From: Chryseobacterium gilvum
GTDB lineage: Bacteria > Bacteroidota > Bacteroidia > Flavobacteriales > Weeksellaceae
Assembly (NCBI RefSeq): GCF_025628965.1
Contig: NZ_JAOTEN010000003.1
Coordinates: forward strand, 1-64,000
Length of the DNA stretch: 64,000 bases
Direction of reading: 5' to 3'
In this document: piece by piece, positions 1 through 64,000 of the stretch
How the letters are laid out: every line of letters begins with the position of its first letter
How positions within the stretch are numbered: position 1 is the first letter of the stretch
The notes under the pieces: generated by a model
The model's input: the letters and a program-made list of their open reading frames with translations, nothing else
Databases searched by the model: none
What the model was told of the DNA's origin: nothing
Made by a program: the position numbers and the translations under genes

Positions 1-750
1 TTTGATGATCCAGTAATCGCCTTCCCCGAAGTTTTCGGTTTTCTTAGAACCTCCCACTATACTTCTGGAATAGATGCCGAGTAAAGCGCCACCGTCTCTG
101 GTGGGAATCATTTTCTCTACCTCATCCACCCCTTTTCCGCCTATGATCAGTTGGGAGGTTTCTTTCCCGTTTTTATCGAGTTTTGTAATCCACACATCTT
201 TCGAACCGTAGCCTTTTGAGGAACTCTGAACGTTTCCAGCCACCATAAATCCTAGATCTGTGGTCTGGATGACGGCTTTGGCTTCTTCATCGGAAGTGCT
301 TCCCAAAGTTTTCTGCCACAGTTCGTCCCCGAATTCATTCAGCCTGATCAGCCATGCATCTGAGCCGCCTTTCGAGTCTTCTTTCTTATCGAATGATTTC
401 CCGGAAAACGAAGTTCCTGCCAAAAGAAATCCGCCTTCCTGCGTCGCTACCGTTGCTGAAAGAAAATCATGGTTCTGGCCTGAGAAATATTTTTCCCAGA
501 CTTCTTCACCCTGTTGGTTGAGCTTTACAATATGGAAATCGTAGCCGGTATTCTGCTTGCTTTCTGAAGAGATTTTTTTTGATTGAATGGAGCTGCCGGT
601 AATGAGGTACTGCTGGTCAATGGTGGTTGTCACCTGCGAGAGGAAATCTTGCGTGGAAGACGCAATATCTTTCTGCCAAAGCACTTCTTGTGCAGAAATA
701 AAGGCAACGCTGCATACAAGCAGTGCACTGAAGATGTGTTTTTTCATCAT
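1..750 (-). CDS. Secreted repeat-rich protein, N-terminal part (cut by window edge)
   Basis: The complement strand is open from a start at 750 (or 747, tandem ATGs) to the window edge, giving the first 250 residues. It opens with a signal peptide (MKKHIFSALLVCSVAFISAQ). Repeated units follow in which a Trp-containing strand (VWEKYFSG, LWQKTLGS) alternates with GGFLLAGTS-like and DAWLIRLN-like segments. This layout is typical of Bacteroidota outer-surface proteins with beta-propeller-like repeats that often end in a T9SS sorting tail. The C-terminus is outside the window, so the tail and total length cannot be seen. The function is unknown; secretion is well supported. Confidence 0.75.
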   Translation of the reverse strand, partial: MMKKHIFSALLVCSVAFISAQEVLWQKDIASSTQDFLSQVTTTIDQQYLITGSSIQSKKISSESKQNTGYDFHIVKLNQQGEEVWEKYFSGQNHDFLSATVATQEGGFLLAGTSFSGKSFDKKEDSKGGSDAWLIRLNEFGDELWQKTLGSTSDEEAKAVIQTTDLGFMVAGNVQSSSKGYGSKDVWITKLDKNGKETSQLIIGGKGVDEVEKMIPTRDGGALLGIYSRSIVGGSKKTENFGEGDYWIIK

Positions 751-1077
751 TATGTATTGTATTGGTTGTTATTAATTTTTTCGCGAATTTAACTTTTTTT
801 AACAGATACCACAAGGGTTTTAATTAAATGTAATATGATGATTCTCTAATGCAAAGCTATTACAGTATTGCGACAAAAGATGACGTATAATAGTATATTG
901 TTATAAATATATGCTCAGCTTCGGAATTTTATTGACACAAAATATTATTAAAATTGCGGAAATCTTTTTTCATATTGTTAGTGAAGCAAGTATAGAAGAA
1001 AGTATGATATGATATATTATATTTAATAAACTTTTAGCACTTATCAACAATTGGCTTTGTTTTTGCCAAGCAACGGT
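751..1077. other. AT-rich intergenic region
   Basis: No convincing gene is seen. The region separates two divergent genes, so it should hold the promoters of both the secreted protein on the left and the response regulator on the right. I could not pick a specific promoter with confidence. Confidence 0.5.
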
Positions 1078-1443
1078 ATGAAAACAATTTTTATCGTAGA
1101 AGATGAGACAGGCATTAGAGATGCATTACAATTGCTCCTGTCATTTGAAAATTATGATGTGCGTTCTTTTTCCAATGTAGATGCATTCAACAAAAGAGAC
1201 CAGTCTGTAAATCCTGATATTTTTATCCTGGATGTAATGCTTCCTGACGGATCCGGAACAGACGTATGCAATCAGTTGAAAAAAGACCCTAAAACTTCTG
1301 GAATTCCGGTAATGATTATCAGTGCACACGCGAAATCTGAAAACGTAACGAAAGCATGCAATGCAGATGAATTTATCGCTAAACCGTTTGATATTGATGA
1401 CGTTCTTCTTAAAATCGAAAATTTAATCTCTTTGGCAAAATAA
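1078..1443 (+). CDS. Single-domain response regulator (receiver domain only)
   Basis: A 121-residue CheY-like receiver. The acidic pocket is at E8/D9, the phospho-acceptor at D52 in FILDVMLPDG, the conserved Ser at S82 and the conserved Lys at K102 in AKPF. It has no output domain, so it probably acts by protein-protein contact or in a phosphorelay. The ATG at 1078 is chosen over an in-frame TTG at 1051 because the receiver fold begins directly at MKTIFIVEDE. No kinase gene lies next to it, so it is an orphan. It is followed after about 90 bp by a flavoprotein gene on the same strand. Confidence 0.9.
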   Translation: MKTIFIVEDETGIRDALQLLLSFENYDVRSFSNVDAFNKRDQSVNPDIFILDVMLPDGSGTDVCNQLKKDPKTSGIPVMIISAHAKSENVTKACNADEFIAKPFDIDDVLLKIENLISLAK

Positions 1444-1532
1444 TTTTGATGTTTTAAGAGAAAAAGTTATATTTCGGTGCAATTCAAACTGTGAATTGAT
1501 AAGTGAAATCAAAAAACAGCAAACGATTCGCC

Positions 1533-2768
1533 ATGAATAAGTTAAAACTTTACGGCAGCCCGGATTCTTCTGAAATTTATGCGATCAGAGATTTTTTAAA
1601 AAGAAGTGTTGTAGATTTTGAATGGTTTGATATTACCAATAATGATCTCAAACCTGAAAATACCATTTCTAATCCTGAAAACCATCCTGTCATTGAGTTT
1701 CCTGACGGAAAAATAGTTGTAAACCCAACATTGGAACAGATCGCGTGTAATCTGGGATGGATTACCAAACCGAAATACAAAGAGTATGATCTCTCCATTT
1801 ACGGCGCCGGACCTGCCGGTTTGAGCGCTGCCGTATATTCCGCTTCAGAAGGGCTCAAAACTATTTTGATAGAACGGGAAGCCGTCGGCGGACAAGCCGG
1901 TACGAGTTCGATGATTGAAAATTATCTGGGGTTTCCTGAAGGAATTTCCGGTGCAAATTTGGCAGAGCGCGCAAGACAGCAGGCTTTAAAATTCGGTGTC
2001 GAAATACTCCTTTTAAAAGAAGGGATAAAAGGAACGTTTTACGATAATAAGATTCACGTAGATTTTGCGACAGGTGAAAAACTGGTGGCTAAAACCAATA
2101 TCTGCGCCACAGGTGTAGAATACGCGAGGCTCAATCTTCCCGATGAAGCACGGTTTTTCCACAAAGGAGTGTATTACGGTGCGGGTGCAAGCGAAGCCTC
2201 TTTCTGCAAAGATAAAGATCTCTATATTATTGGTGGCGGAAATTCTGCGGGACAGGCAGCGGTTTATTTTTCCGGTTTTGCCAAACGTGTTTTTATGGTG
2301 ATCAGAAAAGGGAACCTTTCGGATACTCTTTCCGATTATCTTATACAAAGAATTACAAGCATTAAAAACATTGCTGTACTGTATCATTCACAGGTCACCG
2401 AACTTGAAGGAGATGATTATCTGCAACGGATCAAAATTGCCAACAGTAATCAAGGAACAGAGCAATGGCACGAGACTTCCAAATTATTCATCTGCATAGG
2501 TGGGAAACCCAACACAGAATGGGCATCAGAAACTGCAATATGCAGAGATCCGAACGGATATCTTTATACCGGCAATGATCTGGATGGGCTTGATCAATTC
2601 CTGAATTGCTGGGAACTCGACCGGCCACCGTATCATCTGGAAACCAGTGTTCCGGGTTCTTTTGCGGCAGGAGATGTGAGGTTTAATTCCGTAAAAAGAG
2701 TGGCTTCTGCCGTTGGAGAAGGCGCAATGGCAGTAACACAAGTTCATCAATATTTATCAAAACTATAA
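1533..2768 (+). CDS. Thioredoxin-reductase-like FAD/NAD(P) oxidoreductase with N-terminal thioredoxin-like domain
   Basis: 411 residues from the ATG at 1533; an in-frame GTG at 1503 would add only 10 residues. Residues 1-80 resemble a glutaredoxin/GST-N domain. A Rossmann FAD motif follows (IYGAGPAGLSAA, about residue 88), then GGQAGTSSMIENYLGFP as in TrxR enzymes, and an NAD(P) motif (IIGGGNSAGQAA). The CxxC redox pair of true thioredoxin reductases is absent: the corresponding stretch reads YYGAGASEASFC. It is therefore probably a TrxR-like oxidoreductase with another electron acceptor. It is followed 12 bp later by the UBP zinc-finger gene, and both 3' ends are duplicated at 5427-6023. Confidence 0.85.
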   Translation: MNKLKLYGSPDSSEIYAIRDFLKRSVVDFEWFDITNNDLKPENTISNPENHPVIEFPDGKIVVNPTLEQIACNLGWITKPKYKEYDLSIYGAGPAGLSAAVYSASEGLKTILIEREAVGGQAGTSSMIENYLGFPEGISGANLAERARQQALKFGVEILLLKEGIKGTFYDNKIHVDFATGEKLVAKTNICATGVEYARLNLPDEARFFHKGVYYGAGASEASFCKDKDLYIIGGGNSAGQAAVYFSGFAKRVFMVIRKGNLSDTLSDYLIQRITSIKNIAVLYHSQVTELEGDDYLQRIKIANSNQGTEQWHETSKLFICIGGKPNTEWASETAICRDPNGYLYTGNDLDGLDQFLNCWELDRPPYHLETSVPGSFAAGDVRFNSVKRVASAVGEGAMAVTQVHQYLSKL

Positions 2769-3056
2769 TAGTCTAGAATCATGAAAAACAAAATTTGCGC
2801 CCATATTTTGGACCTAAAAGAACTAAAAACAGCAAAAGAACACGTTTGCGAAGAATGTGTAGAACAGGGATCTCAATGGGTACATCTCCGTACCTGCCAA
2901 ACCTGCGGAGTGACTTTATGCTGTGACTCTTCTCCTATGCAGCATATGTCTCATCACTGTAAAAAAGAATCTCATCCTGTGATCATCTCATCAGAACCCG
3001 GCGAACAATGGATCTATTGCTTTACCGATGATATTGCAGCAGAATATTAATAAAAG
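2460..3056 (+). repeat. Imperfect segmental duplication, unit A
   Basis: This stretch (3' quarter of the flavoprotein gene plus the whole zinc-finger gene) matches 5427-6023 at a constant offset of 2967 bp with scattered substitutions and no visible indel. Similarity begins at GAGCAATGGCACGA and fades just after the zinc-finger stop codon. Confidence 0.9.
2781..3050 (+). CDS. UBP-type zinc-finger protein, copy 1
   Basis: An 89-residue protein with the Cys/His spacing of the ubiquitin-hydrolase-type zinc finger (ZnF-UBP): CEEC, then CQTCGVTLCCDS, HMSHHC and H in SHPV. Bacterial members are short stand-alone domains of unknown function that often sit beside thioredoxin-reductase-like genes, as here, where the gap is 12 bp. 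It probably forms a redox-related operon with the flavoprotein. A near-identical copy lies at 5748-6017. Confidence 0.85.
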   Translation: MKNKICAHILDLKELKTAKEHVCEECVEQGSQWVHLRTCQTCGVTLCCDSSPMQHMSHHCKKESHPVIISSEPGEQWIYCFTDDIAAEY

Positions 3057-3300
3057 ATTTACTTAAATAGTTAACGTTTAAGAGTTAATACAAAGTATAT
3101 CCAATCCAGGAAATAGATTTTAATCTACATAAAATTAAATACCCATTTCAATTTACATCTCTTTATTCAAGTTTGATGCAATTTGCGTGTTTAATTAATT
3201 TATGTTGATATTGTGATGTTTTTTTGAAAAAGATTCTAGATATTTTACTTCGAAAATTTAAGTTTACAGCAAACCATCAATCGGCAATTTTAAATTAGAA

Positions 3301-3395
3301 TACTTTTATACCCAGTTCCCGGGCTAATTCTGAAAAATAGCCATCTCGCTGCATAATTGAACGGCTTTTTTCTTAAAGGCTATATCCCTCCCCTT
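3301..3395 (-). pseudogene. Relic of IS3-family transposase OrfA
   Basis: On the complement, one frame reads DIAFKKKAVQL and the neighbouring frame continues QRDGYFSELARELGIKV. Together these look like the N-terminal HTH of an IS3-type OrfA, broken by a frameshift and then lost. It is only about 95 bp long with no terminal repeats visible, so it is a decayed fragment. It lies between the two copies of the segmental duplication. The remaining gap (3057-3300 and 3396-3482) shows nothing else recognisable. Confidence 0.55.
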
Positions 3396-3482
3396 TTAAT
3401 TGCTTTAGATTTTATAAACCAATGATTATATTACACTATATCTTTGGTATTGTAATATTGTTCACTTAAAAATTTTACAATG

Positions 3483-3514
3483 GTAAAAAAAATAAACTCT
3501 CATTTCTGAGAGTT
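3483..3514 (-). terminator. Intrinsic terminator of the glycine-rich protein gene
   Basis: The inverted repeat AACTCTCA / TGAGAGTT (3495-3502, 3507-3514) has a 4-nt loop. On the complement it is followed by a T-run (the A-run at 3485-3492). Confidence 0.75.
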
Positions 3515-3654
3515 CATTCATTCAAAAAATTATTAAATAATTGTTATTCCTTAACGGATTTCTTCTGAATCGAAGTTGTGAAATCTTGAATATTGATTAC
3601 ATACAATCCATTAACAAAAGTAGGAGAACATATTCTTTAAATTTAAATAGTTTG

Positions 3655-4758
3655 CTAATTTTTAATAAATTTAGATTTAAACAAATCGTTTGCTTTATCT
3701 TTAATAACAATCACATAAGTACCTTTTGTCAATGCTGAAACATTAATTATTCCACTCTCCATACGTCCCTCACTTACAATCTGCCCTGCAACGTTATAAA
3801 TTTTATATGTTGCTTTATCTGAAACTTTTGTTACGTTTAAGAAATCTGTCGCTGGATTGGGATAAATACTTATATCATTCTTTCTGCTTACCTCAGCTGT
3901 TGACAAAAAATTAGTAATATTAACCCTCCCGTTACCCGAAGTATCAGGATTAGTAATAAAACCTGGCTGACCAAACTGTATGGTTACGCCACCTGTCACA
4001 CCGCCAACGTACGAAGAACCACCGCCGCCGGCTCCTCCCCAGTGCCCACTGCCACCACCATAATATCCGCCGCCGCCGGCAGTACCACCCAAAGTTCCTG
4101 TACTTGAATAGTTTCCACCAATTCCTAATGCTCCGGCTAAAGAATAAGAGGTTATCCCCCCGGTTGCTGATGTACCTCCTGCGGTTTGACTTCCACCACC
4201 ACCTACATAAGTTGCTCCGCGGCTACTTCCTCCATTACTTCCAGTAGCACCGCCTCCATTACCTCCATTTCCGGTATAAGTACTATAACCGGTACCACCG
4301 CCACCGCCGCCAGCAACAATTATTCTGTCCGCATACGTCGTATTTTGAGTAGTTCTGATATCAGTTCCACCACCGCCTGTTCCTCCATTATAACCGGTAG
4401 TATATGTGCCTAAGCAGCCACCGCCTCCATTCCATCCACCTGGTGTCGAACTCGTTACCGTGGCTCCTTTACCTCCAACATAAATATAATAAGTTGTAGA
4501 GGTAGTAACTACTAAATTTCCTGCACTATATCCACCTTTACCGCCTGTTCCCTTAAGTGCATCACCTCCATCAGCTCCCCACATCTCTATCTGATATGAA
4601 CCTGGAGTCAGGGTTACCGATTGTACAGTTCCTGTATAAGAGAAAGTTTGTGCTTGTATTTGAGTAACAGACAAAATAGCACCAAATAATATTAAAAACG
4701 AGGCTTTAGTTTTCAATCCCAATATCTTAAGCTTCGATTGTTGTGTAATTTTTTTCAT
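3655..4758 (-). CDS. Glycine-rich secreted protein with T9SS type A sorting domain
   Basis: 367 residues. An N-terminal signal segment (ILFGAILSVTQIQAQ) leads into a glycine-rich domain with many GGGG blocks (about residues 60-280), similar to the glycine-rich region of bacterial and ALK-type surface proteins. It starts with FSYTGTVQSVTLTPGSYQIE, a typical lead-in of that fold. The last ~75 residues (ISIYPNPATDFLNV ... GTYVIVIKD ... KSKFIKN) are a clear Por-secretion-system sorting tail. The protein is predicted to be exported by T9SS and anchored on, or released from, the surface. It has its own terminator at 3483-3514. Its role is unknown; adhesion or matrix is a guess. Confidence 0.9.
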   Translation of the reverse strand: MKKITQQSKLKILGLKTKASFLILFGAILSVTQIQAQTFSYTGTVQSVTLTPGSYQIEMWGADGGDALKGTGGKGGYSAGNLVVTTSTTYYIYVGGKGATVTSSTPGGWNGGGGCLGTYTTGYNGGTGGGGTDIRTTQNTTYADRIIVAGGGGGGTGYSTYTGNGGNGGGATGSNGGSSRGATYVGGGGSQTAGGTSATGGITSYSLAGALGIGGNYSSTGTLGGTAGGGGYYGGGSGHWGGAGGGGSSYVGGVTGGVTIQFGQPGFITNPDTSGNGRVNITNFLSTAEVSRKNDISIYPNPATDFLNVTKVSDKATYKIYNVAGQIVSEGRMESGIINVSALTKGTYVIVIKDKANDLFKSKFIKN

Positions 4759-5426
4759 AATTTTAAATTTAACGTATTAAACATATGCTTTAAACCCACT
4801 GCTCCCATTTTCACCGGTAAATTGGTGATTTGGTTATGCTAAAGGCTTTTGTATAGACAGCTACTATATTCCTGAAGGTTATACAGCTGCACAATCAGAT
4901 GGAGAATATATCCTTTATATAAATTCGAAGTTATCTTACTTGTAAATAATATCGTATTACTTGTACAATGAGCACTACCATCATTCATACTGCACCCAAA
5001 ACTTTACATTGATAGTAAAATAGCTGAGAAAATAACTAGAGTTTTTTCACATTTATATAATTTTTATTAATTAAACAATAATTCATTATTTGTTTATTTA
5101 GATAAATGTGTTTTTAACTGTTATTGATTTTAGGTTGAATTAAAGAAAAAAGGATTTGTAATATTGTAAAGATGTTGTTTCATAGGCTATATTATTTAAA
5201 TGCTAGAATGCTAAATTAATAAATATTTAAATAATATCTAAATAAAAATTATATATATCTCTAAAAATATTATCAAATATCTAACAAAAAGACAAACCTT
5301 CTATTTTCCTTAATTCTGTTAAATTTATGAGAATCATTGGGGTGATGAAGGTGGCCTTCCTCCCGAAGCATAATTTATTGAAATTGGATATTTTAGATCT
5401 CCTATACTTATGTATAGATTGGAACC
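4759..5426. other. Long AT-rich gap with a small coding remnant
   Basis: The region holds the upstream sequence of the glycine-rich gene. At 4829-4945 (+ strand) a frame without a start codon reads GYAKGFCIDSYYIPEGYTAA and ends SKLSYL-stop. This looks like the degraded 3' end of a lost gene. Nothing else is recognisable. Confidence 0.4.
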
Positions 5427-5735
5427 GAGCAATGGCACGAAACTTCCAAATTATTCATCTGCATAGCTGGGAAACCCAACACAGAATGGGCGTCAGAAAC
5501 TGCAATATGCAGAGATCCGAACGGGTATCTTTACACCGGCAATGACCTGGATGGGCTTGATCAGTTCCTGAATTGCTGGCAACTCGACCGGCCACCGTAT
5601 CATCTGGAAACCAGTGTTCCGGGTTCTTTTGCGGCAGGAGATGTGAGGTTTAATTCCGTAAAAAGAGTGGCTTCTGCCGTTGGAGAAGACGCAATGGCAG
5701 TAACTCAAGTTCATCAATATTTATCAAAACTATAA
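5427..5735 (+). pseudogene. 5'-truncated copy of the thioredoxin-reductase-like gene
   Basis: This is the duplicated last ~100 codons of the flavoprotein at 1533-2768. It ends at the equivalent stop (5733-5735) and has lost the FAD domain and start. Its frame is still open, for example through the copied GSFAAGDVRFNS region, with a few substitutions such as Gly to Ala in the IGGK stretch and Gly to Asp in VGEG. It cannot encode a functional oxidoreductase. Confidence 0.85.
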
Positions 5736-5747
5736 TAGTCTAGAATC

Positions 5748-6017
5748 ATGAAAAACAAAATTTGCGTCCATATTTTGGACCTAAAAGAACTAAAAACAGC
5801 AAAAGAACACGTTTGCAAAGAATGTGTAGAACAGGGATCTCAATGGGTACATCTCCGTACCTGCCAAACTTGCGGAGTGACTTTATGCTGTGACTCTTCT
5901 TCTATGCAGCACATGTCTCATCACTGTAAAAAAGAATCTCATCCTGTGATCATCTCATCAGAACCCGGCGAACAATGGATCTATTGCTTTACCGATGATA
6001 TTGCAGCAGAATTTTAA
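5748..6017 (+). CDS. UBP-type zinc-finger protein, copy 2
   Basis: An 89-residue paralogue of the protein at 2781-3050. All zinc-ligand Cys and His residues are retained. Differences are few (Val for Ala near the N-terminus, Lys for Glu in HVCKEC, Ser for Pro, Phe for the final Tyr). Because the motif is intact it may be functional, although its flavoprotein partner here is truncated. Expression would have to come from a new promoter upstream of 5427 or from inside the duplicated fragment. Confidence 0.8.
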   Translation: MKNKICVHILDLKELKTAKEHVCKECVEQGSQWVHLRTCQTCGVTLCCDSSSMQHMSHHCKKESHPVIISSEPGEQWIYCFTDDIAAEF

Positions 6018-6115
6018 TAAAATTGCTATGCTACGTTGGGATAAGATTATTTTAGCTTACATCAATAAATCTGAAAATATTTTATTAAACATATGCTTCA
6101 CGTGTGTATGATGAT

Positions 6116-6146
6116 AAAAAAAATACTTCTGCTGTTGCAGAAGTAT
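6116..6146 (-). terminator. Intrinsic terminator for the small membrane protein/lipoprotein pair
   Basis: ATACTTCTGC / GCAGAAGTAT (6123-6132, 6137-6146) is a perfect 10-bp stem with a 4-nt loop. The adjacent A-run gives a T-run on the complement strand. Confidence 0.85.
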
Positions 6147-6167
6147 AATAAAATATAATTTTATTTA

Positions 6168-6365
6168 TCAATCTATATATGATTTTATATACATTGAATA
6201 AAGAAAATGCCCTATAACAATTGTCCAACTAATGACGGCAATATAAAAGAAGATTGTAGTCATTACATTGCTGCTCGTTAGGAATTTCAATACAAGCATT
6301 AATAACAACGATACCAAAGCAATTGCTCTGAATATACCTATATATTTACTTAAATTCATTAACAA
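6168..6365 (-). CDS. Small two-helix membrane protein
   Basis: 65 residues with two hydrophobic segments (about residues 12-30 and 36-58) and no soluble domain. It starts 9 bp after the stop of the lipoprotein gene on the same strand and is followed by a terminator, so the two genes probably form one transcript. No family is recognised. The pairing with a secreted protein that has a Cys-rich end allows the idea of a protective partner, but nothing in the sequence proves it. Confidence 0.6.
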   Translation of the reverse strand: MLMNLSKYIGIFRAIALVSLLLMLVLKFLTSSNVMTTIFFYIAVISWTIVIGHFLYSMYIKSYID

Positions 6366-6374
6366 AATTAGATA

Positions 6375-7112
6375 TTATGGGCAGCAAAAAGATTGTCTAG
6401 CTATTTTCACAAATCCCAAATTTGTCTCGGTTATGCCACCTAAAGAAACACAATTATGAAGTGTCCCATCATTCGCAGCCTGAATAGTAGCATTGTATAA
6501 ATCTGCTTCTGCTCCACCCGATGTAGCTCCTATTCCCATTACAGTCATTGTATTCCACCATGCACATGGACGAGTAGCCAACATTCTACTAGAATAATCC
6601 GCAAAGTCTGATTTAGGATCTGAAGACATTATTTCGTCAAAAGCAAGTAAAATGGCCATCGTATTGATATCGGTGTCAACAATATGGTCTGTAACATCAT
6701 CTACTTTAATAATAATAGAACCTCTCACTAAATATGGAATTCCCTGCTTGTATGTGATTTTTATATCACCGAGAATTAATTCATTATTATCGACCGTAAA
6801 ATGAAAATCTTTAAAATCGTAAGGAAGGCCTCTAAAAATAAAGCCTTTTTCAGTTACAAAGTCAAAAGAATCAACTCCGTTCGTTTTTGTTTTGGTTATA
6901 CCATTTACCCCTAAATCAAAGAAAAGGTCAGTGTATTCCAAGTCAACCGCTCCCAGCTGCTCAGATAAATCGGTTGATGCGATTCTGGCAAAATTTTGAC
7001 TTTCTGAACCAATTTTTTTTTGATTTATCTCATCATTCGATGAAATATCTGACTTGTTTTCACAAGATACAAGTAAGCACGCAACCGCAGCTGCATAAAA
7101 GATTTTTTTCAT
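6375..7112 (-). CDS. Lipoprotein of unknown function with Cys-containing C-terminus
   Basis: 245 residues. A lipoprotein signal peptide ends in the lipobox LVSC (Cys18). The middle part looks like a soluble beta-rich domain. The last ~65 residues are compositionally different: Gly/Ala-rich (MGIGATSGGAEADLYNATIQ), with Cys in RPCAWW and HNCVSL, and ending FCCP. That tail could be a disulfide-bonded or processed peptide (inference). It is first in a two-gene unit with the small membrane protein at 6168-6365. No homologue is recognised. Confidence 0.7.
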   Translation of the reverse strand: MKKIFYAAAVACLLVSCENKSDISSNDEINQKKIGSESQNFARIASTDLSEQLGAVDLEYTDLFFDLGVNGITKTKTNGVDSFDFVTEKGFIFRGLPYDFKDFHFTVDNNELILGDIKITYKQGIPYLVRGSIIIKVDDVTDHIVDTDINTMAILLAFDEIMSSDPKSDFADYSSRMLATRPCAWWNTMTVMGIGATSGGAEADLYNATIQAANDGTLHNCVSLGGITETNLGFVKIARQSFCCP

Positions 7113-7411
7113 AGTAATTAGGATTTGTTAATTCACAAATCTATGAATAAAATTGAAATACACAAATATTTTTTTATTTTTTCTGAAATAATTTTACACG
7201 CACGCCATGTACTAATATTAAAGCAGATTACTATAAAAATTGTAGTGAGATAAAAAAACCATGACTTTGAAGTATAAGCTACCATAGACATTGAAACTTT
7301 AACAAACATGGTATGTTATTAAGTCTGTAACATAATTATATTTGTTAAGTTTAAAGAGCAGAGGAAATTACTTATGGTTTAATTACTTAGAAGAAAAAAT
7401 TTGTGAAATAC

Positions 7412-7837
7412 CTATTTTTCACTTATTAATAAAAAATATTTTCCATTGACACAAGATACTAAAAGCTCTTTATCACTAATAGTAAAATTCGTTCTTATAA
7501 ATGCTTTATTTTGTGAGATTAGTTCATTTAAAGCAATTAAGTTAGGTTTGTCATAAAAATTATCAGGTAGAACCGATTGATCAGAAGTAGGATTTTCAAC
7601 TTCAGATAACATAAGGATGTATTTTGAGAGGTCAATAATATTTTGCAGTCCAGATGCTGTTGTAGGAAAATTCATATAATATGAATTCTCATCATTTTTA
7701 ATCCAAATGTAATTTTTATCCTTAACACTGTTGTCCCCTTGATAATAGGCATATATATTATAATCCTTTGTCAATCTAGTCTGAGAATATACAGTTAATG
7801 ACACAAAAAATAAGATAAGAGATAATAGATTTTTCAT
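7412..7837 (-). CDS. Small secreted protein of unknown function
   Basis: 141 residues with a clear signal peptide (MKNLLSLILFFVSLTVYSQ). The mature part is rich in Tyr, Asn and Asp with no recognisable domain. It is the last backbone gene before the left end of the integrated element, so it was probably the downstream neighbour of mnmE before insertion. The 299 bp on its 3' side (7113-7411) show nothing recognisable beyond the upstream region of the lipoprotein gene. Confidence 0.7.
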   Translation of the reverse strand: MKNLLSLILFFVSLTVYSQTRLTKDYNIYAYYQGDNSVKDKNYIWIKNDENSYYMNFPTTASGLQNIIDLSKYILMLSEVENPTSDQSVLPDNFYDKPNLIALNELISQNKAFIRTNFTISDKELLVSCVNGKYFLLISEK

Positions 7838-7948
7838 GGTTTGAATTATTAATAATTAGTTGTAATAAAAATAATAAAAATATTTCTGAATGAAAAAATC
7901 CTCGACTCAAGGAGAATAGCAGTACTTATATGAGCTTACAGGGATAGG

Positions 7949-7963
7949 TTATTTCCCGATACA
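7949..7963. repeat. attL: left copy of the mnmE-derived 15-bp repeat
   Basis: TTATTTCCCGATACA is identical to the last 15 bp of mnmE at 53652-53666. Outside these 15 bp the two places differ, as expected for an attachment-site core. Confidence 0.85.
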
Positions 7964-8008
7964 GTATCTAAAGAAGTGTTTATTGATGGTGGTTTAAGCA
8001 GATCAAGG

Positions 8009-8244
8009 TGTACAAAAGTGGTACACGATTAAGATGCTGCAACATCTTTTTTTTCTACTTTTCCGCACGAATCTCGTCATGTTAAGTACTTGTAAAACAG
8101 TATTTTACAATGTTTGATCATAAAATTTAAATGCACATTTGTACTACTTTTGTACACCTCCAACTTTATAAGTTACTAAAAATCAAATATTTAACATTTC
8201 CCGAATGCTACAGTGATAATGGATACATTTCATCTGTACACCTC
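8009..8244. promoter_or_regulatory. Left-end integrase-arm-like repeats
   Basis: TGTACAAAAGTGGTACA (8009-8025) is repeated exactly near the right end (53540-53556). An inverted relative, GTACTACTTTTGTACA, is at 8141-8156. TGTACACCTC occurs at 8151-8160 and again at 8235-8244. A perfect inverted repeat TTGTAAAA-N5-TTTTACAA is at 8090-8110. Clusters of such motifs just inside both att cores fit arm-type binding sites for the tyrosine recombinase and accessory factors (inference). The rest of 7964-8760 contains no gene I can support. Confidence 0.6.
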
Positions 8245-8526
8245 AATCTTCATATATTTTTAAGGACAAAATTAAAGTTAGAATCCTTATAAGTAAAGCT
8301 TAAATTTTTTATTAAAAAGTTTTAATTAATCTAATAGTTTAATTCTCCCAAAGCTCGGAAGGAAATCTTAAGTACCTTTTCCTAATAAAAGTTTGATGTG
8401 CAAACTGTTGAATTTGCGGAACGATTTCGTGATTATCAAATACGAATTGCGGGAAATCTTCTAATTGTCAAATATATTCCATGAAGTGATTAAACAATTT
8501 GTTCCGCACAAATACACTAAAATGTA

Positions 8527-8555
8527 TGAGCCGATTAATGTTTTTAATCGGCTCA
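8527..8555. terminator. Strong hairpin, possible terminator
   Basis: TGAGCCGATTAA / TTAATCGGCTCA is a perfect 12-bp stem with a 5-nt loop. It lies downstream of the gene at 8761-9105 (complement). A clear U-run is lacking, so termination is likely but not certain. Confidence 0.5.
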
Positions 8556-8760
8556 CTGTAATATGTTTTGATAATTAGGTATATTTTAAAACTATCGTTT
8601 TTTGAGATTTTAATAGCACTTAACTTATTGAGGGTTAACGAAGGCGCCCAAAATGGGAGCTGAATTTTCGCTGTCAATATAATAATTCTGCGTGAAATAA
8701 AACGTCCGGCTTTACAAATTGGCAATTTCGCTTACCATTTGTTGCAGGAAATTTTTACTA

Positions 8761-9105
8761 TTACGGCGCTTCAAGCATCTCCGGCTCTGATTTAGTGTTC
8801 TGAATTTGTTCAACCCTTTTTTCAGACTTTTCCATTGCTTCTTTTACAATTTGGTCAATCTTTTCATCCATCGAGCTTTTCATTTTCTCAATATCGTTGA
8901 TTCGATCATCCCATTTTTTTCCGTAAAATTCTTTCTCAGCCTCTGTTGTAGCACTTTCTTCCTCTTTCATTTTCCATTTGCCCATTTTTTCTTTAGTTAA
9001 GTCAAGAAAATATTTAGATAATGCTTTTGCAACATATCTAATTAAGTCTTCAGATAGAGGTAGAAGAATTTTCACAAATATCCATTTGACCAGTGTCTTT
9101 TTCAT
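8761..9105 (-). CDS. Small protein with hydrophobic N-terminus and charged helical C-terminus
   Basis: 114 residues. The first ~30 (MKKTLVKWIFVKILLPLSED) are hydrophobic or amphipathic. From about residue 38 on it is rich in Lys and Glu with coiled-coil character (DRINDIEKMKSSMDEKIDQI). It has no known domain. It stands alone on the complement with a hairpin downstream at 8527-8555. Codon use looks like real coding sequence, but the function is unknown. Confidence 0.55.
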   Translation of the reverse strand: MKKTLVKWIFVKILLPLSEDLIRYVAKALSKYFLDLTKEKMGKWKMKEEESATTEAEKEFYGKKWDDRINDIEKMKSSMDEKIDQIVKEAMEKSEKRVEQIQNTKSEPEMLEAP

Positions 9106-9444
9106 AGTTTATAGTTTTCAGTAAAAATGCGAATAAATTATTCAAAAACACAATTTCTTACCGTTTTTTTCTTCGATTCTGAAAAATTGCTTACAACGTC
9201 CCAGTGCTTGACGAGATCGCGAAATACTGAACCGATAGTTTCCTGTTAATCATAAAATTTCTTGCTAAACATGAATATGATTTCACCATTAAATCAGCAA
9301 TCACGCCAAACGCCTGTTATGCCCGCGCTTCAATTTTGCCCTTCCATTGCAATATGTAGCTCGGCAATGCGGGATGTCAGTGTTTTTGTTGCGAAGTATC
9401 TTATTGATTGGAAATTCAGCGTCAGTTCCTACGGAGGTGGTGCA

Positions 9445-9570
9445 TAACGTTTCGCCTGTAACCGTCATTCTTGGATTAAAACGAACCGAATTCTTTCTAC
9501 CTAAGATAAACTTTCTTCATAAAACTGCAACTTTCGGCTACCGAAAACTCCGCGATTATGGTTAAAGGCT
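9445..9570. repeat. Cassette-end-like repeat, left of the zincin gene
   Basis: The sequence begins TAACGTTTCGCC (9445 on) and includes the perfect hairpin TTTCGG-CTA-CCGAAA (9532-9546). A second block beginning TAACGTTTCGGGGC flanks the same gene on its other side (10292 on). Such paired blocks around single genes resemble the end repeats of gene cassettes seen in Bacteroidota genomes. I see no integron integrase and cannot show a canonical attC. The wider gap 9106-9584 has no other supported feature. Confidence 0.4.
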
Positions 9571-9584
9571 TTTAGGTAACGTTT

Positions 9585-10280
9585 TTATAATTGCATATAA
9601 ATTTCTTCTAGATTAGCTAGTAAATTTGTTACAACTTTTTCTTGTATTTCTTTTTCATACGGTTTTCTTATCGATAAGAGAGAATTCCAAAACATGTCAA
9701 GACTTTCATATAGTTTTGGAGCTAATCTTGAAAATAATTTTAATTCTTCATCATAGTTTATACTAGAATCGAGTGTTCCTTTAATTAAGAAAAACTTGGC
9801 GGTTATGTACTTGTATGAATGTATACTTGGATGTGAGCAAAAATTCATTTCGATGTTAATCTCAGTTGCTGTACATTTTCGTTCGTAAAAGTCACCAACA
9901 AATTCATCTTTTTCAAATCCCAATTCTAAATATTCTAGAAACATTTTCTCGTGGTCAACTATGTTACCAACTAAATTACGGAATGGACGATCCCAAGTTT
10001 GAGCAACGACGGGAAAATTCCAAAATAATTTATCAATCAATTTTGAAACTATATAACCTTCACAGTTAATTTTTACATGTAAAAGTTCATGAGCAAAGTA
10101 GTCTGGACGCAAGTTAAATTGATTGTACCAAATCGTTGCTAAATTTGTTTTAATTTCTCGCTCGATAATATTGACAGAATAATTGTAGTCAGATACAAGT
10201 TTAACCTTGCATTTAGAATTTACAAAATCCCAAATGGCAGTTGTTTCTTCATCCAATAGTAATTTTAAAGCTTTGCTCAT
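9585..10280 (-). CDS. Zincin-like protein (HExxH motif), hypothetical
   Basis: 231 residues. Near residue 64 it has FAHELLHVK, a zinc-metallopeptidase HExxH motif, followed by NCEGYIVSKLIDKLF. A second acidic ligand could lie in NIVDHEKMFLEY or further on, but I cannot assign it firmly. There is no signal peptide, so it is cytoplasmic. The gene sits alone between two similar non-coding blocks (9445 on and 10292 on), as a gene cassette would. Peptidase activity is inferred only from the motif; the family is not recognised. Confidence 0.65.
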   Translation of the reverse strand: MSKALKLLLDEETTAIWDFVNSKCKVKLVSDYNYSVNIIEREIKTNLATIWYNQFNLRPDYFAHELLHVKINCEGYIVSKLIDKLFWNFPVVAQTWDRPFRNLVGNIVDHEKMFLEYLELGFEKDEFVGDFYERKCTATEINIEMNFCSHPSIHSYKYITAKFFLIKGTLDSSINYDEELKLFSRLAPKLYESLDMFWNSLLSIRKPYEKEIQEKVVTNLLANLEEIYMQL

Positions 10281-10291
10281 AAAATGTTACC

Positions 10292-10417
10292 TAACGTTTC
10301 GGGGCTTTACGATGTTGGGGTAATCGGAACACAAATCTTCAATTTTGTACAGAATTTCTTTCAATCGAAGAAAAACCGTTAAACTTTGCAGTTTCGCCCC
10401 ACTATTGCAAAACCCTT
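10292..10417. repeat. Cassette-end-like repeat, right of the zincin gene, interrupted by IS110
   Basis: It starts TAACGTTTCGGGGC and carries a matching GTTTCGCCCC further on (10391-10400), then TTGCAAAACCCTT up to 10417, where the IS110 element begins. Joining 10417 to 11649 gives GCAAAACCCTT-CATGTTAGCAAC, which looks like an intact repeat end. This suggests that IS110 inserted into it. Confidence 0.45.
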
Positions 10418-10469
10418 CCTATGTTTGCAATTCCTTAAATTTATTAAATATAAAACTATAAAAAAGAAA

Positions 10470-10620
10470 GAACAAATGAGCAGAATAAGATAGGCAAACC
10501 CTTTAAGCATTTAAGCTTCACTAACATGATTATCCCTGCTCATTTTCTTGCTCGAAACCGTACAGTTTATTTGAACATAAAGTTCGTGTTAGGATCGTTG
10601 GTTGCAGTCAAGAATTGTTC
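10470..10620 (+). ncRNA. Candidate IS110 bridge RNA
   Basis: Two consecutive stem-loops with large internal loops lie just upstream of the transposase. The first is closed by ATGAGCAG/CTGCTCAT (10476-10483, 10536-10543). The second is closed by TTCTTG/CAAGAA (10545-10550, 10609-10614) with inner AACC/GGTT. Loop 1 carries AAACCCTT (10496-10503), identical to the left flank at 10410-10417, and CTAACATGA (10521-10529), the exact complement of the right flank 11648-11656. Loop 2 carries ACAGTT (10562-10567), identical to the element's right end (11643-11648), and AACATA (10574-10579), complementary to its left end (10421-10426). Wobble pairs extend both loop-2 matches. This is the expected target-loop/donor-loop layout of IS110 bridge RNAs. 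Confidence 0.65.
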
Positions 10621-10647
10621 TCTCAAGAAAGAATAAAAGTATAAAAA

Positions 10648-11625
10648 ATGGAAGAAAAAAACAACTACTGCGGTATTGATGTTTCCAGCGAGACGGTAGA
10701 TCTTTATTTTAAAAATAAAGAAGGAAATCTTCAACATTTACAGGTCACAAATACGGTTACCGGATTTCGGAAAATGATCAGATCAGCAGGCCGGGAAACT
10801 CATTTTGTGATGGAAGCTACGGGAGTTTATCACCTACATTTGATTTTCTTTTTGAAGGAACAGAATATTGCTTTTAGTGTTGTGAATGCGCTGCAGATCA
10901 AGCGCTACATCCAGATGCATTTGGAACGTAATAAATCAGACAAAAAAGATGCAAAACGAATCTATGAATATGGTATTGAACGCCGACCTGAAATTTACGC
11001 AATGCCCGATACAGAGTACTTTGAGTGCCGTTCTTTAAATAATGCGATCCATGATCTGACGAAAGAAATTACCAAGTTCAGCAATCAGATTCACAGCATT
11101 AAAAAGTGTCCTTTTGACACAAAAACAATTGAAAAAAGCTTTGAGAAAATCATCAAAAAACTTCGAGAAGAGAAGCAGAATTTAGAGATAATTCTGCAAC
11201 AGAAACTCATTGCCTGGGAAGCAGAAATGTTGAAACTGGTTACCAGCGTAAAAGGCATTGGAAGAAGAGCTGCAGCAGAGCTGATCATCTATACCCAAGG
11301 TTTTAAAGACATGAATTCGTATAAACAATTGATCTCTTATGCAGGTCTGAGTCCCACAGAATATCGGAGCGGAAGCAGCATCCGTGGACGGGCTCGTATC
11401 TGCAAACAGGGCGGAAAACAGTTGCGCCATATTCTGTACATGTGTGCCCTAAATGCGAAGAAAACCAATGCTCAATGTAAGACCCTTTTTGACCGACTGG
11501 TAGAGAAAGGAAAAAACAAAAAAGCAGCTGTAATTGCAGTGTGCAACAAGCTGCTCAAGATTGTATTTGGGGTAGTAAAAAACAAAACAGCGTACCTGGA
11601 TAATTTTATTGTAAAAAGTGCTTAA
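10648..11625 (+). CDS. IS110-family transposase (DEDD recombinase)
   Basis: 325 residues, the usual family size. The N-terminal RuvC-like DEDD domain shows GIDVSSE (Asp10), MEATGVY and NKSDKKDAKRI. The C-terminal Transposase_20 domain has VKGIGRRAAAELI and LISYAGLSPTEYRSGSS with the conserved Ser near SGSSIRG. It is intact, with no frameshift. IS110 enzymes recombine DNA with a bridge RNA made from the element's own non-coding end; here that is the 10470-10620 region just upstream. The start ATG at 10648 is preceded by an A-rich leader typical of Bacteroidota. Confidence 0.93.
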   Translation: MEEKNNYCGIDVSSETVDLYFKNKEGNLQHLQVTNTVTGFRKMIRSAGRETHFVMEATGVYHLHLIFFLKEQNIAFSVVNALQIKRYIQMHLERNKSDKKDAKRIYEYGIERRPEIYAMPDTEYFECRSLNNAIHDLTKEITKFSNQIHSIKKCPFDTKTIEKSFEKIIKKLREEKQNLEIILQQKLIAWEAEMLKLVTSVKGIGRRAAAELIIYTQGFKDMNSYKQLISYAGLSPTEYRSGSSIRGRARICKQGGKQLRHILYMCALNAKKTNAQCKTLFDRLVEKGKNKKAAVIAVCNKLLKIVFGVVKNKTAYLDNFIVKSA

Positions 11626-11669
11626 AATGTTTGGTTTTTTACACAGTTCATGTTAGCAACAGTTTTTTT

Positions 11670-12209
11670 TCAGAATTCCTGTGTCCACTCGTTTGTTTTA
11701 TTTCCCTTTTTATAAACTTCAATCAAACATTGTTTTTCCTTAATATTGAGTTCAATATAATATCCTAGAATATAACCACAAACGTGTTCAGGAAGTGTAA
11801 CACCATCATTAGACCAAATATCATCATAACTTTCTTTAGTTAATGCTCTAAGTCTTTTTTTGTCAGTAATTTTTTCTTGTTCGGGTCTATTTGATTTTTT
11901 CATTTCAATTGCGATCAAATTGTCAGCAGAAATATTATTTCCCCGACTATGAACAATAATGTCACAATTTATATTAATTATATTAAACTCATCATCTAAG
12001 ATTGTTTTGACTTGTCCATTTTGTTTTCTGTTGTATTCAGTGTCTACAAAATAGTCAATCAACTTATTTTCTCTAATTTTATCATTCAAGTATATTGCAA
12101 GTCTTCCACATAAATTTCGTTCAATGACATCATTTGAAATATTGTCCATTTCTTGCTCTAAGAACTGGTTATTTGATTCTCGAAATATATTATTTAAAAG
12201 CTTCTCCAT
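11670..12209 (-). CDS. PD-(D/E)XK nuclease-like protein
   Basis: 179 residues. The central part reads NINCDIIVHSRGN followed by NLIAIEMKKSNR. This has the D...ExK spacing of the PD-(D/E)XK fold (Asp near residue 83, Glu-x-Lys near 102-104), on the expected consecutive strands. An N-terminal helical part has several acidic residues. The gene begins 1 bp after the stop of the upstream gene (12211-12870), so they are translationally coupled. Together they may be a small nuclease/HEPN defence or toxin module. The family is not recognised by name. Confidence 0.65.
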   Translation of the reverse strand: MEKLLNNIFRESNNQFLEQEMDNISNDVIERNLCGRLAIYLNDKIRENKLIDYFVDTEYNRKQNGQVKTILDDEFNIININCDIIVHSRGNNISADNLIAIEMKKSNRPEQEKITDKKRLRALTKESYDDIWSNDGVTLPEHVCGYILGYYIELNIKEKQCLIEVYKKGNKTNEWTQEF

Positions 12210-12210
12210 A

Positions 12211-12870
12211 TTAGTTAGTAAGTTTTATTTCTTCAACTTGTGTATTCATAATTTGTCGCATTAGGATAAAAGAAAATTTTACACCTTCTTTTTCTGTAAT
12301 AACGTCTTTCAAGAAAACTTTAGAGTCATTCAAATATTCCGGTGGAAAACTTACTGTTAAATATGTCATCTTCTTCTTTTCGGGTTCCCAAAAACGATAT
12401 TTAACTTCACTATGTCCTTCATATTTCTTTAAAAATTTGTCGATTGTCTGACCATCTTTATACCAGTTTACGAGGGAATTATTTACCCAAACATCGTCCC
12501 AGCTTTTGTAAAATGGAAAGTGTGCAAGTACATTCCGAACAAACTTAAACAGCTCACTGCCTATTTCAGATTCCATCGGTGGTCTGGCTGTCTTTAGTTT
12601 CTCTATTACCCATTTCAGTGGTTCATAATTTAACAATTCTGCATATATAGAAAATGCCTGTTTGATTTTAGAAAATCGTTCCCATTCGTTTTTATTCCAA
12701 AATGTATCATCCATTATTTCCTCATATATATCGTAGAAGCGATTATATGCTAAAGTTAAAAATTGAAGTTCTTTTTTATTTGGTTCAATGTCGCTCATAA
12801 AATTGGTGCTAACTTGATTATATCTGATATTTAGTAGCGCATATCCATCCAAATTCGCAGGGATATACAC
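12211..12870 (-). CDS. HEPN-like hypothetical protein
   Basis: 219 residues and mostly helical in its first half. The segment FVRNVLAHFPFYKSWDDVW contains R-x4-H (RNVLAH), the signature of HEPN ribonuclease domains, within a helical context. The C-terminal half is beta-rich (MTYLTVSFPPEYL). The start could be internal (MSDIEPNKKE, residue 25). It is first in a two-gene unit with the PD-(D/E)XK-like gene, 1 bp apart. HEPN assignment is by motif only, so moderate confidence. Confidence 0.6.
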   Translation of the reverse strand: MYIPANLDGYALLNIRYNQVSTNFMSDIEPNKKELQFLTLAYNRFYDIYEEIMDDTFWNKNEWERFSKIKQAFSIYAELLNYEPLKWVIEKLKTARPPMESEIGSELFKFVRNVLAHFPFYKSWDDVWVNNSLVNWYKDGQTIDKFLKKYEGHSEVKYRFWEPEKKKMTYLTVSFPPEYLNDSKVFLKDVITEKEGVKFSFILMRQIMNTQVEEIKLTN

Positions 12871-13244
12871 TAAAATACAAGCAATCGTTTTTTGATAGTA
12901 GTTAATGGTCGAATAAGGATTTACCAGCTTTAACTTCTTTCATAGCTTAAACAGTTTCAGTATTTGGTTTTTGAAGTTTGAAAAACAATTTTAGCATTAA
13001 ACTTTTTAAATTTGCGTAAAGTGTTTGATTTCTTAACTTGGTACGTCAACTATTACTGTTTCCATTTTTTATCATTAATTATCTTATTAAAATTTATCAT
13101 AATAAAAATTTAAGAGCTATCATAATATCTTTTGGTATGAGTTTTTTGCTTTCATAGTAAGTATTATCTAAAAATGTTATTTTTGGAGCTAGCTCTTTAA
13201 AAAATTCACTTAAATACCTTATAATAAGAAATTATAAAACTAAT
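12871..13244. other. Gap with possible coding remnant
   Basis: On the complement at 13097-13231 a frame without a start reads LSEFFKELAPKITFLDNTYY and ends ALKFLL-stop. It follows directly after, and out of frame with, the end of the UvrD-like helicase gene (which ends KSEFIRI). It may be a frameshifted old C-terminus of that helicase or a lost downstream gene. Nothing else is recognised in the gap. Confidence 0.35.
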
Positions 13245-15320
13245 CTAAATTCTAATAAATTCAGATTTAGTACCTACTCCGCTCATCCATAATCCTTGAA
13301 CTGCTCTACTAACTGCTACATAAAAAAGTGATTTTTCCGCTTTGATGATTTGTGATTTTTCAATGTCTGTTAAAGAATTAAAATCGAACGGTAATTTTGG
13401 TAACGTTCTATCATTAATATCCACTAAAAATACGTGTTTGAATTCCAAGCCTTTTAATCCGTGAAAAGTGGCAATTCTTATTCCTTCGTTTTTAACTGTC
13501 AACAAATGTTTATCTACATAAGGTATGTTGTTCTGGTGAAGATAATTTCTAAAATCATTTGCACTATCTCTAGTACGTGCAGCAATTACAATTTCATTAT
13601 AATGTACGCTGGCATCCAAAAGAGTTTGAATATGATCTTTGACAGCCTCCAACTCTTGTTCTTTGGATAAATAAAGATGGTACTCAGGCCGTTTGCCGTG
13701 AAATAGCGATAGATAGCCTGCTTTGGATTCTTCTTCACCGTCAAAATTGTCATACTTTTCATCAGCAATTACAGATATGGCTAGATTTTTAATCTCTTCT
13801 GTTGTTCGATAGTTAATACGAAGTCGCTTACTTCTTTTGCCACGGATATTTATGCCTGCTTTTGAAAAATTGATAGTTCGTTGATAGATATTTTGCAGCG
13901 GGTCGCCCACCAGAAATAAATCATTTTCACCCTCTTGACAAAGCGAACGGATAAAGCTTAATTCTACATTAGAAAAGTCTTGCAGCTCATCAACTATAAT
14001 ATGAGAAAATACATTTTTCTTTTTTTCTTGCAGATAGCTGGACACCATATTATAAATCTCTTCTTTATAATATAAATTCCGTTCTAATTTCTTTTCTAAA
14101 AACAATTCTATGAGTTTCCAAATTTCTAATCTTTGCTTTCTGGAAATTGCTTTTCCTCTACCAATACGGCTTGCTCTTAGATATTCTTCTACAGATTGTA
14201 TGTTTTGAACCAACACCACTGTTTCGAATTCCTCTTTTAAAAAAACTTCATCAAACGTGGCTAGGTTTTCGCCTACTACTTCTTCCCAAACTTCTTCAGG
14301 ACTTTTCACGGCATTCATTCCAAATACTTTATCTGTTGGTTGTCGCAATCCAAATTCCTGAGCCAGTTGAAATGCCAATGCATCTATATTCAGAATTTTA
14401 TATTGTTGTTGAGGAATGTCTAAATCGTTTGCTAAACTGGCTAAATTTTCGCTTAGTTCTTTGGTATAGGTTGTAAATAAAATAGGCAGATCTGTATTAC
14501 TTTGAGTTGCTAAATATTTTAAACGATGCAATGCTGCAACGGTTTTCCCCGTGCCTGCTCCTCCCGACAGTTTTAATGGACCTTTAAAATTTCCGTTTAC
14601 AAAAGACGATTGTGATGGGTGCAGATAATATTTCCACTTTTGCAAAGAACCTCGTAGTGCTTCATTTAAAATTTCATCATCTGTATATTCAATAAAAGAA
14701 CGAGCGTTGTTTTTGCTCATTAATTGATTGTCGTTATACTGACCTTCAAGAATATCCGTTTTCAAGCTTTCTAGTGATGCCCCATCTAAGAGATAAAATA
14801 AATTTTCAAAAGCATCTGTAGGAAGATACGTTTCCAGTTTTTCTAATCCTGCAATATCTTCTACTTTAAAAACTGATGGCATCAATACTTCTGGTACACC
14901 GATGGCTAACAAATCATCTTGCATATATTTCCCCATAAACAATGAATTCTCTGATGTTTTTGGAATTGCTGCAGAAGTTGCCACCACTTCATCAACACTG
15001 AATACCTGATACGCTTGGGTTTGCTCGTTCCAATCAATTATTTTATTTTTTGCCCAATCCATTGCCTCATCGTGATTATCTACCCAAACCAATAAGTACA
15101 ATTCTCCGGGAGATACTTCTTTCAAAACTGCACGATACTTTTGGTCGATTCTTGCGGTGCGAAGTGTTTGGTCTTTAAAGATATTAATGGATTCGAGGTT
15201 CAGTGCAGCACTTTTAGAATTGGTTCTAAACTTGCTGATAAACTCAGTGATTTTACTTTGAGTTCCTTTATTAATGTTAAGGAATGCATCCCAAAATTTA
15301 TCATATATAAATAATTTCAT
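13245..15320 (-). CDS. UvrD/Rep-family SF1 helicase with N-terminal RelE/ParE-like domain
   Basis: 691 residues. Residues 1-95 resemble a RelE/ParE-type toxin fold (SAALNLESINIFKDQTLRTA, KYRAVLKE, LYLLVWVDNHDEAMDWAKN). The SF1 helicase follows: Walker A SGGAGTGKT (about 252-260), DELQDF, GDPLQNIYQR, RINYRTTEEI, ATFHGLKGLEF and FYVAVSRA. It is the last gene of the long complement-strand operon and starts 30 bp after the giant helicase gene. The fused toxin-like domain probably acts as a nucleic-acid-binding module rather than a free toxin (inference). The C-terminus may be slightly shortened by frameshift. Confidence 0.88.
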   Translation of the reverse strand: MKLFIYDKFWDAFLNINKGTQSKITEFISKFRTNSKSAALNLESINIFKDQTLRTARIDQKYRAVLKEVSPGELYLLVWVDNHDEAMDWAKNKIIDWNEQTQAYQVFSVDEVVATSAAIPKTSENSLFMGKYMQDDLLAIGVPEVLMPSVFKVEDIAGLEKLETYLPTDAFENLFYLLDGASLESLKTDILEGQYNDNQLMSKNNARSFIEYTDDEILNEALRGSLQKWKYYLHPSQSSFVNGNFKGPLKLSGGAGTGKTVAALHRLKYLATQSNTDLPILFTTYTKELSENLASLANDLDIPQQQYKILNIDALAFQLAQEFGLRQPTDKVFGMNAVKSPEEVWEEVVGENLATFDEVFLKEEFETVVLVQNIQSVEEYLRASRIGRGKAISRKQRLEIWKLIELFLEKKLERNLYYKEEIYNMVSSYLQEKKKNVFSHIIVDELQDFSNVELSFIRSLCQEGENDLFLVGDPLQNIYQRTINFSKAGINIRGKRSKRLRINYRTTEEIKNLAISVIADEKYDNFDGEEESKAGYLSLFHGKRPEYHLYLSKEQELEAVKDHIQTLLDASVHYNEIVIAARTRDSANDFRNYLHQNNIPYVDKHLLTVKNEGIRIATFHGLKGLEFKHVFLVDINDRTLPKLPFDFNSLTDIEKSQIIKAEKSLFYVAVSRAVQGLWMSGVGTKSEFIRI

Positions 15321-15350
15321 CTTTTTTTTGTTTTGTTCTTTTGTCGTGGT

Positions 15351-18300
15351 TTATAATATAATTGAACCAACCTCTTCTTTACTATAAATTTTAAATCCTG
15401 CATTTCGAAATACTTGTTCAGATTCCAATGTACTGGGCTGTATGGCTATTTTCAAATCAGATAATACTAAATCTGCATCTGCCAAAACGTTGCCTTCTTC
15501 ATCTAACCATGAATCTAAATAATCGGCATTGCTTTTCGTTATAAATCCTTTTTCTATCGCTTTTTTAATAATAGAATGAAGATAAGATTCATACATGCCG
15601 ACCACTTCATTTTCCCAATCAACTATTATTTCATCTTCGGTCTCGTTATCAAATTTGGTTTCATCTGAAGACTGAAAAACATTGAACAAGCTCCAATACA
15701 ATTTCCATTGAGATTTATCTATGTTTTGAAACTCATTTAAAGTAATGGTCGACAAGACTTTTTGCTGCCCGATATTTACCCAAATATTCCATTCGCAAAA
15801 CAAAAATGTAGCATCGTATTGAACAGGAATTAAAGCATTAAAATCTTTAATTCTGTTTTCTTTTATATAGCTATCCTGCGTAAGTTTACCTGTAACAACT
15901 AAAGAAAATTGTTCTGGATTAAAGGATGGTTCCATAAATTTTTTAGTCCAGGAACCCAGATACAAATGCCAGGATTTATTCCAAATAATACTTGGTTGCG
16001 TCATTCCCTGTAACAGTCGCTGTACATTATTTTTTCCTAAAGCATAATTCACACGTTCTTCGGCAGTGAGGGTCTGCAACAATTTTTGATAATTAAGAGA
16101 AAAATTGGTGTCAAACAATTGCGATAATTCATCTTCTGCCTTTTTATCGCCATTTAATTGTTGTTGAAAAAGATTCAAATCATCCCAGGTAAGGGTACAA
16201 GTGGTGTATTGTTGTTGTTCCACAATCGCCTTTCTGATTTTAATATCTCTCTCAAAAACATTATGTTCTTCGGAAGCATGATACTGGAAACCATCTAAAT
16301 AAACAGCTATTTTCTTAGTGGAATCTCTGTATTCTTTTCCCTGATAATTATAGCTTCCACACACAATCAAAAAATCGGTTCGGGTGCTAAATTCAATTCC
16401 ATCCTTGGGTCCCAAAACAACTTGTGGTCTTATCCAGTACAATGCTTTGGTGTCGCCATCATTTAATTGCATCTCATAATAAACCGTTCCATTTTCCTTC
16501 TTTTCAATAAAGCTGCATCCTTTTTGCTGTGCTATGTAAATAGATAATAATTTAATAAATCGCTCTTCCAGCTCCGATTCTTCAATTTTTCCAGAATTTG
16601 TAATTGAGGTGAGGCCATTATTATTCAATACCCACTCTTCTGTTTTTTCATAAATTTTTGCAAACCATTTTTCTGCTCTGCTCCGGCTTAAATCGGCTCT
16701 GTTATATTGATTTCCGTAGCTATAAATACATTTATAACAACCATCATGAGCATCCAGTTGGCAGCTACAATCCCGAATCGCTTCATAACCCAAATGCAAC
16801 AACAAGGTAAATTCTTTGTAATCAAATAATTGCTCTAAATAGCCTGTTCCACCAGGAATGGTATCATACAACAACAGAAAGCGGTCAAATTTATCGGTAT
16901 TTTGATTAAATTCTCTGTAGGGTTGAATATGAATATGGCCCGGATTTCCTTTAAAATATTTCTTCAAACCAAGCTCCAATCCAGCTTGAAACATCCGAAT
17001 ATCGGCTTCACTATTAAATTCTTGAATAGGTAAAACTATCTTAAGCACCTCTGTTTGCATTTCCCTAAAAAAATACAACTCTTCAAAAACAGCTGTATTA
17101 CCTGCATCATATCTCACCCCTTTGTGCTTGCAATAGCCATAATGGAAATCTTTTGTTTCTTGTATCAAGTGGGTCGCAGAAACAGATTTGCCACAGTGCT
17201 TGCAGGTAACAAATCCTTTAGTGAGTGCTTCTGTATCATTTATTCTTATTTTTCTGGCATCGTTGCCATCTTTTCTTCCATAGTTGACAGATGTGATGAC
17301 GGCACTTTTCACATATTCTATCCCGAAAGGAATATCTTTCAATATCCAAGCACCTTCCGAGGTTTTAGTGTCTAGCAACACGTGATCCATCACTTGATAT
17401 TGCTGTTTGTCTCGTTCATCATTGGTATCGCTTAATGATGCTTTGGCTGCATTATTAAATGATTTCACATTGGTCATTTTCAGAAAACGGTGTACGTTGG
17501 ATGATGACGACCAAGAGGCATCGCCGCATTTGGGGCAGTTGCTAGCTTTACTTAATGCTGCAGTTTCAATGTGGTCGCATTTTGAGCAAAATCTCTTTTG
17601 GTGAAAATTGGCTTGGTCGCTCCAGTCAAAGGTATTCACGCCCGAAATCTCAAAACGGTAGCCCTGGGTGTAAAAATAATTCTCTGGTGCCAGTTCTTTA
17701 ATCGCTTGAGAAGCAGAACGCACTATTTCAAAATCCTTGTCGGGGTTCAACGTGGTACTTTCTTCTACTTTTGAGCTTAAAACATGGGCATTTAAACGCA
17801 CTCCTGTTTCTGGAAAAGCATAATTAGGCAATACACCCTCATTGGTCAAATGTTCTAAAACATTGCGGGCAACAATAGATTTTTTTATACCATTAAGATT
17901 TTTTTTCTCTTTTACATATTCATCAAACAATGGGTCGCCTTTAGCTAAACTCAAGGTAGTTACCTCATTATCTATATCTTTTTTACGCTTTTCAAGGAAG
18001 AAAATTTCTTCTTTTATTTGAATAAAAACATTCAGCAATTCACTATAAAAACTACCCGATTGCAGTGCTGTTTCTATTTCCGGAAAAATTTGTTCTTTGA
18101 TGCGTTCATCATATTGTTTCAGAAAATCGGTCTTTAACAAAGAAGAATTCTCAGCAATAAATTTAGACAAGCGATTAATAAAAAACGTTTCGCCCAGCAA
18201 ATCCTGGCTTTGTACTTTGAGGTCACGCACAAAGGTTGGAATCCCGTCTTGATTGGGATTTTGTGAAGTCCAGCTATCAAAGCAATAAGCAGTAAAATGC

Positions 18301-21300
18301 CTTCTCAAAATATCTTTTGCTTCCAGATAACACCCCGGCGTATTTACTTCTCCGGCCATCATTTCCATGGGGTCGGTAAAATAATACAAATCGTGATTTT
18401 GATTCTTTGCAAAATTCACAATCAATGCAGCACCTGAGCTACGACCGGCACGACCCACTCGCTGCAAAAAATTAGATGGCAATGGCGGAATGCTGTTGTT
18501 GTAAGCTGTATTCAGGTTGCCAATATCAATACCCATTTCCAAAGTGCTGGTTGCCACCAATGCATTTACGGAGTTGAACTTGGGTCTTTGTTTAAAGTCC
18601 ACTTCCAATCGTTCTCTTACCTTTCTTTCCAGCAAACCGGTATGTTCCCTCGCAAAAACCCTTGGCGTTCGGTTTCTGTTGTAAACTTCTTTGTAATAAT
18701 TGTTTTTTACTTGTGTGCTCAGTTGGTAATGTCCTGTACAACGATAATTCACACAGCTTCCATCTACAATTACGGCTGCATCATCATAAGTATATTGAGC
18801 GTCTTCGCACACATCGCAATGGTACAGTTTTATGTTTTTATGAATCCAAATGGCATCTGGAGCTATACTATAATTTTCTTGTTCGCCTGCAGTGACGGTA
18901 TTGAAAATACCTACTTTCACAACTGCCTGCGTCCATTGTTCAAAAAACTCATTTACAAAATCTATTGTAACGGCGGCTTGCGGAAAACTTTTTTGAAAAT
19001 AGGAATGAAACCAATTGGATGTTTTGGCACGGGTGGTATCCAGCAAATTTTCTCTGGCTTGCTGATTCGTCAATACCCGGGGAATACGAGAATATTTTGC
19101 GAATTTTTGGTTCAGAAAATGGCGGCCATCTTTCTCCCAATTTAAATTCCATATCTTCGGCTCATTTCTAAATTTAGAAAGATACAAATGGTCTATCGCA
19201 CCACGATTACGGGCTCTGTGCAAAATAAGATTGGTGAATTTTATAAATGCATCTCTACCAATTGTACCGCTTACATCGTTTTGGGTAATCCAATTTGCAA
19301 CCTCACCCCAGGTTTTGTGTAGTTTTTCTTTATCAAAATAAACCGATGAGGCACCTGTTTTTTCCAGCGTACGACCAATTTTTGAGTTGAAACCAAACTC
19401 TGAGTAAATTTCCCATTGTATCCTGCAATCAAACTCTTTTAAAAAATGAGGAGCATATTTTGTACCGAGCAAAAAATCTTTGGGAGAAGATTTCCCGATA
19501 TAATCTTTTGGAAAAAAACGATAGAGATAACCATTCAGCGATTCCTTCCCGGTTTCGTCGCCATTTTGTTTCCAATATTCTATAAAAGCATTGGCCAGCT
19601 CATCTAAACGTATAGCTCCTTCTTGCTCATTAATCACTTTTTGTACCGAAGCTCTTAAGGCAAAACGATAATTTCTGCCTTCCACAAAACCAGCCTGGTG
19701 TGCCGCATCCTGCACAGAATTGGTAAATGCCAGAATTTTCCGCTCTTGATCGGTTGCCGCATCCAAATCGGTGGCCAAAGTTTGGCTAATGGCAATGGAG
19801 CTTAATGTAGGGATTTTGGTTCCCACAATAGCCATAGTTCCGCTGGTATTGCAACATGGGCAAATGTCTTCTATTTTATTTTCTTTAAGTTTCCGTAATG
19901 CCTGTATGCCCAATCCTTCATCGTCTTTATCCAGAATTTTGAGCGTGGTGGCATTTATTTTTATAGAAAGATTATCGTCGGGTTGATAGCCCGTTGCCGA
20001 AAAATCGTCGTAAGAAAGCTCATTTTCCTGCAATAGGAAATAGACATTTTTATTTTTCGAAAAATATTTTTCGTACACCTCGTTGATGTCTTTTGTGAAA
20101 GCATCACTGTTTTCCAGCTTCACACCCAGCCAGCCAGAGCTATTGCATTCCCGGCAATACCAAGGTGGCAAGGCAGCTATTTCTTGCTTTGCATCCACCT
20201 GGTCTCTAAACGAAAATGCGGCATTTTTCTCCAGCGTATATTGTACTCCGCTCAATTCCCGCACCCAAAGTTGCACCTGCAAATACATAAATGGCGACCG
20301 CGGATTATCAATATCTTTTGCTTCAGAAATGATGGCGAAGAGCGATTCTAATACTCGTTCTTTGGGATTATATTGATGTGTTTGGTTCCATTGTGGGATG
20401 CTTCGGTAGGCTTCGTTGAGTATAGATAGCTCCCGGATAACATCGGCTACCAGTTGTATGCCTTTATTTTTATTGATAACCGAAACCAAATCCCGTACAA
20501 TTTTCAGCTTCAATAATCCTTGCGATAATTTGCTTTGGTCAAGTTTCCAGATTTCGATATTTTGTTTGATGAAGGCTTCAAAACCATACTGTTCTGTATA
20601 AACCAAATCATCTAAAACTGCGGTATCTGGAATATAATCATCCAAATCTGATTCTGCTTCAAAAAATTGTTGTGGCGTGATTCTGTTTTCGGTAATGATG
20701 GCATCAGTGGTAATGGCTTCGCCAAAAACTTTGGAAGCATAGTCTGCCAACAATGCCGGTGCGTCTGCTCCTGAACCAATGGTAGCCGAAGTTCCCACTG
20801 CACACAATTGGTGTGGCGGCAGTTTTAATTTTAATTTAAGTCTTCTTATTAAATTGGCAACGTCGGTTCCTTGTGCACCATCATAGGTGTGCAATTCATC
20901 TAAAACCAAAAACTGAAACAGGGAAGTATCTTGCAGATTATAAGACCATAATTTGTGAAAGTTATGCTTCATCAATGCATAATCCAACATTTTAAAATTG
21001 GTCAAAAGAATATCGGGTGGCGAATCTAAAATACTATCTCGGTGTTCAATAATGTGGTTTTCGCCCATCACTTTTGGGAACTGTCCTTTTGGGCCATTGC
21101 CTTCGCCAATAAAAAGTCCGGCTCTTATTTTTCCTTTCAGGCGGTCATCTTCGGCTATCATTTCGGCCAAACGTTTAGCTTGGTCGGTAGCCAAAGCATT
21201 CATCGGGTAGAGAATAATCACTTTCACACCTGGACGATGCTGATGCTGAAAACAATAATCTAAAATAGGGTAAAGAAAAGATTCGGTTTTTCCCGAGCCT

Positions 21301-21611
21301 GTTCCGGTGGTTACAATGGTGGCTTCGGGCAATTTTCCTTTGGTCGCCAATTTTGTCCAGGCTTTTACCTGATGGTCATACGGTGGCCATGTTGGTTTTA
21401 TGGTCAACGGGATTTTTTCAATTTCGTGGGCTTCGGCTTTTACAAACCGGAGTTTTAAAGACACAAACGGCCCTTTGAACATGCCTTTTGTGGGGTGTTC
21501 TATAAAATCTTCAAAAGCTTTTGCCACTTTCTTTTTACGGAATGTAAAAGTAGCTTGCAGATAAGATTTGATAGATTCTTGTATTTCTATGGCTTGTTGT
21601 AGGCTCAGCAT
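15351..21611 (-). CDS. Giant DEAD/DEAH helicase with DUF1998 and C-terminal Vsr-like domain (DrmA/DrmB-like)
   Basis: 2086 residues. The SF2 core has Walker A TGTGSGKT (102-109), DELH (238-241), GTSATIGS, and a C-terminal helicase domain with STLEMGIDIG and QRVGRAGRS. Zinc-binding Cys clusters occur in the middle (CRECNSSGW, CPCCNTSG) and later (CSKCDH, CPKCGD). The DUF1998/MrfA-type module is near the end (GGTGYLEQLF, CSCQLDAHDGCYKC). The last ~350 residues include RTDFLIVCG and KKIAVYLDGFQYHAS, resembling a Vsr/DUF559 endonuclease fold. It combines what DISARM systems often split into DrmA (helicase) and DrmB (DUF1998). It sits 3 bp after the DUF3883 gene in one operon. Confidence 0.88.
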   Translation of the reverse strand: MLSLQQAIEIQESIKSYLQATFTFRKKKVAKAFEDFIEHPTKGMFKGPFVSLKLRFVKAEAHEIEKIPLTIKPTWPPYDHQVKAWTKLATKGKLPEATIVTTGTGSGKTESFLYPILDYCFQHQHRPGVKVIILYPMNALATDQAKRLAEMIAEDDRLKGKIRAGLFIGEGNGPKGQFPKVMGENHIIEHRDSILDSPPDILLTNFKMLDYALMKHNFHKLWSYNLQDTSLFQFLVLDELHTYDGAQGTDVANLIRRLKLKLKLPPHQLCAVGTSATIGSGADAPALLADYASKVFGEAITTDAIITENRITPQQFFEAESDLDDYIPDTAVLDDLVYTEQYGFEAFIKQNIEIWKLDQSKLSQGLLKLKIVRDLVSVINKNKGIQLVADVIRELSILNEAYRSIPQWNQTHQYNPKERVLESLFAIISEAKDIDNPRSPFMYLQVQLWVRELSGVQYTLEKNAAFSFRDQVDAKQEIAALPPWYCRECNSSGWLGVKLENSDAFTKDINEVYEKYFSKNKNVYFLLQENELSYDDFSATGYQPDDNLSIKINATTLKILDKDDEGLGIQALRKLKENKIEDICPCCNTSGTMAIVGTKIPTLSSIAISQTLATDLDAATDQERKILAFTNSVQDAAHQAGFVEGRNYRFALRASVQKVINEQEGAIRLDELANAFIEYWKQNGDETGKESLNGYLYRFFPKDYIGKSSPKDFLLGTKYAPHFLKEFDCRIQWEIYSEFGFNSKIGRTLEKTGASSVYFDKEKLHKTWGEVANWITQNDVSGTIGRDAFIKFTNLILHRARNRGAIDHLYLSKFRNEPKIWNLNWEKDGRHFLNQKFAKYSRIPRVLTNQQARENLLDTTRAKTSNWFHSYFQKSFPQAAVTIDFVNEFFEQWTQAVVKVGIFNTVTAGEQENYSIAPDAIWIHKNIKLYHCDVCEDAQYTYDDAAVIVDGSCVNYRCTGHYQLSTQVKNNYYKEVYNRNRTPRVFAREHTGLLERKVRERLEVDFKQRPKFNSVNALVATSTLEMGIDIGNLNTAYNNSIPPLPSNFLQRVGRAGRSSGAALIVNFAKNQNHDLYYFTDPMEMMAGEVNTPGCYLEAKDILRRHFTAYCFDSWTSQNPNQDGIPTFVRDLKVQSQDLLGETFFINRLSKFIAENSSLLKTDFLKQYDERIKEQIFPEIETALQSGSFYSELLNVFIQIKEEIFFLEKRKKDIDNEVTTLSLAKGDPLFDEYVKEKKNLNGIKKSIVARNVLEHLTNEGVLPNYAFPETGVRLNAHVLSSKVEESTTLNPDKDFEIVRSASQAIKELAPENYFYTQGYRFEISGVNTFDWSDQANFHQKRFCSKCDHIETAALSKASNCPKCGDASWSSSSNVHRFLKMTNVKSFNNAAKASLSDTNDERDKQQYQVMDHVLLDTKTSEGAWILKDIPFGIEYVKSAVITSVNYGRKDGNDARKIRINDTEALTKGFVTCKHCGKSVSATHLIQETKDFHYGYCKHKGVRYDAGNTAVFEELYFFREMQTEVLKIVLPIQEFNSEADIRMFQAGLELGLKKYFKGNPGHIHIQPYREFNQNTDKFDRFLLLYDTIPGGTGYLEQLFDYKEFTLLLHLGYEAIRDCSCQLDAHDGCYKCIYSYGNQYNRADLSRSRAEKWFAKIYEKTEEWVLNNNGLTSITNSGKIEESELEERFIKLLSIYIAQQKGCSFIEKKENGTVYYEMQLNDGDTKALYWIRPQVVLGPKDGIEFSTRTDFLIVCGSYNYQGKEYRDSTKKIAVYLDGFQYHASEEHNVFERDIKIRKAIVEQQQYTTCTLTWDDLNLFQQQLNGDKKAEDELSQLFDTNFSLNYQKLLQTLTAEERVNYALGKNNVQRLLQGMTQPSIIWNKSWHLYLGSWTKKFMEPSFNPEQFSLVVTGKLTQDSYIKENRIKDFNALIPVQYDATFLFCEWNIWVNIGQQKVLSTITLNEFQNIDKSQWKLYWSLFNVFQSSDETKFDNETEDEIIVDWENEVVGMYESYLHSIIKKAIEKGFITKSNADYLDSWLDEEGNVLADADLVLSDLKIAIQPSTLESEQVFRNAGFKIYSKEEVGSIIL

Positions 21612-21614
21612 TTC

Positions 21615-24600
21615 TTAATCTTTGTTTTCATTATCGTTTAATTTATAATGTATCTTGTATTCCGTTGTTTCAACAGTAAACTTATCATTACTTTCAAAAC
21701 GTTCGTCACCTAAGTTAAATAAACTTTTTATAATGTAAATTCCATTTTCATTTACAATTGCAACATCATATTTATCAGCATTTTCTGTACACAATGCTGT
21801 GTTTTTTTCGTCTTTACTTAAGAAAAAATATCCGCCGGAATCTTTTTTCACTTCCAATAAACGCCATTGCACATCATCATCCTTTTTATACTCAAAATCA
21901 TAATGTTTACCATCGGTTTTTTTTGAAACATGATTGACTACATAACCATTTTTTTCCAAAGATTTCTTAACCCGATTTTCTTGCTTCTTTCCGGATGACG
22001 CATTCTGTCGATTTACTTTCGATGTATGTGATCCGCCTCCACTAGATCCGCTATTGGTTGCAGAAAACGTGATGCCTGATGCGCCAGTTGTTCCTTCGAA
22101 AATAGCTAAGATATCCTCCTCATCATCTTCCAATTCATTACTTAAACTCTCTGAATTTTCTTCTTGGAAGGTATCACAAACAGATTCAACCTGTTCTTCA
22201 AATCCTTCAAAATGCATCAAACTGAACAGATAACGATCCTGATTTTTAATTAATTTAATCATGTCTTCCAAGCTGTCACCAAACGAATATTTGCTGATCA
22301 AAGAATCATATTTTGCACTTATATGCATTTTGTTTGTCATAACATCATCCAAATTCACAATAAATTTTTCAAGTGAAAGTTGTTTGATTGCAGCTAAATA
22401 ATTACTATTTAAACATACTTGTTCATGCAATTGCAAAGAGCTATAAATTTCATGTTTACTATCTTCAAATTGACGCGCTTTTTCATAAAAAGTCTTTTTC
22501 AATTCATCGCCGGAACTATCGTTGGCTTGTTTCCAAAGCAATTGCTCAATATGAGATAAATGATCTTTTATCAAGTTATCAATATTATTAAGATGCCATG
22601 ACTCTATAGCTTTTGGATGAATAAGTTCGTTTATGTTTACATTACAATAATCTTGTACCCATTTCAAAAAATCAATGGCAATTGAATGAGACCAATTTTC
22701 AAAATCTAATTTGTGATAACCTTCCGGCAATGTATTTTTAGCAAGTTGTTCTATTGCAATTTGCATTTCTGAATCTGTATCATAATCAAAAAATTCATTT
22801 GGAAAAACTTTTTTCCAAAAATCTGTTTCTTGTTGGCTTATGCCTAACAATTGTTGGGCTGATATTATTAAGTCATCTTTTTCATCTGATTTCAAAATAT
22901 GCAGCGTTTCCTGAATCCCATCTTTAAAGATTCTTCTAAATGTTTTATTTTGATCAGCTATTTTAAATGTTACACAAATAATCTCTGCAATTACGTCGCA
23001 AAATAGCGGATCTCTCTGCAAGTTTTCCAATTGAACATCCGTAGAGTAACGAAGTATTACCTCATTATCTTTCGGAATAAAATCAAAATCTTTAAATGGA
23101 AATATTTCATCGTTAACGCTATAATTTGCTTTTTTAACGAGATGAATTTGCAGTTTTTTTAAGTTCTTAGCTGCATCCTTTTTATCGCTATCTTTTGTCA
23201 ACATATCTAACCGATAACAGAGCAAATACGGTTTTAACTTTGTGAGATAACTAGATAATTCTTTATTAAATGGGTGTTCTTGTTCAATGTCGAACTGGAT
23301 GTTGTTTACAATATCCTTAATCAGTTTTACTCCAAAGAATTTCGCTACTCTATTTTCGCCTGTACGTTTGGGCAAATTGATAAACCAATACTGATTTAGT
23401 AGCTGTTGAGGAAGCATTTTATTATCAGAATAATATACTTCTTCTACTGGTCTCGTTTCATAATCCTTTCCTAAACCACCTTTTCTTGAGATATAATTTA
23501 TGCCATCAAAATTTATTTCATAATCTTTTAATTGAGTTTCTTCATTTTCTTTGAAATACTCATGCAAGAGTTTATAAAATGATTGGCTATTCTGTGAAAT
23601 ATCATTTTGCTGATTCTTTAAAATTGAATATACCTGATTTGGCTTTAGATTGTTAAAAGAACTTTTGATATACAATAAGTCCAAAATTTCTCGAACTTTG
23701 TAGTCTGGAATAGTTAGTAATTTGAAAAAATCGTCATCAACATTTATGCTTTTGAATGAGCTAATTCCGTCAATCGAATTAGAACCAAAAATATTTTTAG
23801 TTATTCCTGATTTTAAAATTGTATGTAGGATGTAAGAGGGCTTTTGTTCAATGTATTTTTTGTCCCTTCCAAATTCAAAGGAAATTTCATCTTTATTAAT
23901 CCACCTCAATTGTTCTAAGAAAAAATCATCTTTTGCTATCCATACAATTAATTTTTCTATCGAAAAATAGTTGTTTTGTAAAATGTCAAATAATTTTGTG
24001 ATATCTGTAACTTGATATGTTTTATATACATCATCTCTTTGACCTTTTTGTAATGACAATATAAAATTGCTGTAGTCATCTGCTTCCCATCTACCTAAGC
24101 TTTTTGAAATTGTTTGGTATTTCGTCATCCGATTCACATTCAACCATGTGAAAAAATTAGAGATGGTTTCTCCATTATTATCCAAACCATATGCTTCAGC
24201 CGATGCCAGATATTGATTATTACCAAATACGCTTTCAAATATGAACTCTGTATCCGTTCCACATGGAAATTCTTTACCAAAATAGAGGTCTTCAGAATGA
24301 ACAATACTTCCATCCCTCGCAAGCAATGGGATTTTCTCAATAGTACTTAGATTTCCTTTTCTATCTTCATTGGTTTTATAAATGGAGAACAAAGACATTA
24401 CCATAAGTCGCACTATTTCCGAATCTTCATCTACAGCTATTATTTTCTTTGTTTCGCTTATAATATGTTGTATAACTCCTGTTATATCATCCAAACCAAT
24501 ATTTACCACTGGGTCTAGCAAACGTTTTATAGCTCTTGCATCGCCACTTTCATTTTCTCTTTGTTCTTGTGTTATTTCATCCTTAAATTCTTTTCGTATG

Positions 24601-26177
24601 CTGTCAAAAAGTTCAACAGAAATAAACTCTACATCATTGATATAATCAGGAAAAATAAATTCTGTACCCTCTGTATTTTTTGTAAAGACTTTTATTTTTT
24701 CCGAAACTACTAATTCTTCTTTATTGGTAAGGAGTGGCAACAGCATATTGGAGTCATGTAATTCTTTGAAATGATATTGCTCTCTTATAGCTAATATTCC
24801 TATTAATGCCACTCTTTGATTTAAAGTTAAGATTTCTTTAATCTCCGATACAGCATGATAAAATGCATGAGGAGTAAATCGTTTGTTTAAATGTATTTTT
24901 TTTTCTTCGATTGGTAATCCTAACTTTCTAAAAGCGTCACCATATCCGTTATCAATCACCCATTGCGAAAATTGTTCGCCATGATAAATCACTTCTTCCT
25001 TTTTCAAATATTCCTGATTTACTGTTGGATAGACGCTTATTGTTTCCCTATTTTTAATCAATTCAGCGTAGAATAGTTCCAGCACCTTACGTTTTGTATT
25101 GTTGGCAGCTGTTAAAAATTGATAAGCTTGCCAATCTGCTGTTTTCTTCTTCAATCGTTTATCAGCAATATCTCCCAAACTGGTAACAATCTCATGCAAA
25201 ATATATTTATTCGCATTTGTTTCATTAATTTCCTTTCTACTGCTGTTCAAATCAAATGTAGCATGTATAATGCAGGGCAATTGCGTGTAAATATCAGTAG
25301 GAAAATAGTTGTAAAATTTTCCTTCTACAGACATATCATCTTTCCATGCTATGGCATACTTGAACTTACTCGTCTTTGCGTTATCATCGAAAGTCCTGCT
25401 TCCGCTTCTATAAATATTCCAATGGCTATTGTTGATGATGATTTGGTTTTCTTCATCTTTTCTTTTTTGTAAATCAATTTGCACCACACCATCTATCAAT
25501 ACTATCAATTGTTTGATATTGGGTAAGAATAATAAAATTTCTTCTGTAATTTCTGCAATCTGCTTTTCAATTGCTCCTATCTCTTCTTTTTTAACATTCA
25601 ACACAATATTTGTAACCACATCCTGGTTACTATCGTTATCAATCATTTCTGGAAATGCCAGTGCCGCAATTGGTATTTCATCTGGTCGCAACTTTTTTGC
25701 CTTTACTTCAGCGTTGATTGTGAGGATAACTTTTTCAGAATCTGCAATATGCTGCTTAAAGTATGTTTGAGAATAACTTTCAGAAAATCGAAAACTTACT
25801 GTTTGGGTGTGAATACTTACTGTATTTACCCAGCTTAATATTGATCTAAAACCTAATCCTTTATTACCAATATATTCTTCTTTGTTTTTTGTAGAATTGC
25901 CCGTAAACATTAGAGATTTTACACCTTCTAAACTGAAGGCATCTCCATTATTTTTAATACTTAATACGCAATTTGCTGTATCAAGTTCGATTCTTAAAAT
26001 ATCGCTTTTGGCATCATCAGCATTTTGCATCAACTCTAATAATTGCCTCCCTTCGTAATCTTGCACAGTTTGTTTTTCTTGGTTGTATCCAGAAAGTAAA
26101 ATGGGCGGATCATTACGATATGTTTCTGTTCTTGTCTTTATTTCTTCTTCAATCCCTTGTTTGTTTAAAGTATTCAT
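21615..26177 (-). CDS. Sacsin-like GHKL ATPase with C-terminal DUF3883 domain
   Basis: 1520 residues. The N-terminus is a GHKL/Bergerat ATP-binding fold: N-box ELMQNADDA (48-56), IKNNGDAF (74-81) and IGNKGLGFRSI (103 on). This is the arrangement of sacsin-N-terminal ATPase-like proteins. A long middle region has no recognised domain. A Ser/Gly linker leads to the C-terminal DUF3883 domain (ENRVKKSLEKNGYVV, YDFEY, LLEVKK), whose D...ExK pattern suggests a PD-(D/E)XK-related fold. Its start is 14 bp from the stop of the methylase gene. Such proteins recur in defence islands; here it probably is a core subunit of the DISARM-like system. Confidence 0.88.
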   Translation of the reverse strand: MNTLNKQGIEEEIKTRTETYRNDPPILLSGYNQEKQTVQDYEGRQLLELMQNADDAKSDILRIELDTANCVLSIKNNGDAFSLEGVKSLMFTGNSTKNKEEYIGNKGLGFRSILSWVNTVSIHTQTVSFRFSESYSQTYFKQHIADSEKVILTINAEVKAKKLRPDEIPIAALAFPEMIDNDSNQDVVTNIVLNVKKEEIGAIEKQIAEITEEILLFLPNIKQLIVLIDGVVQIDLQKRKDEENQIIINNSHWNIYRSGSRTFDDNAKTSKFKYAIAWKDDMSVEGKFYNYFPTDIYTQLPCIIHATFDLNSSRKEINETNANKYILHEIVTSLGDIADKRLKKKTADWQAYQFLTAANNTKRKVLELFYAELIKNRETISVYPTVNQEYLKKEEVIYHGEQFSQWVIDNGYGDAFRKLGLPIEEKKIHLNKRFTPHAFYHAVSEIKEILTLNQRVALIGILAIREQYHFKELHDSNMLLPLLTNKEELVVSEKIKVFTKNTEGTEFIFPDYINDVEFISVELFDSIRKEFKDEITQEQRENESGDARAIKRLLDPVVNIGLDDITGVIQHIISETKKIIAVDEDSEIVRLMVMSLFSIYKTNEDRKGNLSTIEKIPLLARDGSIVHSEDLYFGKEFPCGTDTEFIFESVFGNNQYLASAEAYGLDNNGETISNFFTWLNVNRMTKYQTISKSLGRWEADDYSNFILSLQKGQRDDVYKTYQVTDITKLFDILQNNYFSIEKLIVWIAKDDFFLEQLRWINKDEISFEFGRDKKYIEQKPSYILHTILKSGITKNIFGSNSIDGISSFKSINVDDDFFKLLTIPDYKVREILDLLYIKSSFNNLKPNQVYSILKNQQNDISQNSQSFYKLLHEYFKENEETQLKDYEINFDGINYISRKGGLGKDYETRPVEEVYYSDNKMLPQQLLNQYWFINLPKRTGENRVAKFFGVKLIKDIVNNIQFDIEQEHPFNKELSSYLTKLKPYLLCYRLDMLTKDSDKKDAAKNLKKLQIHLVKKANYSVNDEIFPFKDFDFIPKDNEVILRYSTDVQLENLQRDPLFCDVIAEIICVTFKIADQNKTFRRIFKDGIQETLHILKSDEKDDLIISAQQLLGISQQETDFWKKVFPNEFFDYDTDSEMQIAIEQLAKNTLPEGYHKLDFENWSHSIAIDFLKWVQDYCNVNINELIHPKAIESWHLNNIDNLIKDHLSHIEQLLWKQANDSSGDELKKTFYEKARQFEDSKHEIYSSLQLHEQVCLNSNYLAAIKQLSLEKFIVNLDDVMTNKMHISAKYDSLISKYSFGDSLEDMIKLIKNQDRYLFSLMHFEGFEEQVESVCDTFQEENSESLSNELEDDEEDILAIFEGTTGASGITFSATNSGSSGGGSHTSKVNRQNASSGKKQENRVKKSLEKNGYVVNHVSKKTDGKHYDFEYKKDDDVQWRLLEVKKDSGGYFFLSKDEKNTALCTENADKYDVAIVNENGIYIIKSLFNLGDERFESNDKFTVETTEYKIHYKLNDNENKD

Positions 26178-26191
26178 ATAGTTTTTAGTTA

Positions 26192-29100
26192 TTAATTAGC
26201 TTTGAATTTCTCCTCAAAAAACGTCCACGCTCGTTTGTAATCTTCCACACGGTCGCATTTGGTGAATGGTGCGTGGTAGATGGTTTTTTCGCCGTGGTAG
26301 AGTTCGCTTTTGGTGATGGTGTGCTCGTAGGTTTCGCCGGCGGGCAAATTTTTTATTTTGTCCCAATCTGCACGATCGAGACCAACACCAACTAAACCTT
26401 TGCTGCAGGTAAACGCTATATTTCCTTTGGTATCGTACCAAGTATCGTCTTCGTTTTGTTGCAACACGGGGAACTGAATATTATACATCAAAATCAATTC
26501 TTCTACACTGAGGTTGAGTGCCAAAGCGGTAATGACATCTATTTCTACCAAAGCCATTCTGCGCTCAAAATAATTGCGAAGTGGAGTTTCCCAAGTCCAT
26601 TTGGGGCTTAAGGAACTAAATGGTTTTAAACGATTATCCTCTAAAGACCATTGCTCTTTTGCAAAAGCTTTTTGAAAACTTTCTTCCCACAGTGGTATGT
26701 AATATTTGTTAAGACAATTGAGCTGCAAAGTGCGGACAAACAATGCCGTTTTAAATTTATTTTCTATTCCTAAAGGTAAAGATTGGATTCTGCTACTTGC
26801 CAAATTTGCAGAACCCAATGTTTTAATATAAAAATCAAAAACCAATGAACTCGTCAGCCCAGTAAATTCTACCAGTTCTTCTTCTTCTTTGAAAATAACA
26901 CTTATGATTCCATTAATATGTGAAGTTTTAGGAGGAATTATAGCACCATTTAAAGTTCGTTCTCCAGATTGACTTAACATCGCTCGGAATGCCAACTTAT
27001 AATAGTTTAACCAACTATCTGAGCTGCCGTCTTTATGCTGAAAACCTTTTAGAAGATCTGCATATCCGGCCATTAATTTTTGCGGAATGTAATTTGTTCT
27101 TGCGAAATAATTAATATTTATATCTGATAAATTGATGGTGTTAAAATCATGGTGAATGTTGGATATTTTCTTTGGGCTTTTATAGAGCGGATTTGAAACA
27201 TAAATATGTGGCCCAGAATAAACCATTTCAAAGTTATCTATATTGGGGTATTGTGTTACTCGCTTAATATTCCCATTATTTACGTCTGCTGTTTCATCCC
27301 AACACACCGAAATTTTTGTGTCAATGTTTTGTAAAGATTTTGGAAACAACCCAATTTTTCTTATGACGTCTACAATTTCTTTAGCATGAATACTTACTAA
27401 TTTAGCACCTTCCCAATTCTCATGATTTTCAAAAGTATTCGAGAATAATTTCAAAATTTCTTCGTCTGTACGAATTAATCTGTTTTTGTGTCCGTTAATG
27501 TTCCAATCATATTTGTCATCTGTCGTTTTAATTTTCAGACCTCCACATAATTGATTGCCTCTATGAATCAAACTTGCTTCAATAGTTGATGGATGGAAAA
27601 GATTATTAATTGTCAAAAATGATACTCTATCTTTGGCTCCACTATAAATATTTATACCGTAAGTCACCCAGTGCAATATTTCTGGAAACAGTTTCTTCAC
27701 ATTAACAAACTGAAAATGAAATTTTAATCTTTTGTAAATTTCTTTTCTTAATTTATATCCACTTGAATCATCATAAGGACCTTCAGGATGGATCAACCCC
27801 AGAAATCCACTACCAGAAATCCAATGAAATCCATTTTCCAATATACACAGATACAAGTTTGATTTCATACCTTGCAATAATTCGTAATTTTGAAATCCGC
27901 TCATAAAAGTCACAATAGATTCATTTTCTATGCTTTCGGCAAAATAAAGGTTTTGCTGATGCGGAATTTTAAGAAAATCGGCTTGCAGTTTTTTCACGTG
28001 AGGTGCGGTTACTTTTCTAATTTCCAATTCGGGATAAATCTCACTCATCAAACCTTTTTCTTCAAAAGCAATCTTTAACCATGGTGGATTTCCCACGGCT
28101 ACATCAAAACCATTACGTTCTCTAAAAACTTCTATAAACTCCAGCTCATAATGGAAAAACTTGTATTGCCCGGCATATTGCTGTACAAGCTCAGCCCGCT
28201 CATTGGTAAACAAAGATGCAGTAGATTGTTTCAGTGCTGCTGCCAATTGTTTTTCCAGCTGTTTTTTGTCCTTTCGGTAATCACGAACGGTTTCGTCTGC
28301 TGGTGCTTCTAATATTGTGTTTTCTGTAATAGTAATGTTTAGCAATTGCTCCAAATCATTGTACCACTCATCTCTTGTGGGCAAATCTTGTGCATTGCGC
28401 ACATCCCAAAACCATAGACTGCACCAATAGTCCATCATTAATTTTAGTTTGTAATACGGTGCATTGGGTTTTAGGCGTTCTTGGGCAAACTGTTGTTTTT
28501 GTTCAAAAGTATAAGACTGAAAATCGATTTGCATTATCGCATTCGGGTTTCCAAAATACTGCGGATTGGTTTCAGTAATCAATCCAATATTTTTCTGAAT
28601 ATCGTAATGTGCCAACAACAACGCATCGATGGCTTTTGATAAACGTTGCACCCGCTGAAACTCGTCTTGCCGCAATGGTGCACAAAAATCACGTCGCCAA
28701 TCGCTCATGCGTTTTGCTTTTTCGGGGAAAGCGTCTTTTAATAATTTGATGTTTCCAGAAGAAGCCATTCCTGCATCAGGCAAAAGGAAATGGTAAATTT
28801 CATCGTCTTTTCTAATGATTTTTTCCTTCCCAAATTTCAAGTGTTTGGGTGCTAGCAACCACCATTCTTTTTTCTCAAATCGGCTTCCGGTTTTTCCGAT
28901 AGGTTCGTAAGAAAAATCTTTGTGTTTAAAAACCTTTAACCAAGAGCCAACCACGGCATTTCCTACACCCAAACGATAACCAAAGAAAGGTGTTTGCATA
29001 TCTTTATGAATCACATTGAGCCATAAAGAAAGTTTGCCCAGTTCTATGGCAGTAGGATTCAAATCGACCCCATACACATTGTTGAGGGCGATGTAGGCTT

Positions 29101-30997
29101 TTATTTTTTGAATTTCTTCCTGGTATTTGTTGGGGTCAACTTGCTGTTTCAGTTCCTGTTGTCGATAGGTGAGATACGCTTGTGCCAACTGGTTAATCAC
29201 CTCATTATGAAAAGCGGCGGCTCCCATTGCTGGTTCCAAAATTTTGAGTTGCAAAAGGTCAAGTGCTTGTATTTCGCCTTTGTCCAAACGTTCCAGAATA
29301 GGTTTCAGTGTATATTTTACGGTGGTTTGTGTGAGCACTTCCGGCGTGTAATACGAAGCCGATTTTTGGCGGTCGCGACCACTCAATCTATAAATAAAGG
29401 TTCCTGTCGGAATAACTTTTAGTTCGTCTTCACCATCGGCTTTTTCGGTATGAAAAATTTCTTTCAGGTCAAAATCATCTAAACGATGGCGAGGCACCAA
29501 ATAAGAACCGTCGGTATTCACTACTTTTTCTGAGCTTTCGTTTGCTTTACGCTTGCGATGCACTTCTATATATTCGGTCTCTGCCAAAAAACCACGAAAC
29601 GCCAACAAACTTTCATACACCGAACCCAATTGGTTAATGCCCAAATTGGCGTAGGAAATACGACCCCGATTTTTTTTGTTTTGTTTTTTAGATAAAGACA
29701 ATTCGCAAATCACATCTTGCCAAACCTGATTGCGAATCTTCACCCGATGCAGATAATGCAAATGGTTGGCATCAAACATCGGCGAATCCAAATGGCGGAT
29801 TTTGAAACTTTTGTTCTGGCCTTCGTTTTCGTGGTAACCATTATTAAGCAAATCAAACAACTGAAACAAGGATTGATGAAAGAAATAACCATTAAGGCTA
29901 GATTCTGTTACCAACGGAACTTGCTCCAAATCCCGAAGCATTTCCAAAGAATAGCCACGTTCATACACTTCATCATTAGAAGGTAGAATATCTAAATCTT
30001 CCCGGGATTCTGCATAAAACAGAAACAAGAGACGATAGACCATATTTAAACAATCGTCTTTTAGCTTGGCGGCATCAATATCTGCGTGTTGCACACCTTG
30101 AGCCATCAAATCTTTCACTGCTTCGTTTGCTAAACTTTCCACGGCATGAATTACACCTTCTTTTAAATCTTTGGTTACTTCATAAGCAGCTTTGTGCGAA
30201 TCTTCATCCAGCTGTTCCATCAGCACCATTTCGGCAGTGGGTGCTAAAAGGTCTTTCCCTAAAAGCAAATAAAATAAGCTGTAATAATCTTTTGTTATGG
30301 CGGCATCATCAAACAAAGCTTCCAAATCAAGTTGCAAATAGGAACCACGGAACCATTTGTCTGCTTCCAACAAAAAATATTGGTTGCCCGCACAAAGCAG
30401 CACATAATGCGGACGTCGATGAGTTGGAAGCAAAAAAAGTTCGTTTATCGCCTGATTAATAATCATTGGCGAAATGCTGGAACCTTCTTCTACCGTGAAA
30501 ATATCTGCCCATTGTGAGCGGTGGTATTTTTGTTCTTTTGTTGATTGAGGATTCTCGTCCTTATCAGTATTATAACTCTGCTGAAAAAGCCCATCAGGTT
30601 CTTCTTCATCCTTGGTTTTAATCATGGCGTGCATTTCCATCACCATAAGGTGTGGTTGTGTGCCCCGGTACAAAATATGGCGAACCGGCAATACCGATTT
30701 TTCGCTGATGGTTAAAAGCTCGTGGTAATTGGTGTTTTCGGCATCAAAACCCAAAGCTTTCAACACCTTGGTGTGAAAAGCGTGCGAGAGATTGATTTTA
30801 TCTTTTACCCGCAAATGATTTTCTATAAACCTTTGTTTGAGTTTGAAATACTCTGGTTTTAGCTGATTGATTTGTTGGTTAAGTTGCTTAATGGCATCAG
30901 CACTATATCCCGATTTTTCGATGACCTTTTTAGTAAAGTTTTCATCAAAATAATTGGAAGCAAAAAAATCGCCGATATTATGAAGGAAATGAATCAT
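26192..30997 (-). CDS. Large N6-adenine DNA methyltransferase (Eco57I/PglX-like, DrmMI-like)
   Basis: 1601 residues. It has an N-terminal helical and restriction-like part, a lead-in YYTPEVLTQTTVKYTL, SAM-binding motif I EPAMGAAAF (about residue 590), YGVDLNPTAIELGKLSLWL, and catalytic NPPW in VAVGNPPWLK (about 967). A long target-recognition region follows. This architecture matches type IIG/Eco57I and PglX enzymes, and the DrmMI methylase of class 1 DISARM. It is expected to mark host DNA. It lies between the SNF2 helicase (10 bp gap) and the GHKL-DUF3883 gene. Confidence 0.9.
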   Translation of the reverse strand: MIHFLHNIGDFFASNYFDENFTKKVIEKSGYSADAIKQLNQQINQLKPEYFKLKQRFIENHLRVKDKINLSHAFHTKVLKALGFDAENTNYHELLTISEKSVLPVRHILYRGTQPHLMVMEMHAMIKTKDEEEPDGLFQQSYNTDKDENPQSTKEQKYHRSQWADIFTVEEGSSISPMIINQAINELFLLPTHRRPHYVLLCAGNQYFLLEADKWFRGSYLQLDLEALFDDAAITKDYYSLFYLLLGKDLLAPTAEMVLMEQLDEDSHKAAYEVTKDLKEGVIHAVESLANEAVKDLMAQGVQHADIDAAKLKDDCLNMVYRLLFLFYAESREDLDILPSNDEVYERGYSLEMLRDLEQVPLVTESSLNGYFFHQSLFQLFDLLNNGYHENEGQNKSFKIRHLDSPMFDANHLHYLHRVKIRNQVWQDVICELSLSKKQNKKNRGRISYANLGINQLGSVYESLLAFRGFLAETEYIEVHRKRKANESSEKVVNTDGSYLVPRHRLDDFDLKEIFHTEKADGEDELKVIPTGTFIYRLSGRDRQKSASYYTPEVLTQTTVKYTLKPILERLDKGEIQALDLLQLKILEPAMGAAAFHNEVINQLAQAYLTYRQQELKQQVDPNKYQEEIQKIKAYIALNNVYGVDLNPTAIELGKLSLWLNVIHKDMQTPFFGYRLGVGNAVVGSWLKVFKHKDFSYEPIGKTGSRFEKKEWWLLAPKHLKFGKEKIIRKDDEIYHFLLPDAGMASSGNIKLLKDAFPEKAKRMSDWRRDFCAPLRQDEFQRVQRLSKAIDALLLAHYDIQKNIGLITETNPQYFGNPNAIMQIDFQSYTFEQKQQFAQERLKPNAPYYKLKLMMDYWCSLWFWDVRNAQDLPTRDEWYNDLEQLLNITITENTILEAPADETVRDYRKDKKQLEKQLAAALKQSTASLFTNERAELVQQYAGQYKFFHYELEFIEVFRERNGFDVAVGNPPWLKIAFEEKGLMSEIYPELEIRKVTAPHVKKLQADFLKIPHQQNLYFAESIENESIVTFMSGFQNYELLQGMKSNLYLCILENGFHWISGSGFLGLIHPEGPYDDSSGYKLRKEIYKRLKFHFQFVNVKKLFPEILHWVTYGINIYSGAKDRVSFLTINNLFHPSTIEASLIHRGNQLCGGLKIKTTDDKYDWNINGHKNRLIRTDEEILKLFSNTFENHENWEGAKLVSIHAKEIVDVIRKIGLFPKSLQNIDTKISVCWDETADVNNGNIKRVTQYPNIDNFEMVYSGPHIYVSNPLYKSPKKISNIHHDFNTINLSDININYFARTNYIPQKLMAGYADLLKGFQHKDGSSDSWLNYYKLAFRAMLSQSGERTLNGAIIPPKTSHINGIISVIFKEEEELVEFTGLTSSLVFDFYIKTLGSANLASSRIQSLPLGIENKFKTALFVRTLQLNCLNKYYIPLWEESFQKAFAKEQWSLEDNRLKPFSSLSPKWTWETPLRNYFERRMALVEIDVITALALNLSVEELILMYNIQFPVLQQNEDDTWYDTKGNIAFTCSKGLVGVGLDRADWDKIKNLPAGETYEHTITKSELYHGEKTIYHAPFTKCDRVEDYKRAWTFFEEKFKAN

Positions 30998-31007
30998 TGT
31001 TTAATCT

Positions 31008-33893
31008 CTATTTATTATAAAAAACAGCCACCACTTTCAGGTAAGGATTGCCATTGAGACTGGTTAGGTCTTTAAAATACTGGCTGGAATTGTTGAGAAT
31101 CGTTTCGATATCGTATTCTTTGTCCTTCATTCTTTTTTTTACAGAACCAGTGATATTTTTATCTGCAAAATCTAACTGCATTTGTTGTTGTTTGCTTGCT
31201 TGCCAGTTATTGAGTTTTTCTTGATAAACCGCCATTTTTTTCTCCATCTCATATTGCAGTTTATCTTGCTCACGAACCATGTGCAGCTGACGGGCAAAAT
31301 CAATGGCATCGGGCAATATTTCCTGAATTAGTGCTATATCCGAAGTAGGAATATCTAAGGTGTATAAGTTTTCCTGCAGTTTATGTTTCGCTAAAAAATC
31401 TTCAAAAGGCAAAGGTTTTTCTTTTAATCCACCGTTGATGCCCATGGGCACCACAAAAAAATCGGAGAGAATAGATTGCCCCAAATTGTTTGCAACAGTA
31501 CCTTGAATAAGAAAATACGCTGTATCAATTGGTAATTTATCTATTTTAGAAACCAAGGCTACATCTTTGTCCACAGAGGCTTCCAACTGCGTCATCAAAT
31601 ATCGAACAACGGGATGCAACTCATATAATATTTGAAATTTCGCCCATTCACCTTTTTTCTTTCTGGCTTCGGTAATGGCTTTTTGCACATCGTCTTTATC
31701 CAAAGAAAGCTGATAAACACCACCCATTTTATCGGGTTTTGCCTCAGCCGGAATATCATACAAAATACGATTGAGTTCTTTGGTTTGTTTTACTTCCAAA
31801 ATATTGCCTTCAAACTGGGCATCATCATTTTTCAGGTAGCGGTCGGTTTTTAATTGCTCTACCAAAGCTTGATAATAAGCCTTGTCATTTTCGAAGAAAG
31901 ATACATTTGCAGCGATGGGATTTAAGTGTTGCAGTTTGGGTGTTGCATCATCAAACAATGCATCAAAAAGCTCATCGCTCAGTTCTTGCGTTGCAGCGTC
32001 ATTTAAAATATCGGGTTGATTTGCAGCCAAAGCTTTTGTTACCAAATCTTCTTCGGCATTAGAGTCGTACAATTTGTAAACAGATGCCGCATCTCCCAAG
32101 GATTGATACACAGTTTCTTCTTTTTCTTTCAGTTTGTTTACAATGTATAAATCATCCTTTAATCCATCCAAATCTGATTTTGCAATCATGTAATGAATAT
32201 AAGGCGTCTTGGTTTGTCCATAACGGTCTATACGTCCATTTCGCTGTTCCAAAGTAATCAACGACCAGGGAATATCGTAGTTGAACATGTGATTACAGTA
32301 ATAATGCAAGTTGACCCCTTGAGAACCGGCATCGGAAGTCAATAAAATGCGACAATCTGAATCTTCCTTTCCGAAATCTTCAATAATTCGCTGTTGCTCC
32401 ATATCGGTAAGCGAACCGTTAAAATCTGCAATCGCTTTGTCATCCAAGTCAAAATCTTGCTGCAGTTTTCTTTTGAGGGCTTTCAAAGTTTCTATACGCT
32501 CAGCAAAAACAACGATGCGGAAATCTTTTTTTCTTCCGCTCCATTTTAGGCGAATCAATTCGTCTCTAAAAGCCGTGTACTTCCCATCTTGTCCAACTTT
32601 AATAATGATTTGTAATTTATCTTGCAAATTTTCCAGCACTTCCAGATTTTGCTCTGCAATTTCTTCTCTGTCGGTAATATCTTCTAGTTTCTTAATTCTA
32701 TTTCCTACCGAACTCAAAGCTGCCTCAGGCGAAGACATATAAGATTTGAACAAGCCTATGGCAAATAATAAATCTTTTTTCTTGCCGTGTTTGGTTTTTC
32801 TGCCGAACAAATTTTCGATAACATCTTCTTGATTTAAGCCTTGTAATGCTGCAAATTTTATTTTTTGTTGAATTTCTAAGAACTCATTTTCTGCTTGCGT
32901 TAATTCTGCATGAATAGAAACAATTTTTCTTTCCTGAAAATTAGAACGAACTGCTGCGTCATCAATATCATTTTTGAAACGGCGTACATAATATGGAAGA
33001 ATATCATCTTTGGTGTAATTTTGCTCATCCTTAATTGCTAAAGGCTCTATCATGTTAATCAGATTAGCGAAATTTTGCTTTTTACCATTGTGCGGCGTTG
33101 CAGAAGTAAGTACCAAAGATTCGCACTTACTGCTTAGCAATTGAGCTAAACCGCCCCGCAAAGAGCTGGAATTAGCTACAGTGTGGCATTCGTCTATCAC
33201 TATTATATCCCATTTTGTTTTCTCTATATAATGCTGAAATTTAGCGTTATTTTTCAGCGTATCAATGGAAACTATTGTTTTGTCGTAATAATCAAATGGA
33301 TTTTTATTGGCTGGTAATTCTGATTTAATTTTAGAAATCCCTTCAGAGTCTAACCTCACCAATGGAATGGCAAAACGATTCCAAATCTCCTGTTGAAATT
33401 GTGATAAAATAGATTTTAAAGCCAACACCATAATACGTTTTCCTTTACCACGCTTAATCATTTCTGCAAGAAAAATACCTACTTCCACTGTTTTACCCAA
33501 ACCAACGCCATCAGCGATTAGAATTCTAGGTCTTGGCAATTCGAATGCTTTTAGGGTAGGTTCTAATTGATATTCCGACAAATTGAAAGCTGCTTTTTGA
33601 GCAACTGTAATTTGTTTACTGTATATGGATGAATTGCGAATTTGATTTTCTACAAATAATTTTGTTTTTCTGTAACCATAGTCTATATCAGCAACCAGTT
33701 GCGTTTTCTTTGGGTCTAAAACGCGAATTTGCGTGTCTATATTGGTGTCAAAAATATATCTTTTGCTTTTTACTAATTCTGAAATACCTTCTACTTTTAA
33801 AATCCATTTGCCGTTGTTTTCGAGGGCATCATTGATGATAAAATCTTCATCACGATTGGTAATTCTTTGTCCGGGAGTAAAGTTCATTGTCAT
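31008..33893 (-). CDS. SNF2-family helicase (DrmD-like)
   Basis: 961 residues. The motor motifs are ADGVGLGKT (about residue 128), VIDECHT (about 233), LTSATPHNG, LLTSDAGSQGVNLH and EQRNGRIDRYGQTK, typical of SNF2/RapA-type translocases. The C-terminal third is helical and Glu/Lys-rich without a known domain. It begins 2 bp after the stop of a small XRE-type regulator, and its stop is 10 bp before the methylase gene, so it is the first large gene of the operon. A second in-frame ATG two codons on (33887) is possible. Confidence 0.9.
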   Translation of the reverse strand: MTMNFTPGQRITNRDEDFIINDALENNGKWILKVEGISELVKSKRYIFDTNIDTQIRVLDPKKTQLVADIDYGYRKTKLFVENQIRNSSIYSKQITVAQKAAFNLSEYQLEPTLKAFELPRPRILIADGVGLGKTVEVGIFLAEMIKRGKGKRIMVLALKSILSQFQQEIWNRFAIPLVRLDSEGISKIKSELPANKNPFDYYDKTIVSIDTLKNNAKFQHYIEKTKWDIIVIDECHTVANSSSLRGGLAQLLSSKCESLVLTSATPHNGKKQNFANLINMIEPLAIKDEQNYTKDDILPYYVRRFKNDIDDAAVRSNFQERKIVSIHAELTQAENEFLEIQQKIKFAALQGLNQEDVIENLFGRKTKHGKKKDLLFAIGLFKSYMSSPEAALSSVGNRIKKLEDITDREEIAEQNLEVLENLQDKLQIIIKVGQDGKYTAFRDELIRLKWSGRKKDFRIVVFAERIETLKALKRKLQQDFDLDDKAIADFNGSLTDMEQQRIIEDFGKEDSDCRILLTSDAGSQGVNLHYYCNHMFNYDIPWSLITLEQRNGRIDRYGQTKTPYIHYMIAKSDLDGLKDDLYIVNKLKEKEETVYQSLGDAASVYKLYDSNAEEDLVTKALAANQPDILNDAATQELSDELFDALFDDATPKLQHLNPIAANVSFFENDKAYYQALVEQLKTDRYLKNDDAQFEGNILEVKQTKELNRILYDIPAEAKPDKMGGVYQLSLDKDDVQKAITEARKKKGEWAKFQILYELHPVVRYLMTQLEASVDKDVALVSKIDKLPIDTAYFLIQGTVANNLGQSILSDFFVVPMGINGGLKEKPLPFEDFLAKHKLQENLYTLDIPTSDIALIQEILPDAIDFARQLHMVREQDKLQYEMEKKMAVYQEKLNNWQASKQQQMQLDFADKNITGSVKKRMKDKEYDIETILNNSSQYFKDLTSLNGNPYLKVVAVFYNK

Positions 33894-33895
33894 AT

Positions 33896-34120
33896 TTAAA
33901 TTTCCTTACTTGAGTTAATTAAATCCTTTACATCTATGTCCAAAAGTTTGGCTATCTCTAAGAAAGTTTCCATTGAAGGCTGAATTTCATTCGTTACCCA
34001 ACGAGAAACCGTAACATCGCTTTTGCCCAACTTTTCCGCCAACCATTTATTGGTTTTTTCTTTCTCAGCGAGGACGACTTTTAATCTGTTAATTTTCATT
34101 AGATGTTGTTTGATTAACAT
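33896..34120 (-). CDS. XRE-family HTH regulator of the DISARM-like operon
   Basis: 74 residues (67 if it starts at the internal Met, position 34099, which directly precedes the HTH). The HTH is clear: KWLAEKLGKSDVTVSRWVTN, followed by PSMETFLEIAKLLDIDVKDL. It stops 2 bp before the SNF2 helicase gene, so it is co-transcribed as the operon's first gene. It probably represses or times expression of the system; XRE proteins at this position are common in DISARM-like and BREX-like loci. Confidence 0.85.
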   Translation of the reverse strand: MLIKQHLMKINRLKVVLAEKEKTNKWLAEKLGKSDVTVSRWVTNEIQPSMETFLEIAKLLDIDVKDLINSSKEI

Positions 34121-34184
34121 TTGGTGTTAAATTTAAACAAAAAAATATCTTAATTATACCAGAAATACTTTTAAAACATTGTTT

Positions 34185-34223
34185 TCTCCAAGATAAAGTT
34201 CTTTCAAACTTTATCTTGGGAGA
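34185..34223 (-). terminator. Long hairpin between the two large operons
   Basis: TCTCCAAGATAAAGTT pairs with AACTTTATCTTGG(G)AGA around a 6-nt loop, with one bulge. It lies downstream of the kinase-AAA gene and upstream of the XRE gene. It likely terminates the Hsp70 operon; the U-run is weak, so a regulatory hairpin is possible. The rest of 34121-34390 shows no gene I can support. Confidence 0.55.
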
Positions 34224-34390
34224 TTTAATTAGTGATTTTTCAGCACGAATTAAGTTTTCACATAATTCATGTTCTTCAAGATTAAAAATCATCGCTCCAG
34301 TTTTTCTGAAATTCTCTAGTTTAAAGTTGATTTAAGATGAATTTTTTGCTTTTTTTAATAGTATTTAATTTTTTTTGCTTTAATGAAATA

Positions 34391-36148
34391 TTACGACCTA
34401 AATCCTATTCTTGGTAAGTCATCAATATCTCTTTGTTCCCCTTCCATTTTAGCCTTAATTACTAAATAATTATTCAATTCCTGCAAAGAAACTGATGGTT
34501 TATTATTTTTTATAGTGTCCAAAACTATCGCTTGCGTAATTCTTACATTATCTTTCAATGCTTTTCGTGAAGCTTCGTCACTCAAAAATTTAATGTCGCT
34601 TGAAACATAGTTTTCGGTTGCTTTGGCTAATTCTTCGTAATTCAAACCGATTTCTGTCGGACGTTTTTTTAAATACAATTCAAACATCAATTTTCGAGCA
34701 TCAAAGTCAGGCGGTGGCAAATAAATATGCTTATCTAATCTTCCAGAACGCAAAATTGCAGGGTCAATAGCATTGGGTCTGTTCGTTGCACCAACAATAA
34801 AAATTCCGTCTTCTCCAGAGTTATTCATCTGTGCTAAAAATTCATTAACTGCACTAGTATTCATATGACTAATATTGGAAGTGTCTCTGCTCGGAACAAG
34901 TGCATCTAATTCGTCGATGAAAATTATACTTGGTGCATTTTCTCTTGCTTCATCAAACAAATTTTTGATATTTTCCTGTGAAGCATTCACCCACTTACTT
35001 TGAATATCTGACGGTTTGATTTGGTAAAAATTGAAACCAATTTCTTCCGCCATTTTCTCTGCAAAAAATGTCTTCCCGCAACCTGGCGGACCATACAACA
35101 GCATTCCATTTGGAATTGTTAAACCATATTCTGCATACCGTTCTTTTTGATTTAAAGCATCGATAACATCTAACTTAATGGTGTTTTTTAATTCTTGCAT
35201 TCCTGCAATGGCTGAAAAACCTTTTCCTTTTTTATTTTCTTTGGATTGAATTTTGGCAACCTTTTCTTCTGGAATTGAAAGTTCAACTTCTAATTCTCCG
35301 TTCAATGTTTGGATAAATTCTTTTACAGATTTAAAACGGTTTTCTGCTTTTGGCTGTAATGCTTTTCGGATGATGTTTTGTGTTTGCTCGTCTATCTTAT
35401 CAGAAAACTTTAAAGGTTTTTTTCTTTCGTCTAAAATGACATCTTCTAATTGTATTTTATCGGATTTGTATTTTGAAATTTCAATAAAATAAGGTGGTAA
35501 ACCTGTCAGTAAATGATAATACAATGCACCAACAGAATAAATATCGCTTTGGAATGAAAAGACTTTATTAAAAGTTTCGTTTGCTGTGTAGAATAAATTT
35601 AAACCGTCTTTCAGAAAATCTTTGTTGGATTGTTTTAAAAAACGAGCATATCCAAAATCTATAATTTTTGGAATGGTAACTTTGCCTGATAAATCTAACA
35701 TTACATTTTGGTTGGTAATGTCGTTGTGAATGATTTGTTTGTTGTGTAGATAATTCAAACCATTTAAAACACTCAAAACAATACTTTTTGCTTCATATAA
35801 ATCCAACGTGTTTTCACGTTTCATTTTATCCGCTAAAGTCTCGCCACTTATAAAATCCAACAACACATAAGCCAATTTTTGGTTGTCAATTACTATATTT
35901 CCATTATCGGTGTACTTTACCAAATTTGAATGCTTAATTTGTTTTAGCATTTCGATTTCCAAAATTTCACCACTTTCTGTAAACTGTGTACGATGCAGTT
36001 TTGCGAAGTCAAAAAGTTTCAGAAGTTTGGTTTGTTTCGCTGCATTTTGTACACGATATGTTTCGGCATAGTTTCCTTTTTTCAGAAAGAAGCTAACCGA
36101 ATATTTGTCGTCAACGATTTGACCTTTTGTTAGTATGGATTTACTCAT
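34391..36148 (-). CDS. Ser/Thr protein kinase fused to AAA ATPase
   Basis: 585 residues. The N-terminal ~270 form a eukaryotic-type kinase: YVLLDFISGETLADKM, catalytic loop IIHNDITNQNV (HND in place of HRD, about residue 138) and IDFGYARFL. The C-terminal half is a classical AAA domain of the Cdc48/Vps4 type: LYGPPGCGKT (about 354), FIDELDALVPSRD, VGATNRPNAIDPAI and LRSGRLDKHI. The fusion suggests a signalling-controlled unfoldase. It is the last gene of the Hsp70 operon and overlaps the preceding membrane gene by 8 bp. A target could be a protein complex disassembled by AAA and Hsp70 together (inference). Confidence 0.9.
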   Translation of the reverse strand: MSKSILTKGQIVDDKYSVSFFLKKGNYAETYRVQNAAKQTKLLKLFDFAKLHRTQFTESGEILEIEMLKQIKHSNLVKYTDNGNIVIDNQKLAYVLLDFISGETLADKMKRENTLDLYEAKSIVLSVLNGLNYLHNKQIIHNDITNQNVMLDLSGKVTIPKIIDFGYARFLKQSNKDFLKDGLNLFYTANETFNKVFSFQSDIYSVGALYYHLLTGLPPYFIEISKYKSDKIQLEDVILDERKKPLKFSDKIDEQTQNIIRKALQPKAENRFKSVKEFIQTLNGELEVELSIPEEKVAKIQSKENKKGKGFSAIAGMQELKNTIKLDVIDALNQKERYAEYGLTIPNGMLLYGPPGCGKTFFAEKMAEEIGFNFYQIKPSDIQSKWVNASQENIKNLFDEARENAPSIIFIDELDALVPSRDTSNISHMNTSAVNEFLAQMNNSGEDGIFIVGATNRPNAIDPAILRSGRLDKHIYLPPPDFDARKLMFELYLKKRPTEIGLNYEELAKATENYVSSDIKFLSDEASRKALKDNVRITQAIVLDTIKNNKPSVSLQELNNYLVIKAKMEGEQRDIDDLPRIGFRS

Positions 36149-36434
36149 ATTTTCCTTTTTTCAATAAACTCAGCAACAAACCAATTCCCACAATCACATC
36201 AACAATATTCCATAGTTCTCTACCCAAAGCAATTTTGAAAAATGGTTGAAAAAGCAATGCTAATGCACCACAGATAAACATTTCATTTTGCCTACATTGT
36301 TGATTAGCTTGATAAGCCAACACGCCAAAACCAATTAACGCTATAAAACGCACCAGTTGATAATAACCATAAGGCACATCCAGAAGGCACCCAAACATTA
36401 AAACAGCTAAGCCAATTTTTATGATTTTTTCCAC
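36141..36434 (-). CDS. Small membrane protein (DUF6804-like)
   Basis: 97 residues with three to four hydrophobic segments (IGLAVLMFGCLLDVPYGYYQ, LIGFGVLAY, ICGALALLF, VIVGIGLLLSLL). The DVPYGYYQLVRF stretch fits the DUF6804 family as I remember it. It starts with GTG at 36434 and overlaps the kinase-AAA start by 8 bp, so the two are coupled. It could tie the kinase to the membrane, but this is inference. Confidence 0.75.
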   Translation of the reverse strand: MEKIIKIGLAVLMFGCLLDVPYGYYQLVRFIALIGFGVLAYQANQQCRQNEMFICGALALLFQPFFKIALGRELWNIVDVIVGIGLLLSLLKKGKYE

Positions 36435-36439
36435 TATCT

Positions 36440-36844
36440 CTAATTTTGGTCAAATTCCGTTTTAGAAATTTGTTTTCCCCCTGTTACTTGTGGTATTGCA
36501 GACTCTGTGATGCTAAAAGTTAAAGTCATTACAGAATAGCCTGTTTCATCATTTGTGACAGCGAATGATTTTCCTTTTTAAAAAACCGGATTTCTTCCTT
36601 TTAGCACACCTTTCGTTTTGGTAAAGTATTGACCACTTTCGGAGAAGTATATAGTGTCGGCTCCATAAGAACTAATAGTAACTACTTTATGTAGTTTCCC
36701 TTTTCCTGCGCCTTTCATTACTTTGACCGTCATAGTACGTTGTGAATTATTTTCAATCGTCAGGCTGGCTTGTTGTCCACTTATTTCTGTAGTCACTAGA
36801 AACATAAAACTGACTGATAGAATTATTTTTAATATGAATTTCAT
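36440..36844 (-). pseudogene. Small secreted protein interrupted by an in-frame stop
   Basis: A signal peptide (MKFILKIILSVSFMFLVTTE) leads an 88-residue ORF that ends at a TAA (36578-36580). The same frame continues without interruption for 45 more codons to a TAG at 36440-36442, reading KGKSFAVTNDETGYSVMTL and ending KQISKTEFDQN. The continuation is coding-like and fits as the C-terminal beta strands of the same domain, so the TAA looks like a nonsense mutation in an A/T run (TTTTTTAAAAA). If real, the product is a truncated 88-residue protein. It sits 17 bp after the Hsp70 gene. Confidence 0.7.
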
Positions 36845-36861
36845 AATTTTTAGTTTATTTT

Positions 36862-39384
36862 TTATCCTACCAAAACAGAATCATCTCCACTTGGTTTTTC
36901 ATCGTTTGGCAATAAATTGATTAAGTCAATAACTATAGGGTGTAAATCCTTTGTAGTTGGATTTTCCCCGATTTGTTGCAAACCTTCATTTAGCAATTGT
37001 CTTGCTCTGTTGCTGTCTTTCCAATGGTAAGAACCAAAATTTTGATTGTGTTGTCTAATGAAATTAATAAGTTGATAAACCAAAGTAAGCTGTACAAACA
37101 AAGAACTTATTTCAGAAAATAAATGTTTACCAATTTTAATATCCTGCGTTTTCAAAACCTCTTCTAACTGGTTTTTCAATTGATTTACGACTTGTGTTGA
37201 GTCTTCATTTCCAAAGTCTTTATTGGCTTTCTCTAATCTATAAAATTCATCTTTTAATTCTTCTTCTAATTTTGGCCATTCTGTAGTTTCACTTAATTCA
37301 TCAATAGTTTTAAGCGTTTTTCTAAGGTTCGTAAGAACTTCTTGTTTGCTGTCAACATCGTTTTTGTTGTTTTCAAACTTCTTTTCTAAGTCAGCAATTT
37401 CAGTTTCAGCTTTTTGAACTTTGTCAGTGCTGACACCTTCGTCTTTTAATTCTTCGATGCTTCCTTTTGCTTTACGGATTTCGTTGGATAGCCAGCTTGT
37501 ACTAATTGTTGAGATTGTTCTTTCAACATTAGCTTCATAAGAAAAATCTAAGTATGGAAAATACACTGTAACCGTAATTTGTTCTGATCTATCTACATTT
37601 ACAGTCAAATCTACATCGCTATTTTGGGGAAGCAATGCAGGTAATTCTGCTCCGCTTATGATGATGTCAGTAACGTGATTATTATGAATAGCTCTTGTTC
37701 CTTCTGCTTCGTGTTCTCCTTCGTAAATTGGGATTTTAATAAAATCAGATTCCATTCCTGGACGGATTTGTTTCTGAGTTCTTAATCCATTTCTTGTCCC
37801 AACCGCTGGAATCGACTTGTTTTTCTCCAGATTTTTTAAAGTTTCAAAAACAATTTTACCAGATTCTCTTTTCTTAATTTCAATTCCAAAATTATAAGCT
37901 AGTGTTGCGCTACCAATTTTAGAACCTTGAATTACGGTAAATTCTTTGGGTTCACTTTCTAAAACATTTCCTTTATCATCAAATAAGATAATTTCAAAAC
38001 TATTGGTTTTGCCCTCTATTAATTGGGTTTCAATTACTTCTCCAATTTCATTGATTTCAACTTTTCCACTTGACCAAGCTTTATCGCTTCTGGTTATTTC
38101 TGCAAGCACTTTTTCGGGAATTGTTCCTTCGGTTTTATCGGTTAGAATTTTTAATGTAACGAATTCCTCCAATTCCACGGTTGATGCTTCGTGACCGATT
38201 TCGATTTGAATTTTCGATTTATCTCTCGTTTGTTCTTTTATTTGATCTGAAATTTCAACAGTTGAAGCGTATAAAGCTGCACCTTTAGATACAACCGTCA
38301 TTGGGTCAACACTTGTGTCGGGCTTACAGATTTGCTGCTCGAGCATTTTTCTGACAACTGGCGAGAATGTTGGTCCTCCAACTAAAATTAGTGAATCCAA
38401 AGACGAACCTTTTAAATTTTTACGTTCTAAAAGTTTTTTACAAATATCAATGGCTTTCTGGAAAATTGGACCTAAAGCTCTTTCCATATCACTTTGGGTA
38501 ACCGTAATATCTAATTCAAACTCTTCTCCATTATCATCTTCTCCTTTAATAACTCCTAAATCAGATAATATATTTGCTTCATCTTTAAAAGACATTTCAA
38601 TTTTAGCAGTTTCAGCAAACAACTTCATTGCATCACGCAAAATTTGTTTTTTGTTGTCATCTGCTAATATGGAATTTATCTCATAATTTTCTTTGATATA
38701 AGGCAGGATGATTTCATCCACAATTGCTAAATCCAGATTTTTCCCGCCAAGATAATTATCTCCCTCTGTATCAACTACGTTCATAATGCCATCTTCTACT
38801 TTGAGGATAGCGGCATCAAAAGTTCCGCCACCAAAATCGAAAACCAACCAAAAGCCGTCTTTCTTTTTGCTGTCTAAACCATAAGCCATTGCAGCAGCAA
38901 CTGGTTCTTGCAACAATTCTATATGGTTAAAACCAGCCAACTTCGCAGCTTCTCTGGTAGCTTCTTTTTGATTATTACCAAATGCAGCAGGAACAGTAAT
39001 GACAACGGCATTTACATTTTCATCTTTAATAAAAGACTTTAAGGTTTTTAAAACTTCGGCAGATAGTTCTTCTGAATTAAACTCTTTTCCTAAATTGGAA
39101 GTGATGTATTTTTTATCTGTTCCCATTGTTCTTTTGAACTCTATGAAAGAATTGTCGCCTTCTCTTGACCAACTTTGCATCGCAAAAAGTTTCTCTCGTC
39201 CCAATGCGTTGTAAGCACTATCTCCGACTTGAATTGCCTTTTTCTTGTTTATATAAACACAAGATGGAATAGTATCTTTTAATGTATCGGTTTTTTTAAT
39301 GGTAGCTTCTCCATTTTCTATTCTGGAAATAGCCGAATTTGTTGTACCTAAGTCGATACCATAATCTATTTTAGTCCTTGTCAT
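36862..39384 (-). CDS. Hsp70-family protein (DnaK-like) with extended C-terminus
   Basis: 840 residues, longer than DnaK (~640). The actin-like ATPase starts at YGIDLGTTNSAIS. Phosphate loop 2 is LVFDFGGGTFDAAIL, and the adenosine motif is SLILVGGPTFSPVV. A substrate-binding-like beta part follows at about 390-600. The long C-terminal region is helical/coiled-coil (about 640-830) and ends DDSVLVG, without the DnaK EEVD-like tail. It is therefore a specialised Hsp70, not the housekeeping one. Its neighbours are a J-like protein, a membrane coiled-coil protein and a kinase-AAA protein, so it probably works in a dedicated complex. Confidence 0.92.
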   Translation of the reverse strand: MTRTKIDYGIDLGTTNSAISRIENGEATIKKTDTLKDTIPSCVYINKKKAIQVGDSAYNALGREKLFAMQSWSREGDNSFIEFKRTMGTDKKYITSNLGKEFNSEELSAEVLKTLKSFIKDENVNAVVITVPAAFGNNQKEATREAAKLAGFNHIELLQEPVAAAMAYGLDSKKKDGFWLVFDFGGGTFDAAILKVEDGIMNVVDTEGDNYLGGKNLDLAIVDEIILPYIKENYEINSILADDNKKQILRDAMKLFAETAKIEMSFKDEANILSDLGVIKGEDDNGEEFELDITVTQSDMERALGPIFQKAIDICKKLLERKNLKGSSLDSLILVGGPTFSPVVRKMLEQQICKPDTSVDPMTVVSKGAALYASTVEISDQIKEQTRDKSKIQIEIGHEASTVELEEFVTLKILTDKTEGTIPEKVLAEITRSDKAWSSGKVEINEIGEVIETQLIEGKTNSFEIILFDDKGNVLESEPKEFTVIQGSKIGSATLAYNFGIEIKKRESGKIVFETLKNLEKNKSIPAVGTRNGLRTQKQIRPGMESDFIKIPIYEGEHEAEGTRAIHNNHVTDIIISGAELPALLPQNSDVDLTVNVDRSEQITVTVYFPYLDFSYEANVERTISTISTSWLSNEIRKAKGSIEELKDEGVSTDKVQKAETEIADLEKKFENNKNDVDSKQEVLTNLRKTLKTIDELSETTEWPKLEEELKDEFYRLEKANKDFGNEDSTQVVNQLKNQLEEVLKTQDIKIGKHLFSEISSLFVQLTLVYQLINFIRQHNQNFGSYHWKDSNRARQLLNEGLQQIGENPTTKDLHPIVIDLINLLPNDEKPSGDDSVLVG

Positions 39385-39396
39385 AGTTTTAATTTT

Positions 39397-40302
39397 TTAT
39401 TCTCCAACACTTACTTCAATTTGTGCAGATTGAATCATTTCGTTTTTAAAATTCACTTGAGGTTTGATAATTCTTGTAATAATCTGTTTTCCTGTTTCCA
39501 AATCCTCACTAGGGATGAAATTGGCGATAACTTTCATTCCTTCATTATATTCTTTGCCTAACATTTCAACCAGTTCATAACCATTAGATGCAAAGTTGTC
39601 TTGAATACGTTTTACCGATCCCGAAAGTTGTTTCAAGCCTTTTGTATTTGCGTCCATCTGTTGCAGGTTTTTATGAATACGTACAATTTCATCAGCCACT
39701 TTCAAAGCCAAAGAATGGTCAATTTCAATAGTTGAATTTGCAGAAACCATTTGTTTTTCTTCTTGTTTCAATTTCAATTGAGTGTCCAAAACTTCAACTA
39801 ATTTGCTGTCTAATTTAATGCTTTCCTCTTCCAAAGATTTTTTGGTGTTTTTTATCTGAGTTTCCACATCAATTTTGCTGGTTGCAATACGTTTGCCCAA
39901 TAACCAGTATAAAATCCCACCTAAAATCAAAGTTGCTAAAGATGCAATAATCCAATACAAACGGTTTGTATTTACGTCTTTGTCCAACTTAGAGATACTG
40001 TCTTTTGCAGTAGTTTCTGTTTTTTGGATTTTCGTACCTAAATCATTAGCAATTTTCTGAATATTTTCAATATTTTGACTTGTTTCTGCCTTAAGACTAT
40101 CGATTTGTTTGTCCTGATTTTCGGTCTTTAGAGAAAGTTTTGCAAGTTCAGTTTTTTGCTTACTAATAACTGATTGCTGTTTATTAACTTTTTGTTTTAA
40201 TGCTACAAGTTCCTGCTGTTGCTTTTGCATTTCTGTGTTTTGTTTTTGTGCAAAAATTGTTGTTGCACAAAGAAGAATGGTTAAGAGTATTAGTTTTTTC
40301 AT
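39397..40302 (-). CDS. Membrane-anchored coiled-coil protein
   Basis: 301 residues. A signal peptide (MKKLILLTILLCATTIFAQ) precedes a periplasmic coiled coil (about 22-105, rich in Gln/Lys/Glu). One transmembrane helix follows (YWIIASLATLILGGILYWLL, about 112-132), then a cytoplasmic coiled-coil/helical region. The topology fits a sensor that spans the inner membrane and passes a signal to cytoplasmic partners. Its start overlaps the stop of the upstream gene by 4 bp, and it ends 12 bp before the Hsp70 gene. No named family is recognised. Confidence 0.75.
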   Translation of the reverse strand: MKKLILLTILLCATTIFAQKQNTEMQKQQQELVALKQKVNKQQSVISKQKTELAKLSLKTENQDKQIDSLKAETSQNIENIQKIANDLGTKIQKTETTAKDSISKLDKDVNTNRLYWIIASLATLILGGILYWLLGKRIATSKIDVETQIKNTKKSLEEESIKLDSKLVEVLDTQLKLKQEEKQMVSANSTIEIDHSLALKVADEIVRIHKNLQQMDANTKGLKQLSGSVKRIQDNFASNGYELVEMLGKEYNEGMKVIANFIPSEDLETGKQIITRIIKPQVNFKNEMIQSAQIEVSVGE

Positions 40303-42203
40303 TTATTCATTAAAGTTTGGTTAGCTATTTTGATTTTGTCTTGAACGGTTTTGACCTCTCTCTGTTTAGTTTCAGAAGACCTAAACCATTGAAATTTTTC
40401 AACTTCTCTTAATTGGTCTTGCAATACTTCGATTTTTCTTTTCAATTCAACCTTCTTATTTGGTGACCAATCGACTTTAAACGTTTTTGTGAATATTTTG
40501 TAATGCTCTACATAGATTTCAATTTTGTGTTCACCGACCATATATGTGCATTTGTTTGCGTTTCCATATCCTCCTAAATCAATTGATTTGCTTTCTGGTG
40601 TAATGATTATCTCATTCAGGCTAGTATATCCCTTTGGTGAAGTAGAGCTATTACTATATTTGTTTTCTGGATTTACATATTTTTTATGAATTGTAACTTT
40701 TTGTGATCCTGTCGAACGAATATTTAATTTTAACCCTACATACCTAATATCTTCTACAAAAAATGTTTTTGTAAGAGGTTTTAAGTTTGCATCAGTATTT
40801 ATTATTTCCGCAGATAGAACTTCGAAATAGATTTTTGGAGAAATATTTTTATAATTCTGGATAATTTGTAATATTTGATTATTTAGTAATGATTTTTCTT
40901 TTATCCAATCTAGCAATGTCCAAAATTCTTCTTTTAATTTAGTTTTATCACTATCTTTAATTTTCTTTAAATTTGCTTGTGACAATATATCAACTAGTAA
41001 TTCATTTACATTTATCCAATTAATTGAAGTTTTTATATTATCTTCTACTGCACTCCAATTAATTGATCGGTGACCCATTCTTATCATAATGTCTGTTTCT
41101 TTCATTCGTATCACCTCTTGTCTGATATTCCTTTCATTTTCTTCATAGGCAGATTTAATAGAATTTAATACATCTATCGCTTGCGAAAGCTCTTTATCTT
41201 TCATCCCTTCAATTGTCTTAATATCTTCTCTGACCTTAGATTTTGTGGCTTCGCTAACAGCTATGCTTTCTGCCCATTTTGATATTTTTAAAGAATCTTC
41301 AAGGTAATTGTTACTTTTTTTTAATGCTTGGCTTTCGTTGAAATAGTCGACTGAGCATTGCAGTAATTCCTTAGCTATGTTATCAGCCAAGATTTTATAT
41401 TGCAGATTGGTATTTCCTAAAATAGATTTTATGAGCGTTAAATCATTTTTCGTATTGTCATATAATTCCCTTCCAAAACGGAAACTGTCAATTTTGTTCT
41501 TGCTACGTTTGTTTTTCGTTTGTTCAATACGATTTTCAATTTTGTGAATAGGTTCTTCCGTAAATTTTTTGGAAAGATAACTTTGGGTAGATCCATTGCA
41601 ATTGCTGAAAAATTCTATTATTTCGGCAGTTGAATACTGGTTATCGAATTGGGACAGAAACTCATCAATGAAAATTTCAATTTGTTTGTTTCTATCAATA
41701 GAAACCGTTTCATCGGCAACCGTATGCACAAAATCTTTAAAACTTTCCGATTCTATCAGTTTGATTTTGGCTATAAGTCCTTGTTTAATTTTTAATTTGG
41801 AATTTTCCAACAAATTGAGCGTTCCAATGTTATTAAACGCTGAAAAATTTTTGGATGTAATCTCTTTTTCGTCTGTCAATTTGCCCCAAATCTCAATAGC
41901 CTTTTCTTTATTTCCTTTAATTAGATGTTGGATTGCAGTATTGTCAATAGGGTTCAAATTTATAAACCAAAATAAAGAATGGACAACTTTGTTCTGATTT
42001 TGTTCTATATCAGAAAAAGCTTGGTCAATTATGCTATTTGTTCTGTTAAGCGACTTGAAAAAAGGAAAATCATATTCGGAAGTTATTTCTTTACCAACTT
42101 TTGCGTAAGCGGTGACTTTACTTTTTCTGCTCTGTATTTCTCTTGCTGAAGCGTTTGAGAGTATTCCAGTAATTCTGTAAGGATTACTTAGTATTGATTT
42201 CAT
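40299..42203 (-). CDS. J-like (degenerate DnaJ-type) hypothetical protein
   Basis: 634 residues. The start NPYRITGILSNASAREIQ resembles the first helix of J-domain proteins (NPYxxLGL...AS). It is followed by SLNRTNSIIDQAFSDI and VVHSLFWFI, but the HPD tripeptide needed for normal Hsp70 stimulation is absent. The middle is helical, and the last ~150 residues look beta-rich (YVGLKLNIRSTGSQKV). It is first in the operon and coupled to the next gene by a 4-bp overlap. A co-chaperone or adaptor role for the neighbouring Hsp70 is inferred from position and the N-terminal resemblance. Confidence 0.65.
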   Translation of the reverse strand: MKSILSNPYRITGILSNASAREIQSRKSKVTAYAKVGKEITSEYDFPFFKSLNRTNSIIDQAFSDIEQNQNKVVHSLFWFINLNPIDNTAIQHLIKGNKEKAIEIWGKLTDEKEITSKNFSAFNNIGTLNLLENSKLKIKQGLIAKIKLIESESFKDFVHTVADETVSIDRNKQIEIFIDEFLSQFDNQYSTAEIIEFFSNCNGSTQSYLSKKFTEEPIHKIENRIEQTKNKRSKNKIDSFRFGRELYDNTKNDLTLIKSILGNTNLQYKILADNIAKELLQCSVDYFNESQALKKSNNYLEDSLKISKWAESIAVSEATKSKVREDIKTIEGMKDKELSQAIDVLNSIKSAYEENERNIRQEVIRMKETDIMIRMGHRSINWSAVEDNIKTSINWINVNELLVDILSQANLKKIKDSDKTKLKEEFWTLLDWIKEKSLLNNQILQIIQNYKNISPKIYFEVLSAEIINTDANLKPLTKTFFVEDIRYVGLKLNIRSTGSQKVTIHKKYVNPENKYSNSSTSPKGYTSLNEIIITPESKSIDLGGYGNANKCTYMVGEHKIEIYVEHYKIFTKTFKVDWSPNKKVELKRKIEVLQDQLREVEKFQWFRSSETKQREVKTVQDKIKIANQTLMNK

Positions 42204-42647
42204 CTATAATATTTACGGTTTACAAGTTAAATTAGTTTTTTTAATCATTTTTACGGTTTTCCGTAATGTTCTTTAATATAATTTGTCGAAGAGCTGGAAC
42301 CAAAAACAAATATGTTGCAAAGGGTGAAATATCTGTACATTGAAACGATAAGCTTAACGTTTCCAAATTCATTTTTGTTTGTTAAAGTAATTTTTATTTT
42401 ACTTAATCTCTAATATTAGTAGAGCAAGCCTCAAGGAAACATCATTTTCAATATAATCTTATGATTTTTACTAAATAACAAAAAATATCGACAAAAGTCG
42501 ATATTTTTATAATATAAAAGTCTACAAAATTGTTATTAAATAATTTTCATAGCCAATCAAATCTTTATATTGTTTCAACAAAAATTCTATATGTACATCC
42601 AATCAATTTACTAAAATTTAGGCTTTTTTCATAAAAATATGTTTTCG
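42204..42647. other. Intergenic region upstream of the Hsp70 operon
   Basis: The region contains the promoter area of the complement-strand Hsp70 operon and the terminator at 42481-42508. No gene is seen. Confidence 0.5.
42481..42508. terminator. Bidirectional intrinsic terminator
   Basis: AAAAATATCGAC / GTCGATATTTTT is a perfect 12-bp stem with loop AAAA. A/T runs on both sides allow termination on either strand. It most likely ends the XRE gene at 42648-42956. Confidence 0.8.
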
Positions 42648-42956
42648 TTAGGATTTTCTCTTATTTTGATTTTTAAATTTTTCTTCGAGAAGTTTTGTCT
42701 CGTTTATCATTGGATCAAGTTGAGACTGACTTATTTTAGAAAACACGAGAAGTAAATCAATTTCTAAAAAATTACAGATAGCAATAATAATCTCAATCGT
42801 TGTATTGGTTTTTCCTCTTTCTATTCTACCAATGTAATCTTTAGAAAGATCTATCTCGGTTGCTACTTGAAATTGTGATAGTCCTTTTCTTAACCGGTAT
42901 AATTTAAAAATTATTCCGATTTGATTTTTTATTTCTTCAGACTTCCATTTATACAT
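42648..42956 (-). CDS. XRE-family HTH regulator
   Basis: 102 residues. The HTH is GLSQFQVATEIDLSKDYIGR, followed by IERGKTNTTIEIIIAICNFL, a standard Cro/CI-type domain (about residues 10-70). It has a charged C-terminal tail (KLLEEKFKNQNKRKS). It is divergent from the sigma/dCas12f operon, and the ~240 bp between them would hold both promoters, so it may control that operon (inference). It could instead be a stand-alone element regulator. Confidence 0.85.
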   Translation of the reverse strand: MYKWKSEEIKNQIGIIFKLYRLRKGLSQFQVATEIDLSKDYIGRIERGKTNTTIEIIIAICNFLEIDLLLVFSKISQSQLDPMINETKLLEEKFKNQNKRKS

Positions 42957-43021
42957 TTAGTAAATTTTATAAATAATTATGTTTTTCATAGAGACTTATA
43001 GTGCGCTTTGAATATTTTTTT

Positions 43022-43029
43022 TATATTTG
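43022..43029 (+). promoter_or_regulatory. Possible -7 box upstream of the sigma/dCas12f operon
   Basis: TATATTTG fits the Bacteroidota -7 consensus TAnnTTTG. The upstream TTTG at 43007-43010 is too close for a normal -33 box, so only the -7 match supports this. It lies about 165 bp before the sigma gene and leaves a long leader. Confidence 0.3.
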
Positions 43030-43192
43030 TAATACAATTTACAGTAGTGTAACATTGTGATAGTTCAAAGAAATATAGAAGCTATTGCTTAGATTCTCGA
43101 TTAGAAGATTTGCACTTTTAAAAGGCAAAGAGTCAATAATACGAGTTCCAACCCTTTTCTTATGGATTGTTGGTAGGGAGTTAACGTTATAA

Positions 43193-44077
43193 ATGATACA
43201 AAGAATTCACCTTATTGATTTAAGCAATCCTTCCAGCAAAAATTTGCTAAAAAAACTGCTTATGAAAAGAACAGACTCTTTGCCACGAAAGTTGAGCAAT
43301 CTGCAATTGTACGAACTGCTGAAAAAAGGTAATCCGACCGCTCTCGAAAATATTCATCTTCGCCACAAAAGACTTCTTTTCTGGGTTGGATGGCAGGTGC
43401 TGAAGGATGATTTTGTAGTGGACACCATTGTTCAGGATACCTTCCTTAAATTGTGGCTTCACCGCGACACCATTGAATCGCCTGATCATATTACCGGCTT
43501 TTTACGCTTTGTTATGAAAAGGGATTGTATCGCGTATGTGACTGCCCCAAGAAATAAATTCACCCGCCTGATGGCTTCTCTCGACAGTTTTGAGAATTAT
43601 CAGGAATATCTTGCAGGTTACGACCCATTGAAAGATAAAGAGTATTTACATAGCCAGGAATCCGACCAAAACAAATTCGATGAAGTTAAAAAGGTGTTAC
43701 CCGTTCTGAATCCCAAAAGGAAACACCTGATAGAACTTTGCCTGGAATATGGTTTCCAATACAAACCCATTGCAGAAGCTATGGGAAGCAGCGTGACAGG
43801 CATCAGCACGGAGGTGAGCAAAGCCATAGATGAGCTTCGGAAGATACTTAAAGTCACCTCTTTTGAGCAGCCGGAGGAAAAGGTCTTTGATAAACAAGAG
43901 CAGTCAGAAAAACTCAGCAGTCAGCAGCTCGAAATTATCAAAAGACGGTTTGAACAGAAATCCTCTTTTGCGGCGATTGCAAAGGAACTGCAACTACCGG
44001 AAAAAGAAGTCCATCGGGAATTTCTGTACGCCTATCAGCTTCTGCAAAATCAAAACCGACATGAAACATCCTTTTGA
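43193..44077 (+). CDS. ECF-type sigma factor with extra C-terminal HTH, partner of dCas12f
   Basis: 294 residues (an internal start at 43262, MKRTDSLPRKLS, is also possible). Sigma region 2 spans about 47-115 (ALENIHLRHKRLLFWVGW, IVQDTFLKLWLHRD, GFLRFVMKRD). Region 4 spans about 168-216 (LELCLEYGFQYKPIAEAMGS and TEVSKAIDELRKIL). A further helical HTH-like segment lies at about 240-285 (QQLEIIKRRFEQKSSFAAIA), which ordinary ECF factors lack and which could contact dCas12f. The gene overlaps the start of the dcas12f frame by 17 bp, so the two are translationally coupled. No anti-sigma gene is nearby. This matches the sigma factors that partner nuclease-dead Cas12f in Bacteroidota. Confidence 0.88.
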   Translation: MIQRIHLIDLSNPSSKNLLKKLLMKRTDSLPRKLSNLQLYELLKKGNPTALENIHLRHKRLLFWVGWQVLKDDFVVDTIVQDTFLKLWLHRDTIESPDHITGFLRFVMKRDCIAYVTAPRNKFTRLMASLDSFENYQEYLAGYDPLKDKEYLHSQESDQNKFDEVKKVLPVLNPKRKHLIELCLEYGFQYKPIAEAMGSSVTGISTEVSKAIDELRKILKVTSFEQPEEKVFDKQEQSEKLSSQQLEIIKRRFEQKSSFAAIAKELQLPEKEVHREFLYAYQLLQNQNRHETSF

Positions 44078-45173
44078 TATGGAAAAATCCACGATAACCC
44101 TCACCCGGAAAATTCAGCTGGTGATTGATGTTCCAGCCGATAATAAAAGCCAAATGTGGGAAAAACTCTACCGATATCAGAACCGCTGTTTCCGGGCGGC
44201 TAATCTGATTGTTTCCCATCTGTATGTACATGAAATGATCAAGGATTTCTTTTACCTCACCGAAGACATCCAATACAAGCTGGCTGATGCAAGCAAAGAC
44301 GAAATGGGCATCTTCGACCGTTCAAAAACAAACACTACGTCGCGCCTGGTCTTTGACCGTTTCAAAGGAGAAATCCCCACCGACATTCTGGGATGCCTTA
44401 ACAATACAATTCAATCCACCTTTTCTAAAAACAAAGCAGACTATTGGCAGGGATCACAATCACTGAGGAACTTTAAAAAAGACATTCCTATTCCGCTTCC
44501 GGTGAAATGCATAAGCAAAATGAAGTATGACCCTGACAAGAAAGCGTTTAGTTTCAATATGTTTGCGATTCCTGTCAAAACCTATTTAGGAAGAGATTTC
44601 TCTGATAAACATTTTGTCCTGGAACGGCTGTTAAGAGAAGAGATCAAGCTGTGCAACTCACAGGTCCAGCTTAAAAACGGTAAAATCTTTTGGCTGGCCG
44701 TCTTTGAATTTGAAAAGGAAGACCACCGTTTAAAACCCGAAATCATTGCAGAAGCTTCTTTGTCTCTGGAACATCCAATCGTTGTAAAAGCCAACAATGT
44801 GCGATTGAATATTGGTTCGAAAGAGGAATTCCTCTACCGCAGGCTGGCAATTCAGGCCAGTAATAAAAGGATTCGAGCCGGAGTAGTTTACTCCCGTTCA
44901 GGACATGGAACCAAACGGAAACAGAAGGCACTGCAGAAAACAGAGAATCTGGAAAACCGTTTTGTCAGTCACCATCTTCATCTGTACAGCCGTCAGCTGA
45001 TTGATTTCTGCATCCGGCAGCAGGCGGGCACCCTGATTCTTAAAGATCAGGAAGACAAAATAGGGATTGCAAAAGAACAGGAGTTTGTACTTCGCAACTG
45101 GAGCTATTATGAACTGCAGACCAAAATAAAATACAAAGCAGAAAAGGCCGGTATCGAATTGATCATCGGATAG
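44061..45173 (+). CDS. Nuclease-dead Cas12f/TnpB homologue (dCas12f), RNA-guided DNA binder
   Basis: 370 residues from ATG 44061 (364 from 44079). The N-terminal WED/REC part has YRYQNRCFRAANLIVSHLYV, NTTSRLVFDRFKGEIP and GSQSLRNFKKDIPIP. Residues 236-262 (LEHPIVVKANN, IGSKEEFLYRRLAIQ) occupy the RuvC-I place, but the catalytic Asp is missing. A basic bridge helix follows (KRKQKALQKTENLENRF). RuvC-II reads AGTLILKDQE (322-331), with Lys where the catalytic Glu belongs. LRNWSYYELQTKIKYKAEKA is present, and the protein then stops, lacking the zinc finger and RuvC-III Asp. It should bind DNA without cutting it. No IS200/605 ends or TnpA are present. Confidence 0.85.
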   Translation: MKHPFDMEKSTITLTRKIQLVIDVPADNKSQMWEKLYRYQNRCFRAANLIVSHLYVHEMIKDFFYLTEDIQYKLADASKDEMGIFDRSKTNTTSRLVFDRFKGEIPTDILGCLNNTIQSTFSKNKADYWQGSQSLRNFKKDIPIPLPVKCISKMKYDPDKKAFSFNMFAIPVKTYLGRDFSDKHFVLERLLREEIKLCNSQVQLKNGKIFWLAVFEFEKEDHRLKPEIIAEASLSLEHPIVVKANNVRLNIGSKEEFLYRRLAIQASNKRIRAGVVYSRSGHGTKRKQKALQKTENLENRFVSHHLHLYSRQLIDFCIRQQAGTLILKDQEDKIGIAKEQEFVLRNWSYYELQTKIKYKAEKAGIELIIG

Positions 45174-45179
45174 TTAAAA

Positions 45180-45285
45180 AATTGAGGGTGCTTGTTAACC
45201 CGTAGGGTGAGGTTTTGAACACTCACTAAATACTGGAAACTGAATAATTTTCCGGTGTATACAACGGCGTGGGTTTCTTTTTTTT
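45180..45285 (+). ncRNA. Candidate guide RNA of the dCas12f system
   Basis: This structured non-coding stretch begins 7 bp after the dcas12f stop. Elements seen: ACCC-GTA-GGGT (45199-45208), GTGAG/CTCAC (45207-45211, 45222-45226), and a larger stem ATAC...GTAT plus GGAAA...TTTCC (45230-45260). TATACAAC ends at 45265 and resembles the end of Cas12f repeats. GGCGTGGGTTTC (45266-45277) and eight Ts (45278-45285) follow. The most economical model is scaffold, then a short guide, then a U-run terminator. The exact repeat/guide border is inferred, and the 5' leader of the sigma gene is an alternative place for the RNA. Confidence 0.45.
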
Positions 45286-45352
45286 CAAAAACAAAGAAAG
45301 CATAACCTAAAAAGCAAATTGCAATAGGAGAATCCTACATCATCAAAGGTGT

Positions 45353-45450
45353 CATCAATCAATCTAGCGAAATGGCTTGCTTGATTGGTAGCTTCCTTGC
45401 TTTCTTGAAATCTTGCTTGCTTGAAATCTTGCTTGCTTGCCATCAATCAA
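45353..45450. repeat. Tandem CTTGC-rich repeat block downstream of the relaxase gene
   Basis: TTGAAATCTTGCTTGC occurs twice in tandem (45405-45420 and 45421-45436), preceded by related CTTGCTTGA units. CATCAATCAA flanks the block at 45353-45362 and 45441-45450. A perfect hairpin TAGGA-GAA-TCCTA lies just before (45325-45337). It could be part of a replication or transfer origin; function is unproven. Confidence 0.55.
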
Positions 45451-45479
45451 AAGAGATTCCCTGCAATACATCGCGGTTA

Positions 45480-46640
45480 TTAGAGTCTTTTTCTCTTTCT
45501 TTTATTTTGAATTGGAATATCCTCAACCTCATAATTTGTATTATTATTACCGAATTGCAACAGAGAGAAAAGCTGATTTGCAGTCTCATTATCTTTAAAA
45601 ATCTCATTGAAGGCTGAAAATGGAACCGTATTTTCCTGTGAAATTTTCTGTGCTATTTTTTCCATTTCCGATATGAGCTTTTGCTTATCTGTTCTATCCA
45701 GGTGTGGATTTCTAAATCTTGAAAATTTGATTTCCCTCTCAACAATATTAATAACAGAATCCAGATATTTTTTCTTTTCAGAAGCAAAAACGGTCGGGTT
45801 GGACAATAGAACAGCGTTTTTGTTTTTGGATAGATGCACCTGCTTTTTTAAATCATCAACCTTTGTATTGAGCTCAGTAATTTGTTTTGACTTAGATTCC
45901 AACTCACTTTCATTTTTTAGAATTGTGCTTTTGTAAGTTCGAAATGCTTTTTCATAATTCTCAATGGTCTTGTCAGTCTTAATTTTTTTAAAACCTAAAA
46001 AATCATTTTCCTTTACAACCAGCTCCTCCGATTTCTTCGAACCCATTTCAGACTTCATCAAATCATACCTTTCTTCCAAAACTTTCAGATCCTCTTCTTT
46101 CTGCTGGATCTTATACTCAATCGCTTCCAATCTTCCTTTGGAACCAGAAATCCCTCTTTCCATATTCAGGCATTCCGCTGTCAGATCCTGCATTTTTGAA
46201 TAATGGAAGGACTGGTGTTTGAGTGTTTTACCAGTATTCAGATCCTGCCAATCAGCTACCAAATGAGCGTGGTGATTTGGTTTCCATTCTTTCGTGTCTT
46301 TATCTGTATGACCTTCGTCTTTGTGAATGGCGATCTGAAATACACGGATGCTCAATTCTTCTTCCAGTCTCTTGGCTAAGTTTTGAAGTTCCAGCATCGT
46401 TGTATCTTCTTTGATAACAACGACCGCTTCCCGAACAGGCATTGCATTCTTCTGTAATTTCCTTCCGGATTTTTCTTTGCAATACGCTTCGATCTTTTGG
46501 ATCCTGTCAGTTATTTTCTGTTCCATCCAGTATTCATTCTTTGGTGTAAGATCTTTCCGGATGTAATCAAAAGTTTTCTTCCTGAAATTATGGGTTTCAG
46601 AATCGGATTTAACAGCTTTGAAATTAATAGAGGTCTTCAT
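45480..46640 (-). CDS. MobV/Mob-Pre-type relaxase
   Basis: 386 residues. The N-terminal relaxase domain begins MKTSINFKAVKSDSETHNFR. Its HUH-like metal motif is IHKDEGHTDKD...PNHHAHLVADW (about residues 105-130), the His-rich motif of MobV-class relaxases. The C-terminal half is a long coiled coil (about 170-320) ending in a basic KRKRKRL tail. It should nick the element's oriT and lead strand transfer, using a conjugation machine supplied by another element. The likely oriT lies just upstream (46861-46900). It is convergent with the sigma/dCas12f operon. Confidence 0.85.
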   Translation of the reverse strand: MKTSINFKAVKSDSETHNFRKKTFDYIRKDLTPKNEYWMEQKITDRIQKIEAYCKEKSGRKLQKNAMPVREAVVVIKEDTTMLELQNLAKRLEEELSIRVFQIAIHKDEGHTDKDTKEWKPNHHAHLVADWQDLNTGKTLKHQSFHYSKMQDLTAECLNMERGISGSKGRLEAIEYKIQQKEEDLKVLEERYDLMKSEMGSKKSEELVVKENDFLGFKKIKTDKTIENYEKAFRTYKSTILKNESELESKSKQITELNTKVDDLKKQVHLSKNKNAVLLSNPTVFASEKKKYLDSVINIVEREIKFSRFRNPHLDRTDKQKLISEMEKIAQKISQENTVPFSAFNEIFKDNETANQLFSLLQFGNNNTNYEVEDIPIQNKRKRKRL

Positions 46641-46736
46641 TCCTTTTACATCTTTAAAGTCTTACACTTTTATTGTATTATGCATTTAAATTTTTGCTGA
46701 AGAGTGCTGTAGTTATATTACTCAGCATTAATTTTT

Positions 46737-46829
46737 ACCTGTGTTTATTTTACACACCTTCGATAAAAATAGCCCTGGTGTTTTTTACACAGGTTCAAGA
46801 AGCTAACCTGATATTATTTTACTCAGGTT
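46737..46829. repeat. Three imperfect palindromic repeats upstream of the relaxase gene
   Basis: ACCTGTGTTTATTTTACACA (46737 on), CCCTGGTGTTTTTTACACAG (46773 on) and ACCTGATATTATTTTACTCA (46806 on) are three copies of one palindromic pattern (CCTG...CAGG), 33-36 bp apart. They suit binding sites of a DNA-processing or regulatory protein of the mobilization region. Confidence 0.65.
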
Positions 46830-46860
46830 AAAAGCCTCGCAGAGCGTATTAGAAACTTTG

Positions 46861-46900
46861 TTGGGAGGCACGACCTTCAAAGTTGCGAATGCGCTCCTAA
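46861..46900. other. Candidate origin of transfer (oriT)
   Basis: TTGGGAGGC (46861-46869) and GCGCTCCTAA (46891-46900) form an imperfect inverted repeat in a GC-richer patch. It lies between the relaxase and primase genes, a usual oriT place in Bacteroidota mobilizable elements. The nick site cannot be read from sequence alone. Confidence 0.4.
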
Positions 46901-46938
46901 CTTCTGCGGGTAGTTGGTAAAAAACACAGCACGTTTGA

Positions 46939-47922
46939 TCAGCGTTTCCTTTTAAAACCATTTGATTTTTTTATTTCCGGTTCCTGATCTGTTACTTGTT
47001 GTTTTTTCTGTTCTGGAAATTTCTCAGATTGTTTTCCTGTCTTAATTGATACGTCATTTTTAATTCTGTGTATCAAAAATTCGTTGAGATCTTTATGATT
47101 GGAATAAACTTCGGAATGATCTTTTGCCTCTGGAAAGAATTTTGTGATCTCATACCTGCATTTAATACCTGCATTATCGTTGTCCAGAAAAAGATGGATA
47201 TCGGGATAGTTTTTCAGATGCTCTATAGATTTATTTAAAAGAGCAATGGAATTCATCACAAGGATATCTCCAGCAAAAGACTTTTGCAATTCTATAAAAG
47301 ACAGTGCATCTATAAACCCTTCAAAAACGGCTACACCTTTGACGTCTCTATCTTGAATATTTGATTTATTTTGACCATTGATGCTGAGATCTATTATTGA
47401 AACATCCTTTTTCAATAGTGAACCTTTGTAAAAAGCATTACGCAATTCAAAACCGCCAGATAAGTTCTCAAAACCAATGGCATAGAGTTTCTTGCTTCCG
47501 ATGGTAAATCGTACTTCTTTTATATGATCATAAACTTTAGGACTTAATCCACGTCCCTGCAAATAGTATTTCAGGTTAGGATTCTGGAGATCGAGTATCT
47601 CATCGATTCTGTAATTTGGTTCTGACTTCTTTACCTGTGGTTGCTGATGAAAAGAAGAAAAATTCTGCTTCTCTGCCCATATCAAAACTTCATTGACCGA
47701 GGTATTTAAATACTTCTTCATAAAGTCGGTATTGTTCCCACCGACACCTTCTGAATGAAGATACCAGGCATTAATTCTTTTATCCAATTTGAAAGAGGCT
47801 TGGGATTCGCTGGCAAAGGGGTTGAGATACCAAGCTTCTTTTTCATTTTGTTTCGTGGGAAGGTGTCCGAGAGAAAGGAGGACTTCTTCCAACGATATGC
47901 TGTTGAATTGTTTGCAGTTCAT
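46939..47922 (-). CDS. Toprim-domain DNA primase of the mobile element
   Basis: 327 residues. The N-terminal part (WYLNPFASESQASFKLDKRI, GGNNTDFMKKYL) resembles the zinc-finger-derived primase head of Bacteroidota mobilizable elements, though classical CHC2 cysteines are absent. The Toprim domain has the catalytic Glu in VAVFEGFIDALSF and the DxD pair in HLFLDNDNAGIK. It ends in a basic KRKR tail. It probably primes element replication with the VirE/VapE ATPase encoded upstream. Its start lies next to a repeat-rich stretch (47948-48124). Confidence 0.85.
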   Translation of the reverse strand: MNCKQFNSISLEEVLLSLGHLPTKQNEKEAWYLNPFASESQASFKLDKRINAWYLHSEGVGGNNTDFMKKYLNTSVNEVLIWAEKQNFSSFHQQPQVKKSEPNYRIDEILDLQNPNLKYYLQGRGLSPKVYDHIKEVRFTIGSKKLYAIGFENLSGGFELRNAFYKGSLLKKDVSIIDLSINGQNKSNIQDRDVKGVAVFEGFIDALSFIELQKSFAGDILVMNSIALLNKSIEHLKNYPDIHLFLDNDNAGIKCRYEITKFFPEAKDHSEVYSNHKDLNEFLIHRIKNDVSIKTGKQSEKFPEQKKQQVTDQEPEIKKSNGFKRKR

Positions 47923-47947
47923 TTTTGTTATGTTTTTAATTAAAATA

Positions 47948-48124
47948 CTTACCTAGTTACCGATCTGTTGATCATCAAATAAATAATCCTCATTTTGCGA
48001 CTACCTGGATCTACCTACTTACACAATTTTCTAATAGAGGTAACTTAGGTAGGTTTGGATTTATCTACTTACCTAATTAAAACATTCACGTTGTGTCACT
48101 TAAAGCTCTCAGGTAGGTTGGTAG
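47948..48124. repeat. Iteron-like CTACCT/AGGTAG repeats
   Basis: Short repeats in both orientations crowd this gap: CTTACCTAGTTACC, CTACCTGGATCTACCTACTTAC in pieces, AGGTAACTTAGGTAGGTTTGG in pieces, CTACTTACCTAA and CAGGTAGGTTGG. Such density upstream of a primase gene suggests a replication origin or regulator sites (inference). Confidence 0.5.
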
Positions 48125-48139
48125 AATAATTCTGTCTAA

Positions 48140-49306
48140 TTATTTTATGGTCTTCAATCGAATGAGATAACCGTAGATCTGTCTTTGGGGATGTTTAACC
48201 CTTGGAAATTTGAAAGAGGATAAAGCTCTCCCGATCTTTAAATGATTCAACCGGACACCGTGAGCATTCAGATCGATCATCACTTCTGTCGCAGTCATAA
48301 ATTCTTCCAGATTATCGGAGGGTTCGTAGAACTTGTTCACGATCTCCTGTTCCAAGGTCATTTGCGTAAATCTTTCATTGCGTTTTTCATTCTCCAGAAT
48401 ATCTGTAACAGACAGTTCCGGATTATAATTTTTCCTTTTAAAAGCGTTGTAGTAGGCCTGCGCCCAAACCTTATCAATAATGATCTCTGACGAATAATTA
48501 AAGTTGATCTTCTCGATCACTTCGAAAATGATCCACCTTACACTTCCCGAGTCATCGGTTAAAAAATCTGTTTTATTGGTAGAACCCACAAAGCTGCAGA
48601 TCCGCTCCAGGTATTCTGATTTCCTTGCGTAAGGCAATCTCTCGTTAATATGCGTTTTGGAGATGTAGGCCTTCAATGAATTAATATCTGCTTTAGCCAG
48701 AACTGACAATTCATCCAGATTGATGATCAGATTCTTGCACAGTTTGATCCTGCTGTCCTTGTCAAGACCTATGTCTTCTGAAATATAATTCATCAGTTTT
48801 TCAGGAATAAAAAATCTTAAAAATGTGGATTTCCCGCTATTCTGGATGGCATTCGCAAGAACCAGACAATGTTTGTTTATCTTTTCTTTTTCCAAAGCAC
48901 ATAATACCGCTCTGGTAAACCATTTTTCGGTATGGTAGAAAAATGAAGCGTCATCATTGGTTTTCACATAAGAACAAAGCTTCCTGATATGATCTTCACC
49001 ATCCCAATCTTGCAGACTTTTAAAATATTCTGAAATGGGATCATATTTTTCTATCAAGTGACTTCTGACCAGGATCTCCAATTTATTGATCGGGATATCA
49101 ACTCCTGACTGAATAAGTTCTATAAATAATGAGTTCAAATTTAGATCTGACCATTTTTTATTTGACCTCAATTTGATCTCAAACTCCAGAGATATGGTAT
49201 TAAATCGAATTGAATATTTAGAATTGAGATAATTCAATGCCCGGTCAAAGATGGTTTTAGTTTCTGTACCGGTCTGATACAGCGTTTTATTCTCTTCCAT
49301 AAACAT
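48140..49306 (-). CDS. VirE/VapE-family P-loop ATPase
   Basis: 388 residues. It contains the VapE/VirE helicase-like domain: WDGEDHIRKLCSYV, Walker A LANAIQNSGKSTFLRF (about residue 152), LIINLDELS as Walker B, and FVGSTNKTDFLTDDSGSVRW with the sensor/arginine region. Such genes accompany a primase in Bacteroidota mobilizable elements and in phage satellites, and they serve element replication. The start could be the third residue (second Met). It is upstream of the primase gene on the same strand. Confidence 0.88.
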   Translation of the reverse strand: MFMEENKTLYQTGTETKTIFDRALNYLNSKYSIRFNTISLEFEIKLRSNKKWSDLNLNSLFIELIQSGVDIPINKLEILVRSHLIEKYDPISEYFKSLQDWDGEDHIRKLCSYVKTNDDASFFYHTEKWFTRAVLCALEKEKINKHCLVLANAIQNSGKSTFLRFFIPEKLMNYISEDIGLDKDSRIKLCKNLIINLDELSVLAKADINSLKAYISKTHINERLPYARKSEYLERICSFVGSTNKTDFLTDDSGSVRWIIFEVIEKINFNYSSEIIIDKVWAQAYYNAFKRKNYNPELSVTDILENEKRNERFTQMTLEQEIVNKFYEPSDNLEEFMTATEVMIDLNAHGVRLNHLKIGRALSSFKFPRVKHPQRQIYGYLIRLKTIK

Positions 49307-49402
49307 TTGGGATTGTGGAAACGGAACAAATAATTTTTATATCTGAACTCTACTTCCAGGTAAAACAAACATCTAAAACCTAACTGCTGCCACAGTCAGG
49401 TT

Positions 49403-49684
49403 TTATTTTTTGCGTAAAGAAAATTCTATGGCTTCCTGTTGAATTTCATCATTTGATTTATGGCTGTTTTTCAACAACCATTCATCAATTTTTGTTCGTT
49501 CAAAGAATAGAACTTTCCCATTAGGTTTAGAAAAAGGAAGACTGTTGGTATGAACTAATTTATAGATATAGGATTTTTTAAATCCTGTATAATCTGAAAG
49601 TTCTTCAACATTAAGAATTGATTTGAGACCGACAATATGCTTTTCAATTCGGTTCAGCTTGTGAAGGATAATTTCGTTTTCCAT
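49403..49684 (-). CDS. Excisionase-like HTH protein (HTH_17)
   Basis: 93 residues. The core is LNVEELSDYTGFKKSYIYKL followed by LPFSKPNGKVLFFERTKIDEW, the MerR/excisionase-type winged HTH (HTH_17) seen in element-encoded Xis or control proteins of Bacteroidota. It precedes the VirE/VapE gene by about 100 bp on the same strand. It probably acts as excisionase or as activator of the replication genes. Confidence 0.85.
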   Translation of the reverse strand: MENEIILHKLNRIEKHIVGLKSILNVEELSDYTGFKKSYIYKLVHTNSLPFSKPNGKVLFFERTKIDEWLLKNSHKSNDEIQQEAIEFSLRKK

Positions 49685-49808
49685 TGCTTTACTATTTTAA
49701 AATTTGTGTGGCAAAGGAAAACAAATGACAATGTCATTAAAATACTCGGATAGTCAAAACACCTTTTAATAAAGGGTTTTACAGTATAGAATTTGAATAT
49801 GATCGATT

Positions 49809-50609
49809 TTATAAAATGAAATTGGTGTATGCACTGTTTAAACTGCCATACGGAATTTGAGAAATTTCTCCTTTTTCATACTTTACGAAGTTTGCTATAA
49901 TGAAATTCATCAGGCTTTTTCTCTTCGCTCTCTCGAATTTGATGTCGCCTCCTTCCAGAATTGAATGCAACAAGGAAAATAATTCAGTGTAGGTAATTAC
50001 ATTTTTACCAGATGTCCCGACCCATCTAATTTTATTCTCAACTTCTTTTCCTTTCAATAGATCTTCAAGATCACCCAATGAACTCTCCTCAATATTTTTA
50101 GTATTTGATCTGATGACCTCTTCAATTTCGGATAAAGTCATTTTTCGGATCGAAATACTTTGATTGACAAAATTCTTGATCTCCGGCAGAAGCGCAGATT
50201 CAAATTTTTTGGTCCAAATCAATCTTCCAAGCATAACAGCACCAACCACTAAATAGAACAGGATGGAAAGACGATAGAAGAACAGTACATATTGATTGGA
50301 AATCGTTATATCTTTCAGCATCATCAGTAAAATACCAAAATAAATAATGTAGATGAAAATTCTCGGCCTTTCGATCCGCGCGTTCCACCAATCACGATCT
50401 AAACAGAAAAAATAATAAAGGATCCATTTTACATTTACTCTACAAAATGGATAGAGAATAAAAATGATCGAAATAAGGAAGATGCTTTTTAATAAATAAA
50501 CCCTGAAATTTTCAGGAATTAAATAAACGCCCAACAAAATTATTACTGAGATAATAAATGCCAGCAGAATTAATAGGGATGGTCTACTTTCTATATTCTT
50601 TTTCATCAT
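49809..50609 (-). CDS. Membrane protein of unknown function
   Basis: 266 residues. The N-terminal half has four to five hydrophobic helices (LLILLAFIISVIILLGVYLI, SIFLISIIFILYPF, IFIYIIYFGILLMML, LSILFYLVVGAVMLG). The soluble C-terminal half is helical and charged (MTLSEIEEVIRSNTKNIEES). This layout is common in mobile elements of the phylum, but no function is assigned. It is separated from HipT by about 80 bp and shows no clear coupling. Confidence 0.7.
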   Translation of the reverse strand: MMKKNIESRPSLLILLAFIISVIILLGVYLIPENFRVYLLKSIFLISIIFILYPFCRVNVKWILYYFFCLDRDWWNARIERPRIFIYIIYFGILLMMLKDITISNQYVLFFYRLSILFYLVVGAVMLGRLIWTKKFESALLPEIKNFVNQSISIRKMTLSEIEEVIRSNTKNIEESSLGDLEDLLKGKEVENKIRWVGTSGKNVITYTELFSLLHSILEGGDIKFERAKRKSLMNFIIANFVKYEKGEISQIPYGSLNSAYTNFIL

Positions 50610-50688
50610 AATTCAATATCTAATGACACAAAAAAATAGTTTATTAAGGGACGTATACAGCTCTAGACGTAAAATGTGCTATAAAAAA

Positions 50689-51636
50689 TCAACTGTTCTT
50701 GAATAATTGAAATCTATAATTTAGTAGATCTTTATATATCACTTTGTTTTCCTGCATGAGGAAAGATATATCAATCAATGCCATCATCTTTTTTTCTGCC
50801 ATTATAAACCTATTAAAGATGTTTGCAATTTGTTTATCAGACAATCCGAATTTTAATCCTAAGTTAATGAAATCAGCTTTTGTCAATCTACTTTTCTTTC
50901 CTCCGATCGTCAATGCTGTTTCTTCTTTATCTTCTGGCAAATGAAGTTGGACATTCAGCAGATCATAAGCCGGTGAAAAAACCCAATTTTCGCCTTGTAA
51001 AATCATAGAGAAATTCTTCAGGTGCATATCATTATTCCCTGTAATATAACTGAAAATAACCACTTCATAAAGTCGTAAAACATCAAGTAAAGTATTAGAA
51101 GAATACTCATTCACAGCTTTGCCTACTTTCTCCATGGAACTTTTATACTTGTCGAAGGCCTCCGTTATCTGAAACATATCCAACATATGTGTTTTCCCGT
51201 TAGATGCTGTTCTGTCAATTCTTTTTGTGATGTACGAAAGCTCTCCCGATTTTAATCTTATCAGTGAAGACACCACAGTCTGAATTCTTAATAACTCTGC
51301 CAACCGCATTGTCAGATGTTCGTTTTCCGGCATTTGAGGGAAAGCCATATTCTGAGGTTTCAGGATATAATTCCCTCCTAAAGCTTCCAGAACTGTTAAC
51401 CTACCCTTAGTCCCATCTTCTAATTTTTCTTTTGTGAAGTTTAAAGACAATTTTGGTTGGACGCCTGGTACAGAAATAGATGTCTCTATAACTTCCTTAG
51501 CTAAAATTTCCATTTCGCTCAAGGAATAGTTAAGCACTGGAGCTGTAGCTGTTCCGAATATTTTCTTACTGCAATTCGGATGAAAGTCAACTTCATTGTC
51601 TTTCAACAGTTGATAACAAAAAAGACACTTATTCAT
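50689..51636 (-). CDS. hipT: HipT-like Ser/Thr kinase toxin (HipA kinase core)
   Basis: 315 residues. It starts with a small Cys/His motif (CLFCYQLL...DFHPNC). The HipA kinase core includes the Gly-rich loop SVPGVQPKLSL with its Ser, the catalytic loop TGNNDMHLKNFS and the metal-binding FSPAYDLLN. The N-terminal subdomain of HipA is missing here and is encoded by the preceding gene instead, as in tripartite HipBST. It is expected to inhibit translation, for example by phosphorylating a tRNA synthetase. It overlaps the HipS-like gene by 8 bp. Confidence 0.85.
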   Translation of the reverse strand: MNKCLFCYQLLKDNEVDFHPNCSKKIFGTATAPVLNYSLSEMEILAKEVIETSISVPGVQPKLSLNFTKEKLEDGTKGRLTVLEALGGNYILKPQNMAFPQMPENEHLTMRLAELLRIQTVVSSLIRLKSGELSYITKRIDRTASNGKTHMLDMFQITEAFDKYKSSMEKVGKAVNEYSSNTLLDVLRLYEVVIFSYITGNNDMHLKNFSMILQGENWVFSPAYDLLNVQLHLPEDKEETALTIGGKKSRLTKADFINLGLKFGLSDKQIANIFNRFIMAEKKMMALIDISFLMQENKVIYKDLLNYRFQLFKNS

Positions 51637-51964
51637 CTGTAGATAGATCTAAAGGTTCAACACTGACCGCTCCTATACAGTTTTTACAGCAAGCTAAAAG
51701 CAAGCCCATACGGTCGTTTTTATTGATTTTCCAGTTATCTGACGCAATATCCAATAGCCAGCCTTCTGGAATCAATCCTTCAAAAAAAGGAAATAATCTT
51801 CTGTCCCTGTAAATATTGTCCTTTACAGGCATTGAAAATGTAAGGAATTGTGTTGGATGTTCTTCAATATAAGAGTGCTGATATGCAAATGTATATTCAC
51901 CATCATCAGTTTCGGAAACGATCCCTGCAAAAATATCTTTATAAAAAACCTTACCCTGTCTCAT
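51629..51964 (-). CDS. hipS: HipS-like protein (HipA N-terminal subdomain)
   Basis: 111 residues matching the N-subdomain 1 of HipA: FAGIVSETDDGEYTFAYQHS, FLTFSMPVKD and LFPFFEGLIPEGWLL. In HipBST systems this separate piece (HipS) is the antitoxin for HipT. The gene overlaps hipB by 4 bp and hipT by 8 bp, so the three are coupled. Confidence 0.85.
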   Translation of the reverse strand: MRQGKVFYKDIFAGIVSETDDGEYTFAYQHSYIEEHPTQFLTFSMPVKDNIYRDRRLFPFFEGLIPEGWLLDIASDNWKINKNDRMGLLLACCKNCIGAVSVEPLDLSTDE

Positions 51965-52173
51965 TCTTCGACTTCTTTAGTATTCATTGGTATAAGTTTA
52001 CTGCCAAACATCAGAAGCACCTGATTCACCTTTGCTAAACTCAGATTATCTTTCCCCTGTTCTATTTTACGAACTACTGTAAGTGCAACGCCAGTTCTAT
52101 CAGCAAATTCCTCTTGGGTCAAATTTGCTTCTTTACGTTTTTGCTTTACAAAATTTGAAAGATTGGTATACAT
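51961..52173 (-). CDS. hipB: HipB-like HTH regulator
   Basis: 70 residues, an XRE-type HTH (NLTQEEFADRTGVALTVVRK, IEQGKDNLSLAKVNQVLLMF) typical of HipB. It is the first gene of the hipBST set and probably binds the AT-rich region just upstream (52174-52344) to repress the operon. Confidence 0.85.
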   Translation of the reverse strand: MYTNLSNFVKQKRKEANLTQEEFADRTGVALTVVRKIEQGKDNLSLAKVNQVLLMFGSKLIPMNTKEVEE

Positions 52174-52344
52174 ATTATATGCTTTTACATCGATTATGTA
52201 GTAAAGTTATAAAAATATATGCAAATAGATATAAAAATTAAAAATAAATAAGTATTATATTTAAATACATATAACCATACTTTTATATGTGATGCTATTA
52301 GTAATGGAAAAGAAAGAAGTTCAATTCTTTAAGCAATTGATTTT

Positions 52345-53484
52345 TTACAATTCAATATTCAGTTCCGGGATAATCTCCGCAGCCTCTTTCATTTTGCTAT
52401 CCACAATTTTTGCATAGATCTGAGTCGTTCTCAATTCTCGGTGCCCTAATCTTTTTGAAACCGTGTAAATATCTGCACCATTTTCCAAGAGTAAAACAGC
52501 ATTTGTATGTCGAGCTGAATGAAAGGTAATATGTTTGGGAACCGCAGCACGATTACACCAGCGGATAATTTCAGTATTGTAGGTCATTCCATATTTTAAG
52601 CCTTTGAAAACTCTTTCTTGGGGATTTTGTCTTTCGCCCAACAATTCTCTGGCTTGTTTTGAAATATAAAGATATTCTACACCCTCTGTTTTTTCTTGTC
52701 GGAAATTGACTCTAGAAATATCACCTTCATCACGGACTTCTTTCCAAATCAAAGTATTGATATCCGACCAACGTAATCCTGATAAACAAGAAAAAAGAAA
52801 AGCTTTTTTCAAAACCGGGTATTTACATTCCGCTTTTGCTAAACGTTGTAATTCATCAAAAATCAGATATTCTCTTTGGCTTTCTGCCTGCTCAAATGAT
52901 TTAATTTTTGCTGCGTAATTTATTGTCAAATATCCATTATCGAAAGCATATCTAAGTGCAGCTTTAAACTTGTTGAAGTAAGAATACTTGGAATTTTGAG
53001 AAAGAGGTAAATCACTCTTACTGATTGCATCCTTCTCAAAGTATTTCCGGACTTTTTTAATGAAAAATTCATCAATCTCCTCAAAAGTTAAATTCTTTGG
53101 AACCACTTTTTTCAAATGCTGGTAAGTAGAAAACCAATTACCATAATTATTTGACGAATCGAGCGTTCGTTTTTCCTCAGCAAGATCAGCGAAGAAATTT
53201 AAAAATACCCGTTTAGCTTTCGCAGTATTTTTCAACTCAAATCTTCCTTGAGCATATTCAGCTTTTCGAATTGAAATTACATTTTCTGCAAATTCCAAAG
53301 CTTCTTTATTTTCTTTTTTTTCTTTGGCAGTCTTTGGATCTATAATTAGATAGGTATCTAAATTCTCAAAATTTCTCAGATGCTTTCTTTTTCCGTCATC
53401 AGTAATTTCTGAACCACGGTAAAACTCGATTGACAAACTAATCCTTCCGTCCTTTAATTTTCTTTGAATAAGTGATATTTTCAT
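52345..53484 (-). CDS. Tyrosine recombinase (integrase) of the element
   Basis: 379 residues in the Bacteroidota style: an Arm-DNA-binding N-terminus, a SAM-like core-binding domain (about 100-205) and a catalytic domain. The tetrad is visible as CLSGLRWSDI (Arg), HSARHTNAVLL (His-x-x-Arg), LGHRELRTTQIY (His and the nucleophile Tyr). It lies 168 bp inside the mnmE-proximal att core and would integrate the element into the mnmE 3' end and excise it. Confidence 0.92.
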   Translation of the reverse strand: MKISLIQRKLKDGRISLSIEFYRGSEITDDGKRKHLRNFENLDTYLIIDPKTAKEKKENKEALEFAENVISIRKAEYAQGRFELKNTAKAKRVFLNFFADLAEEKRTLDSSNNYGNWFSTYQHLKKVVPKNLTFEEIDEFFIKKVRKYFEKDAISKSDLPLSQNSKYSYFNKFKAALRYAFDNGYLTINYAAKIKSFEQAESQREYLIFDELQRLAKAECKYPVLKKAFLFSCLSGLRWSDINTLIWKEVRDEGDISRVNFRQEKTEGVEYLYISKQARELLGERQNPQERVFKGLKYGMTYNTEIIRWCNRAAVPKHITFHSARHTNAVLLLENGADIYTVSKRLGHRELRTTQIYAKIVDSKMKEAAEIIPELNIEL

Positions 53485-53496
53485 AGATTCGGTTTT

Positions 53497-53556
53497 GTAC
53501 TACTTTGTACTACTTTTGACTATTTTTGAAGTCTGAAGTTGTACAAAAGTGGTACA
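53497..53556. promoter_or_regulatory. Right-end integrase-arm-like repeats
   Basis: GTACTACTTTGTAC (53497-53510), GTACTACTTTTGAC (53507-53520) and TGTACAAAAGTGGTACA (53540-53556) lie between the integrase gene and attR. The last is identical to 8009-8025 near the left end. They probably bind the integrase and may overlap its promoter. Confidence 0.6.
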
Positions 53557-53651
53557 AATATACAAATATAGTCTAATAAGAGAAAATAAACTTTTGCTAA
53601 ATATCTGATAATCAACTAAAAGAAAGAAAAAGAAACCAAAGAAAAGCTAAT

Positions 53652-53666
53652 TTATTTCCCGATACA
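53652..53666. repeat. attR: mnmE 3'-end core
   Basis: TTATTTCCCGATACA, the complement of the last codons (CIGK) and stop of mnmE, is repeated exactly at 7949-7963. Confidence 0.85.
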
Positions 53667-55037
53667 AAATTTAGAAAAAATATTCCCCAACACTTCATCA
53701 TTTGTAACTTCACCGGAAATTTCACCGAGATGTTCCAGAGCATTTCTCAATTCGTAAGCCAGCAATTCTGTGGAAATCTGAAATGTTACCGCTTCTTTTA
53801 CTTTGTGTACGGCATCAAGTGATTTTTGTAAAGCTTCGTAGTGGCGCTGATTGGTAATGACAATATTATTTTCTCCGGCTTTTAACTGCTCGACGTAGGA
53901 AGAAAGCTCATTTTTCAAATCCTGAATATTTTGGTTTTCTAGCGCAGAAATAGTAATAAAATCGAAACTATGATTGATTTCTGATCTGAATATATTTTCT
54001 ACCTGATTGTACTTGTCAGGAGAAACTTCATCAATTTTCGTAGCACAGATAATGACTTTCAAATCCTCTCTAAGTAAAGATGCAATCATCTCGATATCTT
54101 CTGAAAAATCTTCTGTTGCAGCATCAGCCAGATAAACAAGAATGTTTGCTTTTTCTACTTTTTCTTTGGCCTTTTTAACGCCGATTGCCTCTATCTCATC
54201 CTGGGTTTCGCGCAGTCCTGCCGTATCGATCAGCCGAAAAGCATGCCCTTTAAGATGCAGAATTTCTTCAATGGTATCTCTGGTTGTTCCGGCGATGCTG
54301 CTTACAATTGCCCTTTCTTCTTTAAGAAGGGCATTCAGCAGAGTAGATTTCCCGGCATTGGGTTTTCCGATAATGGCGACCGCGGTTCCGTTTTTAATGG
54401 CATTTCCGTACTGGAAACTTTCTATAAGTGAGTTTAATTTTAATTCAATCTTTTTAAGCAAGATATTGAGAGCCGAACGGTCTGCAAATTCCACATCTTC
54501 TTCGGCAAAATCGAGCTCCAACTCAATTAATGATACAAAATTCAATAGATCTGTCCTTAAAATGGATATTTCATTTGTAATCCCACCTTTTAACTGACTG
54601 ATTGCTACTTTTCTTGATGCCTCATTTTCTGATGCAATCACATCGGCTATCGCTTCAGCCTGAGAAAGGTCGATTCTCCCGTTAATAAAAGCACGAAGCG
54701 TAAATTCACCTGCTTTTGCCATCCTTGCTCCGTTTTTGATTAAAACCTCAAGAATGCGTTTGGCAATATGCGGAGAGCCGTGAAAAGCAATTTCTACCGA
54801 ATTTTCTGTAGTGAAACTTTTTGGGGCTAAAAACAGAGAAAGCATAACCTCATCAATCACTTCATCCCCATCCATAAAATATCCGTAGTGAATTGTATGA
54901 GAAGGCTGCTTTTCAAGTTTTTTCGACGGAAAAGACTTTTGCACAACGTTCAAAGCTTCATTTCCGGAAACTCTTATAATTCCTAAAGCGCCTACTCCAT
55001 TCGCTGTTGCGAGTGCACAAATAGTATCATTATTCAT
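53652..55037 (-). CDS. mnmE: tRNA modification GTPase MnmE (TrmE)
   Basis: 461 residues, full family length. An N-terminal folate-binding domain is followed by a central GTPase with GKPNAGKSTLLNALL (about residue 225), AGTTRDT, DTAGLRET and ATKID. The C-terminus ends with the conserved FCIGK. With MnmG it makes the 5-carboxymethylaminomethyl modification on wobble uridine. The island's attachment core is exactly the last 15 bp of this gene, so the reading frame is unchanged by integration. Confidence 0.97.
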   Translation of the reverse strand: MNNDTICALATANGVGALGIIRVSGNEALNVVQKSFPSKKLEKQPSHTIHYGYFMDGDEVIDEVMLSLFLAPKSFTTENSVEIAFHGSPHIAKRILEVLIKNGARMAKAGEFTLRAFINGRIDLSQAEAIADVIASENEASRKVAISQLKGGITNEISILRTDLLNFVSLIELELDFAEEDVEFADRSALNILLKKIELKLNSLIESFQYGNAIKNGTAVAIIGKPNAGKSTLLNALLKEERAIVSSIAGTTRDTIEEILHLKGHAFRLIDTAGLRETQDEIEAIGVKKAKEKVEKANILVYLADAATEDFSEDIEMIASLLREDLKVIICATKIDEVSPDKYNQVENIFRSEINHSFDFITISALENQNIQDLKNELSSYVEQLKAGENNIVITNQRHYEALQKSLDAVHKVKEAVTFQISTELLAYELRNALEHLGEISGEVTNDEVLGNIFSKFCIGK

Positions 55038-55154
55038 GATACAAATTTACGATTTTCCCTCCAAATTAAATTGATGTTTAATTCAGATTATCTATGATGA
55101 ATTATTATTGAGAGATGAGGTATTATCGAGAGGATCGTATTCTTAAATAAAAAA

Positions 55155-55186
55155 AATCACCCCAAATGAAACTTTTTGGGGTGATT
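55155..55186 (-). terminator. Intrinsic terminator downstream of pepP
   Basis: AATCACCCCAAA / TTTGGGGTGATT (55155-55166, 55175-55186) is a perfect 12-bp stem. The preceding A-run gives a U-run on the complement. It lies in the 341-bp gap between mnmE and pepP, which holds no gene I accept. Confidence 0.85.
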
Positions 55187-55378
55187 CCGAATACAATTTT
55201 AATTAACTAAGTATATGAATATGTGAGTGGTGTCATTTAATAATACAAATGTACTATCAAAAACTCCGGGATCAATCAGGGGAATCCCTGAAAAACATCC
55301 GTGATTATACGGTGAAAAACACAAGAAGCTTTACTAAAATTATTGACAAAGCTTCTTTCCATATACTCTATAAAACTT

Positions 55379-57148
55379 TTAAATCGGGCTCACAAGATCT
55401 GAGAACCATTCTTTCACTTTACCATCGAGATAAGGGCCTATTTTTTCTTCACAGGTTTTGTGATACCGGTTGAGCCAGTTGATTTCATCTTCTGAAAGAA
55501 TTTCTCTGACAATGGTATTTTTAAAGAAAGGGCATAACGTCAATGTTTCAAATTCATAGAAAATTCCTGAAGAGGTTTCTTCTGATTCTTTTACAGCAAT
55601 CAGGTTTTCATGACGAATTCCGTATTCCCCTTCCACATAGAAACCGGGCTCGTTTGAACAGACCATTCCCAAAAGAAGTTCCTGAGGATTCAGGTCTTTT
55701 CTGATATTTTGCGGCCCTTCATGAACATTCATAAAGCTTCCGACTCCATGACCGGTTCCGTGGTTGTAGTCTTTGCCATTCATCCATAAAGGCATTCTTG
55801 CAATGGCATCCAACTGAACCCCTTTCGTTCCTTTAGGAAATTTTACCATGGATAAACGAATCATACCCTGCAAAACCAGGGTTGAATTTCTTTTAAACTC
55901 ATCAGAAACGGCACCTAAAGCCAAAGTTCTGGTGATATCTGTAGTTCCTTCAAGATACTGGCCGCCGGAATCTACCAAAATACTTGCTTCATTGGTCACT
56001 TCATTGCTTCCTTCGGCCTTTGCAGAATAATGAATGACTGCACCGTTATTTTTATATCCTATAATACTTCCGAAGCTCTCCCCTACAAAATTTTCTCCTT
56101 CCTCACGGAAATTTTTCAGTTTCTGGCCGATAGTATATTCATTCATCGGTTCCTTACCCGCATTTTGAGTGAGCCAATACAGGAATTTCACCATAGCAAC
56201 GCCGTCTCGCACCATTACTTTTCTGAAACCTTCCAGTTCAGTTTCATTTTTCTGGGCTTTCATTAAATTTCCAGGAACGGCTGCTTTTACAAATTCATTC
56301 CCGATTTTGAGCGCTTCAAAAATCGACTGGTTACTGTTGGGAGAAACCAATACTTTTTCATTTTTGAATTCTTTTAAACAGTTATAAAACTCTTCATAAG
56401 GCATCATTTTCACCCAGGCTTCGTCCATCTGTTTTCTGGCTTCCACATTCATTTTTTCAAGCTCAGTAAAAAGTTTTGCATCATTTTTTGTAATGACAAT
56501 ATATCCTAAAAACACGGGATTGCTTTCTACATCGCTTCCCCGCAAATTCAAAGTCCAGGCAACATCATCCAGGCTTGAAATGATATGCACGGTAACTTCC
56601 ATTTCCTCCATTTTTTGACGGATTGCGGCTATTTTTTCAGCAACCGACTGTCCTGCTCTTTCTACAGGATGTGTATAAATCGGATTTTTTGAGGCAGTCC
56701 CTCTTTCTTTCCAGACTTCTTTCAGGAGCGGAAGATCAATTAAGGTTATATTTTTCAAATGAAGCTTTTGATACAGCAATTCCCAGTTTGCATGTGAAGT
56801 AGCCAAAGCATTGACGGCAACTTTCCCATTTTGAGGAATTTCGGAAATGATCCAGTCGATATAATGGGGAGTTCCTTCCATTCCGTCTTTAAAAAGATCA
56901 ATTCCGGATCCTTCCAGTTCTATGGGAGCCTGGGTAAAATATCTTCCGTCTGTCCAAAGTCCTGCTTTATCTTTTGTAATTACCACAAAACCGGCTGATC
57001 CCAAAAAGCCTGAAAGCCATGCTCTTTCCTGCCATTCCTGAGGAAGATACTCGCTCATATGCGGATCTGCAGAATATACGATGAATGCATCTACATTATT
57101 TTTCTGCATTTCTTCGCGAAGCGCAGCTACTTTTTCCTTTGAAGTCAT
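55379..57148 (-). CDS. pepP: Xaa-Pro aminopeptidase (aminopeptidase P)
   Basis: 589 residues when started at ATG 57148, directly before MTSKEKVAALREEMQKN. An in-frame upstream ATG at 57238 would add 30 residues unlike the family. A creatinase-type N-domain is followed by an M24 peptidase fold. Metal ligands are visible in LVDSGGQYLEGTTDITRT (two Asp), HGTGHGVGSF (His), SNEPGFY (Glu) and a later Glu. It removes N-terminal residues before proline. The size fits the long, cytosolic XPNPEP1-like type. Confidence 0.93.
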   Translation of the reverse strand: MTSKEKVAALREEMQKNNVDAFIVYSADPHMSEYLPQEWQERAWLSGFLGSAGFVVITKDKAGLWTDGRYFTQAPIELEGSGIDLFKDGMEGTPHYIDWIISEIPQNGKVAVNALATSHANWELLYQKLHLKNITLIDLPLLKEVWKERGTASKNPIYTHPVERAGQSVAEKIAAIRQKMEEMEVTVHIISSLDDVAWTLNLRGSDVESNPVFLGYIVITKNDAKLFTELEKMNVEARKQMDEAWVKMMPYEEFYNCLKEFKNEKVLVSPNSNQSIFEALKIGNEFVKAAVPGNLMKAQKNETELEGFRKVMVRDGVAMVKFLYWLTQNAGKEPMNEYTIGQKLKNFREEGENFVGESFGSIIGYKNNGAVIHYSAKAEGSNEVTNEASILVDSGGQYLEGTTDITRTLALGAVSDEFKRNSTLVLQGMIRLSMVKFPKGTKGVQLDAIARMPLWMNGKDYNHGTGHGVGSFMNVHEGPQNIRKDLNPQELLLGMVCSNEPGFYVEGEYGIRHENLIAVKESEETSSGIFYEFETLTLCPFFKNTIVREILSEDEINWLNRYHKTCEEKIGPYLDGKVKEWFSDLVSPI

Positions 57149-57318
57149 TTTTAAATTTTTAATACCGAAAGTTACAAAAAATTTGATTTTAAAGGATGAA
57201 TAAGCTTCATCTGATGATTTTATAAATAATCTGCACATCGAATCATGATCAGCATTCCTATTTTCTGATGGTTACCAATTACTTGTCGTTTTGGAAAGAT
57301 TATTGCTATGATCATGAT

Positions 57319-57756
57319 ATGAAATCACAGAATTATTCTAATCACAGAAAATTTTATCCGCCCCATCATTTTATTTATCTTCCCATGCTTCTTGTTCTTG
57401 AAGTCTTCGGAATTTATAAAATTTTTAATGATGAGGGAAATGAACTTATCTGGAAGCTATTTTCAGGGATCATTTTTCTGCTTTTGTATCTGGCAATCAT
57501 GTTGCGGCAGCATTATGCATTAGGAATTCAAAACCGTTTGGTAAGGCTTGAATTTAAGCAAAGATATTTTGAGATTTTTGGAAAAAGATCGGATGAGATT
57601 GAAGAAAAGCTCAATTTCGGTCAGATTGCGGCTCTCAGATTTTCGTATGATGACGAATTTAAGAAATTGTTGCAGAAGGCACTTACAGAAAATCTTTCAG
57701 GAGACGACATCAAAAAATCAATCACCGCCTGGAAACCTGATCATCACAGAATCTAA
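57319..57756 (+). CDS. Membrane protein, DUF6526-like
   Basis: 145 residues from ATG 57319; an upstream ATG at 57268 is less likely because the conserved part begins MKSQNYSNHRKFYPPHHFI. Two hydrophobic helices follow (FIYLPMLLVLEVFGIY, IIFLLLYLAIML), then a charged C-terminal helix region. It is divergent from pepP and lies 19 bp before a small lipoprotein gene. Function is unknown. Confidence 0.78.
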   Translation: MKSQNYSNHRKFYPPHHFIYLPMLLVLEVFGIYKIFNDEGNELIWKLFSGIIFLLLYLAIMLRQHYALGIQNRLVRLEFKQRYFEIFGKRSDEIEEKLNFGQIAALRFSYDDEFKKLLQKALTENLSGDDIKKSITAWKPDHHRI

Positions 57757-57775
57757 ACCTATTAAATATATTATC

Positions 57776-57943
57776 ATGAAAAAATTTACATTGTACACGC
57801 TCAGTTTGCTCAGCTTTTTACTTCTTACCAGTTGTGAAGCGGTAGAGACCATCTTCAAAGCCGGAATGTGGTGGGGAATTATCTTAGTAGTAGGTGTTGT
57901 AGGACTTTTAATATGGCTTTTTACAAGAGGTAAAAATTCTTAA
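57776..57943 (+). CDS. Small lipoprotein/membrane peptide
   Basis: 55 residues. A lipobox-type signal (LSLLSFLLLTSC) is followed by one transmembrane helix (WWGIILVVGVVGLLIWLF) and a short basic tail. It sits 19 bp after the DUF6526-like gene and 12 bp before topoisomerase IB, so it probably belongs to the same transcript. Function is unknown. Confidence 0.75.
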   Translation: MKKFTLYTLSLLSFLLLTSCEAVETIFKAGMWWGIILVVGVVGLLIWLFTRGKNS

Positions 57944-57955
57944 CCAATCTTTTAT

Positions 57956-59059
57956 ATGGATAATTCAGATCTGGAAATTATTTCCCACTTAAAACCGTCG
58001 AAGATCATCAAAATAATGAAAGATCCGGTAGCTTCTGCAAAGGCAGTAAATCTTATTTACACTTCGGACGCAGAAACTGCCGGTATTATCCGTAAAAAAA
58101 GAGGAAAAAAGTATTCGTATTTCAAAGACGGAGAAAGAATTAAAGATAAGGAAGAAATATCCCGCATCAATAAACTCGTGATTCCACCGGCATGGGAAAA
58201 CGTATGGATCTGCGCTTTAGACAACGGTCATCTTCAGGCAACCGGATTGGATGCGCGACAAAGAAAACAGTATCGGTATCATCCATTATGGAGTGCTTTA
58301 AGAAATCATACCAAATTTTACCGGATGCTGCAGTTCGGGTATAAACTTCCTGAAATCAGGCTGCAGCTCGAGAAAGATTTAGCCTTAAGAAATTTCGAAA
58401 AAAGAAAAATTCTTGCCCTGATTGTAAGTCTCATGCAGCGTACAAATATTCGTATCGGCAATAATATTTACGAAAAATTATACGGTTCTTTCGGTTTAAC
58501 CACCTTAAAAGGAAAGCATGTAAAAATAGAGGGACAAAAAATTAATTTTTCTTTTAAAGGTAAAAAAGGGGTCATGCACAATGTAGACCTAAAAAGTAAA
58601 AGACTGGCAAAACTGGTTGCAAAATGCAAAGAAATCCCAGGAAAAGAGCTTTTTCAGTTTTACGATGACGAAGGAAACCGCCATACGGTAGATTCCGGAA
58701 TGGTGAATGATTACATCAAAGAACTGAGTGGCGAAGATTTTACCGCGAAAGATTTCAGAACATGGTCCGGAACAGTCAACGCTTTAATTGCATTTAAAGA
58801 AATCGGCTACGCTGAAAACAATACCCAATACAAAAAGAAAGTGAAGGAAGCCTTGGAAATCGTCGCTTCTCACCTCGGAAATACAAGCACAGTCTGCAGA
58901 AAGTATTACGTACATCCTTTGGTGATTAATCTTTATGAAAACAATACCATTAAAAAATATCTGGATGAGCTCGAAGTGATTGAGGAAAATGACGGCAAAG
59001 CCGGTTTAACGCACGAAGAAAAACTGGTTCTGAAAATTCTTGAAACCGAAAAAATGTAA
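57956..59059 (+). CDS. DNA topoisomerase IB
   Basis: 367 residues, the poxvirus-like bacterial type IB enzyme. The N-terminal part has YSYFKDGERI and VIPPAWENVWICA. The catalytic domain has LMQRTNIRIGNNIYEKLYGS, KDFRTWSGTVNAL and the active-site Tyr in CRKYYVHPLVINLYE. It relaxes supercoils through a 3'-phosphotyrosine intermediate. Confidence 0.93.
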   Translation: MDNSDLEIISHLKPSKIIKIMKDPVASAKAVNLIYTSDAETAGIIRKKRGKKYSYFKDGERIKDKEEISRINKLVIPPAWENVWICALDNGHLQATGLDARQRKQYRYHPLWSALRNHTKFYRMLQFGYKLPEIRLQLEKDLALRNFEKRKILALIVSLMQRTNIRIGNNIYEKLYGSFGLTTLKGKHVKIEGQKINFSFKGKKGVMHNVDLKSKRLAKLVAKCKEIPGKELFQFYDDEGNRHTVDSGMVNDYIKELSGEDFTAKDFRTWSGTVNALIAFKEIGYAENNTQYKKKVKEALEIVASHLGNTSTVCRKYYVHPLVINLYENNTIKKYLDELEVIEENDGKAGLTHEEKLVLKILETEKM

Positions 59060-59391
59060 TTTCTGAAATTTTGGATTCAATTCGATGAGCTCTGCTTCAC
59101 CTTTTCCATATTAGTACGATTCACAACCTTTAAAAAACTGTTAGCAGTTTACTTTCAGGATAGTTATATTTCAATTTATATTGGGAGAGCAACCTCCTGT
59201 ATTTTCCGTATAATGCTGTGCAAAACGGTTTAGACAAAAGCGGAAAAATTAACAGTACTTAATCATACTCTGAATGGTGTGATATTTCAGATATAATCAT
59301 TCTAAAATGCAAATAGTCTCTATCGATTTTTTGTCCAGATTAATTATTGTAAATTTGTATCATTAGCAAATTAAAAATAATACAACGTAAT
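59060..59391. promoter_or_regulatory. Intergenic region with likely pruA promoter
   Basis: TAAATTTG at 59350-59357 matches the Bacteroidota -7 box, with TTTG at 59330-59333 as a possible -33 box (spacing 16, slightly short). The start codon of pruA is at 59392. Nothing else is recognised in this 332-bp gap. Confidence 0.5.
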
Positions 59392-61017
59392 ATGTCTAAA
59401 GCAATTTCGCAAGTACCATTTGCAGTAAACGAGCCAGTCAATTCTTATGCACCCGGAACTCCGGAAGTAAAAAGCCTTATCGCACAATACAAAAAGATGT
59501 GGGCTGAAAAGATAGAAATCCCAATGATTATAAATGGTAAAGAGGTAAAAACCGGCGATACGGTTCAGCTTCAGTCGCCACAGGATCATGCGCACGATTT
59601 CGGTTTTTACCACAAAGGAACCATGCAGCATGTGGATGATGCCATTAATTCTGCATTAGCGGCTAAAAAAGATTGGAATGAGCTTGGATGGGAACACCGT
59701 GCAGCGATTTTCTTAAAAGCAGCTGATCTTTTGGCTGGTCCTTACAGAGATGTAATCAACGCTGCCACGATGATCGGACAGTCAAAAAATGTGCATCAGG
59801 CTGAAATTGATGCCGCTTGTGAATTTATTGATTTTTTACGATTCAACGTAGAATTCATGACAGAGATGTATTCTGAGCAGCCGATTTCTGATGCGGGAAT
59901 CTGGAATCGCGTGGAATACAGACCTTTGGAAGGATTTGTTTTTGCAGTTACCCCGTTCAACTTTACTGCAATCTCAGGAAACTTGCCGACTTGTATGGCC
60001 ATGCTTGGAAACGTTGTCGTTTGGAAGCCTTCTGATAAGCAAATCTATTCTGCGAAAGTAATCATGGATGTTTTGACAGAAGCCGGACTTCCCGCAGGTG
60101 TGATCAACATGATTTTTACAGACGGAAAAGAAACCGCCGAGAAAGTTCTAGCACACAGAGATTTTGCAGGCCTTCACTTTACAGGTTCTACAAAAGTATT
60201 CCAGGGAATGTGGAAAATGATCGGTGATAATATTCATAACTACAGAACCTATCCGAGAATTGTGGGTGAAACCGGTGGAAAAGATTTCGTTATTGCACAT
60301 CCTTCTGCCAATATAGAAGCTGTTGCGACGGCTTTGGTGAGAGGTTCTTTCGAATATCAGGGACAAAAATGTTCTGCCGCTTCAAGAGCGTATATTCCGA
60401 AATCTCTGTGGAACGATGTAAAAGCAGTGATGGAAAAACAGATTAATTCAATTAAAGTCGGTTCTCCGGAAGATCCTTCCAACTTTGTGAATGCGGTGAT
60501 TGATAAAAATTCTTTCGACAAGTGTAAAGGGTATATCGACAGAGCCAATGCATCAAGTGAAGCAAATGTAATAATCGGTGGAAAAGTAGATGACTCTAAA
60601 GGATGGTTTGTATATCCTACTGTGATCGAAACGACCAATCCTCAATACGAAAGTATGGTTGAAGAAATTTTTGGGCCGATTTTATCTGTTTTCGTTTATG
60701 AAGATCAGGATTGGGTTGAAACCTTGAAACTGGTTGACTCTTCTTCCCCTTATTCATTAACGGGTTCTGTATTTGCACAAGATCGCTATGCGGTAAACGA
60801 AGCTTTTAAAGCGTTAGAAAATGCATCCGGAAACTTCTATATCAACGATAAACCTACCGGTGCGGTAGTTGGCCAACAGCCTTTCGGTGGTGGCAGAGCT
60901 TCAGGTACGAATGACAAGGCAGGTTCTAAAATGAATTTACTGAGATGGACTTCTGTAAGAAGTATCAAAGAAACTTTTGTTTCTCCTAAAGATTATAAAT
61001 ATCCTTATTTAGGATAA
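59392..61017 (+). CDS. pruA: L-glutamate gamma-semialdehyde dehydrogenase (1-pyrroline-5-carboxylate dehydrogenase)
   Basis: 541 residues, full-length aldehyde dehydrogenase fold of the P5C type. Motifs are FAVTPFNFTAISGNLP, the catalytic Glu in VGETGGKDFV, the catalytic Cys in YQGQKCSAASRAYIP, and EEIFGPILSVF. It oxidises glutamate semialdehyde from proline to glutamate with NAD+. It is monocistronic, with a terminator at 61032-61064. Confidence 0.96.
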   Translation: MSKAISQVPFAVNEPVNSYAPGTPEVKSLIAQYKKMWAEKIEIPMIINGKEVKTGDTVQLQSPQDHAHDFGFYHKGTMQHVDDAINSALAAKKDWNELGWEHRAAIFLKAADLLAGPYRDVINAATMIGQSKNVHQAEIDAACEFIDFLRFNVEFMTEMYSEQPISDAGIWNRVEYRPLEGFVFAVTPFNFTAISGNLPTCMAMLGNVVVWKPSDKQIYSAKVIMDVLTEAGLPAGVINMIFTDGKETAEKVLAHRDFAGLHFTGSTKVFQGMWKMIGDNIHNYRTYPRIVGETGGKDFVIAHPSANIEAVATALVRGSFEYQGQKCSAASRAYIPKSLWNDVKAVMEKQINSIKVGSPEDPSNFVNAVIDKNSFDKCKGYIDRANASSEANVIIGGKVDDSKGWFVYPTVIETTNPQYESMVEEIFGPILSVFVYEDQDWVETLKLVDSSSPYSLTGSVFAQDRYAVNEAFKALENASGNFYINDKPTGAVVGQQPFGGGRASGTNDKAGSKMNLLRWTSVRSIKETFVSPKDYKYPYLG

Positions 61018-61031
61018 GATCATTATTCATC

Positions 61032-61064
61032 AAAAAAAGCTCTGAAATTTTCGGAGCTTTTTTT
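61032..61064 (+). terminator. Intrinsic terminator of pruA
   Basis: AAAAAAAGCTC / GAGCTTTTTTT (61032-61042, 61054-61064), with inner pairs extending the stem, ends in a T-run. Confidence 0.85.
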
Positions 61065-61162
61065 ATTATAACACTTTCATAATTAACATTTTTTAATAAT
61101 CATAAAAAGTAATTCGGAATAATTATTGAATAGTCATTAGCGCACCATAAAAAATAATTATT

Positions 61163-61387
61163 ATGAAAAAGTTAGTGTTATTAACCGTAGGTTTAGGATT
61201 ATTTGCAGTAAGCTGCGGAACAAAAGAGTCGTCGATGTCTACCAACAATACCGATTCTGCGGCAGCAGATAACTCTGCAACAGCCAGAACAACAATGCCG
61301 CCCGCAACAACAGATAGTATGACTACTACAACTCCGGATAGCATGAAGATGAGAACAGATTCTGCTGCTTCTCCTACTACCCGATAG
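61163..61387 (+). CDS. Small Ser/Thr-rich lipoprotein
   Basis: 74 residues. The lipoprotein signal ends LFAVSC. The rest is a low-complexity tail with repeated TDSMTTTT and ATTDS-like units and no fold. This is common among flavobacterial cell-envelope proteins. Function is unknown. It is followed by a perfect terminator (61405-61440). Confidence 0.7.
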   Translation: MKKLVLLTVGLGLFAVSCGTKESSMSTNNTDSAAADNSATARTTMPPATTDSMTTTTPDSMKMRTDSAASPTTR

Positions 61388-61404
61388 GAAGTTTATCTTA
61401 AAAG

Positions 61405-61440
61405 TAAATAAATCCACAAATATATTTGTGGATTTATTTA
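61405..61440 (+). terminator. Intrinsic terminator (perfect 16-bp stem)
   Basis: TAAATAAATCCACAAA / TTTGTGGATTTATTTA (61405-61420, 61425-61440) with loop TATA. Confidence 0.8.
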
Positions 61441-61467
61441 TATTTGAACCAATAATTAAAATTGACT

Positions 61468-61725
61468 ATGAAAAAAATATGTATAGGAGCATTTTCAGCA
61501 TTGTTATTTTTAGCAAGCTGCGCTCAGAAAAAAGAAGGAAGAGAAGAATTTAAAGAAGAGCATAATAAAGATTCTTTACGAAATAAAATGGGAGATTCTG
61601 CAGTAGCTCATTCCGAACATGCGCAAATCTCTGCTCAGGACACTTTGCAAAAAATGGATACCGCTCAAACGCCAACAAATTATAAGAAGCTGAAGCCCAA
61701 TACCGCAGTTGGAGGTAACCGATAA
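61468..61725 (+). CDS. Small charged lipoprotein
   Basis: 85 residues from ATG 61468 (an upstream in-frame TTG at 61462 is not needed). The lipobox is FLASC. The mature part is Lys/Glu-rich, then Ala/Gln/Thr-rich, with no domain. A terminator follows at 61731-61749. Function is unknown. Confidence 0.7.
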   Translation: MKKICIGAFSALLFLASCAQKKEGREEFKEEHNKDSLRNKMGDSAVAHSEHAQISAQDTLQKMDTAQTPTNYKKLKPNTAVGGNR

Positions 61726-61730
61726 ACTAT

Positions 61731-61749
61731 AATCCGCTTTGTGCGGATT
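61731..61749 (+). terminator. Intrinsic terminator
   Basis: AATCCGC-TTTGT-GCGGATT (61731-61749), followed by TATTTTTT. Confidence 0.75.
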
Positions 61750-61841
61750 TATTTTTTATATACCCCGAAATCAGATAATCTATCAAAAAATAAACTCGGG
61801 TATCTGTATAATTACTACTTTTATAATCAATAAAAATTTTC

Positions 61842-63002
61842 ATGAAAAAAACAGCAATATTATCATTCCTTTTCTTTACCGTAATTGCATTCGGACAGGG
61901 AATTAAATTTGAAGAAGCAAAATGGAGCACTCTTTTGGCAAAAGCAAAAAAAGAAAATAAATTAATTTTTGTAGATGCATATGCCGTATGGTGCGGACCT
62001 TGTAAACTGATGGTAAAAAATATTTTCCCCTTAGAATCGGTAGGGAATGAATACAATGCACACTTTATCAATACAAAAATTGATATGGAAAAAGGGGAAG
62101 GAATAGATCTGGCTAAAAAGTACAATGTAAAAGCTTTTCCTACCTATTTATTCATCAATGGTGACGGTGAAGAAGTTCACAGAACGTTAGGTTATGTAGA
62201 AGAAGGAGATTTCATACAATTTGCAAAAGACGCTCAAGATCCCAACAAAAGACTTTCTGCTTTAAAACAAAAATTTGAAAAAGGAGAAAATTCACCTGAA
62301 TTTCTTAAAAATCTGGCCGGTCTTACTATGTATAATGATGCCGAGTTTTCAGGGAAAGTAATGCAAAGGTATTTCACGGTAAAACCTGCCTTGGATCAGG
62401 ATGATGTACAGATGCTTCTTACCGGAATTCAAAGCTCGGAAAGCCCTGCATATACCATTTTTAAAAACAGAAAGGAAGATATCGTCAAAATATTTCCGGC
62501 AGATAAATATGAAAAATTTGATAAGAGCATCAGGCTGAATACGATCGCTAAAAAATCATATAATGCAGAAACTAAAAAATTTGATGATGCGTATTTTCTT
62601 ACCGAAAGCCAGAAATTTTTAGGCAAAGAAGAATCTGAAATGTTTCTGAAAAAAGTAAAATCAAGCAGAGCTTTGAGAGATAAAGATTTTGCGACGTATG
62701 AAAAGATGAATCTAGAATTATACAAAGATTACGCTGCAGCGACTTCAGAAGAATTAAATTCTCTGGCCTGGAATTTCTTTGAAAACATCAATACCAAATC
62801 TTCTTTGGAAATGGCCGTAAAATGGGCGCAGGAATCTGTAAAGAAAAATGAAAACTACGCCAATACAGATACTTTAGCCAATTTGTATAACAAGATCGGG
62901 GATAAGAAAAATGCCAAAATATGGGCAGAAAAATCGATCCAGCTGGCAAAAAGCTCAGGCGAAGATGCTGCTGATACAGAAAAATTATTAAAAAGCTTAT
63001 AA
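61842..63002 (+). CDS. Exported thioredoxin-fold protein with helical C-terminal domain
   Basis: 386 residues. A signal peptide (MKKTAILSFLFFTVIAFGQ) precedes a thioredoxin domain with the redox motif AVWCGPCKLM (about residues 48-57) and the cis-Pro in AFPTYLFING. The remaining ~240 residues are helical and TPR-like (LSALKQKFEKGENSPEFLKN, WAQESVKKNENYANTDTLAN). It probably acts as a periplasmic thiol-disulfide protein. It is convergent with fabH, sharing a long terminator. Confidence 0.88.
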   Translation: MKKTAILSFLFFTVIAFGQGIKFEEAKWSTLLAKAKKENKLIFVDAYAVWCGPCKLMVKNIFPLESVGNEYNAHFINTKIDMEKGEGIDLAKKYNVKAFPTYLFINGDGEEVHRTLGYVEEGDFIQFAKDAQDPNKRLSALKQKFEKGENSPEFLKNLAGLTMYNDAEFSGKVMQRYFTVKPALDQDDVQMLLTGIQSSESPAYTIFKNRKEDIVKIFPADKYEKFDKSIRLNTIAKKSYNAETKKFDDAYFLTESQKFLGKEESEMFLKKVKSSRALRDKDFATYEKMNLELYKDYAAATSEELNSLAWNFFENINTKSSLEMAVKWAQESVKKNENYANTDTLANLYNKIGDKKNAKIWAEKSIQLAKSSGEDAADTEKLLKSL

Positions 63003-63014
63003 GCTTACTTAAAT

Positions 63015-63057
63015 ACAAAACCGGCGCGGAAAATGAAATTTTCCGCGCCGGTTTTGT
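63015..63057. terminator. Bidirectional terminator between convergent genes
   Basis: A perfect 19-bp stem starts ACAAAACCGGCGCGGAAAA, with loop TGAAA (63034-63038). It suits termination on both strands. Confidence 0.9.
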
Positions 63058-63079
63058 ATAATAATTGCAACTCTAATTT

Positions 63080-64000
63080 TTAATATTCAAATAAAACACT
63101 TCCCCAAGTAAAGCCGCTCCCGAAAGCTGAAAGAAGAACCAGGTCACCCCGTTTTACTTTTCCAAGCTCAATGGCTTCACATAAGGCAATCGGGATTGAA
63201 GCTGCCGTCGTATTTCCGTATTTTTGGATATTATTATGAATTTTCTCATCCGGCAACCCGAATTTCTGCTGTACAAACTGGGCAATCCTAAGATTGGCCT
63301 GATGCGGAATAAACATATCCAAATCATCCACTGTTTTCCCGGCTTTTTCCAAAGCTTCCATCATGGTTTCCGGAAACCTGGTTACGGCGTGTTTAAACAC
63401 AAAATTACCGTTCATGATAGGATACACTTCTTTATCCGTCACGTTTTCAGGTTCTTTTCTCATCCGGTCGCTCCATCCGTATTTGGATCCCGGAAACTGC
63501 GTACACAATTCATCAGCATATTTCCCTTCAGAATGCATATTCATAGATAAAATATCTCCCGCATTTTCATCTTCCGTTGCAGAAAGGATGATTGCGCCTG
63601 CTCCGTCACCGAAAATCACTGAAACGCCTCTTCCGGCATCAGAAAAATCTAATCCGAATGAATGTACTTCTGCTCCTACTACGAGAATATTTTTATACGT
63701 TCCTGATTTAATAAAAGCATTGGCAACACTCATAGCATACACAAATCCTGAACACTGGTTTCTTACATCCAGAGCTCCGATCGTATCACAACCCAACATA
63801 TCCTGAAGCAAAACCCCGCATCCCGGAAAATAATAATCCGGCGAAAGGGTGGCAAAAACTATATAATCGATGTCTTTTACTGATAAACCAGATTGCTGAA
63901 GCGCTTTTTCAGAGGCCTTAAATCCTAAATAAGCGGTCGTTTCCTGCGCATCATTCCGGTTGATCCGGTGTCTTCTTTCTTTAATTCCCGTTCTTTCTGT
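63080..64000 (-). CDS. fabH: 3-oxoacyl-ACP synthase III (FabH), N-terminus cut by window edge
   Basis: The frame is open to the window edge, so 306 residues are present and the first few dozen are missing. An internal Met at 63811 is not the true start. The active-site Cys is in DVRNQCSGFVYAM, the His in FIPHQANLRI and the Asn in KYGNTTAASIP. FGDGAGAIIL and SAFGSGFTWG complete the KASIII fold. It starts fatty-acid synthesis by condensing acyl-CoA with malonyl-ACP. Confidence 0.93.
   Translation of the reverse strand, partial: TERTGIKERRHRINRNDAQETTAYLGFKASEKALQQSGLSVKDIDYIVFATLSPDYYFPGCGVLLQDMLGCDTIGALDVRNQCSGFVYAMSVANAFIKSGTYKNILVVGAEVHSFGLDFSDAGRGVSVIFGDGAGAIILSATEDENAGDILSMNMHSEGKYADELCTQFPGSKYGWSDRMRKEPENVTDKEVYPIMNGNFVFKHAVTRFPETMMEALEKAGKTVDDLDMFIPHQANLRIAQFVQQKFGLPDEKIHNNIQKYGNTTAASIPIALCEAIELGKVKRGDLVLLSAFGSGFTWGSVLFEY

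What the first reader, a model, noticed from the sequence alone, without database searches (positions are those of the whole stretch)
43193..45173. Sigma factor coupled to a nuclease-dead Cas12f: probable RNA-guided transcription activator on a mobile element
Seen: an ECF-like sigma gene overlaps by 17 bp a 370-residue Cas12f/TnpB-fold protein. The RuvC-I Asp is missing, RuvC-II has Lys instead of Glu (AGTLILKDQE), and the RuvC-III/zinc part is absent, while the DNA/RNA-binding segments are kept. No transposase, transposon ends or CRISPR array is nearby. Known: nuclease-dead TnpB/Cas12f proteins have been exapted as RNA-guided regulators, and dCas12f paired with ECF-type sigma factors was recently reported in Bacteroidota to bring RNA polymerase to guide-chosen sites. 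Inference: this pair recruits polymerase to a target set by a guide RNA, bypassing normal promoter sequence. Its carriage by an mnmE-integrated element beside defence modules is notable.
Basis: partly seen in the sequence, partly recalled or inferred. Interest (0 to 1): 0.95.

Follow-up and report, generated by a model that had tools for sequence, protein, structure and literature searches.

The report
RNA-guided gene switch with its guide
A Chryseobacterium mobile element carries a known kind of RNA-guided gene activator (a dead Cas12f plus a sigma factor), and sequence comparison points to what its guide RNA aims at: a conserved RNA 'brake' found in front of nutrient-uptake genes and, in most relatives, in front of the activator itself.

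Summary
RuvC-I Asp is Ser233, RuvC-II Glu is Lys328, the C-terminal end is missing. Such a scaffold occurs in 77 of 77 homologous loci. In 41 of 57 loci with a full leader upstream of sigma, the guide's best match inside that leader is one place, the 5' arm of a terminator-like hairpin. The same covarying leader, not found in Rfam 15, also precedes SusC-type and other genes, also in genomes without dCas12f. Best reading: the complex starts transcription inside the leader and so bypasses its terminator. In this genome the sigma leader has lost the site (about 70 bp deleted); the only other full leader, upstream of a KAP-NTPase candidate defence gene, matches the guide 16/20 after a 5'-G. Nothing was tested at the bench.

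The parts
42648..42956 (-). Small HTH (XRE-type) regulator gene, divergent from the sigma leader
   Evidence: Pfam HTH_3 E 8e-13. A divergent ORF of 60 aa or more begins 40-260 bp upstream of the leader in 58 of 58 sigma leaders examined (57 relatives plus the window) and in 77 of 80 leader copies from the genus scan. HTH identity was tested by Pfam for 10 of those plus this one; all 11 matched, some below the curated cut-off.
43026..43057 (+). Promoter-like sequence of the leader (TTTG ... TAACATTG)
   Evidence: Read from the sequence. The Bacteroidota consensus TTTG / TAnnTTTG is recalled. Most relatives aligned have TTTG ... TAA(C/T)TTTG at the same place.
43059..43169 (+). Decayed copy of the conserved leader RNA upstream of the sigma gene; arms a and b and the 3' strand of the outer helix are deleted (junction about 43136/43137)
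   Evidence: R1 covariance model hits 43078-43169 with 33.7 bits, E 3.5e-4, against 83.6-176.1 bits in the 57 full leaders. The alignment shows about 70 bp missing, shared with Epilithonimonas L211.
43193..44077 (+). ECF-type sigma factor with a second region-4-like domain at its C-terminus; likely start 43262
   Evidence: PDB 9n9q chain C 'RpoE' E 6.7e-77, residues 40-287; Pfam Sigma70_r2 and region-4 matches at 164-212 and 240-275.
44061..45173 (+). Nuclease-dead Cas12f homologue; likely start 44079 (364 aa)
   Evidence: PDB 9n9c 'Nuclease-deactivated Cas12f' E 9.4e-157, residues 7-370; Met7 invariant in 13 of 13.
45183..45265 (+). Guide RNA scaffold
   Evidence: Found by alignment, modelled as R2. 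It is the only R2 hit in this genome at E <= 0.01. 77 of 77 homologous loci have at least one R2 hit.
45266..45285 (+). Guide (GGCGTGGGTTTCTTTTTTTT); its 3' end is uncertain because of the T run
   Evidence: Position directly after ..ATACAAC. Core GGCGTGGG in 19 of 19 aligned loci of the genus; 65 of 77 named loci have a guide beginning (G)GCGTGGG. Matches the leader hairpin arm b.

Best explanation
This is a dCas12f-sigmaE RNA-guided transcription unit. The dead Cas12f binds the guide RNA encoded just behind its gene and, through base pairing next to a 5'-G, holds the sigma factor and RNA polymerase at the target (structures exist for the A. taeanensis homologue; inferred here). The guide is aimed at arm b of a conserved leader RNA: a roughly 165-nt structured element whose arm b pairs either with arm a or with arm c followed by a T run (terminator-like form). 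Starting transcription at or just downstream of b would give transcripts lacking the 5' arm of that terminator, so the downstream genes would be read whether or not the divergent HTH regulator and the attenuator allow it. In most relatives the leader stands before the sigma-dCas12f operon itself (a feedback loop) and, in the same genomes, before SusC-type uptake operons and others (a regulon). In this genome the feedback site is deleted, and the likely remaining target is a diverged leader on contig C3 upstream of a small lipoprotein-like gene, a KAP NTPase and a Clp-like protease. Shown in silico: the homology, guide RNA, leader structure, guide-leader match and deletion. Inferred: binding, initiation point, terminator bypass and direction of the effect.
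For: Homology to the solved complex (9n9c = L255). Guide RNA in 77 of 77 loci and in 0 of 6 searched genomes without dCas12f. Full leader upstream of sigma in 57 of 77 loci, same strand, median 93 bp before the next ORF of 200 aa or more (39-362 bp, 56 of 57 resolved). In 41 of 57 (42 if one hand-added Robertkochia unit is counted) the guide's best 16-nt match inside the leader is at element position 80-83, arm b. Sinomicrobium and Flavivirga guides match their own sigma leader 15/16 after a 5'-G, Snuella 14/16 (L260, L262, L263). Sinomicrobium weinanense: 5 of 5 leader copies match its guide 14-15/16 after a 5'-G. Leader covariation: stored structure 98.1% paired cells and 20 of 29 pairs with changes on both sides; b:c 96.5% and 8 of 11; no shuffle of 500 and no slid control reaches either. 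Own genome: one full leader carrying G|GGCGTGGGCTTCCTATTTAT, 16/20 identical to the guide; 0 of 2000 shuffled guides reach 16 in that element.
Against: No expression or binding data. Guides are related by descent, so the 41 of 57 are not independent; by composition shuffles only 28 of 57 reach p <= 0.01, with the best unit of each locus taken and two registers allowed. In 7 of the remaining loci the match lies elsewhere because the guide is unrelated. The A. taeanensis guide, the one of the solved system, does not match its own sigma leader (10/16, p 0.535); it matches a site between a second leader copy and a SusC-like gene (14/20). Echinicola guides match nothing in their leaders (L256, L257, L268). 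Snuella has GCG in the guide but GTG in the leader, so guide and target do not always change together. Arm b is about as conserved where there is no dCas12f (51 of 59 copies GGCGTGGG, against 19 of 21 in dCas12f genomes), so RNA structure alone can explain its conservation. In 191,652 sampled own-genome positions 2 besides the guide itself reach 16/20, one of them the proposed target, so without the 8-nt seed such sites are not rare. The base before GGCG in most Weeksellaceae sigma leaders is C or A; the 5'-G holds there only if pairing starts one base later.
Confidence: 0.66

Rival explanations
1. The guide RNA works on the leader transcript and not on DNA: as a copy of arm b it pairs with arm c (or a) of the nascent leader and blocks terminator formation, with dCas12f as an RNA carrier.
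For: b can pair at 8 of 8 positions with the 3' part of its own leader in 73 of 79 sequences, with compensatory changes, so a b copy could pair with c. The b flank (CTTAT) also has a partner just before c in the predicted fold, so the longer Flavobacteriaceae matches do not tell the two readings apart.
Against: The commonest guide form (GGCGTGGGCTCT, 19 of 91 units) equals b over 12 nt but pairs with c only with a bulge and G-U pairs. The solved homologue is a DNA-targeting RNA polymerase complex (chain names; function recalled).
Confidence: 0.15
2. The RNA 3' segment GGCGTGGGYTCTTTTTT is kept as part of the scaffold or as a terminator remnant, and the true guides lie elsewhere or are degenerate; the match to leader arm b reflects common origin only.
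For: The segment ends in a T run. It is nearly invariant in the genus, while A. taeanensis, Echinicola and others have unrelated sequence there.
Against: The segment follows the repeat end ..ATACAAC exactly where sequences differ in other genera. Folding shows no structure beyond chance that would make the T run a terminator (two sequences, z -0.59 and -1.38). In Sinomicrobium and Flavivirga 15 of 16 bases agree with the leader, beyond the shared core.
Confidence: 0.12
3. In this particular genome the unit is decaying: the feedback site is deleted, SusC-type leaders are gone, and the guide has drifted, so no function remains.
For: Leader deletion. Only one full leader left in the genome. Related genomes hold interrupted or partial copies of dCas12f (L006/L021, L019, L015/L020).
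Against: Both ORFs are intact here, the protein is 90-93% identical to uninterrupted copies in three other genomes (L002-L004), and the scaffold scores 74 bits. The remaining leader keeps a 5'-G plus an 8-nt perfect seed.
Confidence: 0.25
4. An ordinary transposon TnpB or CRISPR Cas12f nuclease next to an unrelated sigma gene.
For: NCBIfam guided_TnpB match below its cut-off, 64.8 of 100 bits.
Against: Catalytic residues and C-terminus missing; closest solved chain is the dead Cas12f of the sigma complex; leader, sigma-size ORF, dCas12f and guide RNA recur in this order in the named loci.
Confidence: 0.01

Closest known systems
dCas12f-sigmaE RNA-guided transcription complex of Allomuricauda (Flagellimonas) taeanensis (PDB 9n9c, 9n9m, 9n9o, 9n9q; the describing paper is recalled, not read)
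   Same: Both proteins homologous; same gene order; same guide RNA scaffold downstream; the same kind of leader upstream of sigma (L255).
   Different: Guide sequence and target: here the guide copies leader arm b, in A. taeanensis it matches a site between a leader and a SusC-like gene. Here the unit sits in a recombinase-bearing element at mnmE and its own sigma leader has lost the target.
TldR (TnpB-like nuclease-dead repressors; Wiegand et al. 2024, seen only as a reference entry; passages of PMC13418256 read by search)
   Same: A nuclease-dead TnpB/Cas12f relative reused as an RNA-guided transcription regulator.
   Different: Described as repressors (PMC13418256 passages); here a sigma factor is co-encoded and the expected effect is activation.
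Cas12f (type V-F) nucleases and IS200/IS605 TnpB
   Same: Fold family; PADLOC Cas12f E 1.6e-52.
   Different: RuvC residues and C-terminal part missing; one guide unit instead of an array; transposon ends not searched for.
Attenuator or riboswitch-like 5' leaders
   Same: Two mutually exclusive helices sharing one strand, the second followed by a T run.
   Different: Not found in Rfam 15 by the searches made; shares its switching arm with a CRISPR-like guide.

Membership tests
dCas12f-sigmaE RNA-guided transcription system | Nuclease-dead Cas12f homologue related to 9n9c | tested here: met
   E 9.4e-157 over residues 7-370; Ser233 and Lys328 in place of RuvC Asp and Glu, C-terminus absent.
dCas12f-sigmaE RNA-guided transcription system | Adjacent co-directional sigmaE gene related to 9n9q chain C | tested here: met
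   E 6.7e-77; adjacent ORFs.
dCas12f-sigmaE RNA-guided transcription system | Guide RNA encoded at the locus | tested here: met
   R2 hit 45183-45265, the only one in the genome. Expression not testable.
dCas12f-sigmaE RNA-guided transcription system | Target with 5'-G next to the guide match (motif recalled) | tested here: inconclusive
   Holds for the own-genome leader (16/20) and for L258 and L260-L264; in most Weeksellaceae sigma leaders only with a one-base shift.
dCas12f-sigmaE RNA-guided transcription system | Guide-dependent recruitment of RNA polymerase and start-site choice | not testable with these tools
   Needs ChIP-seq, RNA 5'-end mapping or reconstitution.
CRISPR type V-F | Intact RuvC triad | tested here: not met
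   alignment.
CRISPR type V-F | CRISPR array at the locus | tested here: not met
   Only one scaffold unit in the genome; direct repeats of 15 nt or more in 9000-55100 are two-copy only, no array.
TldR | Nuclease-dead TnpB acting as repressor without a co-encoded sigma factor (recalled) | tested here: not met
   A sigma gene is adjacent here; the best solved relatives are the dead Cas12f and RpoE of one complex.
IS200/IS605 TnpB | Transposon ends or tnpA partner | not tested
   No dedicated search for IS ends or tnpA was made; none was noticed among neighbouring ORFs.
Rfam RNA families (leader and guide RNA) | Match at a family's gathering score | tested here: not met
   0 matches in the window. 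In 11 loci holding leaders or the guide RNA the only matches above a gathering score were two tRNAs in L255.

The most novel reading that the evidence does not exclude
A widespread, apparently undescribed family of HTH-regulator / attenuator-leader / cargo modules in Flavobacteriales (and Echinicola) has been captured by an RNA-guided sigma factor: the sigma-dCas12f operon is itself one such module, and its conserved guide copies the switching arm b of the leader. One guide RNA would therefore switch on a trans-acting regulon of SusC-type, secreted-protein and candidate defence operons by starting transcription past the attenuator, while also driving its own operon. The U-rich 3' half of the guide, able to pair by G-U wobble with diverse pyrimidine-rich flanks, would let one guide serve many diverged targets.
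Probability: 0.4. Interest if true: 0.87.

Novelty: new member of a known kind. Interest (0 to 1): 0.66.

Why it matters
The protein pair alone is one more member of a solved system. What would matter is the natural wiring: a guide RNA predicted to act on a countable set of leaders that can be tested directly, a reason why a bacterium would bypass normal promoters (to jump over a built-in terminator), and a structured leader RNA family not found in Rfam 15. In this strain the predicted target is a candidate anti-phage gene, so RNA-guided control of defence becomes testable.

Tried and rejected
Literature: searches for the dCas12f-sigma papers did not list them in the held library. PMC12803034, PMC11844463 and PMC13418256 were read as search passages only. 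The A. taeanensis study, its 5'-G motif and start-site rule are recalled. One search (leader RNA before SusC) listed nothing relevant among the 10 shown of 142; I read the listing only.

Rejected: a perfect 18-nt guide match in Galbibacter L275 first looked like a target but is a second guide RNA unit; likewise the L231 match at 5341. The Robertkochia guide GTGTGGG follows a shortened repeat end that model R2 does not hit; I added it by hand, so its agreement with its leader (14/16) is weaker support than it looks. Rejected: the leader as a known Rfam RNA. Relatives of the protein in viral contigs: none of 68 candidates. Attachment-site repeats of the mobile element were looked for and not found. 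One alignment of downstream regions mixed strands and was redone (then 22). Regular expressions failed and were mended in 66 and 68. Structure prediction was not run, because a solved homologue exists. An argument I had drafted against the RNA-level rival (that the b flank has no partner near c) was wrong and was dropped; the odds were moved by 0.02-0.03 for it.
Full report
What is there. The first 100 residues of 9n9c are identical to the A. taeanensis locus L255. In the alignment with 9nzo 'Cas12f Effector' the RuvC-I Asp is Ser233, the RuvC-II Glu is Lys328, and the C-terminal part is missing. The sigma factor has a second region-4-like match at residues 240-275. Start codons are probably 43262 (sigma) and 44079 (dCas12f), which removes the 17-bp overlap.

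Guide RNA. Aligning the DNA behind dCas12f from 19 genus loci showed a conserved RNA-like block ending ..ATACAAC (..ACAGC in two) followed by GGCGTGGG and a T-rich tail. A model built from 30 such units (R2; 2 of 15 pairs with changes on both sides) finds exactly one unit in this genome (45183-45265), at least one in each of the 16 dCas12f genomes searched, and none in 6 genomes without dCas12f. The protein profile fetched 77 named loci, from Weeksellaceae, Flavobacteriaceae and Echinicola (family names recalled). Every one of them has a unit: 91 hits in 77 loci, plus the window. 65 of 77 loci have a guide beginning (G)GCGTGGG; the commonest first 12 nt is GGCGTGGGCTCT, 19 of 91 units. Some loci carry two or three units with different guides.

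Target search. Searching GGCGTGGGYTCTT with one mismatch in the 15 dCas12f genomes of the genus gave, besides guide RNAs and scattered other sites, the string GGCGTGGGCTCTC in 12 of 15 genomes (not in the window's genome, G040 or G059). Where inspected it lies inside a conserved element. With a 175-nt query the element, whole or in part, was found in 49 of 60 genus genomes: 15 of 15 with dCas12f and 34 of 45 without. The element is therefore not dependent on dCas12f. I fetched 80 of the longer matches. 77 of 80 have a divergent small ORF just upstream. Downstream first ORFs include SusC-like TonB receptors (Pfam tested on three across the study: L086, L276, L315), a family of about 174-190 aa without a Pfam match (one tested) and thioredoxin-like proteins (one tested).

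The leader is a structured RNA. RNAalifold on 27 copies gave a helix ACTGGTA/TACCAGT extended by a variable helix. Model R1 then collected diverged copies. On an 80-sequence alignment fitted to R1 the stored structure has 98.1% paired cells and 20 of 29 pairs with changes on both sides, against 86.0% and 9.3 in shuffles, 0 of 500 reaching it. The alternative b:c pairing, not part of the model, has 96.5% paired cells and 8 of 11 pairs with changes on both sides, against 91.7% and 2.8, 0 of 500; sliding the partner lowers both strongly. Arm b cannot pair with a and c at once, and c is followed by T-rich sequence, so the element looks like an attenuator. Rfam 15 gave nothing for it in the loci searched. 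In 196 genomes of the order R1 hits 43, dCas12f occurs in 10, and all 10 have the leader. This is confounded by kinship and by the training set.

Sigma leaders. R1 finds a full leader upstream of sigma in 57 of 77 named loci, including A. taeanensis; the other 20 have none or, in L211, a fragment. A divergent small ORF precedes 58 of 58 (57 plus the window); 11 of 11 such proteins tested by Pfam are HTH. The best 16-nt match of the guide inside the leader falls at arm b in 41 of 57 with R2 units, 42 with a Robertkochia unit added by hand. By composition shuffles 28 of 57 reach p <= 0.01; T-rich guides make this test weak. The cleanest cases are Sinomicrobium and Flavivirga (15/16 after a 5'-G) and Snuella (14/16). 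In Sinomicrobium weinanense all 5 leader copies match the guide 14-15/16. Against this, the A. taeanensis guide does not match its sigma leader (10/16). It matches G|TTGTGGGATACCCG (14/20) about 180 bp beyond a second leader and about 260 bp before a TonB-receptor start. That still places initiation downstream of an attenuator, but by another site. Echinicola guides match no leader.

This genome. The window's contig belongs to a 2.99-Mb genome of the genus that holds named Chryseobacterium records: contig lengths of G011 and G057 equal those of C. kimseyorum and C. luquanense records. Its sigma leader keeps the promoter-like part and the 5' part but lacks about 70 bp holding a, b and the 3' strand of the outer helix; Epilithonimonas L211 shares the deletion. 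R1 finds one full leader elsewhere, C3:208289-208465(-), E 1.5e-14; a weak reverse-strand hit at the same place (E 0.54) is ignored. Of the two non-self GGCGTGGGY sites in the genome, one lies inside an ORF and one is arm b of this leader; the backward control pattern had 20 sites. Guide and site agree in 16 of 20 positions after a 5'-G, with two further G-U-compatible positions; 0 of 2000 shuffled guides do as well within the element. In 191,652 sampled genome positions 2 besides the guide itself reach 16/20, so the seed and the leader context carry the claim. Downstream lie a small ORF, a lipoprotein-like ORF, a KAP NTPase (PF07693 E 3e-39; PADLOC candidate PDC-S20 E 3e-132), a small ORF and a Clp-like SDH protease; upstream is a RhuM gene (PDC-S05) and an ORF that resembles, from memory, an IS1595-type transposase.

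Mobile context. A tyrosine recombinase (52345-53484) lies beside mnmE (53652-55037), with Toprim, VapE-like and HipA genes and a helicase / kinase-AAA / Hsp70-like cluster. Attachment repeats were not found.

Mechanism and its limits. By homology the complex recruits RNA polymerase to the guide's target. The new proposal is that the target is the switching arm of an attenuator. Transcripts begun past b lack the 5' terminator arm, so cargo genes would be expressed independently of the upstream promoter, its presumed HTH regulator and the attenuator. The start distance in the published system is recalled only vaguely and was not used as evidence. A purely RNA-level action of the guide is not excluded; on checking, one argument against it fell (the b flank can pair just before c), and I raised that rival from 0.12 to 0.15, lowered the main reading from 0.68 to 0.66 and the novel case from 0.42 to 0.40.

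Verdict. The protein pair is a new member of a known kind. The guide-leader wiring, the leader family and the loss of the feedback site in this strain are the parts that may be new; I could not check them against the primary papers.

Noticed in passing
L321, L324, L326 (leader part ending near position 1576); L327 and L329 (Flavivirga algicola genome, G254): Three leader copies are cut at one point between arms a and b (..GCTCACGT^ATTCTATG..) with a 331-aa transposase ORF behind the junction (Pfam on one: IS110 family, PF02371/PF01548); two more loci hold the same junction string at a contig edge, and L327 also shows the b half after the insert. An IS110-family element, itself thought to be RNA-guided (recalled), seems to land in the leader.
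   Followed up: partly
L086-L165 and L276-L289 (genus and other order members): HTH gene / structured attenuator leader / cargo modules occur in many genomes without dCas12f, with differing HTH proteins; the leader was not found in Rfam 15.
   Followed up: partly
L179-L198, L283-L285, L289: A diverged class of the same leader lies mostly some 200-600 bp upstream of small secreted or lipoprotein-like genes, some beside transposase-like ORFs, and keeps an arm b close to GGCGTGGGC in most copies.
   Followed up: partly
L231:5115-5572, L237:5127-5528: Three tandem guide RNAs with different guides behind one dCas12f (third guide GGCGTGGGCTCA in both); targets of the extra guides unknown.
   Followed up: no
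L252, L275, L259, L270 sigma upstream regions; L315:1780-1930: These sigma genes lack the leader but share another hairpin-like region (..AAAGCCAAAGAACCC..GGATACCC..) that resembles, by eye, the stretch matched by the A. taeanensis guide before a TonB-receptor gene: possibly a second leader type.
   Followed up: no
G011:C22:504406-504474 (L299): A guide RNA unit (R2, 78 bits) on a contig where one search found no dCas12f match: possible orphan, trans-acting guide RNA.
   Followed up: no
window 10648-11625: IS110-family transposase ORF inside the window (PF01548 E 2e-26).
   Followed up: no
window 12211-42203: Large minus-strand cluster with a helicase (31008-33893), a protein kinase-AAA protein (34391-36148), an Hsp70-like protein (36862-39384) and several very large ORFs, beside the dCas12f unit.
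   Followed up: no
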